A stretch of 64,000 bases of DNA from the NCBI RefSeq assembly GCF_000755245.1, contig NZ_BBMP01000010.1, forward strand, positions 1 through 64,000. Direction: 5' to 3'. Below the pieces are notes generated by a model, which was given only the letters and a program-made list of their open reading frames with translations, was not told where the DNA came from and did not search any database. The first letter of the stretch is position 1. Every line of letters begins with the position of its first letter. The DNA is from Halococcus sediminicola. GTDB lineage: Archaea; Halobacteriota; Halobacteria; Halobacteriales; Halococcaceae. The position numbers were made by a program, and so were the translations under genes. Positions 1 through 64,000 of the stretch are shown here, piece by piece.

Positions 1-570
1 ATGACCGAAAACCAGGGCAAGGGCATGCTCGGCATCTGGTCGCTGACGCCTGGACAAGTGGTGGAGGCGAACAAATCGCCGCTGCCACCCGAATCCGGAC
101 GGTGGCTCATGGATGACGGCACTCAACAAGTGGCCCTCGAAAGCGATGGCGAGAGACAGGTGTACGAGGGCGACCGTGTCTCACTCGACGAGAGTGGCGA
201 CGGCTACACCCTTCAGGTGGGTAGCGACGAGCAGCACCTCGACGAAGACGAGTTGCGTGAGGAACTGTTGAACATGGTCGAATACGTTCCCAGTATGGAC
301 GACATCGTCGACTCGATGGAGCGCTTCGAGCAAGCGCGCGATGCGGGAACGGGCGCGATAGCGATGGAGCGCGCCGCGACCGTTTCGATTGACGGCGTCG
401 AAATCAGTGTGTCGAACGACCGGATGTGGGACGAGGCGACCTATCAGGCCGCCATGACGCCCATTACCCTGTTCCAGGACGTCTACGAACATCGTCCGGA
501 CCAACACGACGACCTCGAAGAGTTGTACGGTACCGATGTCGTCGAGCGGGCCACTGACGTCGGGAACTGA
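1..570 (+). CDS. hypothetical acidic protein, start possibly outside window
   Basis: Open frame of 189 residues beginning with ATG at the first base of the window, so the true start could lie further upstream. The protein is strongly acidic and soluble, with no membrane segment or signal peptide. Residues about 20-75 look like a small beta-rich domain (GRWLMDDGTQQVALE, then YEGDRVSLDE), followed by a helical part around 80-110 and a C-terminal part with an internal FDxS-type beta stretch. I recognise no family. It ends with TGA and is followed by a short spacer before the convergent stress-protein gene. Function unknown. Confidence 0.6.
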   Translation: MTENQGKGMLGIWSLTPGQVVEANKSPLPPESGRWLMDDGTQQVALESDGERQVYEGDRVSLDESGDGYTLQVGSDEQHLDEDELREELLNMVEYVPSMDDIVDSMERFEQARDAGTGAIAMERAATVSIDGVEISVSNDRMWDEATYQAAMTPITLFQDVYEHRPDQHDDLEELYGTDVVERATDVGN

Positions 571-654
571 AACGAGACGTTCCCGGTCGCCGTGTGGTTC
601 GCCGTGGAGAAATTTTCGACTGTTCGTGGCAACCAAGAAAATAACAGTAGTGAC

Positions 655-1101
655 TCAGTGGGTGGTGATGGTCACCGTACCGTCGAACTTGAGGAGGACC
701 GACTGGGCGAGGTCGCCGAAGATCGCCTTGCCCGTCGGCGAGCGCTTTCGCCCGTTGATGAAGATGTGGTCGCAGTCCCGCTCGTAGGCGATGTCCAAGA
801 TTTGCTCTTCCTTGTCGCCGAGCGCGCCGATGGCCTCGTACTCGACGTCGAGACCCGCGAACACCTCGTCGCCGACGTCCGTGGCGAACTGGCGTGCCCC
901 CTCACGCGCTCGCTCGGTGCTGTAGCCGACGTCGCGCTCGGGGATGTCAGCCATCGAGGTGGCGTACTCGCTGAACGCCTCCTTGGTCGTCACGTGCACC
1001 AAGAACAGCTCGGCCCCGACCCCGGCGGCGAGTTCGCCGGCTTCCCGGATGAGTTCCTTCGTCGCCTCGGTCCCCTCGACGACCACGAGTGCCCGCTTCA
1101 T
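655..1101 (-). CDS. universal stress protein (UspA family)
   Basis: 148-residue single Usp domain, the usual family length. The N-terminus MKRALVVVEGTEATKELIREA is the first beta strand and helix of the fold. The C-terminal part has the nucleotide-binding-like pattern NGRKRSPTGKAIFGDLAQ (about residues 116-133), matching the G-x2-G-x(8-9)-G-(S/T) loop of ATP-binding Usp proteins in position, though with R-K-R-S-P-T in the loop. Such proteins are cytoplasmic, small, often dimeric stress factors without a known enzymatic reaction. It lies downstream of the nucleobase permease on the same strand with a 74-base gap, so read-through is possible but not needed. Confidence 0.88.
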   Translation of the reverse strand: MKRALVVVEGTEATKELIREAGELAAGVGAELFLVHVTTKEAFSEYATSMADIPERDVGYSTERAREGARQFATDVGDEVFAGLDVEYEAIGALGDKEEQILDIAYERDCDHIFINGRKRSPTGKAIFGDLAQSVLLKFDGTVTITTH

Positions 1102-1175
1102 GCTACGTGCTCCGTGAGAAAGGATGGTAAAGCTATCGGTGAAGTGACCTTCGACGGAGTCGCGCGGTCGATCGG

Positions 1176-2546
1176 TCAGTCGTCGGCTTCCTTGGCGGTA
1201 GCCTCACCTTCTGCAGGGCTATCGACCGGACTCTGCCGGGGGACCACGAGGTTGAGTACGAGCGCGGCGAGCCCGCCCATGACGACGCCGGAGCCGAACA
1301 GCGTCTGGACCATCTCGGGGAGGTTCTGGACCAGTTCGGGGCGGAACGTGACGCCGAGTCCGAGCGAGACCGCGGCGGCGATGATGGTCGTGTTGCGCTG
1401 GGTGAGCACGACCTCGCGGTGGACGATGTTGAGGCCGCTGGTGAAGATCTGTGCGAAGAGGATGAGCGTGCCGCCGCCGAGGACGGGATCCGGGACCGTC
1501 GTGATGACCGCACCGACCTTCGGGACGAACCCGGAGACCAGCAGGATGACACCCCCGATGCCGACGATGTACCGGCTGGCGACGCCGGTGAAACTGATCA
1601 GGCCGACGTTCTGTGCGAAAGAGGTGTTCGGGAATGCGTTGAAGACGGCCGCGATGCCGCTCATGACGCCGTCGCCGAGCAACCCGCCGCGGACCTGCTG
1701 ATTCGACGCAGTGCGCCCCGTCTCGGAGACGATCGCCGAGATGTTGCCAATGGTTTCCATGGCGACGATAAGATAGACGGCCGCGACGGCGAGGATCGCC
1801 CCGGGTTCGAACGCGATGCCGTACTTCAGCGGCACGGGGACGGCGAACCAGCCAGCCTGCGCGACCGGCGCGAACTCGACCATCCCGAGGAACACCGCGA
1901 CGAGGTAGCCGACGAGGATGCCGAAAAAGACGCTTGCGATGCGGAGGATGCCCCGGAAGAACTGGTTCAACACGAGCGTCAGGAAGAACACGAGCGCCGC
2001 CACGCCGAGGTTGGCCAGCGAGGCGTACCCCTCCGCACCCGGGCCGGCCGACGCCCCGGCGGCGTAGTCGATGCCGGTCGGGATGAGCGTCAGTCCGATG
2101 AGCATCACGACGATGCCGTTGACCAGCGGCGGGAAGAGCGGCTTGAACCGCTCGTAGTTCGCCCCGATGAATATCTGGACGAGCGACCCGACCAGCGCCG
2201 CGCCGAATATCGCCGGCAGCCCCGCGTCCTCGCCGACGAGCAGCAACGTGCCGAGGAACGCGAAGCTCGTCCCCATCATTATCGGCAGTCGAGCGCCGAC
2301 GGGACCGACGGGATACGCCTGCACGAGGCTCGCGACGCCGGCCACGATGAGCGCCATCTGAACGAGGAACGTCGTCTGGCCGGTCGCAAGCCCCAGCGAG
2401 GAGGCGATGATCAGCGGAACGGCGATGTTGCCGAGGACCATCGCCAGCACGTGTTGGAACGCCAGCGGAACCGATTCGCCGAGCGGTGGCTTCTCCTCGA
2501 TGTCGTACACGACGCTCGATCGACCGGCTTCGTCTGACTCTGTCAT
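1176..2546 (-). CDS. NCS2 family xanthine/uracil/urate permease
   Basis: 456-residue polytopic membrane protein (12-14 hydrophobic segments) of the nucleobase-cation symporter 2 / NAT family. Visible landmarks are QHVLAMVLGNIAVP in the first segment, METIGNISAIVSETGR near the middle, and the family signature QNVGLISFTG (about residues 312-321). The start at 2546 (MTESDEAG) is preferred over an upstream GTG because a TATA-like TTATTAAG (2581-2588 on the opposite strand) sits about 37 bases upstream. It is co-oriented with hydroxyisourate hydrolase, uricase and OHCU decarboxylase, so import of urate or xanthine is the likely role. Substrate is inferred from context only. Confidence 0.9.
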   Translation of the reverse strand: MTESDEAGRSSVVYDIEEKPPLGESVPLAFQHVLAMVLGNIAVPLIIASSLGLATGQTTFLVQMALIVAGVASLVQAYPVGPVGARLPIMMGTSFAFLGTLLLVGEDAGLPAIFGAALVGSLVQIFIGANYERFKPLFPPLVNGIVVMLIGLTLIPTGIDYAAGASAGPGAEGYASLANLGVAALVFFLTLVLNQFFRGILRIASVFFGILVGYLVAVFLGMVEFAPVAQAGWFAVPVPLKYGIAFEPGAILAVAAVYLIVAMETIGNISAIVSETGRTASNQQVRGGLLGDGVMSGIAAVFNAFPNTSFAQNVGLISFTGVASRYIVGIGGVILLVSGFVPKVGAVITTVPDPVLGGGTLILFAQIFTSGLNIVHREVVLTQRNTTIIAAAVSLGLGVTFRPELVQNLPEMVQTLFGSGVVMGGLAALVLNLVVPRQSPVDSPAEGEATAKEADD

Positions 2547-2773
2547 GCGATGCCCGACCACGAGTCACGTTCACACTCACTTAATAATACTGGTTCATTG
2601 GCCCGGAGGACGCCGGTCATCGGTACGATGACAACACGGCGGCTTGCCCACTCGAACTCGGTTCGGCGTGTCACGACGGGTTCGCACGGCGAGCACACCA
2701 GCTGATGCGGTCGCTGTCGGGTGAGGATCTCATCGGAAAACGTGTCCGTCCTGCGAGTTGCGATGGTGCTCGT

Positions 2774-3124
2774 TTAGCTCCCACGGTAGGTCGTGTAGCC
2801 GCCGGGCGAGAGCAGCAGCGGCACGTGATACGGTTCGTCGGCGTCCACGATGACGAACCGCACCGGGACCGTCTCCAGAAACGTCGAATCGGCCGACTGC
2901 TGGCGGTAGTAGTCTCCGACGTCGAACAGCAGTTGGTAGGTTCCGGCCTCCATCTCATCGTCGGTCAGCAGCGGCTCGTCGAGCCGTCCGTCGGCGTTGG
3001 TCGTCCCTTCGGTTATCGTCACGGCGTCGCCAGCCGAATCCAGCCGCTGGAGCGTCACCGTGACGCCCGCGGCGGGACCCTCTCGGCTCGTGTCGAGCAC
3101 GTGGGTGGTGAGTTCTGCGCTCAT
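2774..3124 (-). CDS. uraH: 5-hydroxyisourate hydrolase (transthyretin-like)
   Basis: 116 residues, typical for the family. It hydrolyses 5-hydroxyisourate, the unstable product of uricase, to OHCU in the cytoplasm. Diagnostic motifs are LTTHVLDTSREGPAAGV at the N-terminus, with the catalytic-type His, and the closing PYHVPLLLSPGGYTTYRGS, where the C-terminal YRGS tetrapeptide separates true HIU hydrolases from transthyretin. The start is four bases after the uricase stop, so the two genes are surely co-transcribed. Family assignment is secure. Confidence 0.95.
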   Translation of the reverse strand: MSAELTTHVLDTSREGPAAGVTVTLQRLDSAGDAVTITEGTTNADGRLDEPLLTDDEMEAGTYQLLFDVGDYYRQQSADSTFLETVPVRFVIVDADEPYHVPLLLSPGGYTTYRGS

Positions 3125-3128
3125 CGGT

Positions 3129-4109
3129 TCACTGGTCGTCGAGGTCGTCGCGGTCCATCGAGAACTGCTGGTAGCCGGTCGGTCGATCCGGCTCGCGCAG
3201 CACCCTGACGTCCTCGTCGCCGCCGATCTCCTCGCGGACGGCGATCCACGTGCGATTATTAGCCTCGAAACTGACCGATTCGAGCTGTGGGAACCGTTCG
3301 AGCACGCGCAGGCCGATCTGATAGATGAGGTCCTGGATCGAGTTCGAGTAGACCTCGTCGAACATGACGTGGGCGATGTCGCGCACCTGTTCGGGCGCGA
3401 CGTAGCGCTCTGGCTCCTCGCCGAGGGCGTCTTCAGGGTTCTCGTAGTCCCAAAAGATGTCGAGCGAGATGTATAGCGTGCGGTCCTCGCGCTCGGGCAG
3501 GGTCGTGTGTTCGTCCTGGACGTAGTCGGTGAACGAACTGCCCTTCACCTTTACCAGCTGTAGGTCGGTGATGCCGCTTGTCTGCTCTTCGAGGGCGTGT
3601 CCGTCGTCGCCGCGCGTGATGTAGACCTCACCGAAGCCGGACTCGTCCTCGGAGACGCGGAAGACGAGTTCGCTGGCCTCGAAGTCACCGTCGTCGGTGG
3701 GAACCCCCAGTTCGTCGAAGGGGATCTCGTCGGCCGACAGCTGTACGGCGTCGATCTGGGAATACTGGTCGAGGAACTGCCGGCCCACGAAGTCGAGGAA
3801 CCCCTCGACGGTGGAGCCGTCGTACTCGCCCAGTTCGTGATGGACGAAGTTCTTCATCGTGTCCGTCGCGACCACCATGCTGTTGTCCGCCTCGCTGAAC
3901 GACGGCAGGAACTCCTCGCCCTCCAGTCGAACACGGATGTCGAGGCCGAACAGCGTGTTCTCTCGGCCGTCGAACGACGACTCCGGAATGGTGCGCACAT
4001 CCTCTAGCGGCTCCGCGTACGTTCGATAGACGGCGATCTTCTCCTTGCCGTAATTCATCAGCCGTTCACCCTCCTCGGGTTCCGGCGAGCGGTATTTGTT
4101 TGTCGTCAT
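3129..4109 (-). CDS. pucL: urate oxidase (uricase)
   Basis: 326 residues. Cofactor-free uricase oxidises urate with O2 to 5-hydroxyisourate and H2O2. The active-site Thr/Lys region is visible as VVATDTMKNFVHHE (about residues 78-91), and the C-terminal tunnelling-fold repeat carries FEANNRTWIAV. The ATG at 4109 is chosen because a TATA-like AATAAAGG (4146-4153, opposite strand) places transcription start near 4120, downstream of an in-frame GTG at 4136 that could otherwise be used. It is followed after four bases by 5-hydroxyisourate hydrolase. Peroxide production fits an aerobic organism that also carries two catalases in this window. Confidence 0.95.
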   Translation of the reverse strand: MTTNKYRSPEPEEGERLMNYGKEKIAVYRTYAEPLEDVRTIPESSFDGRENTLFGLDIRVRLEGEEFLPSFSEADNSMVVATDTMKNFVHHELGEYDGSTVEGFLDFVGRQFLDQYSQIDAVQLSADEIPFDELGVPTDDGDFEASELVFRVSEDESGFGEVYITRGDDGHALEEQTSGITDLQLVKVKGSSFTDYVQDEHTTLPEREDRTLYISLDIFWDYENPEDALGEEPERYVAPEQVRDIAHVMFDEVYSNSIQDLIYQIGLRVLERFPQLESVSFEANNRTWIAVREEIGGDEDVRVLREPDRPTGYQQFSMDRDDLDDQ

Positions 4110-4223
4110 CGACAGTTTCCCGTTTCTGCCACCCACTACAAAAGCCTTTATTCATCGTCTATCATGGTGTTCCGTCGTGGCCTTCACGTACGCGAACGCA
4201 CCCTAAACGAGGGCCGTCCGTCG

Positions 4224-4733
4224 CTACGACGTCAGCATCTCGTCGAGTCGCAACCGTGCGATCTCGTGTACCTCGTTCAGCGCGGTGCGGAACTCCTCGT
4301 CCCGGGAGTGTTCGACGCGTGCCTCCATCGCGCTGCGTATCGCCTCGGGCGATTCGTCGTTCACCGACATGATGAACGGGAACCCGAATTTTTCCTGGTA
4401 TCGCTCGTTGAGCCGTTGAAACGCCTCGTACTGCTCGGGCGAGAGCTGGTCGAGACCGGCCGAGGCTTGCTCCCTCTCGGAGGCGTCGGTCATCTCGGTT
4501 CGGTCGCCGAGGTCGGGATGGGCATCGAGCAACTCTCGCTTGCGCTCCTTCGAGGCGTCCTCGACGGTCCCCTCGAAGGTTCCTTTGAGGTCGGCCACCG
4601 ACGAAAACGGCTGTTCCGACCAGCTCCGCTCGGCCACCCACGGCGACGTCTCGTAGATGCTGCCGAAACGATTCACGAACGCGTCCTCGTCGAGTTGGTT
4701 TGCCTCCTCCAGCGTGAGTTCGGACATGCTCAT
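4224..4733 (-). CDS. uraD: OHCU decarboxylase
   Basis: 169 residues starting MSMSELTLEEAN. The enzyme decarboxylates 2-oxo-4-hydroxy-4-carboxy-5-ureidoimidazoline to S-allantoin, the third step of urate breakdown. The catalytic His is in LLDAHPDLGDR (about residue 73), and the substrate-binding loop region reads KFGFPFIMSVND near residue 120. A longer frame to 4910 exists, but its extra N-terminus is Arg-rich and unlike the family. A TATA-like TTTTAAC about 24 bases upstream of 4733 suggests a leaderless transcript. Read in the direction of transcription it precedes uricase by about 115 bases. Confidence 0.92.
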   Translation of the reverse strand: MSMSELTLEEANQLDEDAFVNRFGSIYETSPWVAERSWSEQPFSSVADLKGTFEGTVEDASKERKRELLDAHPDLGDRTEMTDASEREQASAGLDQLSPEQYEAFQRLNERYQEKFGFPFIMSVNDESPEAIRSAMEARVEHSRDEEFRTALNEVHEIARLRLDEMLTS

Positions 4734-5358
4734 CCATCGACCTGCCCGCCAGTTAAAACCTCCCCGTTTCGTCCGGCGGATGCCAGTCCCGTTCGCGCGC
4801 ATGTGAATCACGATATAACTCGAAAAGCGAAAGCGGCCCGCCAGCGGCGGCGGGTCGGCGACCGCAACGCCGCTGTGCGGTCGAACGCTCGCAGAATCGG
4901 CTCGGAACACTCTCGTCCCGATTATGTTTTGTGCCGTTCACTTTCACTCACTAACGGTATATCACGATTCGAAACAGGTGTTTCTACCGTAGCTCATTGG
5001 AGGTCGTGACACGGTACGTATGGCTTGGCGTCGAACGTCCACCGTTCCCCGTTACCACGCTATCACGAACGCGACATCGGCTCGAATCGACCCTCTCACC
5101 GAAACGAATCGACGCTGCGTGCGTCGGATCACTGCTGACTTGACCATCTTCCCTTCGGTGGCAGCGCTTCACGAGTGACGTTCTCGCGACATTCCGTTTC
5201 AGAAAGCGAAACGTTCGTTCCACAGAGCGATTCACGATTCGGTCATCAACGGTTCCTCGTTGTGAGGTCCACCATGACAGCGTGACTGCTGTCATGGAAG
5301 TCGGCTCGGTTCGACCAGCGCGAAAGCGTGGTGGCCCGCGGGCGCTCACCCGACCCCC
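4734..5358. other. intergenic region, no gene supported
   Basis: About 625 bases between the OHCU decarboxylase start and the IclR stop. Frames here on both strands are Arg/Thr/Ser-rich, lack the acidic composition of neighbouring genes, and look spurious. The region is locally less G+C-rich around 4910-4980. The only clear structure is the inverted repeat at 5272-5297. A degraded gene cannot be excluded but nothing recognisable remains. Confidence 0.6.
5272..5297. repeat. 9-base perfect inverted repeat (hairpin or operator)
   Basis: CCATGACAG at 5272-5280 and CTGTCATGG at 5289-5297, separated by eight bases. It lies 62-87 bases beyond the stop codon of the IclR gene in its direction of transcription, so it may act as an RNA hairpin near the transcript end. 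It may equally be a regulator site for the downstream urate genes. No T-tract follows, so an intrinsic terminator is not certain. Confidence 0.5.
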
Positions 5359-6120
5359 TCAACCGTACGAGAGGTTTATCTCGATCTCGTTGACCGCGCC
5401 GAGGAGTAACTCGGGCAACTCCGCGTTCAGCTTCGCCCCCTGCAGACGGTTCGCCGGGCCGGAGATGCTGAGAGCGCCGATGGCGATACCGTGTGCGTCG
5501 GTGATCGGCACACCGACCGCGTTGAGACCGGGGATGGACTCCCCTCGATTGAACGCGTAGCCTCGTTCGCGTATCCGTTCGAGCCGCTCGAACAGTTCGT
5601 CGGTCTCCGTTATCGTGTCGTCGGTGCGGGCCGATAGCCCGTACTGCGCGACGATGTCGCCGACGTACTCCGCCGGGAGGTACGCGAGAATCGCCTTGCC
5701 GGCGGCGTGCTGGTGGAGATATCCGACGTCCCCTTCGCGGCTGTCGGTTCGAACGGACTGACTCCCGCTCGCCCCGTAGAGATGGATGCTGCGCCCGTTC
5801 TCGGCGGTCATACACCACACCCGCTCGCCGGTCCGGTCGGCCAACTCGTCGACTTTCGTGTGGGCCTCGTGATACAGCGGTCGCTCGTTCCGTGCGGTGA
5901 GGCCGAGATCGAGAAATCGAAGCCCGAGACCGTAATTGCCGTCGTCCTCGACGACGTACCCACGACGAACCAGCGTCCCGAGGTGACGATGGACGGTGCT
6001 CTTCGCCCGGTCGAGGTCGGTCGCCATCTGACTCACACCGACGTCGTCGTGTTCGGCGACGTATTCGATGATCTCGAACGCCGTCTCGACCGTCGTTACC
6101 GGATTCGTGACGTCGTGCAT
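5359..6120 (-). CDS. IclR family transcriptional regulator
   Basis: 253 residues from the ATG at 6120 (MHDVTNPVTTVE). The N-terminal winged helix (residues about 8-68) contains VSQMATDLDRAKSTVHRHLGTLVRRGYV, the IclR helix-turn-helix. The C-terminal effector domain (about 80-250) has HQHAAGKAILAYLP and the closing ITDAHGIAIGALSISGP, typical of the family. IclR proteins bind small organic effectors and control catabolic genes. It is divergent from the ThDP-enzyme gene and upstream of the urate genes on the same strand, so it could govern either set. The palindrome-rich spacer 6121-6410 is the likely operator region. Confidence 0.93.
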   Translation of the reverse strand: MHDVTNPVTTVETAFEIIEYVAEHDDVGVSQMATDLDRAKSTVHRHLGTLVRRGYVVEDDGNYGLGLRFLDLGLTARNERPLYHEAHTKVDELADRTGERVWCMTAENGRSIHLYGASGSQSVRTDSREGDVGYLHQHAAGKAILAYLPAEYVGDIVAQYGLSARTDDTITETDELFERLERIRERGYAFNRGESIPGLNAVGVPITDAHGIAIGALSISGPANRLQGAKLNAELPELLLGAVNEIEINLSYG

Positions 6121-6410
6121 GGTCGTATCTGTCCGCTGCTCCACTTAGTTCTGTTCCCACGAATCGAACGGCTATTCGGGTGAATCGTACGCAGTGTACC
6201 GGAATCGACGTTACTGTGGACCGTTCTCGAACGGTTCGCTCGGACTCGCCAGTTCGAACGGCGTGGGCGGGGGTATTCGGGTCCGAACGACCGATAGAAC
6301 GAAGTTCTTCCGCGCGGAATTCGGGATACTGTCGCACGCACATCGACGGTTCGGTTTCGAGCGCACGGACCGTTCGCCGACTCGTCCGTCGAGTGCAGCC
6401 ACCCCCACCC
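6121..6410. promoter_or_regulatory. divergent promoter region with repeated CGAACGG/CCGTTCG motifs
   Basis: The 290-base spacer between the IclR gene and the ThDP-enzyme gene holds a 16-base inverted repeat, ACCGTTC-TC-GAACGGT, at 6220-6235. Further copies of the half site are CGAACGG at 6165-6171, TTCGAACGG at 6253-6261 and CCGTTCG at 6370-6376. This is the arrangement expected for an autoregulating IclR-type repressor or activator, but binding is inferred. I see no strong TATA box for either gene, and the open frame that runs through this spacer into the ThDP gene is Arg/Ser-rich and rejected. Confidence 0.55.
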
Positions 6411-8111
6411 ATGACACAAGTCAGTACGGAACTCGTCAGGACGCTAGAACGACTCGACGTCGAGTACCTCTTCGGCTATCCCGGCGGGCGAGCCATCGAA
6501 CTGCTCGAAGCGCTCGCCGATTCGGACATCGAAGTCGTCCGCCCGCGCGACGAACGCGAGGCGAGCGTGATGGCCGAGATGTATGGGAGATTCCACCGCA
6601 CGCCGGGCGTGCTCACCGGCCAGGGACCGTGGATAGGTTCCATCGGCGCAATCGGCCAGATGGAAGCCAGACTGGGTTCCTCGCCGATGGTCGTGCTCAC
6701 CGAAGCCTCCGAACGCGGTGACTACTCGACGCTCGCGCCCTATCAGCAGGCCCGCGGCGATTATGGAGGATTCGCGCTGCCGAAGATTCTGGACGGTATC
6801 ACCAAAGAGTGGTGGTTCCCCCGGACGGCCAACGAAACTCTCAGAAGCACCCAGCTCGCCTTCAAACACGCGACCGCCGGCCGGCCCGGACCGACGGCCG
6901 TGATCCTCGACGGCGACGCCGTCACCGCCGACGTCCCCGAAGACGACGACCCGCCCACGCTCTGGTCGCCCGAAGCACAGACCGAAAACTGGGAATCGCG
7001 CCCGACCGAAAGCGATGTCGAGCAGGCTGCCGAGCAGCTCGCTGCGGCCGAGTGCCCAGTGATTATCGCGGGCAACGGCGTCCACGCCGCGGGTGCCTAC
7101 GACGAACTCGAAGCGGTCGCCGAAACTTATGGAACTGTGGTGACGACCTCCTATCTCGGAAAGTCGACCATCGCCGAAACGCACGACCTCGCGGCGGGCG
7201 TCATCGGCTCGTTCGGTCACGAGGGCGCGAATCGGGCCGTGAGCGAGGCCGACACGCTTCTCGTCGTGGGCTGTCGACTGAACCCGATGGACACCAACTG
7301 GGGAGCCGAATCGTTCATCCGGCCGGACGAGCAGACCATCCTCCACGCCGACGTCGACACTCGGAACGCGGGCTGGGTCTATCCCGCCGACGTCGGACTC
7401 ATCGGCGACGCGAAGGAGAGTTTGCGCGCGCTCGACGACGCCGCCGCGGCGTTCACACCGGGCAACGACTGGGCGCGCGAACGCGCACGGGAGGCCCGCG
7501 AGTCGTTTCGCGTCCCCAAATGCGAGTCGGACGCCGAACCGATCAAACCACAGCGCGCGGTCGCGGGGATCGACGGAATCGTCGACGAGGACACGCTCGT
7601 GACCGCCGACTCGGGCAACAACCGGTTTTGGCTGTTGAACTACCTCCAGACGCCTGCTCGACGGACGTACTTCGGCAGCGGCGGCGTCGGCGGGATGGGG
7701 TGGGCCGGTCCCGCGGCCGTTGCGGCGGCCATCACGACCGACAGGGACGTCGTTGCGGTCGCGGGCGACGGCGGCTTCACGATGACGATGACCTGCGTCG
7801 AGACCGCGGTGGAGTACGGCGTCGCGCCGACCTTCGTGGTGCTCAACGATACGAGTCTGGGTATGGTCCGCCAGATGGACGAGTCGATTCCGGGCGTCGA
7901 CTTCCACGATACGGACTTCCGCAAAGTCGCCGAGGGGTTCGGGGCCGACGGTGTGCGCGTGCGCGAACCGGAGAACCTCGACGAGAAACTCGCCGCAGCG
8001 AAGGCGGCTGATGTCCCCACCGTCGTGGACGTGCGCATCGACCCCGACGAGGAGATGGTCGAGCATCTCCAGTCGTCCTTTTACGAGGAAGTCGGCGGTC
8101 TCCACGAGTAA
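6411..8111 (+). CDS. ThDP-dependent enzyme, acetolactate synthase-like
   Basis: 566 residues with the three-domain POX/ALS layout. The Pyr domain starts near residue 5 with YLFGYPGGRAIELL. E48 in RDEREAS aligns with the catalytic Glu of ALS (HEQGA), so this is not a glyoxylate carboligase, which has Val there. A central Rossmann-like domain follows at about 190-330. The PP domain has the ThDP-binding GDGGFTMTMT...VVLNDTSLGMVRQMDE motif near residues 445-490. Start ATG at 6411 is just before the conserved region. It stands first in an island of unlinked-looking catabolic enzymes and is divergent from IclR. Since no small regulatory subunit is adjacent, a catabolic carboligase or lyase is more likely than valine biosynthesis. 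Substrate unknown. Confidence 0.85.
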   Translation: MTQVSTELVRTLERLDVEYLFGYPGGRAIELLEALADSDIEVVRPRDEREASVMAEMYGRFHRTPGVLTGQGPWIGSIGAIGQMEARLGSSPMVVLTEASERGDYSTLAPYQQARGDYGGFALPKILDGITKEWWFPRTANETLRSTQLAFKHATAGRPGPTAVILDGDAVTADVPEDDDPPTLWSPEAQTENWESRPTESDVEQAAEQLAAAECPVIIAGNGVHAAGAYDELEAVAETYGTVVTTSYLGKSTIAETHDLAAGVIGSFGHEGANRAVSEADTLLVVGCRLNPMDTNWGAESFIRPDEQTILHADVDTRNAGWVYPADVGLIGDAKESLRALDDAAAAFTPGNDWARERAREARESFRVPKCESDAEPIKPQRAVAGIDGIVDEDTLVTADSGNNRFWLLNYLQTPARRTYFGSGGVGGMGWAGPAAVAAAITTDRDVVAVAGDGGFTMTMTCVETAVEYGVAPTFVVLNDTSLGMVRQMDESIPGVDFHDTDFRKVAEGFGADGVRVREPENLDEKLAAAKAADVPTVVDVRIDPDEEMVEHLQSSFYEEVGGLHE

Positions 8112-8156
8112 CGGTCAGCGCAAGGCTTTTTGCGAACTCGCGTGAGTGTCGAGTCG

Positions 8157-9128
8157 ATGGCATCCAGCGAAACCGTCCTCGTCACCGGTGGTACGGGGTT
8201 CATCGGCTCCTACGTGGCGAAATCGTTCGTCGAACACGGCCATAGCGTGGTGGCCTACGACCGCTCGACGGACCCGCACATTCTCGAAAAGCTCGGCGTC
8301 GCCGACGACGTCGAAATCCGTCGTGGCGACGTGAGCGAACCCACGGACGTGATGAACGCGGTCGCGGAGACCGGCGCGACGCACATCGTCCACCTCGCCG
8401 CGCTGCTGACGAACACCGCCGAATCGAACCCACGGGCCGCTCTCGACGTGAACGTCCAGGGCACGAGTAACGTCTTCGAGGCGGCGCGCACCCTCGACCA
8501 CGTCGAACGCGTCGCGTGGGCCTCCTCGGCGGCCATCTACGCCCCGCCGGGCAACTACGACGATGGCGGCGACTGGTGGGTCACCGAAGACGACCTCGTG
8601 TACCCGGACACGCTCTACGGCGCGACGAAGGGCTACAACGAACACCAAGCGCGCGTCTATCACGAGGAGTACGGCGTCGACCACCTGGCGATTCGACCCA
8701 CGGTCGCGTACGGTCCCTACCGCGAGACGGGCGGCTCGGCCTTTCTCGCGAACATCATCGAAAAACCCGCCGTCGGCGAGTCCTTCTCCGTGGAGTACGG
8801 CGATCAAGAGATCGACTGGCAGCACGTCGAGGACATCGCCCAAGCCTTTCGGCTGGCGGCGTTCACGCCCGAATCGGACCTCTCTCAACGAATCTACAAC
8901 GTCCGAGGTGAACTCGCGTCCATCCAGGAAGCCGCCGACACCGTGCGAGAGATCATGCCCGAGGCCGACATCGAGGTGAGCGACGAGGGCGAATTGCCCT
9001 GGACCCAGCGCCTCGATATGAGCGCGTTCCAGGAAGATACAGGCTACGAGGTCGAATACGACCTCGAAACCGGTTTTCGCAAGTATATCGACGTGCTTCG
9101 CGAGGAAGCAGGTCTCGACCCGCTCTGA
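8157..9128 (+). CDS. NAD-dependent epimerase/dehydratase family protein (extended SDR)
   Basis: 323 residues. The Rossmann motif VLVTGGTGFIGSYVAKSF is at residues 7-24, an NAD-preferring acidic region YDRSTD follows, and the active-site pair is in LYGATKGYNEHQ (Tyr and Lys, about 161-165). Length and motifs fit UDP-sugar epimerases and sugar-acid dehydrogenases such as uronate or erythronate dehydrogenases. It is 45 bases after the ThDP enzyme and same-stranded, so probably co-transcribed. Its position in a catabolic cluster rather than a cell-surface cluster makes a soluble sugar-acid or hydroxy-acid dehydrogenase plausible, but this is inference. Confidence 0.85.
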   Translation: MASSETVLVTGGTGFIGSYVAKSFVEHGHSVVAYDRSTDPHILEKLGVADDVEIRRGDVSEPTDVMNAVAETGATHIVHLAALLTNTAESNPRAALDVNVQGTSNVFEAARTLDHVERVAWASSAAIYAPPGNYDDGGDWWVTEDDLVYPDTLYGATKGYNEHQARVYHEEYGVDHLAIRPTVAYGPYRETGGSAFLANIIEKPAVGESFSVEYGDQEIDWQHVEDIAQAFRLAAFTPESDLSQRIYNVRGELASIQEAADTVREIMPEADIEVSDEGELPWTQRLDMSAFQEDTGYEVEYDLETGFRKYIDVLREEAGLDPL

Positions 9129-9144
9129 GGGGGTATGCTGCGGC

Positions 9145-9744
9145 TCAGTCGCTCGTCTGACTGTACTCGTCGACCCATTCCTTGAGGGTGATGTCCATTG
9201 CGGACTGGGTGATGGCGTTCGAGGAGGCCGAGTTCGCGCTCTTGACGAGTTCGGCCTCCAGTGTGCGCTTCGGTACCTCGCCGAGAAAGTGGGGGATGGC
9301 GCGCTGGACAGGGATGGAACAGCCGACCTCGTGGGCGAGCGCGTAGCCCGAAATGGAATGCGGGATCTCCGCGGTGGCGTAGCGCTCGCGGTCGGTTCCC
9401 GCGAGCAGTTCGGCATCCACGTGGCTGACGTACTCGTAGCACTTCCCGACGTCGTGGAGCAGACACGCCGCGACGATAACGTCGAAATCGGGGTCAGCGC
9501 CGTGGAACTCGCGCTGAACCCGTGCCGATTCGAGGGCGATCTTCGTCACGCCGCGGACGTGCTCGACGTTGGTGGTTTCGTGGATGTTCCACGCGTACGG
9601 AACATCGTAGATGTCCTGCCAGCCGCCGCGTTCGAGACCCAGCGTCCACGCCTCAACTACGCGCTCGCGGCAGTCGTCGCTCTCGATGCAGTCGAGTTCG
9701 GGGTAGGCCTCCCGGACCTGTTCCTCGTAGTCCACGTCAGCCAT
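9145..9744 (-). CDS. HD-domain protein (putative metal-dependent hydrolase)
   Basis: 199 residues. The HD-superfamily metal site is visible as H in TTNVEHVRGVT (about 60), the HD pair in ACLLHDVGKCYEY (about 95-96), and a further His in EIPHSISGYALAHEVG. The last ligand, normally Asp in an AD-R-like motif, may be replaced: the matching position reads VKSANSAS, with Asn. The family includes nucleotide phosphohydrolases, myo-inositol oxygenase and cyanamide hydratase, so the reaction cannot be given. The gene is convergent with the epimerase gene (16-base gap) and immediately followed on its own strand's upstream side by the EthD gene (2 bases). Confidence 0.8.
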   Translation of the reverse strand: MADVDYEEQVREAYPELDCIESDDCRERVVEAWTLGLERGGWQDIYDVPYAWNIHETTNVEHVRGVTKIALESARVQREFHGADPDFDVIVAACLLHDVGKCYEYVSHVDAELLAGTDRERYATAEIPHSISGYALAHEVGCSIPVQRAIPHFLGEVPKRTLEAELVKSANSASSNAITQSAMDITLKEWVDEYSQTSD

Positions 9745-9746
9745 TC

Positions 9747-10478
9747 TCAGTAGCCCTCGGCGTCGACGTCGTTCTTCCAGACTCTCTCCTCGCCGATGAA
9801 CCGCGGCCGTTCGTCGACGTCGAGGAAGTTGTTCACGTCCTCACGGGCTTCGGCAGCGACCTTACGGGTGGGGTCGTAGTCCCGTGAGCCTTCGCTGCCG
9901 AGCGCCTCGTGCAAGTCGTCGAGTGTCTCGAAATACAACTCGGCGACGCCGTCGAACTCGGCGTTTTCCGAATCGGTCGGATAGACGGTCTGATAGCGAA
10001 CGACGCCCTCGATGTTCTTGGCCAGCGGCGAATGGTTGTTCTCCCAGTAGTCTCGAAATTCCTCGTGACTCATTCCGTCCTTACGGACGAGGAACGCCGA
10101 GTGCTTGTAGAGACCGTCGGTCTCGCCATCGACGTCGTCCTTCCAGACTCTCTCCTCGCCGATGAACCGCGGCCGTTCGTCGACGTCGAGGAAGTTGTTC
10201 ACGTCCTCACGGGCTTCGGCAGCGACCTTACGGGTGGGGTCGTAGTCCCGTGAGCCTTCGCTGCCGAGCGCCTCGTGCAAGTCGTCCAACGTCTCGAAAT
10301 ACAGCTCCGCAAGCCCGTCGAACTCGGCGTTGTCCGGGTCGATTGGATAGACGGTCTGATAGCGGACGACGCCCTCGATGTCCTTGGCTAGCGGCGAGTG
10401 ATTTTGCTCCCAGTAATCTCGAAATTCCTCATGGCTCATTCCGTCCTTGCAGACGAGAAGCGCAACGTGCTTGTACAT
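9747..10478 (-). CDS. tandem-duplicated EthD-like dimeric alpha/beta-barrel protein
   Basis: 243 residues made of two near-identical copies of about 120 residues. Copy 1 begins MYKHVALLVCKDGMSHEEF, copy 2 LYKHSAFLVRKDGMSHEEF. Each has the EthD pattern of a strand, then EEFRDYWE-NHSPLA, then VVRYQTVYP and AELYFETLDDL. Single-domain EthD proteins form dimers, so the fusion would make a covalent dimer. EthD proteins occur in degradation clusters, usually as accessory or small isomerase/cyclase-like proteins. The start at 10478 is chosen because a TATA-like TTTTATC lies about 32 bases upstream within an inverted repeat. The gene is two bases upstream of the HD gene, so the two form an operon. Confidence 0.85.
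   Translation of the reverse strand: MYKHVALLVCKDGMSHEEFRDYWEQNHSPLAKDIEGVVRYQTVYPIDPDNAEFDGLAELYFETLDDLHEALGSEGSRDYDPTRKVAAEAREDVNNFLDVDERPRFIGEERVWKDDVDGETDGLYKHSAFLVRKDGMSHEEFRDYWENNHSPLAKNIEGVVRYQTVYPTDSENAEFDGVAELYFETLDDLHEALGSEGSRDYDPTRKVAAEAREDVNNFLDVDERPRFIGEERVWKNDVDAEGY
9774..9920. repeat. 147-base perfect direct repeat, copy A (inside EthD gene)
   Basis: Identical, base for base, to 10140-10286 at an offset of 366 bases (122 codons). Outside this stretch the two gene halves differ at scattered positions, for example at 9773/10139 and 9921/10287. Identity including third codon positions points to a recent duplication or to gene conversion between the halves. Confidence 0.95.
10140..10286. 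repeat. 147-base perfect direct repeat, copy B (inside EthD gene)
   Basis: Second copy of the 147-base repeat at 9774-9920. It encodes the C-terminal two fifths of the first EthD domain (from about LDDLHEALGSEG through GEERVWK). The repeat is in the same frame in both halves. Confidence 0.95.
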
Positions 10479-10504
10479 TCTCGTTGGGGCGTTCGACGGC
10501 TCGT

Positions 10505-10517
10505 GTGATAAAATCAC
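10505..10517. promoter_or_regulatory. GTGAT-AAA-ATCAC inverted repeat over the EthD promoter
   Basis: A perfect 5-3-5 inverted repeat, 27-39 bases upstream of the EthD start codon. It covers the TATA-like TTTTATC (opposite strand). A protein bound here would compete with TBP, which is the usual archaeal mode of repression. It lies in the divergent spacer with the M24 gene, whose own TATA-like element ATTTATG is at 10559-10565, about 28 bases before its ATG. Confidence 0.5.
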
Positions 10518-10589
10518 CGGGGTGAGAGGGCCGGGACGGTCTTGCCGAAAGGGCGGGATTTATGTCTCGTCTGGCAGAGGGTGAAGACG

Positions 10590-11858
10590 ATGTACGAGCG
10601 CGATTTCATGGAGGGAACGCGGGGGACTCAGGCTGTGGACTGGGAGGAACGCATCGACGTCAAGCGGATGCGCGAGGAGCGTTACGAGAGAGCACTGGAG
10701 CGCTTGCAAGATTCGGGACTGGGGTCGATGCTGCTGGTCTCGGACCCGAACATCCGCTACGTGACTGGCCTCGCCATGACCGGCGGGTCGGGTGCAGACC
10801 ACTATACGCTGCTCACCGAGAACGGCGACGTGGTTCACTGGGACACCGCCGATCACGCCTCGAACCAGCGGTTCAACTGCCCGTGGCTCGACGACATCCG
10901 CTACGCCGCACCGGGACTGGGCAACGTCCCGCGCGCGTCGGGGCGCGACTCCGCGCGCGACTTTCTGACCGAGAAGATGGCCGAACTCGTCGAGGAGGCG
11001 ATGGCCGACTACGGCGTTGCCAAGGAGCCGATGGGTCTCGACGTCGGGAGCACGGGGTTGGTCGACGCCTTCGAGTCGGACGGCGTCGAGGTCCGTACGA
11101 AGGAGTGTGTGGACCTGATGCACGACGCGCGGAAGGTCAAAACCCGCGACGAAATCGAGTGTCTGCGGATGGTGGCGGCCATCTGCGAGGCGGGTTTCCA
11201 GCGAATCACCGAATCCGCCCGCCCCGGCAAGCGCGAATCCGAAGTCTGGGGCGATGCAGTGGGCGAACTCTGGCGACACGGGGCGATGGCACAGGGTGGC
11301 TACGTCACGAGCGGGCCGAACACGTGGCCGAAACATCAGGCCAACACCACGGACAGAATGATGCGGCCGGGCGACATCGTCTACGCCGATTTCTACAACA
11401 TCGGCTATCTGGGCTATCGGTCGTGTTACTACCGCACCTTCTCGATGGGCGAACCCACGCAGGCCCAGAAAGACGCCTACGAGATCGCCCGGGACAACCT
11501 CTACGACGTGCTCGAACGCATCGAGCCGGGCGCGACCACCGACGAGATCACCCAGGGCTTTCCCGATATGGCGGGCGAACACGCCGATTGGTACGACGCC
11601 GACGAACACTGGCAGATGACGACCAACCACTGGGCGCACGGGCTGGGACTCCAGCTCTACGAGGTGCCGCTCATCTGGCGCGGTCTCTCGCCCGACCACC
11701 CCATCGAAATCGAGGAGGGGATGACGATGGCCGTCGAGACGATGGAGCCGGCTGACCGCCAGGGCGTGCGCGTCGAGGAGATGGTCGTCGTCCGCGAGAA
11801 CGGCGTCGAAATCCTCTCCCAGTGGCCCGTCGAGGAGATCACCCGCATCGACTACTGA
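10590..11858 (+). CDS. M24 family (Xaa-Pro peptidase/creatinase fold) protein with altered active site
   Basis: 422 residues. There is an N-terminal creatinase-like domain (about 25-180) with SDPNIRYVTG, and a C-terminal pita-bread domain (about 185-415). Metal-ligand positions of M24 peptidases read D267 (VYADFYNIG), C279 where the second Asp is expected (GYRSCYYRTF instead of GYxSDxTRTF), H350 (HGLGL), E386 (ETMEP) and E396 (VRVEEM). The usual catalytic His two turns after HGLGL reads Y357 (LYEVP). It keeps the fold but probably not classical dipeptidase chemistry; creatinase- or ectoine-hydrolase-like C-N hydrolysis is an alternative. Start ATG 10590 fits the TATA element 28 bases upstream. 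Divergent from the EthD-HD pair. Confidence 0.85.
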   Translation: MYERDFMEGTRGTQAVDWEERIDVKRMREERYERALERLQDSGLGSMLLVSDPNIRYVTGLAMTGGSGADHYTLLTENGDVVHWDTADHASNQRFNCPWLDDIRYAAPGLGNVPRASGRDSARDFLTEKMAELVEEAMADYGVAKEPMGLDVGSTGLVDAFESDGVEVRTKECVDLMHDARKVKTRDEIECLRMVAAICEAGFQRITESARPGKRESEVWGDAVGELWRHGAMAQGGYVTSGPNTWPKHQANTTDRMMRPGDIVYADFYNIGYLGYRSCYYRTFSMGEPTQAQKDAYEIARDNLYDVLERIEPGATTDEITQGFPDMAGEHADWYDADEHWQMTTNHWAHGLGLQLYEVPLIWRGLSPDHPIEIEEGMTMAVETMEPADRQGVRVEEMVVVRENGVEILSQWPVEEITRIDY

Positions 11859-11949
11859 ATCGGGATAACTGTGCCCCCACCGGCCATCGGTTTTTCGAGC
11901 GCTCGCTCGGAGGGATAGTGCTTTGAGGCTCGGGAACACAGCCCATCGC

Positions 11950-12954
11950 ATGAAGCTCGGCACAGGACTGTTCACCGGCCAGCGACGACCCGACGACGAC
12001 CGCTCGATGGGCGAGATATACGACGAGATTCTCACGCTCGGAACGGCCATCGACGAGGCGGGTCTCGACAGCGCGTGGGTCTCCGAACACCACTTCGCCG
12101 AGGACGGCTATCTCTCGGGGACGATGCCCACGCTCGGTGCGCTCGCGGCCAGCACCTCGAACATCGAAATCGGGACGTGCATCGCGCTCGCGCCGCTCTA
12201 CGATGGTGTGCGACTGGCCGAGGATACCGCGACCGTCGACCTGCTCTCGGGCGGGCGCACCACGCTCGGACTGGCCATCGGGTCGAACCCCGACGAGTTC
12301 GATGCCTTCGGTGTGCCACAGGACGAACGCGTCGAGCGCCTCGAAGACCAAGTGAACCTCCTCCGAGCGGCGTGGTCCGAAGGCCCCTTGGAGTACGATG
12401 CGACCTTCCACGACGTCGCGCCTGATGTGAGCGTGACGCCGAAACCCGACGGGGAGGTGCCCGTGATGCTCGGCGGGGCGGCCAAACCTGCCGTCCGCCG
12501 CGCAGCGCGAACCGCCGACGCGTGGTGTGCGCCCTCGAAGCTCTCGCTGACCGGCATCGACAAGCGTGTCGAGGACATCCGGACCGTCCGCGAAAAGGAG
12601 GACATCGACGGCGATTTCACCATCTATGTGCTCGTCCACGGCTGGGTCGGCGACTCGCGCGAGGAAGCGTGGGAGGCAATGAAACCCGGCTACTTCTACC
12701 TCCAGCGCCGCTACGCCGAGATCTTCTCCGGCGAGTCGGTCGACGAACTCGACGAGGAGCGCAAACGGGAACTGAAAGAACAGGCAGTATTCGGGACGCC
12801 CGAACAGGTCGCCGAGGAGCTGGAGCGCTACCGTGCGGCCGCCGGCGACGACGTTCACATGATATTCCGGACCTACCATCCCGGCGTCGGCACCGACGCG
12901 ATGGTCGAGTGTATCGACCGGCTCGGCAACGAGGTCGCACCGATGGTTCGGTGA
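11950..12954 (+). CDS. LLM class flavin- or F420-dependent oxidoreductase
   Basis: 334 residues with the luciferase-like monooxygenase TIM barrel. Markers are SAWVSEHHF near residue 40, the cofactor region IEIGTCIALAPLYDGVRLAEDTATVDLLSGGRTTLGLAIG (about 75-115, discontinuous core GGRTTLGLAIG), and VPVMLGGAAKPAVRRAARTADAWC near 175-195. Haloarchaea make coenzyme F420, and many such proteins use it, but FMN cannot be excluded. It follows the M24 gene by 91 bases and precedes the CoA ligase on the same strand. An oxidation or reduction step in the same pathway is likely; substrate unknown. Confidence 0.88.
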   Translation: MKLGTGLFTGQRRPDDDRSMGEIYDEILTLGTAIDEAGLDSAWVSEHHFAEDGYLSGTMPTLGALAASTSNIEIGTCIALAPLYDGVRLAEDTATVDLLSGGRTTLGLAIGSNPDEFDAFGVPQDERVERLEDQVNLLRAAWSEGPLEYDATFHDVAPDVSVTPKPDGEVPVMLGGAAKPAVRRAARTADAWCAPSKLSLTGIDKRVEDIRTVREKEDIDGDFTIYVLVHGWVGDSREEAWEAMKPGYFYLQRRYAEIFSGESVDELDEERKRELKEQAVFGTPEQVAEELERYRAAAGDDVHMIFRTYHPGVGTDAMVECIDRLGNEVAPMVR

Positions 12955-13081
12955 GACTAGACTGGAGCGCCCGCTTCGACGGATGCCGCTGCGGGACCCG
13001 AATCATCGGCTTTTGAGCCTGTCGAGCGGCGTGTGCGAACTGGACCACACATTTATCAACGCGGCTGGGGATGGTGGTGGC

Positions 13082-14362
13082 ATGGGACAGGACGTCACGC
13101 GACTTCCCCGGGACGAACTACGCGAGTTGCAGGACGAACGGCTGGCCGAGACGGTGGCGCACGCGTACGAGAACGTCGAGTTCTTTCGCCGGCGGTTCGA
13201 CGAGGCGGGCGTCTCGCCGGCCGATGTCGAGAGTATCGAGAACATCGAAACGCTTCCGCTGACGGCGAAGGAAGCCTTCGACGACGAGTACCCCACGGGA
13301 CTGTTCGCCGAGGACCTCGCCGAGGTCGTGCGCCTGCACGCCTCCTCGGGGACGACCAGCAAACCGAAACTCGTCGGCTACACCGAGGGTGACCTCGACG
13401 TGTGGGCGACCGTCATCGCGCGCTCGCTCGGCGCGGTCGGTCTCGGCCGCGACGACGTTCTCCAGAACGCCTACGGCATGGGACTGTTCACCGGTGGATT
13501 CGGGTTCCACGACGGCGCGACCGAACTCGGCATGACCGTCCTCCCCATCGGGAGCGGCCAGACCGAAAAACACATCGAGCTGATGAACGATCTGGAGAGC
13601 GACGCCATCTGTCTCACGCCCTCGTATGCACTCTATCTCGCCGAACGGGCCGCAGAGTTGGGCCACGACCCCGCGAACCTCCCGCTGTCGGTGGTGCTGT
13701 ACGGGGCGGAGCCGTGCACGGAGCCGATGCGCGACGAAATCGAGAAGCGCCTCGGTGCGATGGCGGTCGAGAACTACGGGCTTTCGGAGATCATCGGGCC
13801 GGGCGTCGCGGCTGAGTGTCCCCAACAGGACGGACTGCACATCTGGGAGGACCACTTCTATCCCGAGGTCATCGACCCGGCGACGGGCGAGTCACTCGAC
13901 GAGGGCGAGGAGGGCGAACTCGTGCTCACGACGCTCACGAAGGAAGCACTCCCGATGGTCCGCTACCGGACCGGCGACATGACGACGCTCGACTACGACA
14001 CCTGTGGGTGTGGACGGACGGCCGTTCGCATGAATGGCGTCACCGGCCGTACCGACGACCTGCTCATCGTCCGCGGGGTGAATCTCTACCCGAGCGAAAT
14101 CGAGAGCGTCGTCCTCGAGTTCGACGCGGTGGCACCCCACTACCGCATCGATCTCGACCGCGAGGGGAGCCTCGACCGGCTGGAACTCACCGTCGAACTC
14201 GCCGAGGGCTTCGACGGCTCGACGGGCGACCTCGAAGAGCGTCTCGCCGACCGACTGCAAAGCGTGCTCTCGTTCACGCCGGACGAACTGCGGCTGGTCG
14301 AACCCGGCAGCATCGAGCGGACGGTCGTCGGCAAGGTCCAGCGCGTCTACGACCACCGATGA
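13082..14362 (+). CDS. phenylacetate-CoA ligase-like AMP-forming acyl-CoA ligase
   Basis: 426 residues, the length of PaaK-type ligases, which are shorter than most acyl-CoA synthetases. Visible motifs: phosphate-binding loop LHASSGTTSKPKLVGYT (about 82-98), VENYGLSEIIGPG (about 230-242), and RTGDMTTLD plus GRTDDLLIVRGVNLYPSEIE (about 297-345) in the C-terminal hinge. The C-terminal lysine is in VGKVQRV. These enzymes activate aryl- or arylacetic acids with ATP and CoA. Start ATG 13082 is favoured by a TATA-like ATTTATC about 28 bases upstream. Placement before an ABC importer suggests activation of an imported acid; anthranilate is one speculative candidate given kynureninase nearby. Confidence 0.88.
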   Translation: MGQDVTRLPRDELRELQDERLAETVAHAYENVEFFRRRFDEAGVSPADVESIENIETLPLTAKEAFDDEYPTGLFAEDLAEVVRLHASSGTTSKPKLVGYTEGDLDVWATVIARSLGAVGLGRDDVLQNAYGMGLFTGGFGFHDGATELGMTVLPIGSGQTEKHIELMNDLESDAICLTPSYALYLAERAAELGHDPANLPLSVVLYGAEPCTEPMRDEIEKRLGAMAVENYGLSEIIGPGVAAECPQQDGLHIWEDHFYPEVIDPATGESLDEGEEGELVLTTLTKEALPMVRYRTGDMTTLDYDTCGCGRTAVRMNGVTGRTDDLLIVRGVNLYPSEIESVVLEFDAVAPHYRIDLDREGSLDRLELTVELAEGFDGSTGDLEERLADRLQSVLSFTPDELRLVEPGSIERTVVGKVQRVYDHR

Positions 14363-14440
14363 CAGTAAAAACGTCCTGCTGGCGCTCCGAAACCGACCGG
14401 ATTCTACCAGCGGATTCAGCTCGTCAGAACGACCGAAGGT

Positions 14441-14450
14441 TTTATTATAG
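14441..14450 (+). promoter_or_regulatory. TATA-like box of the ABC importer operon
   Basis: TTTATTATAG, about 30 bases upstream of the ATG of the substrate-binding protein. This spacing predicts a nearly leaderless mRNA, as is common in haloarchaea. Confidence 0.6.
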
Positions 14451-14475
14451 GACAGCGGACATTCATGGTGTGACT

Positions 14476-15837
14476 ATGCGAAACGTAGACACGGAACCGG
14501 AATCACGACGCGCGGGTGCGGCCAACTCCAGACGACGGTTCCTCGCGCTGGCCGGGACGGCGGCCGCCGCGGGACTGGCCGGCTGCACCGGCGGGGGTGG
14601 TTCGGGCAACGAAGGCGGCTCGGGCAACGGAAGCGGTGGGGCCGGTTCAGGAAACGGGAGCGGCGGTGGCGGTGGCAACGGTTCCGGCGGTGGCGGCGGA
14701 GGTGGCTCGTCGAACCTCGGCAGCGTCACCGTCGGCATCCTGAACCCGATGAGCGGGGCGTACAGCTCGCTCGGGCCGGGCCAGCGAAACGGCGCGAAAC
14801 TGGCCGTCGAGCAGATCAACGCCAGCGACGAGTACGACGTCGAGATCGATCCGGTGTATGGGGACACCGAGACCAGCACCAGCGCCGCCCAGGGAAGCGC
14901 CCAGAAACTCGTTCAGGAGGAGGGTGCGGAGTTCCTCGTGGGGGCGATATCGAGTTCGGTCGCGCTCTCGCTCAACGAGTACGCCGCGAGCGAGGAACTC
15001 GTCTACTTTCCGGGGGCGGCCGCGGTGAACGTCACCGGCGAGAGCTGCAACGAGTGGGTGTTCCGCTTCGAGACCAACACGGCCCAGATCGCCGAAGCGA
15101 TCTCGGCGTACTCGGTCAACAACCTCGGCACGAACGTCTGGTTTCACATCGCCGACTACGCCTACGGCGAATCGGTGTACAACCGCGTCAGCGAACGGAT
15201 GAAGCAGGCGAACGACAGCTATCAGGAGGTTGGTCTCACCAAATCACAGCTCGGCTCCTCGAACTACGGTTCATTCATCAGTCAGATCAGCAACTCGAAC
15301 GCCGAGGTCGCGGTGCTCGGCATGACCGGCGGCGACCTCGTGAACTTCGTCAATCAGGCCGCAGACCAGGGTCTCACCGACCAAGTGGACCTCGTGGGAC
15401 CGACGATGAGTTTTCAGAGTGTCCGCGGCGCGACCGGCAGCAACGCCGTCGGCACCTACGGCGGCGTCCGATACGACCCGTCGGTGAAACTCGGCGACAA
15501 CCAGCAGTTCGTCGAGGCGTTCCGGAAGAAAAACGACGGTCCACCGGGCAACTTCGCCCGCGTCGGCTATGGCTCCACCCGGCTGCTCGCCCGCGGGATG
15601 ACCAAGGCCGGGAGCACCGAGCCGGCCGACGTCAGGGACGCCCTCTCGGGCGGGACGTTCACCACCGTTCTCGGCGACGTTACGCTCCGGAAATCCGACC
15701 ATCAGGCGACCAACCCCGTTTGGATGGGGGAACTCGTCGAGGGCGATAGTGATGTCGCCGACGTGAAGCGCATCAACAAGGTTGGGGGAAAGGAGGCCCT
15801 GCCACCCGCCTCGGAGCTCGGCTGCGAGATGAACTGA
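14476..15837 (+). CDS. branched-chain amino acid-type ABC transporter, substrate-binding lipoprotein
   Basis: 453 residues. N-terminal Tat signal with twin arginines in SRRRFLALAGTAAAAGLAG followed by the lipobox Cys near residue 37, then a Gly/Ser/Asn-rich tether of about 45 residues typical of haloarchaeal lipoproteins. The mature part is a periplasmic-binding-protein type I (LivK/UrtA-like) fold beginning VTVGILNPMSGAYSSLGPGQRNGAKLAV. The genes for the permease and both ATPases follow within a few bases. Ligand unknown: this family also takes up amides, urea and aromatic acids, and the neighbouring CoA ligase makes an organic acid plausible. Confidence 0.92.
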   Translation: MRNVDTEPESRRAGAANSRRRFLALAGTAAAAGLAGCTGGGGSGNEGGSGNGSGGAGSGNGSGGGGGNGSGGGGGGGSSNLGSVTVGILNPMSGAYSSLGPGQRNGAKLAVEQINASDEYDVEIDPVYGDTETSTSAAQGSAQKLVQEEGAEFLVGAISSSVALSLNEYAASEELVYFPGAAAVNVTGESCNEWVFRFETNTAQIAEAISAYSVNNLGTNVWFHIADYAYGESVYNRVSERMKQANDSYQEVGLTKSQLGSSNYGSFISQISNSNAEVAVLGMTGGDLVNFVNQAADQGLTDQVDLVGPTMSFQSVRGATGSNAVGTYGGVRYDPSVKLGDNQQFVEAFRKKNDGPPGNFARVGYGSTRLLARGMTKAGSTEPADVRDALSGGTFTTVLGDVTLRKSDHQATNPVWMGELVEGDSDVADVKRINKVGGKEALPPASELGCEMN

Positions 15838-15844
15838 CCCCACT

Positions 15845-17827
15845 ATGGCTACCGTATCAAGCTTCGTCGAGCAGCTCTTCAACGGTCTCACGCTCGGGAT
15901 GGTCTACGTGCTGCTGGCGGCGGGGTTGTCGATCATCTTCGGCGTGATGGATGTCATCAACTTCTCGCACGGCGAGTTGTTCGCGCTCGGCGCGTACTTC
16001 GCGCTCTCCATCGTCAACCCGCTCGGCGAGACCGGCTTCTGGATCGCGCTCGTCGTCGCGCCGCTCGTCGTGGGCGTCATCGGCGTGCTCATCGAGCGCC
16101 TCACCGTCCGTCCGCTGTACGGCCGCGACCCCCTCTACCACATCCTGCTCACGTTCGGGCTGGTGCTCATCATCAGCGACCTCATCCAGTTGGTCTGGGG
16201 GCGCTCACAGCACCAGCTCGCCGTGCCCGACGTCCTCAACCAGTCGGTCGCCGTCCTCGGCGTCCGGCTGTCGCTGTACAGCTATTTCATGATCTTCGTC
16301 GGGGCTGTGCTCGCCGTCGGAACGTGGCTCGTGTTGAACCGGACGACCTACGGCATGATCGTCCGGGCCGGCTCGCAGGACCGCGAGATGGTCCGCAACC
16401 TCGGTATCGACATCGACAGCTACTATACGCTGGTGTTCGGGTTCGGGGCCGCCCTCGCCGCGGTCGGCGGCATCGTGCTCGGCGGGTATCAGAACGTCAA
16501 TCCCGGCATGGGCAACAGCGTCATCATCCCCGCGTTCATCATCGTCGTGCTCGGCGGTCTCGGGAGCTTTCGGGGCGCGGTCTTCGGTGGCCTGCTCGTC
16601 GGCGTCGTTCAGACCCTGACGCGGACGTACGTCCCCTTCCTCGAAGGTCTCACTATCTTTCTGTTGATGATCGCCGTGTTGCTCGTCAAGCCGCGCGGAC
16701 TGTTCGGCAATCCGGAGTGGCAGACGACCGCGCCCGAGGAGGGCGAACTCCTGCTCGGCGCTCACGGGGGTGTGTTCACCCGCGAGACGCGCGTGAAACT
16801 CGGCGCGGTCGCCGTTCTCGTGCTCGCGGTCGCCCCAGTTATACTGGTGGCGACCGGCAACGACTACTACGTCTCGCTGCTGAACGAGATGTTGATATGG
16901 GCCATCTTCGCGCTGAGCCTCGATTTCGTGATGGGCTACGCTGGACTCGTCTCGCTCGGCCACACCATGTTCTACGGCATCGGTGCGTACGCCGCGGCGC
17001 TCGTGATGCTCCATCTGACCTCCTCGCTCGTGGTCGCGCTCGCCGGGGCGATGGTGCTCTGTGCACTGGTCGCGTGGGTCGTCGGTAGCCTCTCGATCCG
17101 CGTCTCCGGCGTCTACTTCGCGATGATAACGCTCGCGTTCGCCCAACTGTTCTACAACGCCGTCTTCAAGTTCTCGTGGACCGGCGGCAGCGACGGCCTG
17201 CTCGGTTTCGAGGCCGTGTTGGGACTCGGCGGCGTCGGCGTCGCGCTCTCGGAGGCCGAACTCACGCTGGCCGGTCTCACGATTACCCCGACGATGGTCT
17301 TCTACTACCTCGCACTCGTGCTGGCGGTCGCCGCGCTGCTGTTCGCCCGGCGGTTCATGAACGCGCCCTTTGGCAGCGTGCTGCGCTCGCTCAGCGAGAG
17401 CGAGGAGCGCGCCGAGTTCATCGGCTACGACGTCACTCAGTACAAGCGCCGCGCGTTCGTCATCAGTGGCGCGCTCGCTGGACTGGCCGGCGGCCTGCTC
17501 GCGGCGAACCCCGAGACGTTCGTCGTCTCGCCCGACCAGACGCTCTACTGGATCAACTCCGGCGAGGTCATCGTGATGACGCTGCTCGGCGGGATGGGCA
17601 CGCTGTTCGGGCCGATGCTCGGCGCGGGGGTGTTCATCGGTGCCGAGGACGTCCTCGCCACCTACACCGAACAGTGGCGGATGGTCATCGGCGCGGTGTT
17701 CGTGCTGTTCGTGCTGTTCGTTCCCCGGGGGCTGGTCTCGGTGCCGTCGCTGCTGGCACGGCGCTGGGGCGAACGGAACGGTTCACCCACCGGTATCGAC
17801 GATTCGGAGGTGCGGACCGATGACTGA
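15845..17827 (+). CDS. ABC transporter permease, LivH-LivM fusion
   Basis: 660 residues. Residues about 1-290 are a LivH-type permease, starting FVEQLFNGLTLGMVYVLLAAG and including INFSHGELFALGAY and the coupling-helix region EMVRNLGIDID...LGSFRGA. A linker of about 30 residues follows. Residues about 320-645 are a LivM-type permease (ALSLDFVMGYAGLVSLGHTMFYGIGAYAAA, later SESEERAEFIGYDV). In most organisms these are two genes. No frameshift is needed, since one frame runs through. It begins 7 bases after the binding-protein stop and overlaps the ATPase start by 8 bases, so the whole set is one operon. Confidence 0.92.
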   Translation: MATVSSFVEQLFNGLTLGMVYVLLAAGLSIIFGVMDVINFSHGELFALGAYFALSIVNPLGETGFWIALVVAPLVVGVIGVLIERLTVRPLYGRDPLYHILLTFGLVLIISDLIQLVWGRSQHQLAVPDVLNQSVAVLGVRLSLYSYFMIFVGAVLAVGTWLVLNRTTYGMIVRAGSQDREMVRNLGIDIDSYYTLVFGFGAALAAVGGIVLGGYQNVNPGMGNSVIIPAFIIVVLGGLGSFRGAVFGGLLVGVVQTLTRTYVPFLEGLTIFLLMIAVLLVKPRGLFGNPEWQTTAPEEGELLLGAHGGVFTRETRVKLGAVAVLVLAVAPVILVATGNDYYVSLLNEMLIWAIFALSLDFVMGYAGLVSLGHTMFYGIGAYAAALVMLHLTSSLVVALAGAMVLCALVAWVVGSLSIRVSGVYFAMITLAFAQLFYNAVFKFSWTGGSDGLLGFEAVLGLGGVGVALSEAELTLAGLTITPTMVFYYLALVLAVAALLFARRFMNAPFGSVLRSLSESEERAEFIGYDVTQYKRRAFVISGALAGLAGGLLAANPETFVVSPDQTLYWINSGEVIVMTLLGGMGTLFGPMLGAGVFIGAEDVLATYTEQWRMVIGAVFVLFVLFVPRGLVSVPSLLARRWGERNGSPTGIDDSEVRTDD

Positions 17828-18584
17828 GACCGTGCTCGAAACCGAGGACCTAACCAAACGTTTCGGCGAACTGACCGCCGTCGATAGCGTCGATCTCACG
17901 GTCGATGCCGGCGAGTTTCGCAGCGTCATCGGCCCGAACGGGGCCGGCAAGACCACCCTGTTCAACTGCATCACCGGTGCGCTCGCGCCATCCGGGGGCG
18001 TCGTTCGCTTCGACGGCGAGGACATCACGAGCCTCCCGCCTCACGAGCGCGTCCGACGTGGTCTCGGGCGCTCGTTCCAGATTACAAACGTCTTCGGCGG
18101 TCTCGCGGTCCGGGAGAACGTGCGGCTGGCCGCACAGTCGGTCGTCGCCGAGTCGATATCCGGGCGCGAGGCGATGTTCCGGGACAAGGAGTCCTTCGCG
18201 AATATCGCCGAGCATACCGAGCAAGTGCTCGACCGCATTGGACTCGCCAACCATGCCGACGAGCGCGCCGAGACGCTCGCCTACGGCGACCAGCGCCGGC
18301 TCGAAATCGGCATCGTGCTGGCGACCGACCCGAAGCTCGTTCTGCTCGACGAGCCGACCGCCGGAATGAGCAGCGAGGAGACGCGAGCGACGATGGACCT
18401 CATCGAGGAGGTGCTCAGCGACCGGAGTTTGCTGCTCATCGAACACGACATCGACCTCGTGATGCGCGTTTCCGACCGCATCACCGTGCTCACGCGCGGC
18501 GCAGTGCTCGCGGAGGGTGTGCCCGAAGCCATCACCGAAAACGACGACGTGCGCGATGCGTATCTCGGGGGTGTGCGCCAGTGA
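17820..18584 (+). CDS. ABC transporter ATP-binding protein, LivG-like
   Basis: 254 residues. Walker A GPNGAGKTT (about 40-48), signature-region equivalent LAYGDQRRLEIGIVLATDP, Walker B KLVLLDEPTAGMS and switch His in LLIEHDIDLVMRVSDRI. The inserted stretch after Walker A (ISGREAMFRDKESF) is typical of LivG. ATG at 17820 overlaps the end of the fused permease gene by 8 bases, and its stop overlaps the next ATPase start by 4 bases, indicating translational coupling. Confidence 0.94.
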   Translation: MTETVLETEDLTKRFGELTAVDSVDLTVDAGEFRSVIGPNGAGKTTLFNCITGALAPSGGVVRFDGEDITSLPPHERVRRGLGRSFQITNVFGGLAVRENVRLAAQSVVAESISGREAMFRDKESFANIAEHTEQVLDRIGLANHADERAETLAYGDQRRLEIGIVLATDPKLVLLDEPTAGMSSEETRATMDLIEEVLSDRSLLLIEHDIDLVMRVSDRITVLTRGAVLAEGVPEAITENDDVRDAYLGGVRQ

Positions 18585-19297
18585 GCGCGCTGCTTTCCGT
18601 CGAGGACATCCACGCCGGCTACGGCCTGACCGAGGTGCTTCAAGGGGTCTCCTTCGACGTCGAGCGCGGCTCGGTGGCCGCGCTGGTCGGGCGCAACGGC
18701 GTCGGCAAGACCACGACGCTGCGGACCATCGTCGGCAACCTCACGCCGAGCGCCGGTCGCATCGATTTCGATGGCGATGACATTACGAAACTCCCGACCG
18801 AGAAGACCATCGGGAAGGGCATCACGTTCGTTCCCGAGGACCGGCGGGTGTTTCCCGGACTCACAGTGAGAGAAAACGTCGAGATGGGGCGACTCGGCGT
18901 TGCCGCCGATGGGTCGTCGGTCGATGCGGTGCTCGACCGCTTCGAGAACCTGCGCGAGCGCGAGAACAGCTATGGCTCGGTGCTCTCGGGCGGCGAACAG
19001 CAGATGCTCGCCATCGCGCGGGCGCTCATCGCCGACCCGGACCTCCTCCTCCTCGACGAACCGACCGAGGGGCTGGCCCCGTTCGTGGTGCGCCAGATCG
19101 AGGACGTCATCCGCGAACTCAACGCCGACGGCATCACCGTCCTGTTGGTCGAGCAGAACATCCCCGTGGCGCTCGACGTCGCCGACCGCGCTCACATCCT
19201 TGCAAAGGGTGAGATCATCCACAGCGGCTCCGCTGCCGACGTCCGCGACGACGAGGAACTGCTCGACCGCCATCTCGGTGTCGGGACGATGGACTGA
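18581..19297 (+). CDS. ABC transporter ATP-binding protein, LivF-like
   Basis: 238 residues, starting with GTG in a GTGA overlap with the preceding stop. Walker A GRNGVGKTTTLRTIVG (about 37-52), LivF-type FVPEDRRVFPGLTVRENVEMG, signature LSGGEQQMLAIARALIADP, Walker B LLLLDEPTEGLAP and LLVEQNIPVALDVADR. With the LivG-like protein it forms the ATPase pair energising the fused permease. Last gene of the operon; an A+T-rich spacer follows. Confidence 0.94.
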   Translation: MSALLSVEDIHAGYGLTEVLQGVSFDVERGSVAALVGRNGVGKTTTLRTIVGNLTPSAGRIDFDGDDITKLPTEKTIGKGITFVPEDRRVFPGLTVRENVEMGRLGVAADGSSVDAVLDRFENLRERENSYGSVLSGGEQQMLAIARALIADPDLLLLDEPTEGLAPFVVRQIEDVIRELNADGITVLLVEQNIPVALDVADRAHILAKGEIIHSGSAADVRDDEELLDRHLGVGTMD

Positions 19298-19726
19298 CCG
19301 ACGTTCGAGGGCAGTACGATGCGGCGAACTATCGAAAGAGGTCGGACCGATCATCCACTGCACTCCGTTTCGAGTACTCTGTTCAGTTCGCGGCTTTTCG
19401 GCCCGAGGTCGCCCGGGAGAACACCAGCATCCGGACTGCTTTTGATAACGTATGATGTCGGAACATGACGGTACAAATTATATGAAACAAAAAATTAGAA
19501 TTCCAGATTGTACTTTGTTGCTATCTTACTGAGATGCTCGATTGTTATGAATGAATTATTGCAACCGCCAATTTATGGCTTGAATATCCAGAATATCGAT
19601 TCTTTGATTTGAAAAAATTGTCAAGCTACAATACGGAAGTGTGAATCAATGACTGAAATAGTACTAAAAGCCACTCTTAACAATTTTATAGTATATCGCC
19701 AACGACGCCATCGAAAGCAAAGGCCA
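19298..19726. other. A+T-rich intergenic region
   Basis: About 430 bases without a supported gene. From roughly 19440 to 19700 the sequence is conspicuously A+T-rich for this genome, with runs such as GAAACAAAAAATTAGAATT and GATTTGAAAAAATTGTC. It contains a likely TATA element TTTTATAGTATAT (19684-19696) for the downstream permease. The rest resembles no repeat I recognise; it could be a relic of inserted DNA. Confidence 0.7.
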
Positions 19727-21187
19727 ATGGTGGGCCTCCGCGTTGCTCACGCATCGATGGGTACAGCAGGGCGTCTCAGTCGGAACCTCTCGTGGATACA
19801 TAGCGTCGCGGTCATCGTCGGGACGATGGTCGGTGCGGGAATCTTCGTCGTCACCGGCACGGCCGCCGAACTCATGGGGCCGGCAGTCCCGCTCGGCTTT
19901 CTCGCGGGACTTCCCGTGGTGTTCTCGACTGCGCTCGTCTACGCGGTCTTCATGAGCGGGCCGCTCGGCGAGCATCCCGGCGGGGCCTACATGCACATCT
20001 CGCGGACGTGGAACTCGACGCTTGCAGGCTACGCCTTCATCTGGCTGAAGGTCGTCGCGTTCATCGGTGCACAGGCGGTCTTCGCCATCGGCTTCGGCAA
20101 CGCGATCCGCTACTGGCCCGTCTTCCGATTCCTCTCGGCCGAGTGGTGGGCGATCGCCTTCCTCACAGTCCTCTTCGTCCTGCATCTCGTCGGCGTCGAC
20201 GTCTTCGGGCGAGTACAGGCGCTCATGACCGGGCTGCTCGTCGCCGTCCTCCTCCTGCTCGGCCTGCCCGGTCTGCTTCAGGTCAACCCCGGAAACTTCT
20301 CGCCGCTGTTTCCTGGCCAGTTGTACGCCGACGGGATCGTCGGTCCGTTCGTCGCCGGCACGAGCGCGCTCTTTTTCTCGTACATCGGCTTCGAGTCGCT
20401 CGCCCAGACCGCCGGCGAGACGGAAAACCCCCGGAAGACGCTACCGCGCGTGTTCGCGGGCAGCGTCCTCTTCATCGGACTGCTCTACTTGCTCGTGAGC
20501 GTCGTCGTCATCGGTATTCTCCCCTGGGAGCAGGTCGCGGGAAGCGAGACGCCCCTCACCGACGCCGCCGCGACGTACTTCCCAGTCGGCACGGCGGGCA
20601 TCGTCGCGGTCGGCAGCCTGCTCGCGTACGCGACGACCGCCAACGCCGGCTACGTGGCCCCGAGTCGCATCCTCTACGCACTCGGGCGCGACCGACTGCT
20701 CCCCGACACGCTCACGCACGTCAACGACCGCTTCGGCACGCCCGACGTCGGTCTCGTCCTCACGTGGGGAATCGCCGTCGCGTTCGTGCTCACCTCGACG
20801 TTCTCCTATGCACTGAGCATCTCGCTGGCCGCACTACTGTGCATGTACGTCGCCCACGCGCTCTCGCTCGTCGCCCTGCCCCACGTGAATCCCGCGCTCT
20901 ACGAGGAGAGCGACCTGCAATTTTCGCCGGCGACGCTCGCCGTCGTCGGGCTGGTGAGCGCCGGCTCGATGCTCGTCTTCCTCACCCAGACGCTCTCGCC
21001 CGACACGTTCGTGCCGGCCCTCCGACAGCTGCTCGCCGGCAACGTCGGCGCGGCGCTGCTTTCGAGTAGCATCCTTCTCCTGGGCATCTGGCTCGTCGTC
21101 GGTCTCGCGGTCTACGCGGGCTACCGGCTCGCGGCCGACGGCGAACTCCCGGCGCGGCTGCCGTTCGCGTTCCTCGAAGGCGAGTGA
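19727..21187 (+). CDS. APC superfamily amino acid permease
   Basis: 486 residues with about 12 membrane segments. The first is diagnostic: HSVAVIVGTMVGAGIFVVTGTAAELMGP, with the GAGIF substrate-binding loop of APC transporters. FFSYIGFESLAQTAGETENPRKTLPR in the middle carries the conserved Glu/Asn-Pro loop. ATG 19727 is preferred since it sits about 35 bases after a TATA element; ATG 19757 and the A+T-rich extension to 19649 are alternatives. It precedes kynureninase by 37 bases, so tryptophan, kynurenine or another aromatic amino acid is a reasonable guess for substrate, unproven. Confidence 0.85.
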   Translation: MVGLRVAHASMGTAGRLSRNLSWIHSVAVIVGTMVGAGIFVVTGTAAELMGPAVPLGFLAGLPVVFSTALVYAVFMSGPLGEHPGGAYMHISRTWNSTLAGYAFIWLKVVAFIGAQAVFAIGFGNAIRYWPVFRFLSAEWWAIAFLTVLFVLHLVGVDVFGRVQALMTGLLVAVLLLLGLPGLLQVNPGNFSPLFPGQLYADGIVGPFVAGTSALFFSYIGFESLAQTAGETENPRKTLPRVFAGSVLFIGLLYLLVSVVVIGILPWEQVAGSETPLTDAAATYFPVGTAGIVAVGSLLAYATTANAGYVAPSRILYALGRDRLLPDTLTHVNDRFGTPDVGLVLTWGIAVAFVLTSTFSYALSISLAALLCMYVAHALSLVALPHVNPALYEESDLQFSPATLAVVGLVSAGSMLVFLTQTLSPDTFVPALRQLLAGNVGAALLSSSILLLGIWLVVGLAVYAGYRLAADGELPARLPFAFLEGE

Positions 21188-21224
21188 GCGAAAGAATACT
21201 GTACGCCCGGCGAATCCCATCGGT

Positions 21225-22493
21225 ATGACCACTCTCGACGCGACGCGCGAGGAAGCCATCGCGCGCGACGAACGGGACCCACTCGACGGGTTCGCCGAGC
21301 GATTTCACACCGCCGACGGGCTATATCTCGACGGCAATTCGCTCGGACCGCTCTCGACCGACGCGGAACGGACACTCCAGCGAGTCATCGAGGAATGGCG
21401 CGAGGAGGGGATTCACGGCTGGACCGACGGCGAGCCGCCGTGGTTCCGGTATGGGGAACATCTCGGCGACCGTCTCGCGCCGCTCGTGGGGGCCGACGAG
21501 ACGGAAGTCGTCGCCGCGAACTCCACGACCGTGAACATCCACACGCTCGTCGGGACCTTCCTCGATACGATCGACGGTCGGCCGACAGTCCTGATCGACG
21601 GACTCAACTTCCCGACCGACGGCTACGCCGTCCGTGCCCAGCTCCGCCAACGCGGGTTCGATCCCGACGACCGGCTCGTAGTGGTGGAAAGCAGCGATGG
21701 ACGGACCATCGACGAAGGCGACGTCGTCGCGGCGCTCGAAGAGAACGACGTCGACCTCCTCTTGCTCCCGTCGGTGCTCTATCGCAGCGGCCAGCTGCTC
21801 GACATCGAGTGCATCGCAACGGCCGCAGCCGACCACGGAGTGCTCTGTGGGTTCGACCTCGCGCACTCCATCGGCGTCGTCCCGCACGATCTCTCGGACG
21901 TGGATTTCGCCGTCTGGTGTAGCTACAAGTACCTGAACGCCGGTCCCGGAGCCATCGCCGGCTGCTACGTCAACGAGCGCCACTTCGGGACTCAGCCCGC
22001 ACTCGCCGGCTGGTGGGGCCACGAGAAGGCGACCCAGTTCGAGATGCGGTCGACATACACGCCAGCGGAGACCGCGGGCGCGTGGCAGATCGGAACAGTA
22101 CCAATGTTGAGCGCCGCACCGCTGGAGGGGGCGCTCGACATCACCACCGAGGCTGGTATCGACGCCATCCGCGAGAAATCACTCACCCTCTCGGAGTACC
22201 TGATGGCGCTCGTGGACGACCGACTCGACGACGAGTTCACCGTCGGCACACCACGCGAGCGGTCCCAGCGGGGCGGCCACGTCGCCGTCGAACATCCAGC
22301 AGCCGAGCGAATCGTCGCGGCGCTCGCCGCCCGTGACGTCGTGGTCGACTTCCGCCCGCCGAACGTCGTCCGCGTCTGTCCGGCACCGCTCTACACTAGC
22401 CATCTCGACGTCTGGGAGTTCGTGACGACGCTTTCCACCATCGCCGAATCTGGAGATCACGAACGCTTCGACCCGAGTGGCGAAGTCACGTAG
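21225..22493 (+). CDS. kynU: kynureninase
   Basis: 422 residues. PLP-dependent hydrolysis of L-kynurenine to anthranilate and L-alanine (or of 3-hydroxykynurenine). Recognised from LYLDGNSLGPLS near residue 33, GWTDGEPPWFRYGEHLGDRLAPLVGA, CGFDLAHSIGVVPHDL (the PLP-ring Asp) and the PLP lysine in VWCSYKYLNAGPG (about residue 231), followed by LAGWWGHE. It begins 37 bases after the permease and is followed 48 bases later by an arylformamidase-like hydrolase. No tryptophan 2,3-dioxygenase is in the window. Confidence 0.94.
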   Translation: MTTLDATREEAIARDERDPLDGFAERFHTADGLYLDGNSLGPLSTDAERTLQRVIEEWREEGIHGWTDGEPPWFRYGEHLGDRLAPLVGADETEVVAANSTTVNIHTLVGTFLDTIDGRPTVLIDGLNFPTDGYAVRAQLRQRGFDPDDRLVVVESSDGRTIDEGDVVAALEENDVDLLLLPSVLYRSGQLLDIECIATAAADHGVLCGFDLAHSIGVVPHDLSDVDFAVWCSYKYLNAGPGAIAGCYVNERHFGTQPALAGWWGHEKATQFEMRSTYTPAETAGAWQIGTVPMLSAAPLEGALDITTEAGIDAIREKSLTLSEYLMALVDDRLDDEFTVGTPRERSQRGGHVAVEHPAAERIVAALAARDVVVDFRPPNVVRVCPAPLYTSHLDVWEFVTTLSTIAESGDHERFDPSGEVT

Positions 22494-22541
22494 CGTTCGC
22501 GCTGCCCAACGGCTAAATACCGACCGCCGGAATCCAGTCCA

Positions 22542-23399
22542 ATGCTCTATCGGGAATTCGAGACCCAAGAGGAACTGGACGCACAGTACAACGTGAGCGA
22601 GAGCGTCGCGGATTCGACGGAATACGCGGAGTTCTACGCCGAGCAGAGCCGCGAGGTTCGTGCGGACCTCGACTGCCATCTGGATGTTTCCTTCGGCCCG
22701 ACGGTGGCCGAACGGCTCGATGTCTTCCCCGCCGACCGGCCGAACGCTCCTGTCCTTCTGTTCGTTCACGGTGGGTACTGGCACAGCCGCACCAGTAGAG
22801 AGTTCGACTTCGTCGCCCGCGGCCCCGTCTCGGCGGGCGTGACGACCGTCGTGATGAACTACGCGCTCTGTCCTGCAGTATCGATCGACGAGATCGTTCG
22901 CCAGACCCGTGCCGCCGTCGTCTGGCTCGCCGACCACGCCGACGAGTTCGGTGCCGACGGCGACCGCATCCACGTCGCCGGTCACTCGGCGGGCGGCCAC
23001 CTGACGGGCATGCTGCTGACGACCGACTGGAAGGCGAAGTATGAGAAGTCGGCCGACATCATCGAGAGCGCCTGTACCATCAGCGGCCTGTTCGACCTCG
23101 AACCGTTCCCGTACACGTGGCTCCAGCCGAAACTCCAACTGACGTGGGACGAGGTCCGGCGCAACAGCCCGATCCGCCACCTGCCCGACGACGCGCCGCC
23201 GCTGCTGGTCAGCTACGGTGCCGACGAGCCATCGGAACTGTGCCGCCAGTCCGAGGACTTCCTCGCCGCGTGGCAGCAGGCCGGTCTGGACGGAACTGGA
23301 CTCTCACAGCCGGCGACGAACCACTACACGGCCATCGAAGGGTTCCTCGACGCAGAGAGTCGTCTCTGTTCGGCCGTCCTCGATCGGATCGAAGGTTGA
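22542..23399 (+). CDS. alpha/beta hydrolase, kynurenine formamidase-like
   Basis: 285 residues. The oxyanion-hole motif FVHGGYWHSRTS is about residue 74-85, the nucleophile elbow is GHSAGGHL (Ser about 149), and Asp in SYGADEPSE and His in NHYTAIEGF complete the triad. The HGG-x-W motif and the N-terminal pattern YREFETQEELDAQYN match the serine-hydrolase type of arylformamidase known from eukaryotes and some bacteria, not the metal-dependent bacterial KynB. It would convert N-formylkynurenine to kynurenine for the adjacent kynureninase. A TATA-like CTAAATAC lies about 28 bases before its ATG, so it may also have its own promoter. Confidence 0.82.
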   Translation: MLYREFETQEELDAQYNVSESVADSTEYAEFYAEQSREVRADLDCHLDVSFGPTVAERLDVFPADRPNAPVLLFVHGGYWHSRTSREFDFVARGPVSAGVTTVVMNYALCPAVSIDEIVRQTRAAVVWLADHADEFGADGDRIHVAGHSAGGHLTGMLLTTDWKAKYEKSADIIESACTISGLFDLEPFPYTWLQPKLQLTWDEVRRNSPIRHLPDDAPPLLVSYGADEPSELCRQSEDFLAAWQQAGLDGTGLSQPATNHYTAIEGFLDAESRLCSAVLDRIEG

Positions 23400-23408
23400 G
23401 ATTTTTCG

Positions 23409-24773
23409 TTACTGCGACCGGTCGACCAGCGCTTCGTCGAGCAGTTCGAGCGGGTGACGTATCTCGTAGCCGGTGCCGTGTTCCATCTGCATCGCGCAGG
23501 TCGGACATTCGGTCATCCCAGTCTCGCCGTCGGCACCCTCCATGTGCTCGAACATCTCCGCGCCGATCTCCATCGAGTAGTCGTACTTCTCCTCCTTCCA
23601 GCCGTAGGTGCCCGAAATCCCCGAACAGGAGTCACCGACGTCCTCGATGTCCACGCCGTCGAGGTCCGAGAACAGTTCGACGGCCTGCGTGTCGAGTCCC
23701 TGATTGCGGGCATGACACGGTGCGTGGTAGGCGAACTCGCTCCCTTCGACCGACGCCTCGTCGAGCGCATCCTCCAAGTCCTCGTGCAGGCGGAGGTACT
23801 CGACACCCTCGTAGGTGTGGGCAGCGACGTCCTCGATGCCATCGAGATCGAACAGTTCGGGGTACTCCTGGCCGAGCGCCATCGAACAGGAAGTACAAGA
23901 GGCGACGACGTCGGCTCCGTTCTCGATCGCTGCGGCGAGATTTTTCACGTTGGTCTCGGCGTGGCGGCGCGCGTCGCCGAGCATCCCGTTGGCGAACATC
24001 GGCGTGCCCGAACACTTCTGTGGCGGGACGAGGATCTCGTAGCCGAAGTTCTCGTAGACCCTGACCATCGCCTTGCCGACTTCGGGCGTGTTGAAATTCG
24101 AGTAACAGCCGTGGAAGTACGCGATCCGCTTGTCGGGATTTTCGACCCGTGCCCCGCCGCGGGCGGTCCACCACTCGCGGAAGGTGTGGTCGGCGAATTC
24201 GGGGAACTCGCGCTCGCTCGTCACGCCCATCGTTTTCTCCATCGCCCAGCGCGCCGGCCCGAAGTTCATGACGAAGTTCGCCACGCCCGGCGCGTAGGAG
24301 GCGAGCCACGCCGACGTGTGGTAGTTCGCGAGAATTCGATTTCTGAGACGCTCGACCAGTCCGTCCTGGCCCTCCCGAACGATCGAGAGCGCCTCTCGTG
24401 GACTGCCGTCGGCGAGCGCCGACAGCGCCTCCCGGCCGAACCGTTGATCTTCGACGTACTCGCCACGGGCGGTGTTGTGCATCTGGCTCAGCGGCACCGA
24501 GGAAGGGCAGGCGTCGTCACAGCGCATGCAGTTCGAACACGACGTGATCGAATCGTCGATCCCGTGGCCCTCCTTGCGCTTGAGCCGCCATTGCTCAGGC
24601 CCCTGGAACTTCGGGCCGGGGAACTCGTCGTCGACTTCGGCGACCGGGCAAGAAGTATCACATGTCGAACACTTGTAGCAGTCGTCCGCGCCCGGACGGA
24701 GATCCATTTCGGTCGTCTCGAAGACGTCTACCGGCTCGAACTCGTCGGCGTCGTGGGTTGGTGCGTCGCTCAT
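23409..24773 (-). CDS. glpC: glycerol-3-phosphate dehydrogenase subunit C
   Basis: 454 residues. Two 4Fe-4S clusters: C32, C35, C38, C42 (CYKCSTCDTSCP) and C79, C82, C85, C89 (CSNCMRCDDACP). Then two cysteine-rich CCG domains, with FHGCYSNFN...KCSGTP and YHAPCHARNQ...DSCSGISG and TECPTCAMQ. The subunit passes electrons from GlpAB towards the quinone pool and anchors the complex at the membrane. It is last in a glpA-glpB-glpC operon, its start 9 bases past the glpB stop. It lies convergent to the formamidase gene with a 9-base gap. Confidence 0.93.
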   Translation of the reverse strand: MSDAPTHDADEFEPVDVFETTEMDLRPGADDCYKCSTCDTSCPVAEVDDEFPGPKFQGPEQWRLKRKEGHGIDDSITSCSNCMRCDDACPSSVPLSQMHNTARGEYVEDQRFGREALSALADGSPREALSIVREGQDGLVERLRNRILANYHTSAWLASYAPGVANFVMNFGPARWAMEKTMGVTSEREFPEFADHTFREWWTARGGARVENPDKRIAYFHGCYSNFNTPEVGKAMVRVYENFGYEILVPPQKCSGTPMFANGMLGDARRHAETNVKNLAAAIENGADVVASCTSCSMALGQEYPELFDLDGIEDVAAHTYEGVEYLRLHEDLEDALDEASVEGSEFAYHAPCHARNQGLDTQAVELFSDLDGVDIEDVGDSCSGISGTYGWKEEKYDYSMEIGAEMFEHMEGADGETGMTECPTCAMQMEHGTGYEIRHPLELLDEALVDRSQ

Positions 24774-24782
24774 GATTGAAAC

Positions 24783-26063
24783 TCATCGCTGATTCGCCGC
24801 CGCGCCCGCTGCACGGCCGGCCGCGTGGCCGGTCGCGAGCGAGATGCCGCTGCCCGATTTCTCCGCCGCGAAATCCGCCCCGCCGAGGACACCCCCGACG
24901 GCGCGGAGGTTGTCGTACTCCACTTTCCCATCCGCATCGAGTGGTCGCAAGTCGTCGTCGACATTGACCCCGAAGCGCGCGAACGGGTGGTCGCCGAACG
25001 CCTCGTCGGTGAACCACTCGTATCGGTCGTCGGGATGGGGAACGTGACAGTCGAAGATCGGCTCGACGACTCTCTCGCGATTCGAGTCGATCCCTTTGCC
25101 GACCAATCCACCAGTGGCGAGCACGAACTCGTCGGCGTGGAAGGGGACCTGCCGGCCGTTGCGGTCGGTGGATACGCTTCGGACTCGCTCACCGTCCGCG
25201 TCGAAGTCCACGACCGGGTTGCCGGTCGTCCGACGGACGCCCGCCGAATCGAGCGCTTCCTGAAATAGCGCTTCGAGCCCCAATCCGAGCAGGCTCGGCG
25301 GTCCCATCGGCACCTCGAAGACGTCGACCCCGAGGGACGATTCGAGCGCCTTCCGGACTTCCTGGGACTCCTCCTCGCCGAGTATCGCCGGAAACCCGAC
25401 CCGCTCTACGTCCCCGAGATGAGGCTCGACCGCTCGCGCGAGCGCGCGCCGTACCGGCGTCGGTCCGCTCGCGGTTTCGACGGGTTCGTCGTCATCGAGC
25501 GCGCGGGCGAAGCGCGTCACGCGCGAGTCGGCCCTGAAATCGCCCGGGAACGCGACGGTGACGCCTCGCGTCGTTCCTGGAACGCCGGCGGCAGCGAGGT
25601 GATCGGCCGCGAGCGGCGCGTCGAAGGCGGTCAGCGAATCGAACCCCACGAGCAGCGTTCTCCGACTTTGGCTCGCCAGTCCCGGGGCCACGCGCGTCGG
25701 GTAGCGCGCGGTCGGTTTCACGGTGCCGCCGTGGGTCGCCACGAGCGCGTTCGCGTCGGTGTGGCTTCCCCGGTAGGCGTCGCCGGTCACGTCGTCGAAC
25801 AAGGACAGCCCCGCTCGCACGGCGTCGCTGCCGACTCGTCGATAGGGATGGCTTTCGGGGAGAGAGGCGAGCGCGTCGAACGGCTCGGCGACGAGTTCGC
25901 CGTCGGCGTAGCCGAGGATGTCGATAAGCCCGCTCGCGTGCCGGAGCGTGCTCTTCTTGTGCGAGAGCAGTCGCACCCGCGCACCCTCGCGGGCCGCCCG
26001 GAGCGCGGCCGTCATACCGGCGAGTCCGCCGCCGATCACGCAGACGTCGTCCTCAATCGCCAC
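24783..26063 (-). CDS. glpB: glycerol-3-phosphate dehydrogenase subunit B
   Basis: 426 residues from a GTG at 26063. The N-terminal FAD-binding motif [21 protein letters not shown] directly follows the start, and a longer ATG frame inside glpA has an Arg-rich leader, so GTG is preferred. It overlaps the end of glpA by 11 bases. Late motifs include [13 protein letters not shown], and [28 protein letters not shown] near the C-terminus. Works with GlpA and GlpC to oxidise glycerol-3-phosphate to dihydroxyacetone phosphate. Confidence 0.93.
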
Positions 26064-27807
26064 GCCTGCCCTCCTCGTCGTCGGTCTCTTCGCGCGCACC
26101 ACCGTCACGACGACCGCCATCGGCTGCCGCTTCCGGCGTGGGACCGGCGTCGAAGCGCGCGTACTCGATCTCGTCCTCCGTGGCCGCCGGATCGCCGTCA
26201 CGGTTCATCGTGGTCGCGTGGAGCGCGTGGTTCAACATTGCCTGGGAGAGCTGTTCGCCCCAGAGCGCGTGGCGCTGGCCCTTCCAGCGCTCCTCGTACA
26301 GTTCGTCGAGCGCAGTTCGTGTGGTCGCCTCGTCGTATGCGGGATGGAGCAGCGCGGCCATCCGGTGGGCACAGAATCCGCCCTGACAGTTGCCCATCGA
26401 GGCGCGGGTGCGGATGCGTGTCGCGTTCAGATCGGTGCCCGCATCGCTGATAGCATGGTCGAGTTCCGCACGCGTGACTGCCTCGCACGTACAGATGACG
26501 GGATTGGGACCATCGGTCTTCAGCACCTCGTCGGCCATGCTCCCGAGGCGTTCGGTGCTCCGGCGGCCGACCGGCGACCGAAGGCCAAATTCCTCCATGT
26601 AGTCACGAAGCACCGAAAAGTCATCGCTGCCCGGCAGTGGTTCGTCGGCAGTGTGACAGGTCGCCTCGACGCCGAGTTTCTCGCAGACGTGATTCGTGAT
26701 TTGCTCGGCCATCAGCCGGTAGGTCGTGAGCTTGCCGCCCACGATACTCGTCATTCCCTCCAGACCGTCGCGCTCTGCGTGGTCGAGCAGGAAGAACTGC
26801 CGCGTGATGTCCGTCGGGTCGGTCGTGCCGGTGTCTGGTGGTTCGTAGAGCGGACGCACGCCCCAAAACGAGCGCAGGGTGCGAGCCTCCTTGAGGATGG
26901 GGACGAGTTCCGAGAGGGTGTCGATCATCGCGTCGACCTCCCACTGCTCTTCGGGATAGTCGTCGGGGTCCTCGACTTCTACATCAGTTGTCCCAAGGAT
27001 GCAGGCGGTTTCGTGGGGTACGATGATGTCGGCGTCGCCCTTCGGCCGGCAGCGGTTGACGACGGTATCCACTTGCCGGGTGTTCATCACGGTCATCACA
27101 CCCTTCGAGGGGCGGACCTCGACCTCGACGCCCGCCATCGCGCCCAACTGGCCGGCCCACGCGCCCGTCGCGTTCACCACGTGGTTGGCCTCGATGCGCT
27201 CGGTCGTGCCCGGTTCGTAGTGTGAGCGCTTGCCCGGCCCGCTCTCGTGGCGCACCTCCACACCTGTTACCCTACTATCCTCGACGAGCACGTCCGTGAC
27301 CTCGGCGTGGGTCTCGATGCGTGCGCCGTGTTCCTCGGCGTCGGCGGCGTTCGCCACACAGAGTCGGAAGGGGTCGATGGCCCCGTCGGGTACTCGGATC
27401 GCGCGCTCGACGTCGCGGGTGAGATACGGCTCCATCGCTCGCGCTTCTTCGCCGGTGAGTACCTCGGCCGGAATGCCACAGGCCCGACAGCCGGCGAGCT
27501 TTTCTTCGAAGTAGTCGTCCGCGTCGTCGGCGAGCTGGACGAACAGCCCGCCGGTCATCTCGATCGTGTGGCCCGCAACCTCCCGAAGAATTCGGTTTTC
27601 GGCGATGCACTCGGCGGCGCTCTCCTGATCGGAGACCGCGTACCGTCCGCCGCTGTGGAGTAGGCCGTGCATCCGGCCGGTGGTGCCGTGGGTGAGGTTG
27701 CCGCGCTCGACCAGCGTGGCGTCGACCCCGCGCAGCGCGAGGTCGCGGACGATGCCACAGCCCGTCGAGCCGCCGCCGATCACGAGCACCTCGGTTTCGG
27801 TTGCCAT
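26053..27807 (-). CDS. glpA: glycerol-3-phosphate dehydrogenase subunit A
   Basis: 584 residues. FAD-binding [21 protein letters not shown] at residues 8-28, then [17 protein letters not shown] and [15 protein letters not shown] of the catalytic G3P dehydrogenase domain. A BFD-like 2Fe-2S domain follows at about 430-490 with [11 protein letters not shown] and [11 protein letters not shown]. The C-terminal about 40 residues are low-complexity and acidic/Arg-rich. First gene of the glpABC operon; a TATA box lies about 35 bases upstream. The operon is divergent from the Orc1/Cdc6-like gene and glpK. Confidence 0.95.
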
Positions 27808-27837
27808 CGGTTCGTGGAGTCATCGCACTCCACGCGC

Positions 27838-27847
27838 TTTATTTTAT
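27838..27847 (-). promoter_or_regulatory. TATA-like box of glpABC
   Basis: ATAAAATAAA on the minus strand, centred about 35 bases upstream of the glpA ATG. Predicted leader about 10 bases. Confidence 0.65.
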
Positions 27848-27986
27848 CGGTGGGTCGTTGCCAGTCGTAGCTAACAGCCGTCCAAGAGGACTCGAACGGC
27901 CGCCAGTCACCGAACTGATGGGTTCGTCGCAACGTTGGCTCCGCGCCACCCGTCGTCCGCAGAAGGCTTATCACTACATACGGTGA

Positions 27987-28014
27987 TTTACGCCCGAACA
28001 CGTGTCAGTAGTAA
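27987..28014 (+). promoter_or_regulatory. shared glp element, copy 1 (upstream of Orc1/Cdc6-like gene)
   Basis: TTTACG followed 10 bases later by TGTCAGTAGTAA. The same 28-base arrangement occurs before glpK at 29392-29419, with 22 of 28 positions identical, including the final 12 bases. Just upstream here is TCAC-N8-GTGA (27971-27986). It may be a promoter/operator or a conserved leader element. Confidence 0.55.
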
Positions 28015-28125
28015 CAGACGGCGGACGATGGTTCATCGTCGAAACGGGCGACGGCAGGCCGCCTCGTCGATACCGGTCCCGCGCGCTCGATGGCCGACGA
28101 ACGGGTCGGTACGACGGGTAACACG

Positions 28126-29301
28126 ATGGATCTCGCCGCCCGCATCCGACGGCGTCGGGAATCGGTCGCCGAGACGCGGGTCGTGCTCGACTACCACGCC
28201 ATCAGCCCCGTCGCTCACGTCGACGAACCGACCAACCGGGGTACGGTGCTCGAACGCCTGTTGGACCACGCCGACCCGGTGTTCGACGGGCGACTCCCGC
28301 CGAACGCCTACGTCTGGGGACCGCCCGGGAGCGGGAAGTCGGCCGTCGTCACCGCGCTGTTCAGCCAACTCCGTCGCGTGGGGCCACTCTCGGATTCGGT
28401 GATCCACACGACGACCCGCGGCGGGACGAACGCGACGCCGTCGCTCGTCTACGTGGACGCGCGTCACGCGAACAGCGAGTTCGGTCTCTATCAGGCGGTT
28501 CTCGACGGGATGCTCGACGAATCGGTGCCCAAACACGGCGTCGGGACGGCGGCGCTCCGCTCGCGGCTGGCGGACACCCTCTCGGACGACCATCGGGTGC
28601 TCGTCGCGCTCGACCACGTCGACGAACCCGGCACGCGGTCGTTCGCGGCGACGGTGGAGGCGTTCGAGGGGATGGGGAGGTCGCTCTCGTGGCTCGCCAT
28701 CGGCCGTCGACCGCCATCGGCGCTTTCGGTCGACGGGCCGCCCGAGCGCATCGAGGTGCCGGCCTACCGCGACCTCGCGCTGGTGGACGTCCTGACCGCC
28801 CGCGCGTCGGCGGGGATGGCCCGGCGCGCCATCGAGCACGAACAGCTCCGCCGTATCGCCGTCTGGAGCGACGGCAACGCCCACGACGCGCTCTGTGTGC
28901 TGTTCGCCGCGGCCGACGAGGCGGCGCTCGCGGACGTCTCGACGGTCCGCGAGCGCGACCTTCACGCCGGCATGGACGCCCTCCCGCAGCCGTCGGTCTC
29001 GCTCGGGCGTGTGTTCGCGCTCTCGGCGAACCGCCAGCGGGTACTGGCACGCCTCATCGACATCGACGACGACCAGCGCGCGTCAGTCGACGCCGCAGCC
29101 ACCGCCGTCGCCGCCGCACCGGCCGTCGACCTCTCGGTGGGGACGGTGAAGCGACTGCTCTACGAACTCGCCGAGATCGGTATCGTCGAGCGGGTGACCG
29201 ACGAGCGCTCGTCGAACGGTGCCGGGCGCTCGCCGAGCCGCCTCGAACCACGATTTCCGATCCACGTTTTCCGTCGGCTCCACGCCCTCTCGGACCGGTA
29301 G
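28126..29301 (+). CDS. Orc1/Cdc6-like AAA+ ATPase with degenerate Walker B
   Basis: 391 residues from ATG 28126 (MDLAARIRRRRES); ATG 28090 would add 12 residues. The N-terminal VLDYHAISPVAHVDEPTNRG resembles the Orc1/Cdc6 entry region. Walker A GPPGSGKS is at about 65-72. Walker B reads VLVALDHVD (about 158-166), with His where the catalytic Glu of the DE pair is expected. A C-terminal winged helix (about 295-385) contains VGTVKRLLYELAEIGIVERV. It lies between divergent glpABC and glpK, not beside an obvious origin, and shares an upstream element with glpK. A DNA-binding regulator of glycerol genes is therefore more likely than a replication initiator, but this is inference. Confidence 0.8.
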   Translation: MDLAARIRRRRESVAETRVVLDYHAISPVAHVDEPTNRGTVLERLLDHADPVFDGRLPPNAYVWGPPGSGKSAVVTALFSQLRRVGPLSDSVIHTTTRGGTNATPSLVYVDARHANSEFGLYQAVLDGMLDESVPKHGVGTAALRSRLADTLSDDHRVLVALDHVDEPGTRSFAATVEAFEGMGRSLSWLAIGRRPPSALSVDGPPERIEVPAYRDLALVDVLTARASAGMARRAIEHEQLRRIAVWSDGNAHDALCVLFAAADEAALADVSTVRERDLHAGMDALPQPSVSLGRVFALSANRQRVLARLIDIDDDQRASVDAAATAVAAAPAVDLSVGTVKRLLYELAEIGIVERVTDERSSNGAGRSPSRLEPRFPIHVFRRLHALSDR

Positions 29302-29391
29302 CACCCGCGGCTCGGCGTCGTCCGGGTCGAGGGAACGTCTGAACGACTGGTACCGCGACCTACGCAAGATTTATGTGGATAGACGATGCTG

Positions 29392-29419
29392 TTTACGGTC
29401 GGAACCATGTCAGTAGTAA
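29392..29419 (+). promoter_or_regulatory. shared glp element, copy 2 (upstream of glpK)
   Basis: TTTACG-N10-TGTCAGTAGTAA, the same 28-base layout as 27987-28014. It begins about 20 bases downstream of a TATA-like GATTTATG (29369-29376), so it probably spans the transcription start and early leader of glpK, whose ATG is at 29457. Confidence 0.55.
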
Positions 29420-29456
29420 AAACCGGCCGACGCAAGCGACGGACGGAGAGCGCGCG

Positions 29457-30989
29457 ATGAGCGCCGAGACGTACGTCGGTGCCATCGACCAGGGTACCAC
29501 CGGGACGCGCTTCATGGTGTTCGACCACGGTGGTGGGGTCGTCGCCAGCGCCTACGAGAAACACGAACAGTTCTATCCCGAACCGGGCTGGGTCGAACAC
29601 GACCCGACGGAGATCTGGGAGAACACCAAGTCGGTCATCGCCGACGCGCTCGCGGCTGCCGACATCGACGCGAGCCAACTCGACGCCATCGGCGTCACCA
29701 ACCAGCGCGAGACGACGCTGTTCTGGGACGGCGACTCCGGCCGGCCGCTGATGCGCGCGGTCGTCTGGCAGGACCGCCGGACCACCGACCGCATCGAGGA
29801 ACTCGAAGCCGAGGGCAAGGCGGAGATGATCCAGTCGAAGACGGGTCTCGAACCCGATGCGTACTTCTCGGCGACGAAGGCCGAGTGGATCCTCGACAAC
29901 GCCGACCCCATCAAGCTCCAGCGTTCGCGCCCACAGGACGTCCGCGAGCGCGCCGACGACGGCGAGATCCGCTTCGGTACCATCGACTCGTGGCTCATCG
30001 ACAACCTCACCGGGAACCACATCACCGACGTGACGAACGCCTCCCGGACGATGCTGTTCAATATCCACGAGATGGACTGGGACGACGATCTCCTGGAGGA
30101 GTTTCGGGTGCCGCGCGCGTCGCTGCCGGAGGTCCGCCCGTCGAGCGACGAAAACCTCTACGGGACGACCGACGGGGATGGATTCCTCGGTGCCGAGGTG
30201 CCGGTCGCCGGTGCGCTCGGCGACCAGCAGGCCGCGCTGTTCGGCCAGACGTGTTTCGACCCCGGCGACGCGAAGAACACCTACGGAACGGGGTCGTTCT
30301 TCCTGCTCAACACAGGTGAAGAGGCCGTCGAGAGCGAGCACGGACTGCTGACCACGGTCGGCTTCCAGCGCTCGGGTGAGCCAGTCCAATACGCCCTCGA
30401 AGGCTCGATCTTCGTGACGGGCGCGGCCATCGAGTGGCTCGAAGACGTCGAACTCCTTGAGAACGCGATGGAGTCCGAATCGGTCGCCCGCAGCGTCGAT
30501 TCCACGGACGGTGTCTATCTCGTGCCCGCGTTCACGGGACTCGGTGCACCCCACTGGGACGGCCGTGCGAGAGGCACCATCGTCGGGATGACCCGCGGCA
30601 CCAGAAGGGAGCACATCGTCCGCGCGGCGCTCGAATCCATCGCCTTTCAGACCCGGGACGTCGCCGAGGCGATGGAGGCCGACGCCGACATCGAGATCAG
30701 TAGTTTGAAAGTCGATGGCGGTGCGGTGAAGAACAACTTCCTCTGTCAGCTCCAGGCGAACATCGTCGGCACCGACATCGTGCGTCCGGAGGTCGACGAG
30801 ACCACGGCGCTCGGATCGGCCTACGCCGCCGGTCTCGCCGTCGGCTACTGGAACGACCCCGACGAACTGCGCGAGAACTGGCAGGTCGACCGCGAGTTCA
30901 CGCCCGACGGGAGTGCCGACGTCGACGGCCGCTACGAGCGCTGGAGCGAGGCCGTCGAGCGCTCGCTCGACTGGGCACGGGAGGCCTGA
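29457..30989 (+). CDS. glpK: glycerol kinase
   Basis: 510 residues, standard for the FGGY kinase family. N-terminal YVGAIDQGTTGTRFMVFDHGG is the phosphate-1 ATP motif. Then GVTNQRETTLFWD and AVVWQDRRT (substrate Arg-Glu and Asp contacts), GDQQAALFGQTCF and TYGTGSFFLLNTG, and the FGGY-type signature region VDGGAVKNNFLCQLQANI (about 420). It phosphorylates glycerol, a major carbon source in hypersaline water, to G3P for GlpABC. ATG 29457 is immediately before the conserved core. The next gene starts directly after its stop. Confidence 0.96.
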   Translation: MSAETYVGAIDQGTTGTRFMVFDHGGGVVASAYEKHEQFYPEPGWVEHDPTEIWENTKSVIADALAAADIDASQLDAIGVTNQRETTLFWDGDSGRPLMRAVVWQDRRTTDRIEELEAEGKAEMIQSKTGLEPDAYFSATKAEWILDNADPIKLQRSRPQDVRERADDGEIRFGTIDSWLIDNLTGNHITDVTNASRTMLFNIHEMDWDDDLLEEFRVPRASLPEVRPSSDENLYGTTDGDGFLGAEVPVAGALGDQQAALFGQTCFDPGDAKNTYGTGSFFLLNTGEEAVESEHGLLTTVGFQRSGEPVQYALEGSIFVTGAAIEWLEDVELLENAMESESVARSVDSTDGVYLVPAFTGLGAPHWDGRARGTIVGMTRGTRREHIVRAALESIAFQTRDVAEAMEADADIEISSLKVDGGAVKNNFLCQLQANIVGTDIVRPEVDETTALGSAYAAGLAVGYWNDPDELRENWQVDREFTPDGSADVDGRYERWSEAVERSLDWAREA

Positions 30990-32063
30990 ATGCAGGCCCT
31001 ACTCCAGATTCCAGTCATCGGTCTCGGCGTCGAGGAGTTCGCCCTACTGGCCATCGCCGCTCTCGCCGGCGGCGCGTTCGGGGCGGCCCTCGGCGCGCTC
31101 CCGGCGTTCATCTTCACCGGGTTCGCGGTCTTCCTCGGCGAGGGTCTCAATATCCTCCAGGGGGCGATCACCTCGAACGTCGGCGCCCTCGACGCGGGAT
31201 CGCTCGGTGTCGACCTGACCGGTACGATCGGCTTTGGGATGGTCTTCGGCCCACACATCGCCTTCGCCGGCGGGGTGGCCGCCTCGGCGTACGCCGGCAA
31301 GAAGTATCCCGAGATGTCGCCCGCCGGGTGGGACTTTCACTTCGGGAAGAACATCCTGTACGCCTTCGGGACGAAACCCGACATCCTCGCGGTCGGTGCG
31401 GTCTTCGGTCTCGTGGGCATGCTCCTCAACCAGATCGCGAGCGGCATCGGCTTTCCGACCGACGGCATCGCGCTGTCGGTGTTCCTAACGGCGATGCTCG
31501 CACGCGTCGTCTTCGACTACCCGCTGATCGGCTCGCCGGCCGGCTCCTCGCTGTTCGACATGTCGCCGTTCGAGCGCGAGGAGGCGCGCTCGGTGGCCGA
31601 CGGCGGGACCGGCGACATGCGACTGGCGACCGAACCGTGGCTGCCCCACCAGTACAAGTGGCCCGGTGTCGCGGTCATCGGCGTCGTCGGCGGGGCTCTC
31701 GGCGGTTACATCTGGATCGAGACTGGCAGCATCTTCCTCGGCTACGCCTTCTCGGCGATGAGCCTGCTCTTTCTCAATCTCGGCGTCGAGAAGATCCCCG
31801 TCACCCACCACATGACGCTGTTGGGTGCGGTCGGGGCCGTCGTCGCCACGGAGATGGTCGGCGGGCCGGTCGTCGCCATCCTCGGGGCCGCCCTCTTCGG
31901 CGGTCTCACCGGACTCCTCGGCGAGGCGACCCAGCGGGTCTTCTACTCGCACTCGGGCACGCACGTCGACCCGCCGGCGATGGCCATCGCGGCCGCCATG
32001 TTCGTCGTGGGCGTGCTCTACCTCATTGGACTTATCCCGACCTCGGGCTACCTCGGTCTCTAA
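30990..32063 (+). CDS. multi-pass membrane protein linked to glycerol kinase
   Basis: 357 residues with about 8-10 hydrophobic segments (for example FALLAIAALAGGAFGAALGA, ILAVGAVFGLVGMLLNQ and ILGAALFGGLTGLLGEA) and a charged central loop around residues 190-225. The ATG abuts the glpK TGA with no gap, so the proteins are co-translated. No aquaporin NPA motif is visible, hence it is not a classical GlpF. As I recall, haloarchaeal glpK genes commonly carry such a neighbour, thought to be a glycerol facilitator; this rests on context, not on motif. Confidence 0.75.
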   Translation: MQALLQIPVIGLGVEEFALLAIAALAGGAFGAALGALPAFIFTGFAVFLGEGLNILQGAITSNVGALDAGSLGVDLTGTIGFGMVFGPHIAFAGGVAASAYAGKKYPEMSPAGWDFHFGKNILYAFGTKPDILAVGAVFGLVGMLLNQIASGIGFPTDGIALSVFLTAMLARVVFDYPLIGSPAGSSLFDMSPFEREEARSVADGGTGDMRLATEPWLPHQYKWPGVAVIGVVGGALGGYIWIETGSIFLGYAFSAMSLLFLNLGVEKIPVTHHMTLLGAVGAVVATEMVGGPVVAILGAALFGGLTGLLGEATQRVFYSHSGTHVDPPAMAIAAAMFVVGVLYLIGLIPTSGYLGL

Positions 32064-32075
32064 AACCACCAATCC

Positions 32076-32249
32076 ATGTCACACACACCAGAGCGACCGG
32101 AACTGTACGTCTGTACGAACTGTCAGAGCATTCACGCTGGGACCGTCTCGGGCGGTCCGGAGGACCACCAGTACGACGCGCCGGACGACTGTGCGGCCTG
32201 CGGAAGCACCGATTTCATCCGGATGGAGGACTACCCCCACTTCGGCTGA
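32076..32249 (+). CDS. 57-residue zinc-ribbon protein
   Basis: Small frame MSHTPERPELYVC...PHFG ending TGA at 32247-32249. Two Cys pairs, CTNC (residues 13-16) and CAAC (about 42-45), separated by a Gly/Asp-rich stretch, form a rubredoxin-like zinc ribbon. It starts 12 bases after the stop of the membrane protein gene, so it is probably the last gene of the glpK operon. Function unknown; such micro-proteins are frequent in haloarchaea. Confidence 0.7.
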   Translation: MSHTPERPELYVCTNCQSIHAGTVSGGPEDHQYDAPDDCAACGSTDFIRMEDYPHFG

Positions 32250-32486
32250 ACGGCACTGCGAGACGAGCGGCCACCGCATCGCATTCTCATCACGATCTCG
32301 AACTCGTCATCGATCACCACTCATCCATCAGCGTCGGCGAAACCGTCGAACATCCCAGGATTGGCCCTCCAGACCACGCTTCGTGGACGAAGTACTGTAA
32401 CTCGAATCGTCACAAAAGACTGATGCCGATCGAGAGCATAGCCCACACTCGACGAGTTACGAGACTCGCTCGGAGAATGGCCGATA

Positions 32487-32702
32487 ATGAGTGACGCTCG
32501 ACGAAACCGAACACGGGGGATCGAATCCACGACGACGGAGTGTCCGCTCTGTCGAGATCACGTCTCCGATGGTGTCTACCCACGCCACACGCTCGTTCTC
32601 CAGGACGAGAGCGACACCACGCGAAACCGGCGCATCGAGAGCCGCCTCTGTCCGTCGTGTTGGGAGGCGCTGTTCAGCAGCCTCTCGCCGGTGAACCCGT
32701 GA
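32487..32702 (+). CDS. 71-residue zinc-finger micro-protein
   Basis: Two Cys pairs, CPLC (about 19-22) and CPSC (about 55-58), frame a basic/acidic stretch with VYPRHTLVLQDESD between. The layout resembles HNH-less zinc-binding domains of small haloarchaeal proteins. It is 43 bases upstream of the TrmB-like regulator on the same strand. No enzyme motif. The 237 bases before it (32250-32486) show nothing recognisable. Confidence 0.6.
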   Translation: MSDARRNRTRGIESTTTECPLCRDHVSDGVYPRHTLVLQDESDTTRNRRIESRLCPSCWEALFSSLSPVNP

Positions 32703-32744
32703 GTCGCTACTCACCCGTCCGGTCGAAACACCGGGGATGATTCG

Positions 32745-33521
32745 ATGGTCGAAACACACCCACGAGAGATAGCCGTCACCCAACTCGAACAGTTGGGACT
32801 CACCGAGTACGAGGCGAGTACGTTCGTCGCGCTCGTCCGACTCGGAACGGGCACTGCCAAGGACATCGCCGACATCGACCACGTTCCGCGGACGCGCGTC
32901 TACGACGCCGTCGAATCGCTCCACGACCGCGGTCTCGTCGACGTCCAGCACTCGACGCCACAGACGTTTACTACCGTCTCCCACGAGACCGCCCTCCGCA
33001 AACTCCGCCTCGACCACGAGAACCTCATCAATCGTCTCGACACGGCGCTCGCCCAACTCGATCCCGCCGAGCCACACCGCGAGGAACTCGGCGTCTGGAC
33101 CACCATCGGCCGGGAGGCGATCGCCAGCCGAGTCGTAGAATTCATCGACGACACCGACGACGAACTCGTCTTCATGACCGTCGACGACCTGCTTACCGAG
33201 ACCCACCTCGATCAGTTGGCGACCGCCGCCGAGAGGGGCGTCGAGATCCACCTCACGGGCATCTCCGAACCGGTACAACACCGCCTCGAAGAGCGCGTCC
33301 CCGAAGCGACGCTGTTCGAGACGCTCTGGGACTGGGAGGAGGCCTCGGCCGGCAGCCTCCTCGTCACCGACGAGCAGACCGCACTCGTGAGCGTGTTGTT
33401 GCCCAAATCGAACGACGGCACCGAGGAGACGGCCATCTGGGGAACGGGCGAGTACAACAGTCTCGTGGTCGTCCTCCGGGCCATCTTCACCTGGCGCTTC
33501 CAGCACGAAGACGACGAGTGA
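32745..33521 (+). CDS. TrmB family transcriptional regulator
   Basis: 258 residues. The N-terminal winged helix (about 12-75) reads LEQLGLTEYEASTFVALVRLG then AKDIADIDHVPRTRVYDAVESLHDRGLV, the TrmB pattern. A short coiled-coil-like helix follows (about 85-110), then a phospholipase-D-like domain (about 120-255) with ELVFMTVDDLL. It lacks the long sugar-binding extension of full-length TrmB, so its effector is unclear. It faces a TbsP-type regulator convergently across 33522-33860. Confidence 0.88.
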   Translation: MVETHPREIAVTQLEQLGLTEYEASTFVALVRLGTGTAKDIADIDHVPRTRVYDAVESLHDRGLVDVQHSTPQTFTTVSHETALRKLRLDHENLINRLDTALAQLDPAEPHREELGVWTTIGREAIASRVVEFIDDTDDELVFMTVDDLLTETHLDQLATAAERGVEIHLTGISEPVQHRLEERVPEATLFETLWDWEEASAGSLLVTDEQTALVSVLLPKSNDGTEETAIWGTGEYNSLVVVLRAIFTWRFQHEDDE

Positions 33522-33860
33522 ACATCGTGGGAATACCGCTCACCGAGGAAGGCGATCCTTCGATAGGGATCCAGCTCTGAAAACGCCACACGTCGTGGCT
33601 TGCCGGGTACTGGCCGCTCGTCTTCATACCCATTTCACTCCCTTCCATCACTCAACTATTGAGTCGTTCAATCGGTCGGAACGGCGCTCGCACAGGGCGG
33701 GCGACATCGCGTGTCCGTGAGTCGGGACGACGGGCCGTGGGCCGACTCGCCCGGTCGAGGGGTATTCATAAACAATCAGTCGATAATCGGTACCGTTCCC
33801 GGGATTCGCCGACCGCCGACCCAGTTGCGAGCCGACGATCGCCGCAGAACTGCCCGGCGG
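33522..33860. other. convergent intergenic region with short inverted repeat
   Basis: 339 bases between two convergent regulator genes. No gene is supported. At 33650-33664 there is a perfect ACTCAA-CTA-TTGAGT inverted repeat, and a TATA-like ATTCATAAAC around 33765-33774 that has no gene to serve. The repeat may be a terminator hairpin or a regulator site; CTATTGAGT recurs next to the TbsP promoter at 34722-34730. Confidence 0.5.
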
Positions 33861-34691
33861 TCACGCCGGAACCGCCGAGAGCAACTCGCCGACCACGCTC
33901 GGTAGTTTCTCGATGTCCGTCTCCCGTAGGCGCTCGTCACCCACCAGCAAGCGCAATCGCGGACGTCCGACGTCGATCGGCACCTTCTCGGTCTCGATCA
34001 GCCCCTGCTCTTCGAGGCGGGTCTTCGTCCGCGAGAACGTCGCCTTGCTCGCCACGCCCGTGTCCTCGCCCCAGTGCGAAATGTCGTACAGCAGTTTCTC
34101 GTGTCTGGCCGCCACCAGCAGGCTCACCCCCACTTCGTTCAGAACGGTCGCATCGCGCGTGCTCCCGAGCGTGTCCAGCACTGTCCGGTAGTCCGATTCG
34201 ACGGCCGAACCGAACTCCTCGCCGAGCGATTCCAGCACACGCGAGCGCGCCGGCGTCCGCAGACCGAACTCCTCGCTGCTCTCCCACGCGCGGCTCCAGC
34301 GCTCGCGTGCCGCTCCGACGAACTCCCCGTCGTCGGTTCCGAGCGTCCCGACGAGACCGTCCGGTGTGAGAAGCGACAGTACCGTCTCGTCGGTCACCAA
34401 CAGCGTGTTCGCCAAGCGCTCGCTCGCCGCCCGCAGTTTCAGTACATCCGCATCGACCAACTCCGCCGTCGCGCTCGCCAGCACGAAATCCTCCCGGAGC
34501 CACTTCAGGACGTCCTCACGAACGAGCAAGCGTACCGTCGGTGGCTCCTCGCTCTCGGCGAGTACCTCGACGAGTCGGCTCGTCGCTCGTTCGTCGAGGT
34601 TGACCGCGAGTAGCTCCCCACTCGTCTCGTCGACGATCACCCGCAGGCTCTCGGTGACGGACGTTCCCACACGGAGTGATGCTGTGGTCAT
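33861..34691 (-). CDS. TbsP-like transcriptional regulator (DUF5821 type)
   Basis: 276 residues starting MTTASLRVGTSVTESLRVIVDE. Residues about 1-120 form an alpha/beta domain; about 120-180 are helical; and the C-terminal winged helix (about 195-265) reads DISHWGEDTGVASKATFSRTKTRLEEQGLIETEKVPIDVGRPRLRL. The layout fits the haloarchaeal TbsP family, described as acting with TrmB on the glycolysis/gluconeogenesis gene gapII in Haloferax. Family naming is from memory. TATA-like ATATAGAT lies about 26 bases upstream with ACTCAATAG immediately before it. Confidence 0.7.
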   Translation of the reverse strand: MTTASLRVGTSVTESLRVIVDETSGELLAVNLDERATSRLVEVLAESEEPPTVRLLVREDVLKWLREDFVLASATAELVDADVLKLRAASERLANTLLVTDETVLSLLTPDGLVGTLGTDDGEFVGAARERWSRAWESSEEFGLRTPARSRVLESLGEEFGSAVESDYRTVLDTLGSTRDATVLNEVGVSLLVAARHEKLLYDISHWGEDTGVASKATFSRTKTRLEEQGLIETEKVPIDVGRPRLRLLVGDERLRETDIEKLPSVVGELLSAVPA

Positions 34692-34788
34692 GTATCAAGA
34701 GGAGACAGTGAATCTATATGCCTATTGAGTGATTATCTTATCAATTCGTCTCGGATACGAGGTATTCGAGAACCACATCCGACCGTCC

Positions 34789-35625
34789 TTACTGGTCGTT
34801 CCGCACGGCCAGTTCGATACGGTCGGCCGGCGTGGCGAGCGGGATGTCCCGAAGGCCGGCGACGGCATCGAGAAAACAGGTCCGGTAGCTCGCGGGACCG
34901 GCGTGTTCGCCGAACGCGCCGTCGGCGGCCGCCTCGCCGGCCAACCCGAACGCGAGCGTGCCGGCGAGCGCCGCCCGTTCGTCGTCGAGCGCGGCCGCGA
35001 ACACCGCGAGCGTCATCCCGAGCATGCAGCCGGTGCCGACGACCGCTCCCAGTAGTTCGTCGCCGCTATGGACCTCGAACGCCGCATCGGCGGTCGCGAC
35101 GACGTCGACCGCGCCGGAGGCGACCACGACGCTGTCGGTCTCGCGTGCGCAGGTGATGGCCGTCTCGGCGATCTCCCCATATTCACCGACTGATTCGACG
35201 CCGCGGACGGTCGCGTCTTCGCCCGCCAGCGCCGACACCTCGCCGTAGTTGCCGCTGACGATGCTCACGTCGAGATCGGTCGTCAGGCGTTCGGCCACGC
35301 GGTCTCGGACCGCAGTCGACCCGACGCCGACCGGGTCGATCACGACCGGCGTGCCGGCCTCGTTCGCGGCCTCGCCGGCGGTCATCATCGCGCGCTCGCC
35401 GCGCTCGCTCACCGTCCCCATGTTGAGCAAGCAAGCGTCCGCACCCGCGACCATCTCGCCGACCTCGCGCTCGTCGTCGGACATCACGGGCAAGCCGCCC
35501 CAGTGGAGGGCGACGTTCGCCACGTCATTGACCGTCACCTCGTTGGTGAGCGCGTTCACGAGGGGTTGGGTCTCGGCGACCGCATCCATAGTATCGGCGA
35601 GGTCAAGTCCGTCGAGCGCGCTCAT
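34789..35625 (-). CDS. thiM: hydroxyethylthiazole kinase
   Basis: 278 residues of the ribokinase-like ThiM family. It phosphorylates 4-methyl-5-(2-hydroxyethyl)thiazole in thiamine salvage. Motifs: PLVNALTNEVTVNDVANV (about 20-37), GTPVVIDPVGVGSTAVRD (about 88-105), and the anion hole GAVVGTGCMLGMTLAVF with catalytic Cys near residue 190. The start overlaps the stop of thiE by 4 bases. Confidence 0.95.
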   Translation of the reverse strand: MSALDGLDLADTMDAVAETQPLVNALTNEVTVNDVANVALHWGGLPVMSDDEREVGEMVAGADACLLNMGTVSERGERAMMTAGEAANEAGTPVVIDPVGVGSTAVRDRVAERLTTDLDVSIVSGNYGEVSALAGEDATVRGVESVGEYGEIAETAITCARETDSVVVASGAVDVVATADAAFEVHSGDELLGAVVGTGCMLGMTLAVFAAALDDERAALAGTLAFGLAGEAAADGAFGEHAGPASYRTCFLDAVAGLRDIPLATPADRIELAVRNDQ

Positions 35626-36257
35626 CGAGTCACCCCCTCGACTGTGTCGGCGAGCCGTCGCGTCGCGGCTGTCGGATCGTCGGCGGCGGTGATCGCGGAG
35701 ATGACCGCCACGCCGTCCGCGCCGGCGGCGACGACCTCGCTGGCGTTGTCGGCCGTGACGCCACCGATACCGACGATGGGGATGTCGACGGCGTCGGCGA
35801 TTTCGGCGACGGTCTCGGTGCCGATCTCCGTCTCCGACTCCGAGACGTCCTTCGAGGTCGTCGCGTAGACCGCGCCGACGCCCAGATAGTCCGCACCCGC
35901 GCGCTCGGCGGCCTTTGCGGCTTCGACCGTCGAGACCGAGCGGCCGATACAGCGCTCCGGCCCGAGCACGTCGCGGGCGGCGGGGATCGGGAGATCGTCG
36001 TCGCCCAGATGGACGCCATCGGCGTCGACGGCGACCGCGAGGTCGGCTCGGTCGTTGACGATGAAGGTGACGCCGGCGGCCCGCGTCCGCTCGCGGAGGG
36101 CCCTGGCGAGGTCGTAGCGTTCGCGGACGGTCGCGTGTTTCTCGCGCAGTTGGACGGCCGTCACCCCGCCCTCGATGGCCGCCGCGACCGTCTCCTCGGT
36201 CGAACGGCCGCGCGAACGGTCCGCCTGCGTCACGAGATACGCGCCGGAGACATTCAT
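35622..36257 (-). CDS. thiE: thiamine-phosphate synthase
   Basis: 211 residues, standard ThiE TIM barrel. It joins hydroxymethylpyrimidine diphosphate to thiazole phosphate. Motifs: VTAVQLREKHATVRERYDLA (about 32-51), VTFIVNDRADLAVAVDADGVHLG (about 64-86), GRSVSTVEAAKAAERAGADYLGVGAVY and IVGIGGVTADNASEV. First gene of thiE-thiM. No TPP-riboswitch core was found upstream. Confidence 0.95.
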   Translation of the reverse strand: MNVSGAYLVTQADRSRGRSTEETVAAAIEGGVTAVQLREKHATVRERYDLARALRERTRAAGVTFIVNDRADLAVAVDADGVHLGDDDLPIPAARDVLGPERCIGRSVSTVEAAKAAERAGADYLGVGAVYATTSKDVSESETEIGTETVAEIADAVDIPIVGIGGVTADNASEVVAAGADGVAVISAITAADDPTAATRRLADTVEGVTR

Positions 36258-36413
36258 GAGTTGTATGTGTGGGTGGTGCAGGGGAGTGATAGGGATGTCG
36301 GTCGTCGATAGTTCCTCACACTCTCCTCTCGGGCGTCATCGAAGACGGACGAACGAGCGATCACAGGAATTGTCAACGGTCAATGATCGTATTTCATTCA
36401 TCGACAATAGCAA

Positions 36414-36424
36414 CGTATATAATC
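36414..36424 (+). promoter_or_regulatory. TATA-like box of the MATE gene
   Basis: CGTATATAATC, centred about 25 bases before the ATG at 36444. This predicts a leaderless transcript and supports that start. Confidence 0.65.
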
Positions 36425-36443
36425 GACCAGCGCGAACGTCTCG

Positions 36444-37883
36444 ATGTTGAAGTTTCGTGCGTCAAACCCCGTTCGATTAGTCGTCCTGTACATTGGCCGC
36501 GTGCTCGTCCGTGCCGGTCTGCTCGAACCCGAGCGAGCGCGCCGCACCACCGACCTCGCGTGGCCACGCATCATCACCGGTATCGCCCGGATGTCGAAAA
36601 ACGCCGTCGACATCGCCATGATCGGCGTCGCGCTCGGCCCGATCGCCATCGCCGGCGTCGGCTTCGCCAGTCCCTACTGGGGCTTTGCCTTCGCCATCGG
36701 CGGCGGCATCGCCGCCGGCACCATCGCGCTGGTCTCACAGCGCCACGGGGCCGAGCGCTTCGGCGAGATTAACCGGGCCGTGCGGTCGAGCGTCGCCGTC
36801 GTGATCGCGCTCACGCTGCCGGTCGTCGCGGTCTGCTGGCTCTTCGCCACTCCGCTGGTCTCACTGCTCGGTGACGACCCCGCAGCCATCGCCTTCGGCG
36901 CGGACTACCTCAAGGTCGTCTCGCTCGGCATCCCCTTCGCGGCGCTGAACCTCATCGGGAGCCGCGTGTTCATCGGCGTCGACGACGCCCGCACGCCAAT
37001 GGTCCTGCGCACCGCCGGCGCGGTCGCGAACGCCGCTCTCAACGCAGTCTTGATATTCGGTCTCGACCTCGGCGTCGTCGGCGCGGCGCTTGGAACCGTG
37101 ATATCGAGTGCAGCCGTGACCGGCGCGTTCACCGTCGGCCTCGTCAGGGGTCGTCTGCCCGGTCTGCGCACGCTCCCCATCCAGATCAACCCGTGGGGGG
37201 ACTACCTCGGCAGCGACGTCCGCCACGTCGTCTCCATCGGCACGCCCGTCATCGGCCGCGAACTCGTCTTCACCGTGGCGGAGTTCCCAATGCTCGTCAT
37301 CGTCGCGCTGTTCGGCAGCGACGTCGTCGCCGCCTACGTCATCGCGCGGCGGGTCTGGGGGCTGATGAACACGCCCGGCTGGGGCTTCGGGCTCGCAGCC
37401 TCCAGCCTCGTCGGTCAGGAACTCGGTAGTGGTCACGAGGAGACCGCCGAAGCCTACGGCCGCGAGATCGTCCGGTTCGCGGTCGCGGTCTATCTGGTCT
37501 CGGCGGGGCTGGTCTTCGTCTTCGTCGACGAGATCGTCGCCGCGTTCGTCGGCGACCCCACCTCGTCGGTGGTCCCAGTAGCAGTCTCGCTGGTTTCGGC
37601 GGCCTGTGTCGCCATCGTCCTCCGTGGGGTCTCCGGCGCGGCCGCCGGTCCGCTCGACGCGAGCGGCGACACCAACTGGACGTTCTACAGCCAGCTGCTG
37701 GGACTGTTCGGCGTCGCCATCCCGATCGCCTACGTCGGGGCGACGACCTCGCTCGGTCTCTACGGCCTCTATCTGGCCTTCCTCGCCGAGACGACCATCC
37801 CGGCCGTACTCAACTACTACCGCTTCAGCAGCGAGAAGTGGAAGCAGGTGAGTCGGCGCTATCGCTCCGACGCCCCCGCCTGA
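36444..37883 (+). CDS. MATE family efflux transporter
   Basis: 479 residues with about 12 membrane helices in two homologous halves. Recognisable parts are WPRIITGIARMSKNAVDIAMIG in the first helix region, GGGIAAGTIALVSQRHGAER, and the second-half GWGFGLAASSLVGQELGSG. MATE proteins export cationic compounds in exchange for Na+ or H+; Na+ is plausible in a halophile. Divergent from thiE across 186 bases, so a link to thiamine compounds is possible but not shown. Confidence 0.92.
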   Translation: MLKFRASNPVRLVVLYIGRVLVRAGLLEPERARRTTDLAWPRIITGIARMSKNAVDIAMIGVALGPIAIAGVGFASPYWGFAFAIGGGIAAGTIALVSQRHGAERFGEINRAVRSSVAVVIALTLPVVAVCWLFATPLVSLLGDDPAAIAFGADYLKVVSLGIPFAALNLIGSRVFIGVDDARTPMVLRTAGAVANAALNAVLIFGLDLGVVGAALGTVISSAAVTGAFTVGLVRGRLPGLRTLPIQINPWGDYLGSDVRHVVSIGTPVIGRELVFTVAEFPMLVIVALFGSDVVAAYVIARRVWGLMNTPGWGFGLAASSLVGQELGSGHEETAEAYGREIVRFAVAVYLVSAGLVFVFVDEIVAAFVGDPTSSVVPVAVSLVSAACVAIVLRGVSGAAAGPLDASGDTNWTFYSQLLGLFGVAIPIAYVGATTSLGLYGLYLAFLAETTIPAVLNYYRFSSEKWKQVSRRYRSDAPA

Positions 37884-37957
37884 ACCGTCCAGCGGCCCCT
37901 CGGCCACGGAAACTATTGCAACCCAAAGAAATATTCACCCGACGCAAACTCCGATTC

Positions 37958-37977
37958 GGATGGCTTTATATCCATCC
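37958..37977 (+). promoter_or_regulatory. catalase promoter: GGATGG-CTTTATAT-CCATCC
   Basis: A perfect six-base inverted repeat with the TATA-like CTTTATAT as its exact spacer, centred about 35 bases before the catalase ATG. Binding of a dimeric regulator here would block TBP. Likely a peroxide- or metal-responsive operator. Confidence 0.6.
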
Positions 37978-38002
37978 AGCCTGTAGCAAATCGTAGATAG
38001 CG

Positions 38003-39589
38003 ATGGCAGAAGACGACCCGAAACACGGCATGGGCGAACCGGACTACGAGAAAGATGACCCCGACCGCGAGACGCTGACGACGAACTCGGGCGAACCGGT
38101 CCCCGACAACCAGAACAGCCGCAGCGCCGGGCCAGAGGGACCCCTCCTGATGGAGGATTATCACTACTTCGAGAAGATGGCCCAGTTCAACCGCGAGGAG
38201 ATCCCCGAACGGATCGTCCACGCGAAGGGCGGCGGCGCGTTCGGGACGTTCACCGTTACGAACGACGTGCTCAGCGACTACACGATGGCCGACTTCCTCA
38301 CCGAGGAGGGCAAAGAGACCGACATGGTCGCGCGCTTCTCGACGGTCGCCGGGTCGCGCGGCGCGCCCGACACGGTGCGCGACCCGCGCGGGTTCGCGCT
38401 GAAGTTCTACACCGAGGAGGGCAACTGGGACATGGTTGGCAACAATACTCCCGTGTTCTTCATCCGCGACGCCTCGAAGTTCTCCGATTTCATCCACACA
38501 CAGAAAGAAGTCCCCAAGAACGGGCTGAACGACCCGACGCCACAGTGGGACTTTTGGTCGCTCTCGCCGGAGTCACTCCACCAGATCACCACCCTGTACA
38601 GCGAGCGCGGTATTCCCGCCTCGTGGCGCACGATGAACGGCTATTCGAGCCACACGCTCTCGCTCTATAATGACGAGGGCGAACGCTACTGGGTGCACTT
38701 CCAGTTCAAGACCGATCAGGGGATCGAGAACCTCGATCCCGACGAGGCGACGCGACTCGCCGGCGAGAACCCCCACTACCACCGCGAGGACCTCTGGGAG
38801 GCCATCGAGGAGGGGAACTACCCGACGTGGACGCTCAAGGTCCAGATCATGCCCGAAGAGGAAGCCGAAGAGGTCGACTACAACCCCTTCGACATCACTC
38901 GTGTCTGGCCTCACGACGACTACCCGTTGGTCGAGGTCGGCAAGATGGAACTCAACGAGAACCCCGACAACTTCTTCCAGGACATCGAGGAGTCGGCGTT
39001 CTCGCCGGCCCACACGGTGCCGGGAATCGCTCACAGCCCGGACAAGATGCTCCAGGGACGCATCCCCTCCTACGACGACGCCCACCGTTACCGCATCGGC
39101 ACGAACTTCGAAAACATTCCCGTGAACCGGCCGAAGAACGCCGAGGTGAACAACTACCACCAGAACGGCACGCTGCGTTCGGACGGCAACAACGACGGTG
39201 GGCCGAACTACGAACCGAACAGCTTCGGCGGTCCCGTCGAAAAGCCCGAAGTCGAGCAGCCGCCGCTCCGCATCGAGGGCGACGCCGACCGGTACGAGGC
39301 CGCCGAGCGCATCGACAACTTCAAACAGCCCGGTGATATGTTCCGCGACGTGATGGACGACGAACAGAAAGAGCATCTGATGGACAACTTCGCCGACGAC
39401 ATGGAGCCCGTCGACGAGGAAATCCAGCAGCGCCAGCTCGAACACTTCTACAAGGCCGACCCGCGCTGGGGACGCGGCGTCGCCGACCGCCTCGGCATCG
39501 ACATCGAGGAAGCCATCGACGGTGAACTGCTCGCGCTCGACGACGAGGAGGTCGCCCACGCGCCGGTCGTCGCCGAACTGCTCGACTAG
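38003..39589 (+). CDS. monofunctional heme catalase
   Basis: 528 residues. Breaks H2O2 to water and oxygen in the cytoplasm. Distal His region [15 protein letters not shown] (about residue 74), NADPH/heme pocket [26 protein letters not shown] (core RDPRGFA), TPVFFIRD, and the proximal heme ligand Tyr in [15 protein letters not shown] (about residue 357). The first 45 residues are a very acidic extension ([14 protein letters not shown]). This is a Kat of the small-subunit type, unlike bifunctional KatG, which is the more familiar haloarchaeal catalase. Adjacent TATA-embedded palindrome suggests regulation by oxidative stress. Confidence 0.96.
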
Positions 39590-39657
39590 TCCCGCGACCC
39601 GGTTCTTCTCGTTTTCTCTGCTTTCAATACCGACATCCGAGCGGACGGCTCCCGCGA

Positions 39658-40416
39658 CTACAGCCCGGTCGGACAGTCAACGAACGTCGTTTCGACCCCC
39701 CACTCCTCGACGAGCGACTGGAGCGAGCGCACGCCGTAGGTCTCGGTCGCGTAGTGCCCCGCCAGAAAGACGTGGACGCCGGCCTCGCGCGCCTCGTGGT
39801 AGAGCTTCTGTTTGCCCTCGCCGGTGACGAACGCATCCGCACCTTCCTCGACGGCCTCACCGAACCAGTCGGCGGCGGCCCCGGTGGCGATGGCGACGTC
39901 CTCGATTTCGTCGGGGCCGAATTCGAGCGCCGTCACGCCGTTCTGAGGAGTACATTCATCCGCGAGGCGCTCGCGGAGTTCGTCGGGCGAAAAGCCCGCT
40001 GCTCGCCCCGACTGACCGATGTGTTCGTCGCCGAGCGTACCGAACGGCTCGCGATCGTCGAGCGCGAGCGCGTCGGCGACGCCGGCGGCGTTGCCGAGTT
40101 CCTGGTGGCCATCGAGCGGAATGTGGGAGACATACAGCGCCATGTCGTGCTCGAAGAAGGTCGCGAGTCGATCGTGGATGGTGCCGGTCGCACGCTCGAA
40201 CTCGCCCCAGAACAGTCCGTGGTGGGCCACGAGCGCGTCCGCGCCCGCCTCGGCGGCGCGCTCGGCGGTTTCGATCGCAGCATCGACCGCGAAGGCGGCG
40301 TGGTCGATCTCGTCCGGGCCGGCGACCTGGAGGCCGTTGGCGCTCGCGTCGAGGTCGGCGTAGGCGTCGGTGCGGAGGCGGTCGTCGAGGCGCTTGACGA
40401 ACGTTTCGGTGTCCAT
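39658..40416 (-). CDS. Nif3-like dinuclear metal centre protein
   Basis: 252 residues. Metal-ligand signatures: DALVAHHGLFWGEFER (about 60-75) and the C-terminal HVFLAGHYATETYGVRSL (His and Glu, about 220-237); HIPLDGHQELGNA lies between. Family also called YbgI / GTP cyclohydrolase I type 2-like; hexameric, cytoplasmic, of unsettled function. Convergent with the catalase gene. Confidence 0.92.
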   Translation of the reverse strand: MDTETFVKRLDDRLRTDAYADLDASANGLQVAGPDEIDHAAFAVDAAIETAERAAEAGADALVAHHGLFWGEFERATGTIHDRLATFFEHDMALYVSHIPLDGHQELGNAAGVADALALDDREPFGTLGDEHIGQSGRAAGFSPDELRERLADECTPQNGVTALEFGPDEIEDVAIATGAAADWFGEAVEEGADAFVTGEGKQKLYHEAREAGVHVFLAGHYATETYGVRSLQSLVEEWGVETTFVDCPTGL

Positions 40417-40454
40417 AACGGGTGTTCACCCGCCGGGGCCAAGAACGCTGGTGT

Positions 40455-42584
40455 CTATTCTGATTCGGTATCTCCGGGTGCGAGCCGCCCGACCCACGAC
40501 AGCGCCTCCTCGACGTCGGTCTGGGGCGGCGAGCAGGTGAACGACCGACAGACGTACGCCGTCGGCTCGTCGTCCTGCCATGTACGGTCGGCCCATATCG
40601 GCGGCGTTTCGTCGAGCGAGAGCCGGTCGAGCCACTCGTTGAGGTCCCCCTCGGTAGGTGGCCGATGGGCGAGCAGCCGGTGGGGGAGGTATGCACGTCC
40701 GATGCGCTCACGCCATTCCGTGGGGAGGTCGTCGGCGACGACCGTGAATTCGAGCGAGCCAGCGGTGTGGCGGTCGGCCGCGAGCGCGAGCGACGCACGC
40801 CGGAGCGGGCTCGCCTCGATCGACTCGGCGTGAGTTTCGAGCACCGTCTCGGCGACCGCTTCGAACTCCTCGCCGGGTGCGAAGTGTGAGAGCGCCAGCA
40901 GCGTGTCGACGGCCACGCCAGTACTGGAAGGCGTCGACTGGTCGTCGAGCTCCTGCGGGCGCGCGACAAGCGACTCCCCGCTCTGTGGCGTGAAATACAG
41001 CGTTCCCTCCTCGCTGTCGAAAAATTCAGTCACGATAGCACGCCCGAGGTCGAGCGCGAATTCCAGATGTGCGACCTCGCCGGTGGTCTCGTAGCAGTTC
41101 AGCGCACCGCGCGCGAGGAAGGCGTAGTCTTCGAGATAGCCGTCGATTTTGACCTCTCCATCCTTGTATCGTCGTGCAAGTCGTTTTTCGTCGTCGTTCC
41201 AGAGCTGCTCGCGGATGAACCCGAGCGCCGCGACGGCCGTCTCGCCGTAGGTCGTATCGAGTGCGAGACCGGCCTCGGCGAACGCCGAAATCATCAATCC
41301 GTTCCAGCCCGCCAGAATCTTCTCGTCGCGGAGCGGACGCGGGCGCTCGGCCCGCGCCGCGAAGACCGCCTCGCGGGCGCGTTCGAGTTCGGCCTCGATT
41401 TCCTCCGTGGTCGTTTCGTGCTCGTCGGCCAGTTCCTCGACGTCGCCGCTGAGCGTCAACACCGTCTTTCCGCCCTCGAAGTTGCCCGTCTCGGTCACGC
41501 CGTACCGTTCGCAGAACAGTTCGGCGGCGAACTCGTCGTCCACGGTGTCGTGGATTCCCTCGGGTGTCCAGACGTAGAAGGCACCCTCCTCGCGCTCGCC
41601 GGATGCGTCCTCGCTTTGGGCGTCGAGCGTGCTGAAGAATCCGCCATCGGGATGGCGCAGTTCGCGCTCGACGAAGCCGAGCGTCTCGCGGGCGATTTCC
41701 GCGTAGCGCTGCTCGCCGGTGAGACGATAGCCCGCAAGGTAGGCACGAGTGAGTTCGGCGTTGTCGTAGAGCATCTTCTCGAAGTGGGGCACCGTCCACT
41801 CGCGGTCGGTCACATACCGATGGAAGCCGCCGCCGGCGTGGTCGCGCAGCCCTCCCTCACCCATCGCGTCGAGCGCCTCGCGGGCGACCTCACCGAAGAC
41901 CTCCCTGCCGGTGCGCTCGTGGGCCTGCATGAGGAGATGAAGCCGCCCGGTCTGAGGGAACTTCTGACCGCGGCCGAATCCCCCATACTCGCGGTCGGCG
42001 TTGCTGACCGCGCGCTGAGCAGCGGTTTCGAGTATTCCGTCCTCTATCTCGCCCGGCGTTTCGGGTGTGTCCTCCAACTCGCCGGCCATCGCGTCGGCCC
42101 ACTGGTCGGCCCGGCTCTCGATGTCCTCGCGCTCGTTCTCCCACGAGTCGGCGATGTTCTCGATGAGGTCGAGAAAGCCCGGCTGGCCGCGTTTCGATTC
42201 ACGGGGGAAGTACGTGCCCACGTAGAAGGGGCGGCCGTCGGGCGTGAGCCAGACCGACAGCGGCCAGCCACCCCGCCCGGTGACCATCCCGCACACGGTT
42301 TGATAGAGTCTGTCGAGATCGGGCCGCTCCTCGCGATCGACTTTGATCGGAACGAAGTCGTCGTTAAGCCGTTCGGCCACTTCCCCACTCTCGAAACTCT
42401 CGTCGGCCATAACGTGACACCAGTGACACGCCGAATAGCCGATCGAGAGAAAGATGGGGGCGTCGCGTTCGCGGGCCGCGTTGAGCGCGTCGTCGTCCCA
42501 CGGCTGCCAGTTGACGGGGTTGTCGGCGTGCTGGCGGAGATAGGGACTCGCCTCCTCGTCGAGCCGATTGCGGCTGGTGCTCAT
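40455..42584 (-). CDS. thioredoxin-domain DUF255 protein (YyaL/SPATA20 type)
   Basis: 709 residues from ATG 42584. The first 170 residues are a thioredoxin-like domain opening NRLDEEASPYLRQHADNPVNW with redox motif ACHWCHVM (about 46-53). The remainder is an (alpha/alpha)6-barrel like that of N-acylglucosamine epimerases, with MGEGGLRDHAGGGFHRYVTDREW and DEKILAGWNGLMISAFAEAG. Widespread in archaea, bacteria and animals, without settled biochemical function. An upstream extension in the same frame is non-acidic and rejected. Confidence 0.92.
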   Translation of the reverse strand: MSTSRNRLDEEASPYLRQHADNPVNWQPWDDDALNAARERDAPIFLSIGYSACHWCHVMADESFESGEVAERLNDDFVPIKVDREERPDLDRLYQTVCGMVTGRGGWPLSVWLTPDGRPFYVGTYFPRESKRGQPGFLDLIENIADSWENEREDIESRADQWADAMAGELEDTPETPGEIEDGILETAAQRAVSNADREYGGFGRGQKFPQTGRLHLLMQAHERTGREVFGEVAREALDAMGEGGLRDHAGGGFHRYVTDREWTVPHFEKMLYDNAELTRAYLAGYRLTGEQRYAEIARETLGFVERELRHPDGGFFSTLDAQSEDASGEREEGAFYVWTPEGIHDTVDDEFAAELFCERYGVTETGNFEGGKTVLTLSGDVEELADEHETTTEEIEAELERAREAVFAARAERPRPLRDEKILAGWNGLMISAFAEAGLALDTTYGETAVAALGFIREQLWNDDEKRLARRYKDGEVKIDGYLEDYAFLARGALNCYETTGEVAHLEFALDLGRAIVTEFFDSEEGTLYFTPQSGESLVARPQELDDQSTPSSTGVAVDTLLALSHFAPGEEFEAVAETVLETHAESIEASPLRRASLALAADRHTAGSLEFTVVADDLPTEWRERIGRAYLPHRLLAHRPPTEGDLNEWLDRLSLDETPPIWADRTWQDDEPTAYVCRSFTCSPPQTDVEEALSWVGRLAPGDTESE

Positions 42585-42675
42585 GGGTCCGATAGACGTC
42601 CCAGACGGGTAAATCTCGTCCGTCGCCCCGTTTGCCGGCAGCAGGTTCTTGGCCGGCGCGAGTGGAGCACCGAGG

Positions 42676-43170
42676 ATGGGAGAGCATCTCAGCCGCGAGC
42701 AGACCGAGGCGTGGCTCGACGAAAACGTGGTGCAGGGCATCGAGCACCAGTCGGGCGACGGGACCGAGTACAACCTCCAACTCCAGCTGTCACGGCTCCC
42801 GCTGCACGTCATCAAGGAGGAGACGTGGGGACCGCTGCGCGTCGTCGGCGAGTGTGCGTTCGACACCGACCGCGTCGCGGCGCTCGTCGAGGACGCCGGA
42901 CGTCGCCAAGAGCTACTGCTGCGCCTGAACCCGGTGCTCGTGGGTGCACCCGGGTTCTATACGTTTCTCGACGACGAGGGCGACCCGTGTGACTTCCCGC
43001 ACGTGCACTCGATTCTGCTCGAAGACCGCCTCTATCCCGACGGCGCGAGCCAGCAAGCGCTGATGGCGTCGGTGATGGCGACGGCGAGCACGATGCGCTC
43101 GATTCAGAACACGGCCGCCGCGCTGCAAAACCAGTCACGCCAGCGCACACGCGACGACGCGACGGAGTAG
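42676..43170 (+). CDS. conserved haloarchaeal protein, DUF2299-like pattern
   Basis: 164 residues, MGEHLSREQTEAWLDENVVQ. The core LPLHVIKEETWGPLRVVGECAF...VLVGAPGFYTFLDDEG...SILLEDRLYPDG resembles small archaeal proteins of the YbjN/secretion-chaperone-like fold, but I only suggest the family. C-terminal helix ends QNQSRQRTRDDATE. No catalytic motif. Divergent from the DUF255 gene. Confidence 0.6.
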   Translation: MGEHLSREQTEAWLDENVVQGIEHQSGDGTEYNLQLQLSRLPLHVIKEETWGPLRVVGECAFDTDRVAALVEDAGRRQELLLRLNPVLVGAPGFYTFLDDEGDPCDFPHVHSILLEDRLYPDGASQQALMASVMATASTMRSIQNTAAALQNQSRQRTRDDATE

Positions 43171-43197
43171 TACCTTTTATCCCCATCCACCGCGGCC

Positions 43198-43485
43198 TCA
43201 GACACCGAGGTCGACGGTGAGCCGCTCGATGTGGACGACTTCGGCGTCGTTTTGGACCATCTCGATGACCGAGCCGTGCTGCGAAACGTCGGTCTCGATG
43301 GCGGTGACCGAAACGTCGTAGCCCGCATCGAGCGCGCCCTCGACGAATCCGATGGCCTCTCTGGGGTCGAGGTTTTCGAGCACGACCGATAGCGACTGGC
43401 CGGTGTCGTCGGTGCTCACCTCGTCGAGTCTGTCGGCGGCGTCTTCGAGCGAGCGGTCGTCCATGTCGATGGTCACGTCTGCCAT
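43198..43485 (-). CDS. small conserved haloarchaeal protein
   Basis: 95 residues, acidic, predicted ferredoxin-like alternation: VTIDMDD, QSLSVVLENLDPREAIGFVEGALDAGYDVSVTAIETDV, VVHIERLTVDL. No Cys. Likely a small regulatory or RNA/protein-binding domain, but no family is recognised. It sits between a convergent neighbour and the Mn-catalase gene (44-base gap). Confidence 0.6.
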   Translation of the reverse strand: MADVTIDMDDRSLEDAADRLDEVSTDDTGQSLSVVLENLDPREAIGFVEGALDAGYDVSVTAIETDVSQHGSVIEMVQNDAEVVHIERLTVDLGV

Positions 43486-43529
43486 ACAAGGTCGACTCGG
43501 CCGAACGGGATAAACGGCGGGGAACGCCC

Positions 43530-44339
43530 TCAGTTGACCTCGTTGTGCATCGCGTCGATGACCTCGTCCAGATCGGGTTCGCCGCCGCCGGGCTGTTCGC
43601 CGTAGGAGAACTCACCGTTCCCGTCCACGGATTCGCCCTGTGTCCAGCGCTTGCCGGGATCCGGTCGGTCCTCGACGTGCGTGGACATGAACTCGTAGTT
43701 GTGCTCCTGGTTTTCCTTCTCCTGGGGGAAGCTATTTGGAATAGGGACGTGGTCGTCCATCGTTTCGAGCGCGGCGTGCCACTGGTTCTGGTGCATCGTA
43801 TCGCGCGCGACGAGATACGAGAGCATGTCCTGCATCCCCTCGTCGTCGGTCATCTCGTAGAGGCGTGTGGCGAGCAATCGACCTGTGGACTCGGCCATCA
43901 CGTTCGCGTACATGTCAGCGGCGAGGTTGCCGCTGGCGACGACGTACCCACCCGAGAAGGGTGTGCCGTTCGAATCGACCGGCATCGCGTGGAGTCCCGC
44001 CGAAAGTGCCTGTCGGGGCTGGCCGCTGTCCATCATCTCAGCGATGACCGGGTCCTCGCGGGCCTCCTCACGCTGTGCGTTCGAGGCTCCCTGGAGGTTC
44101 TTCGCCACGGCGGTCGAGAGCATCTCGATGTGGCCGAGTTCCTCGGTCGCCGTCTCCATCAGGAGTTGGCGGTACTCCTGTTTCTCGGCCGGCACCGCGA
44201 AGGCCTGGAACATGTACTGGAGCGCGACGCGCATCTCGCCCTCGGCCCCGCCGATCGCCTGCTGGAGCATCTTCGCAAAGCGCGGGTTCGGCTCCTCGAC
44301 CTCTACCTCGTACTGGAGTTCGTCGTCGTGGTAGAACAT
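43530..44339 (-). CDS. manganese catalase family protein
   Basis: 269 residues. Ferritin-like four-helix core with E and H ligands in GAEGEMRVALQYMFQAF, METATEELGHIEMLSTAVA (E-x2-H), DMYANVMAESTGR and YLVARDTMHQNQW. These four helices match the dimanganese site of non-heme catalases. The C-terminal 60 residues (from HVPIPNSFPQEKENQEHNYE) fit the family tail. Start ATG 44339 (MFYHDDELQYEVEVEE) is the family start; a longer frame is non-conserved. With the heme catalase this gives two unrelated peroxide-removing enzymes within 6.5 kb. Confidence 0.9.
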   Translation of the reverse strand: MFYHDDELQYEVEVEEPNPRFAKMLQQAIGGAEGEMRVALQYMFQAFAVPAEKQEYRQLLMETATEELGHIEMLSTAVAKNLQGASNAQREEAREDPVIAEMMDSGQPRQALSAGLHAMPVDSNGTPFSGGYVVASGNLAADMYANVMAESTGRLLATRLYEMTDDEGMQDMLSYLVARDTMHQNQWHAALETMDDHVPIPNSFPQEKENQEHNYEFMSTHVEDRPDPGKRWTQGESVDGNGEFSYGEQPGGGEPDLDEVIDAMHNEVN

Positions 44340-44508
44340 CGGTGTTGACCTCACCGAGAACACGATCGAGAACCGAATAGCGGCCGTGCCTGCGAGTGCA
44401 ACCGATCGCGACGAGCGGGTCGATTTGCCGGTCACACCTACCGATTTCGTGCGGCCACGAGCGATTCAGCCCCGACAATCGTTTGAGCGTCGCCCGTCAT
44501 ATTGATGT

Positions 44509-45324
44509 ATGAGACACGTCACGGTCGACGGTGTGGACGTCCCCGCGCTCGGCTTCGGCACCGCCGGCATGGACACCGACGAGGAGCGCCAACGGGCCGT
44601 CGAGGCGGCGCTCGGGGCCGGCTATCGACACATCGACACCGCACAGATGTACGACAGCGAGTCCGCGGTCGGAGCGGCGGTCGACGAGTCCGACGTCGCG
44701 CGCGAGGAGTTATTCGTGACGACGAAGTTAACACGAGACAACCGCGCATACGAGGCAGTCATCGATTCGACGCACGACAGTCTCGACCGCCTCGGCATGG
44801 AGTACGTCGATCTGTTGCTCATCCACTCGCCCGACCAGAACGTCCCCCACGAGGAGACGCTCGACGCGATGAACGAACTCGTCGACGAGGGGCTCGTCGA
44901 GCACATCGGCGTCTCGAACTTCTCGGTCGAAGAGACACGAAACGCCATCGACCACTCGACGGCACCGATTTTCACCAATCAGGTCGAGTACAGTCTCACC
45001 ACCCATCAGCCCGACCTCCTCTCGTTTTGCATCGACGAAGACGTGCTGCTCACCGCCTACAGCCCGCTCAAACTCGGCGCAGACCTCGAAGACGAGGAAC
45101 TCGCAGCCATCGCCGAGGCGCACGGGAAGACGGTCCGACAGGTCGCGATCCAGTGGCTGCTCCAGCAGCCGATGGTTGCGACGATCCCGCGGTCGTCGAA
45201 CCCCGACCACATCGAGCAGAACAGTGCTGTCTTCGACTTCGAGCTCTCCGACGAGGAGATGAGACGCCTCTTCGAAATCGGCGGCGGCATCAACGACGAC
45301 CTCGCCACGAAAATCGGTCTCTGA
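44509..45324 (+). CDS. aldo/keto reductase
   Basis: 271 residues. Asp in FGTAGMDTDEERQRAVEAALGAGYRHIDTAQMY, catalytic Tyr in that AQMYDSE, Lys in LFVTTKLT, His in LLLIHSPDQNVP, and NADP-binding ATIPRSSNPDHIEQN near residue 225. Reduces carbonyls with NAD(P)H; substrate unknown. Divergent from Mn-catalase. Confidence 0.92.
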   Translation: MRHVTVDGVDVPALGFGTAGMDTDEERQRAVEAALGAGYRHIDTAQMYDSESAVGAAVDESDVAREELFVTTKLTRDNRAYEAVIDSTHDSLDRLGMEYVDLLLIHSPDQNVPHEETLDAMNELVDEGLVEHIGVSNFSVEETRNAIDHSTAPIFTNQVEYSLTTHQPDLLSFCIDEDVLLTAYSPLKLGADLEDEELAAIAEAHGKTVRQVAIQWLLQQPMVATIPRSSNPDHIEQNSAVFDFELSDEEMRRLFEIGGGINDDLATKIGL

Positions 45325-45418
45325 GTCTCTGTACTGTTCGAACGGCTCTCGGCCGTACCGCGGTCCGGCACGGTCCACGAAAGACAACGCTTAGGTCGCC
45401 CGCGCCGGCCCACTTCCC

Positions 45419-46714
45419 ATGCACGAGACCGTGCTCCTCGTCGGCGGCGGCGGGCGCGAACACGCCATCGCGCGCAGCCTCGCCGGGAGCGACGCGGAGC
45501 TGTACGGCTGTGCGGAAACTCGCAATCCGGGCATCGCCGACCTCGCGGCGGGGTTCGAGACTTTGGACACGACGACCCCGCAGGCCGTCGTCGCCTACGC
45601 CGAAGAAGTCGACGCGACGCTCGCGGTCGTCGGTCCCGAAGCTCCCCTTCAGGCGGGTGTCGCCGACGCGCTCGCCGAAAGTGGAGTCTTTCCGTTCGGC
45701 CCGCGGGCCGACGCGGCGCGCATCGAGACCGACAAGGCCTACCAGCGGCGGTTCATGCGCGAACACGACATCCTCGGCTGTCCCGAGTTCGCGACGTTCG
45801 ACGATATGGAGCGTGCCTGTGAGCACATCGACGAGAACGACGGTGATCTGGTGGTGAAGCCCGCCGGCCTCACCGGCGGGAAGGGCGTGCGCGTCATCGG
45901 CGAGCAACTCACCTCCGAAGGGGCGAAGGAGTACCTCCGAGAATCGGAGTACGACCGCGTGGTGCTCGAAGAGCGCCTCGTCGGCGAGGAGTTCACCGTT
46001 CAAGCTCTGGTGGCCGATGGCGAGGTGCGCGCGACGCCGGCCGTGCAGGATCACAAGCGTGCCTACGAGGGTGACGAGGGACCCAATACTGGTGGAATGG
46101 GAAGTTACAGCGCTGCCACGCGCGAACTCCCGTTTATGACCGAGGCGGACTACGACGCGGCCGTGTCGATCATCGAAGAGACCGTCGACGCGCTCGACGA
46201 CTACACGGGCGTGCTCTACGGCCAGTTCATGCTCACGGCCGACGGACCGAAAGTCGTCGAGTTCAACGCGCGCTTCGGCGATCCCGAGGCGATGAACACC
46301 CTTCCGGTGCTCGAAACGGATTTCCTCGACGTCCTCACGGCGGCCCGTGACGGCGACCTCCTCGAACTCGCCTTCGCCGACCGAGCCACGGTCTGCAAGT
46401 ACGCCGTCCCGGCTGGCTATCCAGAGAACCCCGGTGCCGGTGCGAAGGTCGACATCGATCCCGAGAGCGCGGGCGACGCGCTGCTGTTCTACGCGAGCGT
46501 CGATGAGCGCGACGACGGCATCTACACGACCACCTCGCGGGCGTTCGCGGTCGTCGGGGTCGCCGAAACCATCGAAGAGGCCGAGGAAATCGCTGCCGAC
46601 GCGCTCGCTTCGGCGGACACGGCGGGCCTGCGGATGCGCCACGACATCGGCACGGCCGACCTCGTCGAGTCGCGAATCGAGCACATGGCCGACCTCCGCG
46701 AAGACGAAGGCTGA
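45419..46714 (+). CDS. purD: phosphoribosylamine-glycine ligase
   Basis: 431 residues, normal for GAR synthetase. Second step of purine biosynthesis. N-terminal VLLVGGGGREHAIARSLAGS, ATP-grasp core VVKPAGLTGGKGVRVIGE, NTGGMGSYS and EFNARFGDPEAMNTLP (Mg binding). Its stop overlaps the start of the next gene by one base. The preceding spacer has a weak TATA-like GCTTAG. Confidence 0.96.
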   Translation: MHETVLLVGGGGREHAIARSLAGSDAELYGCAETRNPGIADLAAGFETLDTTTPQAVVAYAEEVDATLAVVGPEAPLQAGVADALAESGVFPFGPRADAARIETDKAYQRRFMREHDILGCPEFATFDDMERACEHIDENDGDLVVKPAGLTGGKGVRVIGEQLTSEGAKEYLRESEYDRVVLEERLVGEEFTVQALVADGEVRATPAVQDHKRAYEGDEGPNTGGMGSYSAATRELPFMTEADYDAAVSIIEETVDALDDYTGVLYGQFMLTADGPKVVEFNARFGDPEAMNTLPVLETDFLDVLTAARDGDLLELAFADRATVCKYAVPAGYPENPGAGAKVDIDPESAGDALLFYASVDERDDGIYTTTSRAFAVVGVAETIEEAEEIAADALASADTAGLRMRHDIGTADLVESRIEHMADLREDEG

Positions 46715-47196
46715 TGGGTCGCCACGACCGCCTCACTGTCCATCCGACGCCCGGCCGACGAAACTCGCTGTGGCACTGGCCCGAGGCGAAGACCGTGTGG
46801 CGCATCATCTATAACTACGTCTTCGTGCTCGTCGCGCGCATCGCACCCTCGCTGCGCGTCAAGAACTGGGCACTCGGGCGCATCGGCGTCACGGTCGAAC
46901 AGGGTGTCTCGTGGGGGCTCGAAGCCACCCCTGATGTTTTCTGGCCGGAACTGATCACCCTTCGAGAGGATGCCATCGTGGGCTACGACGCAACCATTCT
47001 CTGTCACGAATTTCTCCAAGAGGAATATCGCACGGGAGAGGTGGTCGTCGGCGAGCGCGCGATGATCGGCGCGGGGACCATCGTGCTCCCGGGGGTGGAG
47101 ATCGGGACTGATGCGCGCGTGGCCGCGAACTCGCTGGTCGCAGACGACGTTTCGCCCGGCGCGACGGTCGCGGGCGTGCCGGCAACCGAACAGTAG
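46714..47196 (+). CDS. hexapeptide-repeat acyltransferase-like protein
   Basis: 160 residues. Left-handed beta-helix turns are visible in the C-terminal half (VVVGERAMIGAGTIVLPGVEIGTDARVAANSLVADDV) ending SPGATVAGVPATEQ, which is the standard xenobiotic/maltose O-acetyltransferase tail. The N-terminal half (TVWRIIYNYVFVLVARIAPSL) is hydrophobic and may lie on the membrane. Overlaps the purD stop (TGATG). Donor and acceptor unknown. Confidence 0.82.
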   Translation: MGRHDRLTVHPTPGRRNSLWHWPEAKTVWRIIYNYVFVLVARIAPSLRVKNWALGRIGVTVEQGVSWGLEATPDVFWPELITLREDAIVGYDATILCHEFLQEEYRTGEVVVGERAMIGAGTIVLPGVEIGTDARVAANSLVADDVSPGATVAGVPATEQ

Positions 47197-47230
47197 GAGT
47201 CGAGTACAGGCAGTTTTATACGACAGCCAT

Positions 47231-47245
47231 CGTTCGCTGCGAACG
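47231..47245 (+). promoter_or_regulatory. CGTTCGC-T-GCGAACG palindrome at Nramp start site
   Basis: A perfect 7-1-7 inverted repeat, between the TATA-like TTTTATA (47214-47220) and the ATG at 47251, thus over the predicted transcription start near 47242. A metal-responsive repressor (DtxR/MntR-like) is the natural candidate. Confidence 0.6.
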
Positions 47246-47250
47246 TCTCA

Positions 47251-48498
47251 ATGAGTAGTAGCCACACGGGTGATTCGTCCGACGACCCGGAATGGTCGCT
47301 GGTCGGTCCCGGTCTGCTGGTCGCCGCGACCGGCGTCGGTGCCGGTGACCTCGCCGCCGGCCTCGTCGCGGGCAACAGGTATGGACTGAACTTCGTCTGG
47401 GCCGTGCTCGTCGGCATCGTCATCAAGTTCGCGCTGAACGAGGGCGTCGGGCGCTACCATCTGGCGACCGACGAGACCATCCTCGAAGGGATCCACTCGC
47501 TGGGGCGGTGGGCGAGCGGCTTCTTCGGCGGCTACTCGCTCCTGTGGGGATTCGTCTACGGCGCTGCGGTCAGTTCGTCGGCGTCACTGGCGGCGAACGC
47601 GCTCTTTCCGGCCATCCCCTTCTGGGTCTATCTGGTAGCGCATCCCATCCTCGGAGCCGTGCTGGTGCTGGCCAACCGCTACGAGACCTTCGAGAGCGTC
47701 ATCACCGTCTTCATCACGTTGATGGTCGTCACCGTCGTCGGCTCCGCGATCGCCGTGTTGCCCCAACTCCCGGAAATCATCGGGACCGGCGTCCCCTCGC
47801 TGCCGGAGGGATCGATCATCTATGCGCTGGGACTCATCGGCGGCACCGGTGGAACGATCACGATGGCATCCTACGGCTACTGGCTCGCCGAGAAGGACTG
47901 GGACAGTCCAAAGTACATCCCGGTCATGCGCCGCGACGCCTCCTCGGCATACCTCATCACCGGGCTGTTCGTCATCGCGCTGATCGTCATGAGCGCGGCG
48001 CTGCTCTACGGCACCGGCGCGAGCGTCTCCGGCGAGGACGGACTGGTCGCACTGGCCGACAACCTCGGTAACCAACTCCACCCCGCGCTCCGGTATGCGT
48101 TCCTGATCGGTTTCTGGTCGGCCTCGTTCACGTCGCTGCTCGGCACGTGGCACGGCGTCTCGTACCTGTTCGCCGACTTCGTGGGCGAGTTCTCCTCGAA
48201 CCCGGTCGAAGCTGATCAGCTTCGTGACACCAACGCGTACACGTTCTACGTACTGTGGCTGACGTTCCCGCCGCTACTGCTGCACTTCCTCGGCGAGCCG
48301 GTGTTCATAATCATCATCTACGGCGTGCTCGGTGCGGTCTTCATGCCGTTTCTGGCCATCACACTTCTGTTGTTGCTCAACTCGGACCGCGTGGCCGCCG
48401 CGTACAGGAACGGCGTGGTGTTCAACGCGCTGTTGACCATCAGCGCGATCCTGTTCGTCGTCCTGCTGGCGAACGAACTCAGCACGCTCGTCACGTGA
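47251..48498 (+). CDS. Nramp family divalent metal transporter
   Basis: 415 residues with about 11 membrane segments. TM1 reads GPGLLVAATGVGAGDLAAGLVAG; the classical Nramp DPGN is replaced by GVGAGD here, so the metal-binding Asp remains but the Asn differs. TM6 region GTGGTITMASYGYWLAEKDW lacks the usual Met-Pro-His, so metal choice (Mn, Mg or Fe) cannot be fixed. Located downstream of a strong palindrome. Mn supply for the Mn-catalase is a plausible role. Confidence 0.78.
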   Translation: MSSSHTGDSSDDPEWSLVGPGLLVAATGVGAGDLAAGLVAGNRYGLNFVWAVLVGIVIKFALNEGVGRYHLATDETILEGIHSLGRWASGFFGGYSLLWGFVYGAAVSSSASLAANALFPAIPFWVYLVAHPILGAVLVLANRYETFESVITVFITLMVVTVVGSAIAVLPQLPEIIGTGVPSLPEGSIIYALGLIGGTGGTITMASYGYWLAEKDWDSPKYIPVMRRDASSAYLITGLFVIALIVMSAALLYGTGASVSGEDGLVALADNLGNQLHPALRYAFLIGFWSASFTSLLGTWHGVSYLFADFVGEFSSNPVEADQLRDTNAYTFYVLWLTFPPLLLHFLGEPVFIIIIYGVLGAVFMPFLAITLLLLLNSDRVAAAYRNGVVFNALLTISAILFVVLLANELSTLVT

Positions 48499-48583
48499 GG
48501 AACTGCCGACTCGACGAGTCGGCGACCGACGATCGTTCTCCGCGACGCGAGACGTCGTCGACGGAAACGGCCCGCAGGGAGTT

Positions 48584-48811
48584 CTACGGCGACTCGACGA
48601 GTCGATAGCGGTACGGCTGGCGTTCGATGACCTCGACGGCTCCCGTCTCCGCTCGCCGCCCCAACACGGTGGCCACGCGGTGGGGACTGTCGAGCGCCGC
48701 GCCGCGTGCGTCGAGAAGGTCGTGAATCTCGCGGGCAGTCAGCGGTCTCTCGACTCCCGCCTCCGCGAGCACCGTCCGAATCCGCTCGAATCCGTCACGG
48801 CGGAGCTGCAT
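48584..48811 (-). CDS. 75-residue winged-helix-like protein
   Basis: Starts MQLRRDGFERIRTVLAEAG. Pattern LTAREIHDLLDARGAALDSPHRVATVLGRRAETGAVEVIERQPYRYRL resembles a single winged helix-turn-helix with beta wing. No effector domain. Could be a small DNA-binding protein; family not recognised. Convergent to the Nramp gene. Confidence 0.55.
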   Translation of the reverse strand: MQLRRDGFERIRTVLAEAGVERPLTAREIHDLLDARGAALDSPHRVATVLGRRAETGAVEVIERQPYRYRLVESP

Positions 48812-48913
48812 ACCCACACCATGTGACGGAGACACATAACGTCCCGTCAGACGACCGTCTGACGGGGTTTCGGTGTATCACCGGACGGCGGGTGGGCGAC
48901 GACGAACGCGCCG

Positions 48914-49444
48914 TCAGACGGGTCCGTCCATCTCGTCTTCGAAATCGCGCTCGCGGCGGTAGCGCTCGACGAACTCCGTGACGTCGAAGGCGTGCATCTG
49001 CTCCTCGAACTCGCCGGTCGCCTCGGCGCTGTCGGCGTGGCTCACCGCGTGCTCCATCAGCTCGACGACGAGTTCGACGACGACTTCGTGGAGGCGTCGC
49101 GCATCGAAGTCGGCGATCCAGACGAGCGCGTAGCCGACGCTGCTGTCCTCGGAAACGTCCTCGGCGACGATCTTCTCGGGGAACTCTTCGAGGACGACGC
49201 CCATCAGATGTATCGTATCGAACTCGTCGCCATCGCTGGGTTCGATGGTCTCACGGAGAACGCCGACGAGCGACTCGGGGACGAACCGACTCGGCGGGTG
49301 GACGTCCATCACGACGGCGTGGCGTGCGCCACACGGGCAGTCGAACTCGCGCACCCCCATGTCGAGGTCCGAGACGGCGACCGACTCGCCACACGGCAAC
49401 GAGATGTCGCCCCCGCGAGCGCCGGGGACACGTGGCTCGGACAT
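48914..49444 (-). CDS. DUF5815-like haloarchaeal protein
   Basis: 176 residues. One Cys pair in the first 40 residues (EFDCPCGARHAVVMD) with CGE upstream (LPCGESVAVS) suggests a zinc ribbon, followed by a helical part with HEVVVELVVELMEHAVSHADS and an acidic tail. Naming as DUF5815 is from memory. 24 bases upstream, on the same strand's downstream side, lies the membrane protein gene. Confidence 0.65.
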   Translation of the reverse strand: MSEPRVPGARGGDISLPCGESVAVSDLDMGVREFDCPCGARHAVVMDVHPPSRFVPESLVGVLRETIEPSDGDEFDTIHLMGVVLEEFPEKIVAEDVSEDSSVGYALVWIADFDARRLHEVVVELVVELMEHAVSHADSAEATGEFEEQMHAFDVTEFVERYRRERDFEDEMDGPV

Positions 49445-49468
49445 GGTCGTGGTTGGCGTGGCGTGCGG

Positions 49469-50362
49469 TTAAAGGCCGTGGTGGGCGGTCGTGTCCCCGC
49501 CCGTCGCTGTCGATCCGTCGTCACCCGTCTCGCCTCCGCGCTCGGCGCGCAACTGGTCGTAGGCGCGGGCGGCGACGGCGATGCCGAAGACGGTGGTGAG
49601 CGCGCTCAGTACGACACTCACGACCGTGACGGCGATCGTCGCCAGCCCCGGCGACCCCGCCGCGGCCGCGAAGCCGATGATGGTTCCGGGAATCGAGACG
49701 AGGAGACCGATGAGCCAGATGGCCACGGCGAGGGCGAACAGTCCGATGCGGTGGCCGCTCGTCAACTGCCAGCTATCGGTCAGCGCGTCGACGAAATTCT
49801 TGTTCTCGACGGCGATCTCCTGGCGCACGAAGAAAAACGAGGTGGCGAAAAACGCCGCGACGAGCGGCCCGCCGATGAGCAGCCCGATCAGCCCGATGAC
49901 GCCGCCGATGACCACGATGAACCAGACGACGATCCCGCCAACGAATCCGTTCAGCGTGGCCCAGACGATGTTCTCACGCACGAACGCGCCGGGAATCGAC
50001 TCTGTGTGCTCGCTCACGAGCGTGCGGACGGCGACGATACGGAGCGCTTCGGCGACGAAGGGGGTGAGCGCCGCCAGTGGGACGGCGAGTAGCAGCGGAA
50101 TCGGGAGCGCGAGCGGCTGTGAGCCGGTAAAATCGTCCATCTCCGTCGGGGGCGTGCCCGCTCCGCCAGGACCGCCCGGACCGGGCGGTGGTGTCTGCGT
50201 CGGAAGGTTGCCGAGCCGTTCGAGCAGTTGTACCGCCGCCGTCTGGGTGAGCACCGCACTCACGAGACCGAAGACGGCGAACGCGCCCACCAACAGCAGG
50301 CCGTTGCGCTTGAACGTCCGCGAGAAGCCGTTCCTGATCGCAACGTCGATATCGAGCGTCAT
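49469..50362 (-). CDS. haloarchaeal multi-pass membrane protein
   Basis: 297 residues with about 6 membrane segments. N-terminal NGFSRTFKRNGLLLVGAFAVFGLV; a Gly/Pro-rich loop (PPPGPGGPGGAGTPP) near residue 60; VENKNFVDALTDSWQLTSGHRIGLFALAVAIW in the middle, which resembles the glycerophosphoryl-diester-phosphodiesterase-type membrane domain found in many haloarchaea. No enzymatic residues visible. C-tail is Gly/Asp-rich. Confidence 0.7.
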   Translation of the reverse strand: MTLDIDVAIRNGFSRTFKRNGLLLVGAFAVFGLVSAVLTQTAAVQLLERLGNLPTQTPPPGPGGPGGAGTPPTEMDDFTGSQPLALPIPLLLAVPLAALTPFVAEALRIVAVRTLVSEHTESIPGAFVRENIVWATLNGFVGGIVVWFIVVIGGVIGLIGLLIGGPLVAAFFATSFFFVRQEIAVENKNFVDALTDSWQLTSGHRIGLFALAVAIWLIGLLVSIPGTIIGFAAAAGSPGLATIAVTVVSVVLSALTTVFGIAVAARAYDQLRAERGGETGDDGSTATGGDTTAHHGL

Positions 50363-50408
50363 GTTTCGACCCCGGACGACCGGATATTAAGTGGTTCCCT
50401 TCGGTGGG

Positions 50409-50801
50409 TTACGGCCAGTCGTCGCGCGACTCGGGGTCCGTCGCCTGCTCATCGGTTTCGGACTCGCCGAGCGTCCAGCCGGCGGCCGCGGCCGCCTCGT
50501 CGACCGGGAGATACTCCCACTCCAGCTCCTCGGCGAGTTTCTCGTCCTCGTCGTCCGTGCCGACGAAGACGTGGCGTTCGGTGTCGAACTGCTTTTTGAC
50601 GTTCTCCAAACTCTCGCGTCGCCCGCGTGGTCCCGAGAAGAAGTCCTGTCGGATACGGTTCTTCCGGGTGAAGTTCGTCACGACGTAGGTCGGTTTTTCG
50701 GAGATCACTCCCACGTACTCGGTCCACCGGCGCGCGCCGGAGAACACCTCGGTGGGTTCGGCAAGCGCTTCGAGCGCGCTGAGTTCGAACGCCAGCGTCA
50801 T
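50409..50801 (-). CDS. conserved haloarchaeal protein of unknown function
   Basis: 130 residues from ATG 50801 (MTLAFELSALEALAEPTEVF). Contains RWTEYVGVISEKPTYVVTNFTRKNRIRQDFFSGPRGRRESLENVKKQF, with alternating strands and helices and several basic positions, unusual in this acidic proteome. The acidic C-terminus is variable. Lies 72 bases from the flavoprotein gene on the same strand. Not recognised further. Confidence 0.6.
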   Translation of the reverse strand: MTLAFELSALEALAEPTEVFSGARRWTEYVGVISEKPTYVVTNFTRKNRIRQDFFSGPRGRRESLENVKKQFDTERHVFVGTDDEDEKLAEELEWEYLPVDEAAAAAGWTLGESETDEQATDPESRDDWP

Positions 50802-50873
50802 GTCGCCGCTCCCGCCTTCCATGGCACGACTCCGACAGCGGCGAGGAAAACGCCTTCGATGGCTGGTCGAAAA

Positions 50874-52115
50874 CTACTGCTCGGCGGCCGGTGCGAGGTC
50901 GTCGAGGTCGACTTCCTCTCGCATCAACACGTCCTTCTGGTCGGCGACGACGCGCTCGTCGCGGATGAGTTTCTTGTACTTCGACTGGGGCGCGAGGTCG
51001 CCGATGAGCACGCCGCCGACGATTTTTCCATCTTTGAACGCGAGTCTGCGCCACTCGGTGTCGGAAAACTTCGCCTCCGCGTGGTCGTCGCCGATCGTCG
51101 GATGGCCGAAGGAGAGAAAGGGGAAATCGAAGTGTGTGATCGAATAGGAGGATACCCAGCGGAACTCGGCCTCCTCGCCATCGGCGACCATGTTCGTACC
51201 GGCAATCGACCCCTGCTCTCTGGCGCTGCCCCACGAGCCGTTTTGGGCGTAGTCGTCGAGGATCGTGTCGTAAAACCGCGTGAGGTCGCCCGCGGCGTAG
51301 ACGTCGTCGACTGAGGTCTGCATGTACTCGTCGACGACGACGCCGTCGTCGAGTTCGATGTCGGTGTGCTGGAGGATTTCGAGGTTGAAATCGAGGCCGA
51401 TGGCGACGCCGGCGAACTCACAGTCGTAGGTGTCGCCGTCGGGCGTCACGGCCGCGCTGACGTGACCCGAATCGTCGACTTCGAACTTGTCGACGCCGCT
51501 GTTGAAGACGGGAGTAACGTTGTTGTCCTCCAGCGCGCCGTGGATGATGTCCGCACCGTCCTCGGAGAGGGCGTACCGCCACCAGTTCTCGCCGCGCATC
51601 AGGTAGTGGGCCTCGACGTCCTGAGCACCGCAGATGGCCGCGAAGTCGATACCCAACAAGCCGGCACCGACGACGACGCCCGTGTCGGCCGCCTCGGCGC
51701 GCTCGGCGATACCGCGGGCGTCCTCGAACGTCCAGAAGTGGTGGATGCCCTCGGCGTCGGAGTTCGGGACCGGGAGTTGGACGGGCGTGCCGCCGGTGGC
51801 GAGCAGGAGTTTGTCGTATTCCAACTGGTCGCCCTCGTGGGTGTCGACGGTGTGGGCGTCGGTGTCGATGTTTGTGACGAGCGTGTCGAGTCGGAGGTCG
51901 ATGTCGCGCTCGTCGTACCAGTCGGGCTGGTGGATTGACATCGGTGCTTCGGGCAGTTTGCCCTTGGCGAACTCCTTGATGAGGATGCGGTTGTAGAGCG
52001 CCTCGCCCTCGTCGGTGATGACGACGACGTCGGCGTCGGGTGCGTCCTCGCGGATGGTCTCGGCCGCAGAACTGCCCGCGATGCCGTCGCCGATGATCAC
52101 GTACGAATCGGTCAT
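50874..52115 (-). CDS. FAD/NAD(P)-dependent oxidoreductase (rubredoxin/nitrite reductase-like)
   Basis: 413 residues. FAD motif YVIIGDGIAGSSAAETIRED (4-23), the second ATG-type motif LLLATGGTPVQLP near 105, NAD-binding GVVVGAGLLGIDFAA near 155, and VYAAGDLTRFYD (FAD-binding Asp) near 290. Resembles the reductase part of NirB, rubredoxin and ferredoxin reductases. Start ATG 52115 is chosen; a longer frame has an Arg-rich leader. Electron partner unknown. Confidence 0.9.
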   Translation of the reverse strand: MTDSYVIIGDGIAGSSAAETIREDAPDADVVVITDEGEALYNRILIKEFAKGKLPEAPMSIHQPDWYDERDIDLRLDTLVTNIDTDAHTVDTHEGDQLEYDKLLLATGGTPVQLPVPNSDAEGIHHFWTFEDARGIAERAEAADTGVVVGAGLLGIDFAAICGAQDVEAHYLMRGENWWRYALSEDGADIIHGALEDNNVTPVFNSGVDKFEVDDSGHVSAAVTPDGDTYDCEFAGVAIGLDFNLEILQHTDIELDDGVVVDEYMQTSVDDVYAAGDLTRFYDTILDDYAQNGSWGSAREQGSIAGTNMVADGEEAEFRWVSSYSITHFDFPFLSFGHPTIGDDHAEAKFSDTEWRRLAFKDGKIVGGVLIGDLAPQSKYKKLIRDERVVADQKDVLMREEVDLDDLAPAAEQ

Positions 52116-52219
52116 GGGGAGGCTTCGACGCCCGGGGTAATGTGAATTGCTATCTCCGCAGTCGGTTCGGCGGTCGGCACGGCCGACGCCCGCCGGTCGC
52201 TCGTCCTCCGGGGTCGGCG

Positions 52220-52972
52220 CTATCCCTGTGTCTCGCCGCCGTCGACGGGCAGCGCGTGGGCGGTCACGAACGAGGCGTCGGCAGAGCAGAGCCAGACGAT
52301 GGCGCTCGCGATCTCGTCGGGCTGTGCCGGCCGGTCCATCGGCACGTCGGCGGTGACCGCGTCGCGCTCTTCGGGCGAGAGCGACGCGATCGCCGCCGTC
52401 TCGACGACGGCCGGGCAGACGGCGTTGACCCGCACCCCCTCGGTCGCGTACTCGACGCCGGCCGAACGGGTCAGTCCGACGACGCCGTGCTTGCTCGCCG
52501 CGTAGGGCGTCCGCCCGGGGCTGGCCTCGATACCGGCCACCGAGGCGACGTTGACGACCGCCCCGTCGTCCTTGCCGTCGAGGATCGCCGGAATCTCGTG
52601 TTTCATCCCGAGCCACGTCCCTTTCTGGGCGATTTCGATGACGCGATCCCAGTCGTCCTCGTCGATGTCGGCGGTGCGCGCCGCCGGTACCCCGGCGGCG
52701 ACGTTGTTCACCGCGAAATCCAGCCCGCCGAACTCCTCGACGGTGAATTCGACCATCGCCGCGACCGCGTCCGCATCGCTGACGTCCGCCTCGACGAACG
52801 CCGCAGTTCCACCATCGTTCTCGATGCGTTCGACCGTCTCCGCGCCCGCGTCGACGTCGATGTCCGAGACGACCACCGACGCTCCCTCGCGGGCGAACCG
52901 CTCGGCCGTCGCCCTGCCGATTCCTGCTCCCGCTCCGGTCACCAGCGCCACGCCGTCGTCGATTCCGTTCAT
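52220..52972 (-). CDS. short-chain dehydrogenase/reductase
   Basis: 250 residues from ATG 52972 (MNGIDDGVALVTGAGAG). Rossmann TGAGAGIGRATAERFAREGASVVVSDID (TGxxxGIG), NNVAAG, Ser and Tyr-x3-Lys in the region VASVAGIEASPGRTPYAASKHG. Acidic DID after the second strand suggests NAD. An extra 9 codons upstream are possible. Substrate unknown. Confidence 0.92.
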   Translation of the reverse strand: MNGIDDGVALVTGAGAGIGRATAERFAREGASVVVSDIDVDAGAETVERIENDGGTAAFVEADVSDADAVAAMVEFTVEEFGGLDFAVNNVAAGVPAARTADIDEDDWDRVIEIAQKGTWLGMKHEIPAILDGKDDGAVVNVASVAGIEASPGRTPYAASKHGVVGLTRSAGVEYATEGVRVNAVCPAVVETAAIASLSPEERDAVTADVPMDRPAQPDEIASAIVWLCSADASFVTAHALPVDGGETQG

Positions 52973-53094
52973 TGGTACTACAATATACTGACTATTCATT
53001 CAAATCCGTTTCGGTTCGTGGCCGGCGGAGGTGTGGGGCGGGTTCGGTTGTGCGAGGCGGTGCGTTGATGAGGCTCGCGCCCCGATTCGTCTCC

Positions 53095-53682
53095 ATGAAA
53101 CTCAAGCAGTCGGTCCGTCACTTCGCGGCCAAACAGGCGCTCACGATGCCGGTCGTCGGCGACCTCGCGGCCGGCAAGCTCGTCGATCTCCACACCCGAA
53201 TCTTCACCGACAAGGCCGACCCGGACCACGCCGACGAGCGCCGCGAGCACCTCGATGGCTTCTTCGAGGCGACGATGGATTCGTATGTGGCGGCCCTCGA
53301 AGCGGGCTACACCGAGGCCGGTGCACGCGAGATCACCCACGTCCAGGCGAACTTCGACTTCTACAATCACGGCTGGGTCGAGATGATGGAGATTCCACCC
53401 GACGAACTCGACACCCACTACGACCGCTACCGGGAGTTCTTCGAAACGTTCGACGTCACCATCGCCGACCCACTCGGCACGTTCGCGCCTCCTGGTGGAA
53501 TCCCCGAAGCGCCGTCGACGCCCGCAAAGCTGGACGACGAGACCCACCGCTACGCCAAGGGTGGTTTCGCCGACGACGTGTACGTGGAGGGACCGGACGG
53601 CGAACTCCTCGTCGGCGGGCAGGACGAACCCGACGACGTGGCCGTGACTGACGCCCCCGGCGTCAGCGACGACGACGTTTAG
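53095..53682 (+). CDS. DUF6149-like haloarchaeal protein
   Basis: 195 residues from the inner ATG MKLKQSVRHFAAKQALTMPVVGDLAAGKLVDLHTRIF; ATG 53068 is an alternative. Helical core with HFAAKQALTMP and ARE-ITHVQANFDFYNHGWVEMMEIPPDELDTHYDRYREFF. C-terminal acidic low-complexity. As recalled, this is a haloarchaea-specific family of unknown function. Its stop overlaps the stop of the convergent next gene by 4 bases. Confidence 0.65.
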   Translation: MKLKQSVRHFAAKQALTMPVVGDLAAGKLVDLHTRIFTDKADPDHADERREHLDGFFEATMDSYVAALEAGYTEAGAREITHVQANFDFYNHGWVEMMEIPPDELDTHYDRYREFFETFDVTIADPLGTFAPPGGIPEAPSTPAKLDDETHRYAKGGFADDVYVEGPDGELLVGGQDEPDDVAVTDAPGVSDDDV

Positions 53683-54065
53683 ACGGCCGCGACCCACGCC
53701 CGGTAGTCGGCGGGGCGCTCGTAGATTTCAGTGAATATCCTATCGATAAATCCGGCGACGCGCTCGGGATCGGCTCGCACCGCGATACGCACGTTGGTCC
53801 CCTCGGCCTCGTCTGGGCGTTCGAGTCCCTCGATACGAAATTCGGGATAGTCGCCCAGTAGTGTTTTCAGCCGATCGAGTTCCGCGTCCGTGCAGTCGAG
53901 GTTCACGAGACCGTCGGCGAACTGCACCCACGGCGGTTGCTCGTCGTCGGCCTCCGAATCTGTCTCGATGGTGAGAAACGGGCTTTGGCGCTTCTCGTGG
54001 GCACGGATGGCGTCGGCGAACAGGCTCCTTCTATCCTCTTCGGTGGTGGCGTCGAAGCGGGTCAT
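53679..54065 (-). CDS. conserved haloarchaeal protein of unknown function
   Basis: 128 residues, MTRFDATTEEDRRSLFADAIRAHEKRQSPFLTIET. Mixed alpha/beta with LVNLDCTDAELDRLKTLLGDYPEFRIEGLERPDEAEGTNVRIAVRADPERVAGFIDRIF, reminiscent of a two-layer ferredoxin-like domain. The leader of a longer frame is Arg-rich and rejected. Divergent from adk. No family recognised. Confidence 0.6.
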   Translation of the reverse strand: MTRFDATTEEDRRSLFADAIRAHEKRQSPFLTIETDSEADDEQPPWVQFADGLVNLDCTDAELDRLKTLLGDYPEFRIEGLERPDEAEGTNVRIAVRADPERVAGFIDRIFTEIYERPADYRAWVAAV

Positions 54066-54187
54066 GAACCAGACTCGCTGCTCGTAGTGAAAAACGGGAC
54101 GCTGTCGATCCGTGGCTCCGTTCGTCCATCCCGTGCAAACGAAGACGGTATCTACAAACCTTTTATCCTCCCTTCCGAAGCGGGGGT

Positions 54188-54826
54188 ATGAGCGAAAGCC
54201 AACCCAACGTCCTGCTGCTCGGTCCACCGGGCGCGGGCAAGGGCACTCAGAGCGCGAACGTCGCCGACGAATACGACGTCCCCCACGTCACGACGGGCGA
54301 CGCGCTCCGGGCGAACAAGGACATGGAAACCGAGTACGGCACACCGCGCGAGTTCATGGAAGCGGGCGAACTCGTCCCCGACCCCGTCGTGAACGAGATC
54401 GTCGCCGAAGCGCTCTCGGCGGGCGACGGCTACGTGCTCGACGGCTATCCCCGAAACACCGAACAGGCCGAGTACCTCGCGGACATCACCGCCCTCGACG
54501 TCGTCTGCCTGCTCTCGGTGAGTGAATCCGAACTCGTCGAGCGACTCACGGGGCGGCGCGTCTGTGACGAGTGCGGCGCGAACTATCACGTCGAGTTCAA
54601 TCCGCCGGAAGAGGAGGGCGTCTGTGACGAGTGCGGCGGCGAACTGATCCAGCGCGAGGACGACACCGAGGACACAGTACGGGAGCGAATCAGGGTCTAT
54701 CACGAGAGCACCGAGCCAGTAGTCGAATACTACCGCGAGGCAGGCGTCCTTGAGGAAATCGACGGCGAGGGAACCCCCGAAGAGGTCTGGGGGGAGTTGC
54801 GCGAGACCATCGACGCGGCGATCTGA
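54188..54826 (+). CDS. adk: adenylate kinase
   Basis: 212 residues. P-loop [21 protein letters not shown] (9-29), AMP-binding [27 protein letters not shown], and a zinc-type LID with Cys pairs CDECGANYH and CDECGGEL (about residues 122-153), then [21 protein letters not shown]. Bacterial-type adk, typical of haloarchaea. A TATA-like CCTTTTATCC at 54159-54168 is about 24 bases before the ATG. Heads adk-DUF106-cmk-truB. Confidence 0.96.
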
Positions 54827-54898
54827 GGCCGTCGGGATCGGCCCGAATCGGCCAGCGAAGTAAAAGGTTGATTAGCACGCACGCTGTAGAGGGTGGAA

Positions 54899-55825
54899 AT
54901 GGGACGAACAGGCGAGAAAGCGCGCTCGCTGGTCGCCGAGGACCCCGCCTTCGCCGAGGCGCTCACGGTGGTGCTCGACCGGGCTGGCCACGCCGCCGAC
55001 GAACCCACGGCCGACGGCGGCACGCACACCATCCGGTGGGCGGACGTCAGCGACGACCTCACGAGCGGGCAGTGGGGCCGACTCATCGAGACCGGCATCC
55101 TCTACGACGCCGACGGCGACGGCTTTGCGGTCTCCGATCCGGACGAAATCCGCGCGGCGCTCGGCGACGACTCCGTCGAGACCACGACCGAGGACGAGGG
55201 CTCGGGCTGGTCGACCTACGACAAACTCGCCGGACTCGGAGCGCTCGCGTTCTTCCCGGCGTACTGGTTTCCCGAGATCCGCAACGTCGTCGGCAGCGCG
55301 GCGAACGTTCTCATCGGTCCGTTCGACGCCATACTGCCCTTCTATGCGGTGGTCATCGTTCTCTCGGTGCTCACAGGACTGTATTCGACCCTGCTTCAGT
55401 CGAACCTGATGGACACCGAGAAGATGGGTGCGATACAGGAGCAGATGAACGAGATTCAGGAGCGCCGCAAGGAGGCCAAAGAGCGCGGCGACGACGCGGC
55501 TCTCGATCGGATTCAGGACGAGCAGATGGACGCGATGGGCGACCAGTTGGGGATGTTCAAAGAGCAGTTCCGCCCGATGGTCTGGATCATGCTGCTCACC
55601 ATCCCGGTGTTCGTCTGGATGTACTGGAAGATCGGCATCCGTGGCGGAGCGGGCCACATCGGCAGTGCCGAATCCTCCATCGTGTTGCCGATGCTCGGGC
55701 GCATGGAGTGGACCGACCAGATCGGCGGGTTCATCTGGGTCTGGCTGCTCTGGTACTTCCTCATCTCCATCGCCTTCCGCCAGATCATCCAGAAATCGCT
55801 CAACCTCACGACGACGCCGACCTGA
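54899..55825 (+). CDS. DUF106 membrane protein (EMC3/Oxa1-superfamily)
   Basis: 308 residues from ATG 54899. Soluble N-terminal about 110 residues, then membrane segments near 125, 150, 225 and 275. The cytoplasmic coiled-coil segment EKMGAIQEQMNEIQERRKEAKERGDD (about 180-205; EKMGAIQEQMNEIQERRK) after the second helix is the Oxa1/YidC/EMC3-superfamily hallmark. Such archaeal proteins are thought to help membrane protein insertion. Conserved neighbour of adk, cmk and truB. Confidence 0.88.
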   Translation: MGRTGEKARSLVAEDPAFAEALTVVLDRAGHAADEPTADGGTHTIRWADVSDDLTSGQWGRLIETGILYDADGDGFAVSDPDEIRAALGDDSVETTTEDEGSGWSTYDKLAGLGALAFFPAYWFPEIRNVVGSAANVLIGPFDAILPFYAVVIVLSVLTGLYSTLLQSNLMDTEKMGAIQEQMNEIQERRKEAKERGDDAALDRIQDEQMDAMGDQLGMFKEQFRPMVWIMLLTIPVFVWMYWKIGIRGGAGHIGSAESSIVLPMLGRMEWTDQIGGFIWVWLLWYFLISIAFRQIIQKSLNLTTTPT

Positions 55826-55942
55826 GAGGGACCGTCGTGAGCGCTTTTCGACCGGACTGCTGATGGCTCCGGCTCTCACGAACTGCTCGCTCCGTTGAGC
55901 GCAGTCACAACCCCTTTGTACCGCCCCGAACCGAGACACGGC

Positions 55943-56518
55943 ATGTTTGTCACCGTATCCGGGCCGGCCGGCGTCGGCAAGAGTACGACGGCGTCGGCGC
56001 TCGCCGACGAACTCTCCTACGAACACATCAGCGGCGGGGACATCTTCCGGACGGTCGCCGACGAGCGCGGGCTGACGGCGCTCGAACTCAATCGGCTCGC
56101 CGAGGAAGAGGAAAGTATCGATCGGGCGCTCGACCGCCGCCAGCGGACGATCGCCGACGAGCGCGACGACGTGGTGCTCGAATCACGCTTGGCTGGCTGG
56201 ATGGCCGGCGAGCACGCGGACCTCAAAATCTGGCTCGACGCCCCGCTCTCGGTCCGTGTCGCACGTATCGCCGACCGCGAGGACAAAGCCACCGACATCG
56301 CGCGCGAGGAGACCGAAGCCCGCGCCGCGAGCGAGGCCCAGAGATATCATGAGTACTACGGCATCGACATCGCCGATCGCTCGATCTACGACCTTACGCT
56401 GAGCACCGCCCGCTGGGGTCCCGACGCCATCGCGGGCATCCTCTATGAGGCGTGTACGGCCTACGATCCGGCGGCCGACGAGGGGCAAGTGAGCGTCGCC
56501 GTCGACTTCGAGCGGTGA
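55943..56518 (+). CDS. cmk: archaeal cytidylate kinase
   Basis: 191 residues, [24 protein letters not shown]. Walker [10 protein letters not shown] at residues 7-15, then [15 protein letters not shown] and [35 protein letters not shown]. Phosphorylates CMP/dCMP. Its TGA overlaps the ATG of truB by one base. Upstream ATGs have non-conserved leaders. Confidence 0.93.
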
Positions 56519-57432
56519 TGCGGGGTCCGCCGGATGAACGAGGGACCGACGAACGGCTCTCCTTCGGCGTCGTCAACCTCGACAAGCCGCCCGGACCGTC
56601 GGCGCATCAAGTCACCGGCTGGGTGCGTGACCTCGTCTCCGCGGCTCTCGCCGCTCCGGAACGTGCCGATGGGCACGCTGGCATCGACCGCGCGGCCCAC
56701 GCGGGCACGCTCGACCCGAAAGTCACGGGCTGTCTGCCGATTCTCCTCGGCGACGCCACCCGGCTCGCACAGGTCTTCCTCGAAGGCGATAAGGAGTACG
56801 TCGCCGTGCTCGAACTCCACGGACCGGCACCCGAGAGCCTCGAAACCGTCCTCTCGGAGTTCGAGGGCGACATCTACCAGAAACCACCCAAAAAGAGCGC
56901 CGTCGCCCGAAAACTCCGGGTGCGCCGAGTCTCGGAACTGACGGCGCTCGAAGTCGAAGACCGACGAGTGCTCCTACGGATCCGCTGCGAAAGCGGCACC
57001 TACGTCAGAAAGCTCTGTCACGATCTCGGGCGTGCGCTCGGGGTCGGCGCGCATATGGGTGATCTCCGGCGAACTTCGACGACACCGTTCGACGATACCG
57101 ATCTCGTGAGCATGCACGACCTCACGGACGCGCTCGCGTTCGCCGCGGAGGGCGATTCCGAGACACTTCTCGACACCGTCCAGCCGGCCGAGCGCGCACT
57201 CACTCACCTCCCACGGGTCACGATAGCCGACAGCGCCGCCCGCGAGGTGGCCGAGGGTGCGCCGGTCTACGCGCCCGGCGTGCTCGACGTCGAGGGCGTC
57301 CCGGAGAGAGCCGAGGAACCGCTGGTCGCGTGCTACACGCCCGACGGCGCGGCCGTCTGTCTCGGACGGCTGGTGGGGGCGGCCGACATGGAGTCGGGGA
57401 CCGTGGTGGACCTCGAACGGGTCGTGGTGTAG
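56518..57432 (+). CDS. truB: tRNA/rRNA pseudouridine synthase (Cbf5/TruB type)
   Basis: 304 residues. Opening VVNLDKPPGPSAHQVTGWVRD, catalytic Asp in HAGTLDPKVTGCLPILLGDATRLA (about residue 66), CESGTYVRKLCHDLGRALGVGAHMGDLRRT in the second half, and a C-terminal PUA domain (about 225-304; LPRVTIADSAAREVAEGAPVYAPGV). In archaea Cbf5 works with Nop10, Gar1, L7Ae and H/ACA guide RNAs and can also make psi55 in tRNA. Start is fixed by the one-base overlap with cmk. Confidence 0.93.
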   Translation: MRGPPDERGTDERLSFGVVNLDKPPGPSAHQVTGWVRDLVSAALAAPERADGHAGIDRAAHAGTLDPKVTGCLPILLGDATRLAQVFLEGDKEYVAVLELHGPAPESLETVLSEFEGDIYQKPPKKSAVARKLRVRRVSELTALEVEDRRVLLRIRCESGTYVRKLCHDLGRALGVGAHMGDLRRTSTTPFDDTDLVSMHDLTDALAFAAEGDSETLLDTVQPAERALTHLPRVTIADSAAREVAEGAPVYAPGVLDVEGVPERAEEPLVACYTPDGAAVCLGRLVGAADMESGTVVDLERVVV

Positions 57433-57487
57433 CTCCCGACCGGCAGCAGGGAACATTCTTTTCCACTCGGTCGGTGTAACGACCACG

Positions 57488-57766
57488 ATGGCAGACATCG
57501 AACTTCCCGACCCGGAACTCGGACGGGCGACCATCGTCTACGAAGGTCTCGACGGCGAACAGGTGAGCACGGACGTCGACAACGAGCACATCGTCTACTT
57601 CGACGACCACTGGCAGGTCAAAACCGGCGAGGATGCCGACGGCAACGACGTCATCCGTCGGATCCCGCGCAACCGCGTCAGCTACGTCGAGCGCTCGGTC
57701 GAGGAGTTCCAGGACCGCGTCGATGCGGCGGTCGACGAGGCGAAAGACCGCCTCGACCTCGGCTAG
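57488..57766 (+). CDS. small acidic haloarchaeal protein
   Basis: 92 residues, MADIELPDPELGRATIVYEG. Beta-rich middle with HIVYFDDHWQVKTGEDADG and a C-terminal helix YVERSVEEFQDRVDAAVDEAKDRLDLG. Highly acidic. No recognised family; 55 bases after truB on the same strand, so possibly in that operon. Confidence 0.65.
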   Translation: MADIELPDPELGRATIVYEGLDGEQVSTDVDNEHIVYFDDHWQVKTGEDADGNDVIRRIPRNRVSYVERSVEEFQDRVDAAVDEAKDRLDLG

Positions 57767-57784
57767 GCCGCGTTCGGTGTGTGG

Positions 57785-58702
57785 TCAGTCGTCGGCGCGA
57801 GCCTGCTGGGCGTCGTCGGGCTGCGAGACGTCGATGCCACCGATGAGTTCCGTGTAGGGGTACGGCATGTCGATACCCTCGGCGTCGAAACGCTCCTTGA
57901 CCGCCTGCACCCACGCCGAGAGGGCGTGGACGTACTTGCCGCGGTCGGGGTCGGCGATGTACGCGCGTGCGGTTAGCCCCACGTACGAATCCGCGAGTTC
58001 GGTGAGGATGACGTCGGGTTCGGGCTCACCTTTGAGTCCGTCGACGGTCGCCGCCTCCTGAACGATGATCTCCTTTGCCTGCTCGATGTCGTCCTCGTAG
58101 CCGATGCCGAAGGTGAACGGGATGCGGAGTTCGTCGTCAGCGACGGGGTTGGTGACGGCGTTGTCAGCGAGTTCTGAATTGGGAACCGTGATGAGTTCGT
58201 TGTCGAAGGTCTTGAGCTTCGTCACGCGCAGGCCGATGTCCTGGACGACGCCGGATTTGGTCCCGTCGCCGGAAGGCCACTCGATCCAGTCACCGATGCC
58301 GAAGGGGTCGTCCTTGAGGATGAAGACACCGGCAGCGAAGTTCGCCAGCAAGTCCTGTGCGGCGAAGCCGACCGCCAGCGAGAGCGCGCCCAACAGGGTG
58401 GCAAACGCCGCGAGAACGGTGCCGAAGCCCGCGATCGTGGCGGCGAGCGAGACCGCCGCGAACAGCGCGAGCCCACGGGCGACGGTGCCCCCGAGATTCA
58501 CCACCTTCGGGTCGTAGCCGCGCGCGTCGAGGGCACCCTTCACGAGGCGGACGAGAACGAATCGTCCGACCAGATAGATGAGCACGAACGCGACGAGGAA
58601 CAGGACGGCAGTGGTGGCGACGCTGATGAGTGTCTCGCCGTACTGACTCACGAACCCCTGTGGACTCGTCGGAATCCCTTGCTGTAGCGGTGGCGAACGC
58701 AT
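57785..58702 (-). CDS. MscS family mechanosensitive channel
   Basis: 305 residues from ATG 58702. Three membrane segments (about 20-45, 70-95, 100-125) and the MscS pore helix LGALSLAVGFAAQDLLANFAAGVFIL with Gly/Ala packing, then beta domain DDPFGIGDWIEWPSGDG and VVQDIGLRVTKLKTFDNELITVPNSELA. Protects against sudden osmotic downshock, important in salt lakes. A TATA-like TTGATAAAC about 25 bases upstream implies a leaderless mRNA. Confidence 0.93.
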   Translation of the reverse strand: MRSPPLQQGIPTSPQGFVSQYGETLISVATTAVLFLVAFVLIYLVGRFVLVRLVKGALDARGYDPKVVNLGGTVARGLALFAAVSLAATIAGFGTVLAAFATLLGALSLAVGFAAQDLLANFAAGVFILKDDPFGIGDWIEWPSGDGTKSGVVQDIGLRVTKLKTFDNELITVPNSELADNAVTNPVADDELRIPFTFGIGYEDDIEQAKEIIVQEAATVDGLKGEPEPDVILTELADSYVGLTARAYIADPDRGKYVHALSAWVQAVKERFDAEGIDMPYPYTELIGGIDVSQPDDAQQARADD

Positions 58703-58784
58703 TGTGCAATCCAACACCGAACTGTTTATCAAACCATCGCCTGCGCCCGCGGTTCGTCGCGCGCCGACCACACGGAAGCGAAGG

Positions 58785-58793
58785 GCTTAATCC
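58785..58793 (+). promoter_or_regulatory. TATA-like box of tRNA-Pro
   Basis: GCTTAATCC-type element about 28-30 bases upstream of the tRNA 5' end. Confidence 0.5.
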
Positions 58794-58817
58794 ACGAGCC
58801 GGCATCCATCGACACGC

Positions 58818-58890
58818 GGGACCGTGGGGTAGCTTGGTATCCTCGGCGCATGGGGTGCGTCGGACTCGTGTTCGAATCACGACGGTCCCA
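58818..58890 (+). tRNA. tRNA-Pro (anticodon GGG)
   Basis: 73-base cloverleaf without intron. Acceptor GGGACCG (58818-58824) pairs CGGTCCC (58883-58889) with discriminator A at 58890. Anticodon stem GGCGC/GCGTC encloses loop ATGGGGT, giving anticodon GGG. T stem TCGTG/CACGA encloses TTCGAAT. The 3' CCA is not encoded. All stems pair, with one G-T in the anticodon stem. Confidence 0.95.
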
Positions 58891-59157
58891 CTCCCCACCT
58901 TTTGCTGCACTCAGTCGCGCTCCGCGCTCCTTCGTTGGCAAAATCTGGACCAAAAGCCTCGTCGTTCCCTGCGGTCACTCCTCGGCCCGCTCGCTCCCGC
59001 GGTCGCTCGCGGTGGAATTACTAGTGCTCTCCGCAACTGCACAGCACCACAGAAGCCCTCGCTCCCTACGGTCGCTCGTCTTTCATCCACCAGGAGCCGC
59101 ACCGCCGCAGTACCGCGACCGCTACAGCCGCACCGCGACCACCACGGCACACCGCTG
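58891..59157. repeat. non-coding region with three degenerate CGCTCCC..CGGTCGCTCG repeats
   Basis: The 267 bases after the tRNA contain three related units: near 58963-58982 (CGTTCCCTGCGGTCACTC), 58992-59010 (CGCTCCCGCGGTCGCTCG) and 59060-59080 (CGCTCCCTACGGTCGCTCG). No coding frame here is credible. Such short GC-rich repeats are familiar in haloarchaeal spacers; role unknown. Confidence 0.6.
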
Positions 59158-60888
59158 TCACTCGCGCTTCACACCAGGGTTCGTCACCGCACCGTTGGCC
59201 GCCGAGCCGAAGGATTCTCCATATTTCGCCAGCACGCCCGACGTGTAGTTCGGTTCGGGACGGTCGCGCTCGGCCAACCGCGATTCGATCTCCTCGTCGG
59301 TCAAGTCGACGTCGAGGCGTCGCTCCGAGACGTCGATGCTGACGGTGTCGCCGTCTTCGAGAGCGGCGATCGGACCGTCGGCGGCGGCCTCGGGCGCGAT
59401 GTGACCGATGGAGAATCCGCGCGTCGCACCCGAGAAACGCCCGTCGGTTAATAGTGCCACGTCGTCGGCGTGACCCTGGCCAGCGACCGCGGAGGTCACC
59501 CCGAGCATCTCGCGCATGCCCGGCCCGCCGCGCGGCCCCTCATTGCGGATACACACGACGTCGCCCGATTTGACGTGGCCCTCCTGGACGTACTCCATTG
59601 CATCCTCCTCGCCCTCGAAGACTCGGACTGTCCCTTCCTGTCGGAGTTCGTCGTCGCTGGTGACCTTCAGGACCGCACCCTCGGGCGCGAGGTTCCCCTT
59701 CAGAATCCGAATCGCGCCCTCCTCGTCGAAGGGGTCCGAAACGGGTCGCAGGAAGTCGGCGTCGATCTCCTCGTCGGCCGGCAGGTCGAGTTCGTCCAAC
59801 TCCTCGGCTATCGTGCGTCCGGTGACGGTCATCGCATCGCCGTCCATGTAGCCACCCTCGACGAGTCGGCGAATGACGACCGGGACGCCGCCGATCTCGT
59901 GGAGGTCCTCCATGACGCGCGTGCCGCCGGGCTGGAGGTTGGCAATCTTCGGCGTTCGCTGGCTGATTTCGTCGAAGGTGTCGATGTCGAGGTCGATGCC
60001 GGCTTCGGCGGCCATCGCCAGCAGGTGGAGCACGCCGTTCGTCGAGCCACCGAGAGCCACTTGGAGCGCGATGGCGTTCTCGAAACTCGCGCGCGTGAGG
60101 ATATCGGATGGTTTGCGATCGGCTTCTATCGCGTCCAGGACCACCTCGCCGGCCTCGCGGGCGACCGCCTCGCGCTCGTCGCTCTCGGCGAGCGGGCTGG
60201 CGCTGCCGAGCGGCGCGAGACCGATCGCCTCGGAGATCGAGGCCATCGTGTTCGCGGTGAACATCCCGCCACAGGAGCCGGCACCCGGACAGGCGTTGCG
60301 TTCGAGGTCGTCGAGTTCGTCGCGGCTCATCTCGCCCTGTGCGTACGTACCCACGCCCTCGAAGACGTCCTGGACCGTGACATCCCGGCCCTCGTGCTCG
60401 CCAGGCAGGATGGAGCCACCGTAGCAGAATACGGTGGGGAGATCCGTCCTGATGGCGGCCATCATCATTCCGGGGAGATTCTTGTCACAGCCCGCGAGAG
60501 TGACGAGGGCGTCCATGCGCTCGCCGAAGGAGACGAGTTCGACCGAGTCGGCGATGACTTCGCGGGAAATCAACGAGGCTTTCATCCCTTCGGTACCCAT
60601 CGAGATGGCGTCGCTGATGGTGATGGTGCCGAACTCGATCGGCATCCCCCCGGCCTCCTCGATGCCGTCGATGGTGCTTTCGGCCACGTGATCCAGATGG
60701 ACGTTACAGGGCGTGATGTCGGCGGCGGGGTTCGCCACGCCGACCATCGGCGAGTCGAGGTCCGCGTCGTCGAAGCCCATCGCGCGGAACATCGCGCGGT
60801 GTGGGGCGCGCTCCGGGCCGTCGGTGACCTCGCGGCTGCGGAGGCGCTTTGCGGCTTCGCCGTCCTCGCGCTGGCGCTGCTGGCTCAT
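59158..60888 (-). CDS. ilvD: dihydroxy-acid dehydratase
   Basis: 576 residues from ATG 60888 (MSQQRQREDGEAAKRLRSREVT). Fe-S enzyme dehydrating 2,3-dihydroxy-3-methylvalerate and -isovalerate in Ile/Val biosynthesis. Cluster cysteines in NVHLDHVAESTI-adjacent ITPCN, LAGCDKNLPGM and NACPGAGSCGGMFTANTMAS; C-terminal GPRGGPGMREML and LLTDGRFSGATRGFSIGHIAPEAA. TATA-like CTTATG about 27 bases upstream supports the start. The ilvBN genes are elsewhere. Confidence 0.96.
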   Translation of the reverse strand: MSQQRQREDGEAAKRLRSREVTDGPERAPHRAMFRAMGFDDADLDSPMVGVANPAADITPCNVHLDHVAESTIDGIEEAGGMPIEFGTITISDAISMGTEGMKASLISREVIADSVELVSFGERMDALVTLAGCDKNLPGMMMAAIRTDLPTVFCYGGSILPGEHEGRDVTVQDVFEGVGTYAQGEMSRDELDDLERNACPGAGSCGGMFTANTMASISEAIGLAPLGSASPLAESDEREAVAREAGEVVLDAIEADRKPSDILTRASFENAIALQVALGGSTNGVLHLLAMAAEAGIDLDIDTFDEISQRTPKIANLQPGGTRVMEDLHEIGGVPVVIRRLVEGGYMDGDAMTVTGRTIAEELDELDLPADEEIDADFLRPVSDPFDEEGAIRILKGNLAPEGAVLKVTSDDELRQEGTVRVFEGEEDAMEYVQEGHVKSGDVVCIRNEGPRGGPGMREMLGVTSAVAGQGHADDVALLTDGRFSGATRGFSIGHIAPEAAADGPIAALEDGDTVSIDVSERRLDVDLTDEEIESRLAERDRPEPNYTSGVLAKYGESFGSAANGAVTNPGVKRE

Positions 60889-60981
60889 GAGCCGACCTCG
60901 GTTGCCACGGACATAAGTGCCACCGATAGTCCGACAGCCGAGTCGAACCTGTTTTGAGGGCTGCGGTGGCAGAGGGTGACG

Positions 60982-62031
60982 ATGAGTCCGACTGTGGCCG
61001 TCGCCCACTACCCCGAGGGGGCGGGTCACGCGACCCGGATGCTGGCGGTGGCGAGAGCGCTCGAAACCCGCGGGGCCACAGTCACGCTCGCCGGCGGCGG
61101 CCCGGGCGCGCGCTTCATCGAGCACAACGGCTACGACCAGTTCGAACCCTCACCGGTGGATTTCATCGGCGATTACCAGGGTGGGTCGCTGTTGCGCGTG
61201 CTCGCCCACAGCCTGCCCAACAGCGCGCGCAGAGTGTACGACTACGTGCGCTGGCTGCGCCACGAGCGCCCGGACGCGCTGGTGACCGACGACATGTTCG
61301 CCGCGATGGCCGCCGAGTTCGTCGACGTCCCTCTGTTCGTCTGTACGCACAACGCCGCCTCCTACTACGATGCGGTCATCGAGCAGGGGTTCACGTGGCT
61401 GCTCAACCGCCATCAGTTGTACGCCGCCGAGGCGTTTCTCTACCCCTCCATCTGGCCGCCCGACCGCGGCGACCCCGCCGGCGTGACGCCGATTCCGCCG
61501 ATCGCGCTCGACGTGCCGCCGGAACGAACGGACACCGGGCGGGCGCGCGTACTGGCCGACGGTGCGAGCGTGCCCGTCGGCACGGGCGTACCCGAAACGG
61601 ACCTCGCGGCCGACACACCGCCCGTGCCCGACACCGAGGTGCTGGTGGTGCCGAGCGCGTACTCGACGGGGTTCGACGCACTCGCCGAGCGGTTGCGGGC
61701 GGCGGGCCACGAGGCGACGCTCGTCGGCGATGAGGATTGGGAGTGTGTGCCGGCGCTGTTGCCCCATCTCCGTGCCGCCGAGCGCGTGGTCTGTTCGGGC
61801 TATTCGACGATCATGGAGGCCGCAGTTGCGGGCACGCCCTGTATCGTCTATCCGTTCACCGACGAACAACACGGCGTCTCGCGGGTCATCGAGCGCACAG
61901 GTCTGGAGGGTTTTCAGGTCGAGCACTCTGTCTCACATGTGGTGCGCGCGGTCGGCCAGCGACTCGAAGATCCCACCTACGAGAACGGTGCCGGACGAGC
62001 GGCGGCGACCGTGCTCGCGGGCATCGAGTAG
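60982..62031 (+). CDS. GT-B glycosyltransferase, MurG-like
   Basis: 349 residues from ATG 60982 (GTG 60976 is alternative). N-terminal VAVAHYPEGAGHATRMLAVARALETRGATVTLAGGG (loop GAGHATRM, residues about 11-18) matches MurG/UDP-glucosyltransferase G-loops. Middle DALVTDDMFAAMAAEF; C-terminal nucleotide-sugar site VVCSGYSTIMEAAVAGTPCIVYPFTDEQHG (S/G-x-x-T-x-x-E). Acceptor unknown. Precedes GHMP gene by 34 bases. Confidence 0.85.
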   Translation: MSPTVAVAHYPEGAGHATRMLAVARALETRGATVTLAGGGPGARFIEHNGYDQFEPSPVDFIGDYQGGSLLRVLAHSLPNSARRVYDYVRWLRHERPDALVTDDMFAAMAAEFVDVPLFVCTHNAASYYDAVIEQGFTWLLNRHQLYAAEAFLYPSIWPPDRGDPAGVTPIPPIALDVPPERTDTGRARVLADGASVPVGTGVPETDLAADTPPVPDTEVLVVPSAYSTGFDALAERLRAAGHEATLVGDEDWECVPALLPHLRAAERVVCSGYSTIMEAAVAGTPCIVYPFTDEQHGVSRVIERTGLEGFQVEHSVSHVVRAVGQRLEDPTYENGAGRAAATVLAGIE

Positions 62032-62065
62032 AAAGCGACTTTCGCGCGCGGCCGTTTCGGGTGGT

Positions 62066-63043
62066 ATGGCGCGGGTTCAGGTCACGGCCGGCGCGCGCGT
62101 CCACTTCGGTTTCGGAAACCTTTCGCTCGCGCGCGAACGGCTCTACGGCGGTCTCGGGGTCTCGCTTCGCGAACCATGGGTCCGCGTCGAGGCAGCCCCC
62201 GCGGACGAACTCCGCTGTGAAGACCCGCAGGGGAGCGAGTACGCGGCGCGCGCGCTCGACCTGCTCGACCTTCCTGGAATCTCCCTCACGATTCACGAGC
62301 GCCTGCCCGCACACGTGGGACTCGGCAGCGGCACGCAACTCGCGCTCGCCACGCTCGCGGCGGTCGCACGCGCCCACGAGCGCGAGTCACGGGTGCGAGA
62401 GCGAGCGCCACAGCTCGGTCGCGGCGGGCGCTCGGGGATCGGCTGTGCGACCTTCGAAAATGGAGGATTCGTCGTCGACGCCGGTCATCCGGCCGAGCGG
62501 TTCACGACCCAGCCGCCAGCCGCGGGCGAGTGGCGCGTTCCGCAGCCGGTCGCCCGCCACGCACTCGCCGAGTCGTGGCGGTTCGTCGTCGCTATTCCGG
62601 ATATCGAACCGGGCCGGAGCGACGACCACGAGGACCGGAGCATCGAGCGGGTGGTCGAGCGTGCCGACCCGGCCATCGCCGACGACATTTCTCGAATCAT
62701 CGCCCAGCGACTGCTCCCGGCGGTCGCCGAGGACGACTGGCACGCCTTCGGTGACGCCATCGCCGCCGTGAGCCGCCTCAATGGCGCGTGGTACGCCGAC
62801 GAACAGGGTGGCGTCTATCGCCCGCCGCTCGGCGAACTCGTCGACGTGCTCGAACGCTCGCCAGCGGTCGCGGGTGCGGGTCAGTCCTCGTGGGGACCTG
62901 CCGTCTACGGACTCACCGATAGCGAGCGCGCCGACACGGCACGGGCGGCGGCCCGCGAGGCGCTCTCCACTATCGACGTCGATGGCGAAGTCTTGGTCTG
63001 TGCGCCGGACAACGAGGGTGCACGTATCGAGACGCTGGAGTAA
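62066..63043 (+). CDS. GHMP family, beta-ribofuranosylaminobenzene 5'-phosphate synthase-like
   Basis: 325 residues. Opening VTAGARVHFGFGNLSLARERLYGGLGVSL is the beta-RFAP synthase N-terminus; the GHMP ATP loop appears as LPAHVGLGSGTQLALATLAA (about 90-109), and RGGRSGIGCATFENGGFVVD follows. In methanogens the enzyme makes the first intermediate of methanopterin from PRPP and a 4-hydroxybenzoate or pABA. Haloarchaea use folate-type carriers, so its product here is uncertain. Pyrophosphorylase-type reaction inferred. Confidence 0.82.
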   Translation: MARVQVTAGARVHFGFGNLSLARERLYGGLGVSLREPWVRVEAAPADELRCEDPQGSEYAARALDLLDLPGISLTIHERLPAHVGLGSGTQLALATLAAVARAHERESRVRERAPQLGRGGRSGIGCATFENGGFVVDAGHPAERFTTQPPAAGEWRVPQPVARHALAESWRFVVAIPDIEPGRSDDHEDRSIERVVERADPAIADDISRIIAQRLLPAVAEDDWHAFGDAIAAVSRLNGAWYADEQGGVYRPPLGELVDVLERSPAVAGAGQSSWGPAVYGLTDSERADTARAAAREALSTIDVDGEVLVCAPDNEGARIETLE

Positions 63044-63079
63044 GCGGACGCTTTTGCGTTCCGAGCACCTCCCCCAGAT

Positions 63080-63400
63080 ATGCAGTTCTGCGACGATTGC
63101 GGCTCGATGATGCACGGAGACGGCGGCGAGATGGTCTGTTCGGGCTGTGGCGCGCGCGTGCCGAAGGATGAGGAGGCGGCAGCAGCGTTCGTGAGCACCG
63201 AATCACAAGGAGATAGTGACGTCATCGAGACCAGCGAGGACGCCGCCGACGAGGGCAAGCCCACCGCCGAAGTCGAATGCGAGGAGTGTGGTACTGAGCG
63301 CGCGTGGTACACCATCAAGCAGACGGGATCGGCCGACGAACCGCCGACGCGGTTTTTCAAGTGTACCGAGTGTGGCCATCGCTGGCGCGGCTATAGCTGA
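63080..63400 (+). CDS. tfs: transcription factor S
   Basis: 106 residues. N-terminal zinc ribbon CDDCGSMM...CSGCGARV (residues 4-25) and C-terminal TFIIS-type ribbon CEECGTERAWY...CTECGHRW (about 71-103). The acidic hairpin that reaches the RNA polymerase active site is visible as SADEPPTRFFKC, with the essential Asp-Glu. Stimulates RNA cleavage by stalled RNA polymerase. A Gly instead of the common Arg precedes SADE. Confidence 0.94.
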   Translation: MQFCDDCGSMMHGDGGEMVCSGCGARVPKDEEAAAAFVSTESQGDSDVIETSEDAADEGKPTAEVECEECGTERAWYTIKQTGSADEPPTRFFKCTECGHRWRGYS

Positions 63401-63449
63401 TTCGCGTAGCGACCGAAAGGCTTTGTCCGCTCTGTGTCCGACAGCACTC

Positions 63450-63956
63450 GTGGCTCACGAACGACGCATCGAGGTGCATCCGGACTGTGAGGCAGTCTGT
63501 GAGTTCGACCCCTCCCTCACCTTCGAGTGCGTCGATTCGTGCACGTGGTGCTGTCAACACGGCGTCCTGCTTTACGACCACGACCTGCTCGAACTCGCCG
63601 GGCGCGCGAACCTCAACGACGCGACCACGGACTTTCGCGGCCGGAGTTTCGTCAAGCGCGAGGAGAAAAATCGAGACGACCACACCGGAGAGGACGGCGC
63701 GGCGTGCTATTTCCTCTCGGAGGATGGATTGTGCGAACTCCACGCCGAAGAGGACTGGAAGCCCGCGCGCTGTTCGATTTTCCCGCTCGAAGTCCATCTT
63801 CTGAATGGAGAGATTCACGTCACGGTACGCGATTCGGCCGAGGAACACTGCAAGGGACTCGACGTGAGCGAGCGCCGCGTCATCGACAACCTCGACGCCT
63901 TCCTGCCCGAGGTACTCTGGAGCCTGCCGGACCCGACGACCGAGATCGAACTGTGA
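63450..63956 (+). CDS. YkgJ-type cysteine-cluster protein
   Basis: 168 residues from a GTG start (VAHERRIEVHPDCEAVCEF), since no in-frame ATG precedes the conserved part. Cys-rich pattern CVDSCTWCCQHGVLLYDHDLLELA (core C-x3-C-x2-CC), later CYFLSEDGLCELHAEEDWKPARCSIFPLEVH, and CKGL near the end, a likely Fe-S or zinc cluster (UPF0153/YkgJ family). Function unknown. The last 44 bases of the window hold nothing recognisable. Confidence 0.85.
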   Translation: MAHERRIEVHPDCEAVCEFDPSLTFECVDSCTWCCQHGVLLYDHDLLELAGRANLNDATTDFRGRSFVKREEKNRDDHTGEDGAACYFLSEDGLCELHAEEDWKPARCSIFPLEVHLLNGEIHVTVRDSAEEHCKGLDVSERRVIDNLDAFLPEVLWSLPDPTTEIEL

Positions 63957-64000
63957 CCAGTATCCGGCGGTCGAAGAACGGGACGGAGACGGTATGGTGA

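Follow-up and report, generated by a model that had tools for sequence, protein, structure and literature searches.

Why should a gene for a protein resembling the archaeal replication initiators lie among the glycerol genes of a haloarchaeon? We addressed this question for a 64,000-nucleotide stretch of Halococcus sediminicola DNA (contig NZ_BBMP01000010.1, positions 1 to 64,000; hereafter, the window). Glycerol is a main carbon source of haloarchaea. The mechanism by which glycerol metabolism is activated in Haloferax volcanii was not fully understood as of 2025 (PMC12853182). A first-pass annotation of the window had proposed that an Orc1/Cdc6-like ATPase has been co-opted here as a regulator of glycerol genes. 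This proposal gains support from the coupling of the protein to glpK, a linkage that persists through gene rearrangements, duplicates beside ugp and second glpK genes, the loss of catalytic residues, and a candidate operator whose presence follows that of the protein. We consider it likely that the protein is a transcription factor, derived from an Orc1/Cdc6 initiator, that governs the haloarchaeal glycerol and glycerol-3-phosphate genes at the inverted repeat TTTAY-N19-RTAAA, probably as a glycerol-3-phosphate-relieved repressor.

Gene neighborhood of orc

The orc gene (28126-29301, + strand) encodes a 391-aa putative regulator of Orc1/Cdc6 descent with a degenerate AAA+ module and a C-terminal winged helix. 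An alternative upstream ATG lies at 28090; the methionine at 28126 is the family start (M in 92 of 102 members). The reading frame had been placed between divergent glpABC and glpK, and these coordinates proved exact, with both GlpA and GlpK scoring over their NCBIfam cut-offs. The minus strand carries glpA (26053-27807) for subunit A of glycerol-3-phosphate dehydrogenase (TIGR03377, 742 bits), glpB (24783-26201; NF003722, 676 bits), whose annotated start is too long, and glpC (23409-24773; NF008369, 576 bits). The glycerol kinase gene glpK (29457-30989, + strand; TIGR01311, 689 bits) starts with the ATG at 29457 at the conserved MSAETYVGAIDQ, and the next gene on the same strand (30990-32063) encodes a membrane protein that is a conserved part of the glp cluster. 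This protein, of the HQ1732A type, matched no Pfam family over cut-off, belongs to a type conserved at 78 of 101 glp loci, and is a candidate glycerol transporter. The loci closest to that of the window are those of Halococcus morrhuae and H. thailandensis (84-85%). Downstream of the glp cluster, the window also encodes a TrmB-like regulator (32745-33521) and TbsP (33861-34691; NF047393, over cut-off), neither of which was found to be conserved at glp loci elsewhere.

An Orc1/Cdc6-like protein with a degenerate ATPase site

A Pfam scan of the protein identified AAA_16 (8.6e-15), and the NCBIfam orc1/cdc6 family model TIGR02928 matched with 66.4 bits, below its curated cut-off of 181.3. A DeoR model was not matched in the Pfam and NCBIfam scans, which returned AAA, Cdc6 and weak HTH matches only. 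The structure predicted by AF2 was of moderate confidence overall (pLDDT 69, pTM 0.55) and reached pLDDT 83-92 over residues 301-350. The top four Foldseek matches were the archaeal Orc1/Cdc6 structures 2qby_A (1.5e-13), 1fnn_A, 2v1u_A and 2qby_B, all matched over the full length, and the PDB sequence matches were also to Cdc6. The C-terminal winged helix, already noted at first reading, is thus backed by both the model and the whole-length structural matches. The succession of an AAA+ module and a winged helix, together with these best matches, places the protein in the Orc1/Cdc6 superfamily. As judged from the model, the Orc1/Cdc6 fold assignment stands, whereas the initiator label does not.

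We built a clade profile from an alignment of eight relatives and searched it against 292 Halobacteria genomes. A wide score gap separated the full-length clade members (E-values of 1e-94 or lower) from canonical Orcs (1e-20 or higher), and the protein belongs to a separate clade that, by context, is of the orc15/HVO_1537 type. We take HVO_1537 of H. volcanii, a neighbor of glpA1, to be a probable orthologue on the strength of this context; it is named Orc15, is assigned to COG1474, and has a gene of similar size (1203 bp). Haloarchaeal initiators of the Orc1/Cdc6 family (TIGR02928; orc1/oriC1 among them) share with the window protein the fold, the domain order and a distant similarity of 66 bits. 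The window protein nevertheless lies far below the cut-off of 181 and is not accompanied by ORB repeats, and its clade has lost the catalytic residues and is linked to glp and ugp genes rather than to origins.

The first-pass reading of an intact Walker A and a Walker B of LDH was correct: the former is GPPGSGKS, and the survey of homologues that it called for found the Walker B glutamate replaced by histidine (H164) in all 102 aligned clade members, so that LDH is no sequencing slip. The sensor-1 asparagine was present in 0/102 members, which carry R or Q instead, and the sensor-2 arginine is histidine in 98/102 (His253 in the window protein). In 19 of the 102 members, all from one Halobacteria family (L125-L153), even the Walker A lysine is replaced by threonine (GPxGxGTS), and nucleotide binding itself may therefore be gone there. 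The eight canonical Orcs of the same genome served as a control and showed Walker B glutamate in seven and aspartate in one, sensor-1 asparagine in 7/8 with one serine, and the sensor-2 arginine and Walker A lysine in all eight. The combination of an intact Walker B (DE), sensor-1 Asn and sensor-2 Arg that marks an initiator was accordingly not found in the clade. The winged helix is among the best conserved parts of the protein, with T340, R343, Y346 and R356 invariant and E347 present in 100 of the 102 members, as is a family-specific TxTR insert with invariant T95, T97 and R98. Judged by its residues, the clade shows what one would expect of a DNA-binding protein freed from ATP hydrolysis.

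The nearest characterized precedent is Orc1-2 of Saccharolobus/Sulfolobus islandicus, an Orc-derived, promoter-binding regulator whose Walker B mutant binds DNA as well as or better than the wild type (PMC9738581). Orc1-2 resembles the glycerol-linked clade in its Orc1/Cdc6 fold, its AAA+ module and winged helix, its non-initiator role and its proposed action at promoters (PMC9738581). In contrast to the clade, both of its Walker motifs (A and B) are retained and its switching off depends on ATP hydrolysis, the E154A substitution being lethal (PMC9738581); an off-switch of this kind does not fit the residues of the clade, in which the Walker B glutamate is replaced in every member. The site bound by Orc1-2, ANTTTC, is asymmetric, and the signal to which it responds is DNA damage, whereas the clade has a candidate two-armed site and accompanies glycerol genes.

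Distribution and linkage to glycerol genes

The clade was present in 218 of the 292 Halobacteria genomes and absent from 74. Both the clade and glpK occurred in 216 genomes, the clade only in 2, glpK only in 34, and neither in 40; the absence of the clade from the 34 glpK-only genomes was rechecked at full depth. This co-occurrence is highly significant by Fisher's test on raw counts that ignore phylogeny (3e-26).

Of the 101 loci retrieved, 89 have glpK no more than roughly 8 kb from the clade gene. The linkage persists through at least five arrangements, in which the gene is flanked by glpA and glpK, follows glpK plus the membrane gene, follows glpC, or occurs in two further orders. No other DNA-binding protein was conserved at the glp loci among these 101. 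Four copies away from glp, all of them second copies (L146, L152, L155, L157), adjoin genes of the glycerol-3-phosphate ABC transporter Ugp; UgpC scored above its curated cut-off, and the UgpA and UgpB matches scored below theirs. Two further loci (L100, L104) have a copy beside a second glycerol kinase gene (over cut-off) and a gene for a PhnD-like binding protein. Glycerol-3-phosphate is the common denominator of the glp, ugp and second-glpK contexts.

A candidate operator at the glp promoters

We searched 86 non-redundant glpA-glpK/orc intergenic regions for motifs de novo and obtained two, M1 and M2. In extended alignments, both resolved into one inverted repeat, TTTAY-N19-RTAAA, a 29-bp candidate operator that was found before glpA, glpK and orc. 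M2 was dropped as a single element and divided into the operator part and a BRE/TATA part, the latter being kept in some genomes that lack the family. The exact repeat with a spacing of 19 occurs in 47 of 92 glpA and 55 of 105 glpK upstream regions, in none of which was it present at spacings of 8-18.

The site follows the protein across genomes. With one mismatch allowed, it was detected upstream of glpK in 78/105 loci with the family versus 1/35 without (p ~1e-14) and upstream of glpA in 77/92 versus 1/29 (p ~1e-15); both exceptions without the family come from G282, a draft genome of 140 contigs. Across 1.9 Mb of loci, glp upstream regions contained 76 exact sites and the remaining sequence none. 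Among genomes outside the discovery set, the exact site was found before glpK in 16 of 16 family-positive genomes among the matches listed, mostly of one genus and of a handful of genera overall, and in 0 of 28 negatives. The site also disappears along with the gene between members of a genus: the genome G167 keeps TTTATAATGAT, the TATA half, without the TGTTTAC half that is present in G085 of that genus. The two arms also co-vary, changing from TTTAC/GTAAA to TTCAC/GTGAA on both sides in one genus (L112, L121, L177-L183), where the glpK operator lies about 180-250 nt from the ATG. Single-mismatch operators were located 116-118 nt before ugpB in two of the four ugp loci and upstream of the kinase gene in both second-glpK operons. 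Clear sites were absent from several family-positive loci (L099, L126, L006, L101, L105, L146, L154). In L099 and L126, the Orc-like gene adjoins glpA; these two genomes may have a second copy with a different specificity.

In the window, the operator-type repeat before glpK, TTTACGGTCGGAACCATGTCAGTAGTAAA (29392-29420), is exact and ends 36 nt before the glpK ATG. The predicted BRE/TATA of glpK (GCAAGA + TTTATG, 29364-29375, + strand), conserved as GNAANNTTTATA in 84 glpK promoters, precedes it by 22 nt from TATA start to first operator arm, so both arms lie downstream, over the predicted start and leader. The repeat before orc, TTTACGCCCGAACACGTGTCAGTAGTAAC (27987-28015), has one mismatch and lies in the glpA-orc intergenic region; its position implies autoregulation. 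At glpA, the conserved promoter motif M1, ACCGATAAAATAAAGCGCGTGG (27830-27851, - strand), stands 22 nt ahead of the ATG and shares sequence with both the TATA region and the second operator arm; the glpA operator is degenerate here (27843-27871, 2 mismatches).

The first-pass annotation had stated that recognizable origin repeats are missing. This holds for ORB-type repeats with a G-rich stretch, as none were found near orc, where only the TTTAY-N19-RTAAA pair and chance repeats occur; for repeats overall it does not hold, since a 41-nt pair that is 76% identical (27987-28027 before orc and 29392-29432 before glpK), stronger than any other direct repeat within the 2.1 kb around it, had been missed. 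The pair is likely the operator. An ORB-like reading of M1 (GATAAAATAAAGTGGG) was discarded because conservation is weak at its G-rich end and because it shares sequence with the TATA region. Elsewhere in the genome, the exact match C22:100431 was rejected as an operator, having a counterpart in genomes without the family and resembling back-to-back TATA boxes. Another exact TTTAY-N19-RTAAA (C5:38771-38799, L239) lies a few bases before a different Orc-like gene with an intact Walker B; this site is either autoregulatory or a chance match.

Proposed mechanism and alternative explanations

Regulation of the glp genes by the Orc-like protein is well supported by these genomic comparisons: the persistent linkage to glp, and a candidate operator whose absence goes with that of the protein, make a glycerol gene switch the most likely function. 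The protein is probably a repressor relieved by glycerol-3-phosphate. Repression is inferred from the location of the glpK repeat downstream of the BRE/TATA, over the predicted start, and from the overlap of the glpA repeat with the TATA region, so that the sign depends on TATA positions predicted from sequence. The ligand is proposed because a family with a dead Walker B would need another off-switch, for which a metabolite is suggested. Two protomers would bind the two arms of TTTAY-N19-RTAAA through their winged helices, presumably by direct contact, at sites that cover or closely follow the TATA box at glpK and orc and cover the TATA region at glpA. Once bound, the protein would prevent transcription. 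It would be released as glycerol-3-phosphate accumulates and acts on the degenerate AAA+ module or on the TxTR insert, and the presence of orc inside operons under its control would lead to self-regulation. A glycerol-3-phosphate-inducible promoter before glpA1 was reportedly described in a 2011 J Bacteriol study on glpA1 regulation, which would fit. The complete picture, in which a non-hydrolyzing pseudo-ATPase of the Orc1/Cdc6 fold, perhaps unable to bind ATP in one family, senses glycerol-3-phosphate and represses both glp and ugp genes via the two-armed operator in most haloarchaea, is tentative, if quite conceivable.

The same protein and operator could instead serve activation or dual regulation, with TBP/TFB or RNA polymerase being recruited to glpA and glpK when glycerol-3-phosphate is present. 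One arm at glpA lies upstream of the TATA-like element, a position co-transcribed with glpK fits positive feedback, and Orc1-2 of S. islandicus activates genes (PMC9738581). The arrangement at glpK, with both arms beyond the conserved BRE/TATA, usually means repression, however, and the site before orc implies autorepression; we regard activation as a somewhat unlikely alternative. It is less probable still that an unlinked regulator, perhaps one that disappears along with orc, binds the repeat while the Orc-like protein serves glycerol metabolism in another way, e.g., as an adaptor or assembly factor. Loci that have the protein without the site would agree with this, but gains and losses of the site match those of the protein, within genera too, stand-alone or ugp-linked copies have the site upstream as well, the Orc-like protein is the sole conserved DNA-binding protein at the locus, and the residues of its winged helix rank with the best conserved ones.

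The Orc1/Cdc6 fold would also be explained if the protein were an ordinary replication initiator, or one belonging to a dormant origin, whose gene sits in a stable cluster by chance. Under the name orc15, HVO_1537 is one of the 16 "replication initiators" given for H. volcanii (PMC2841640), its only appearance in the open literature searched, where no function of orc15 was found. We rejected this role as very improbable, given that catalytic residues are lost in all members, including the Walker A lysine in one family, that about a quarter of the genomes lack the clade, that the window contains neither an ORB-like G-rich repeat array nor a skew switch, and that the duplicates follow glycerol-3-phosphate genes, not origins.

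Implications

The known regulators of glycerol or sugar genes, namely GlpR, GfcR, TrmB and TbsP in haloarchaea and GlpR in E. coli, have similar targets but belong to DeoR-type, TrmB-type or otherwise unrelated folds. Regulators with the Orc1/Cdc6 fold are known as such; the new points here are the proposed metabolic role, an ATPase that appears dead, and a candidate operator of its own. The glycerol-3-phosphate-relieved repressor proposed above offers a named candidate regulator and a 29-bp candidate operator for a tractable model, and hints that not all of the numerous "extra" orc genes of haloarchaea encode initiators. It also points to a route by which an origin-binding AAA+ protein may lose its ATPase and turn into a metabolic switch.
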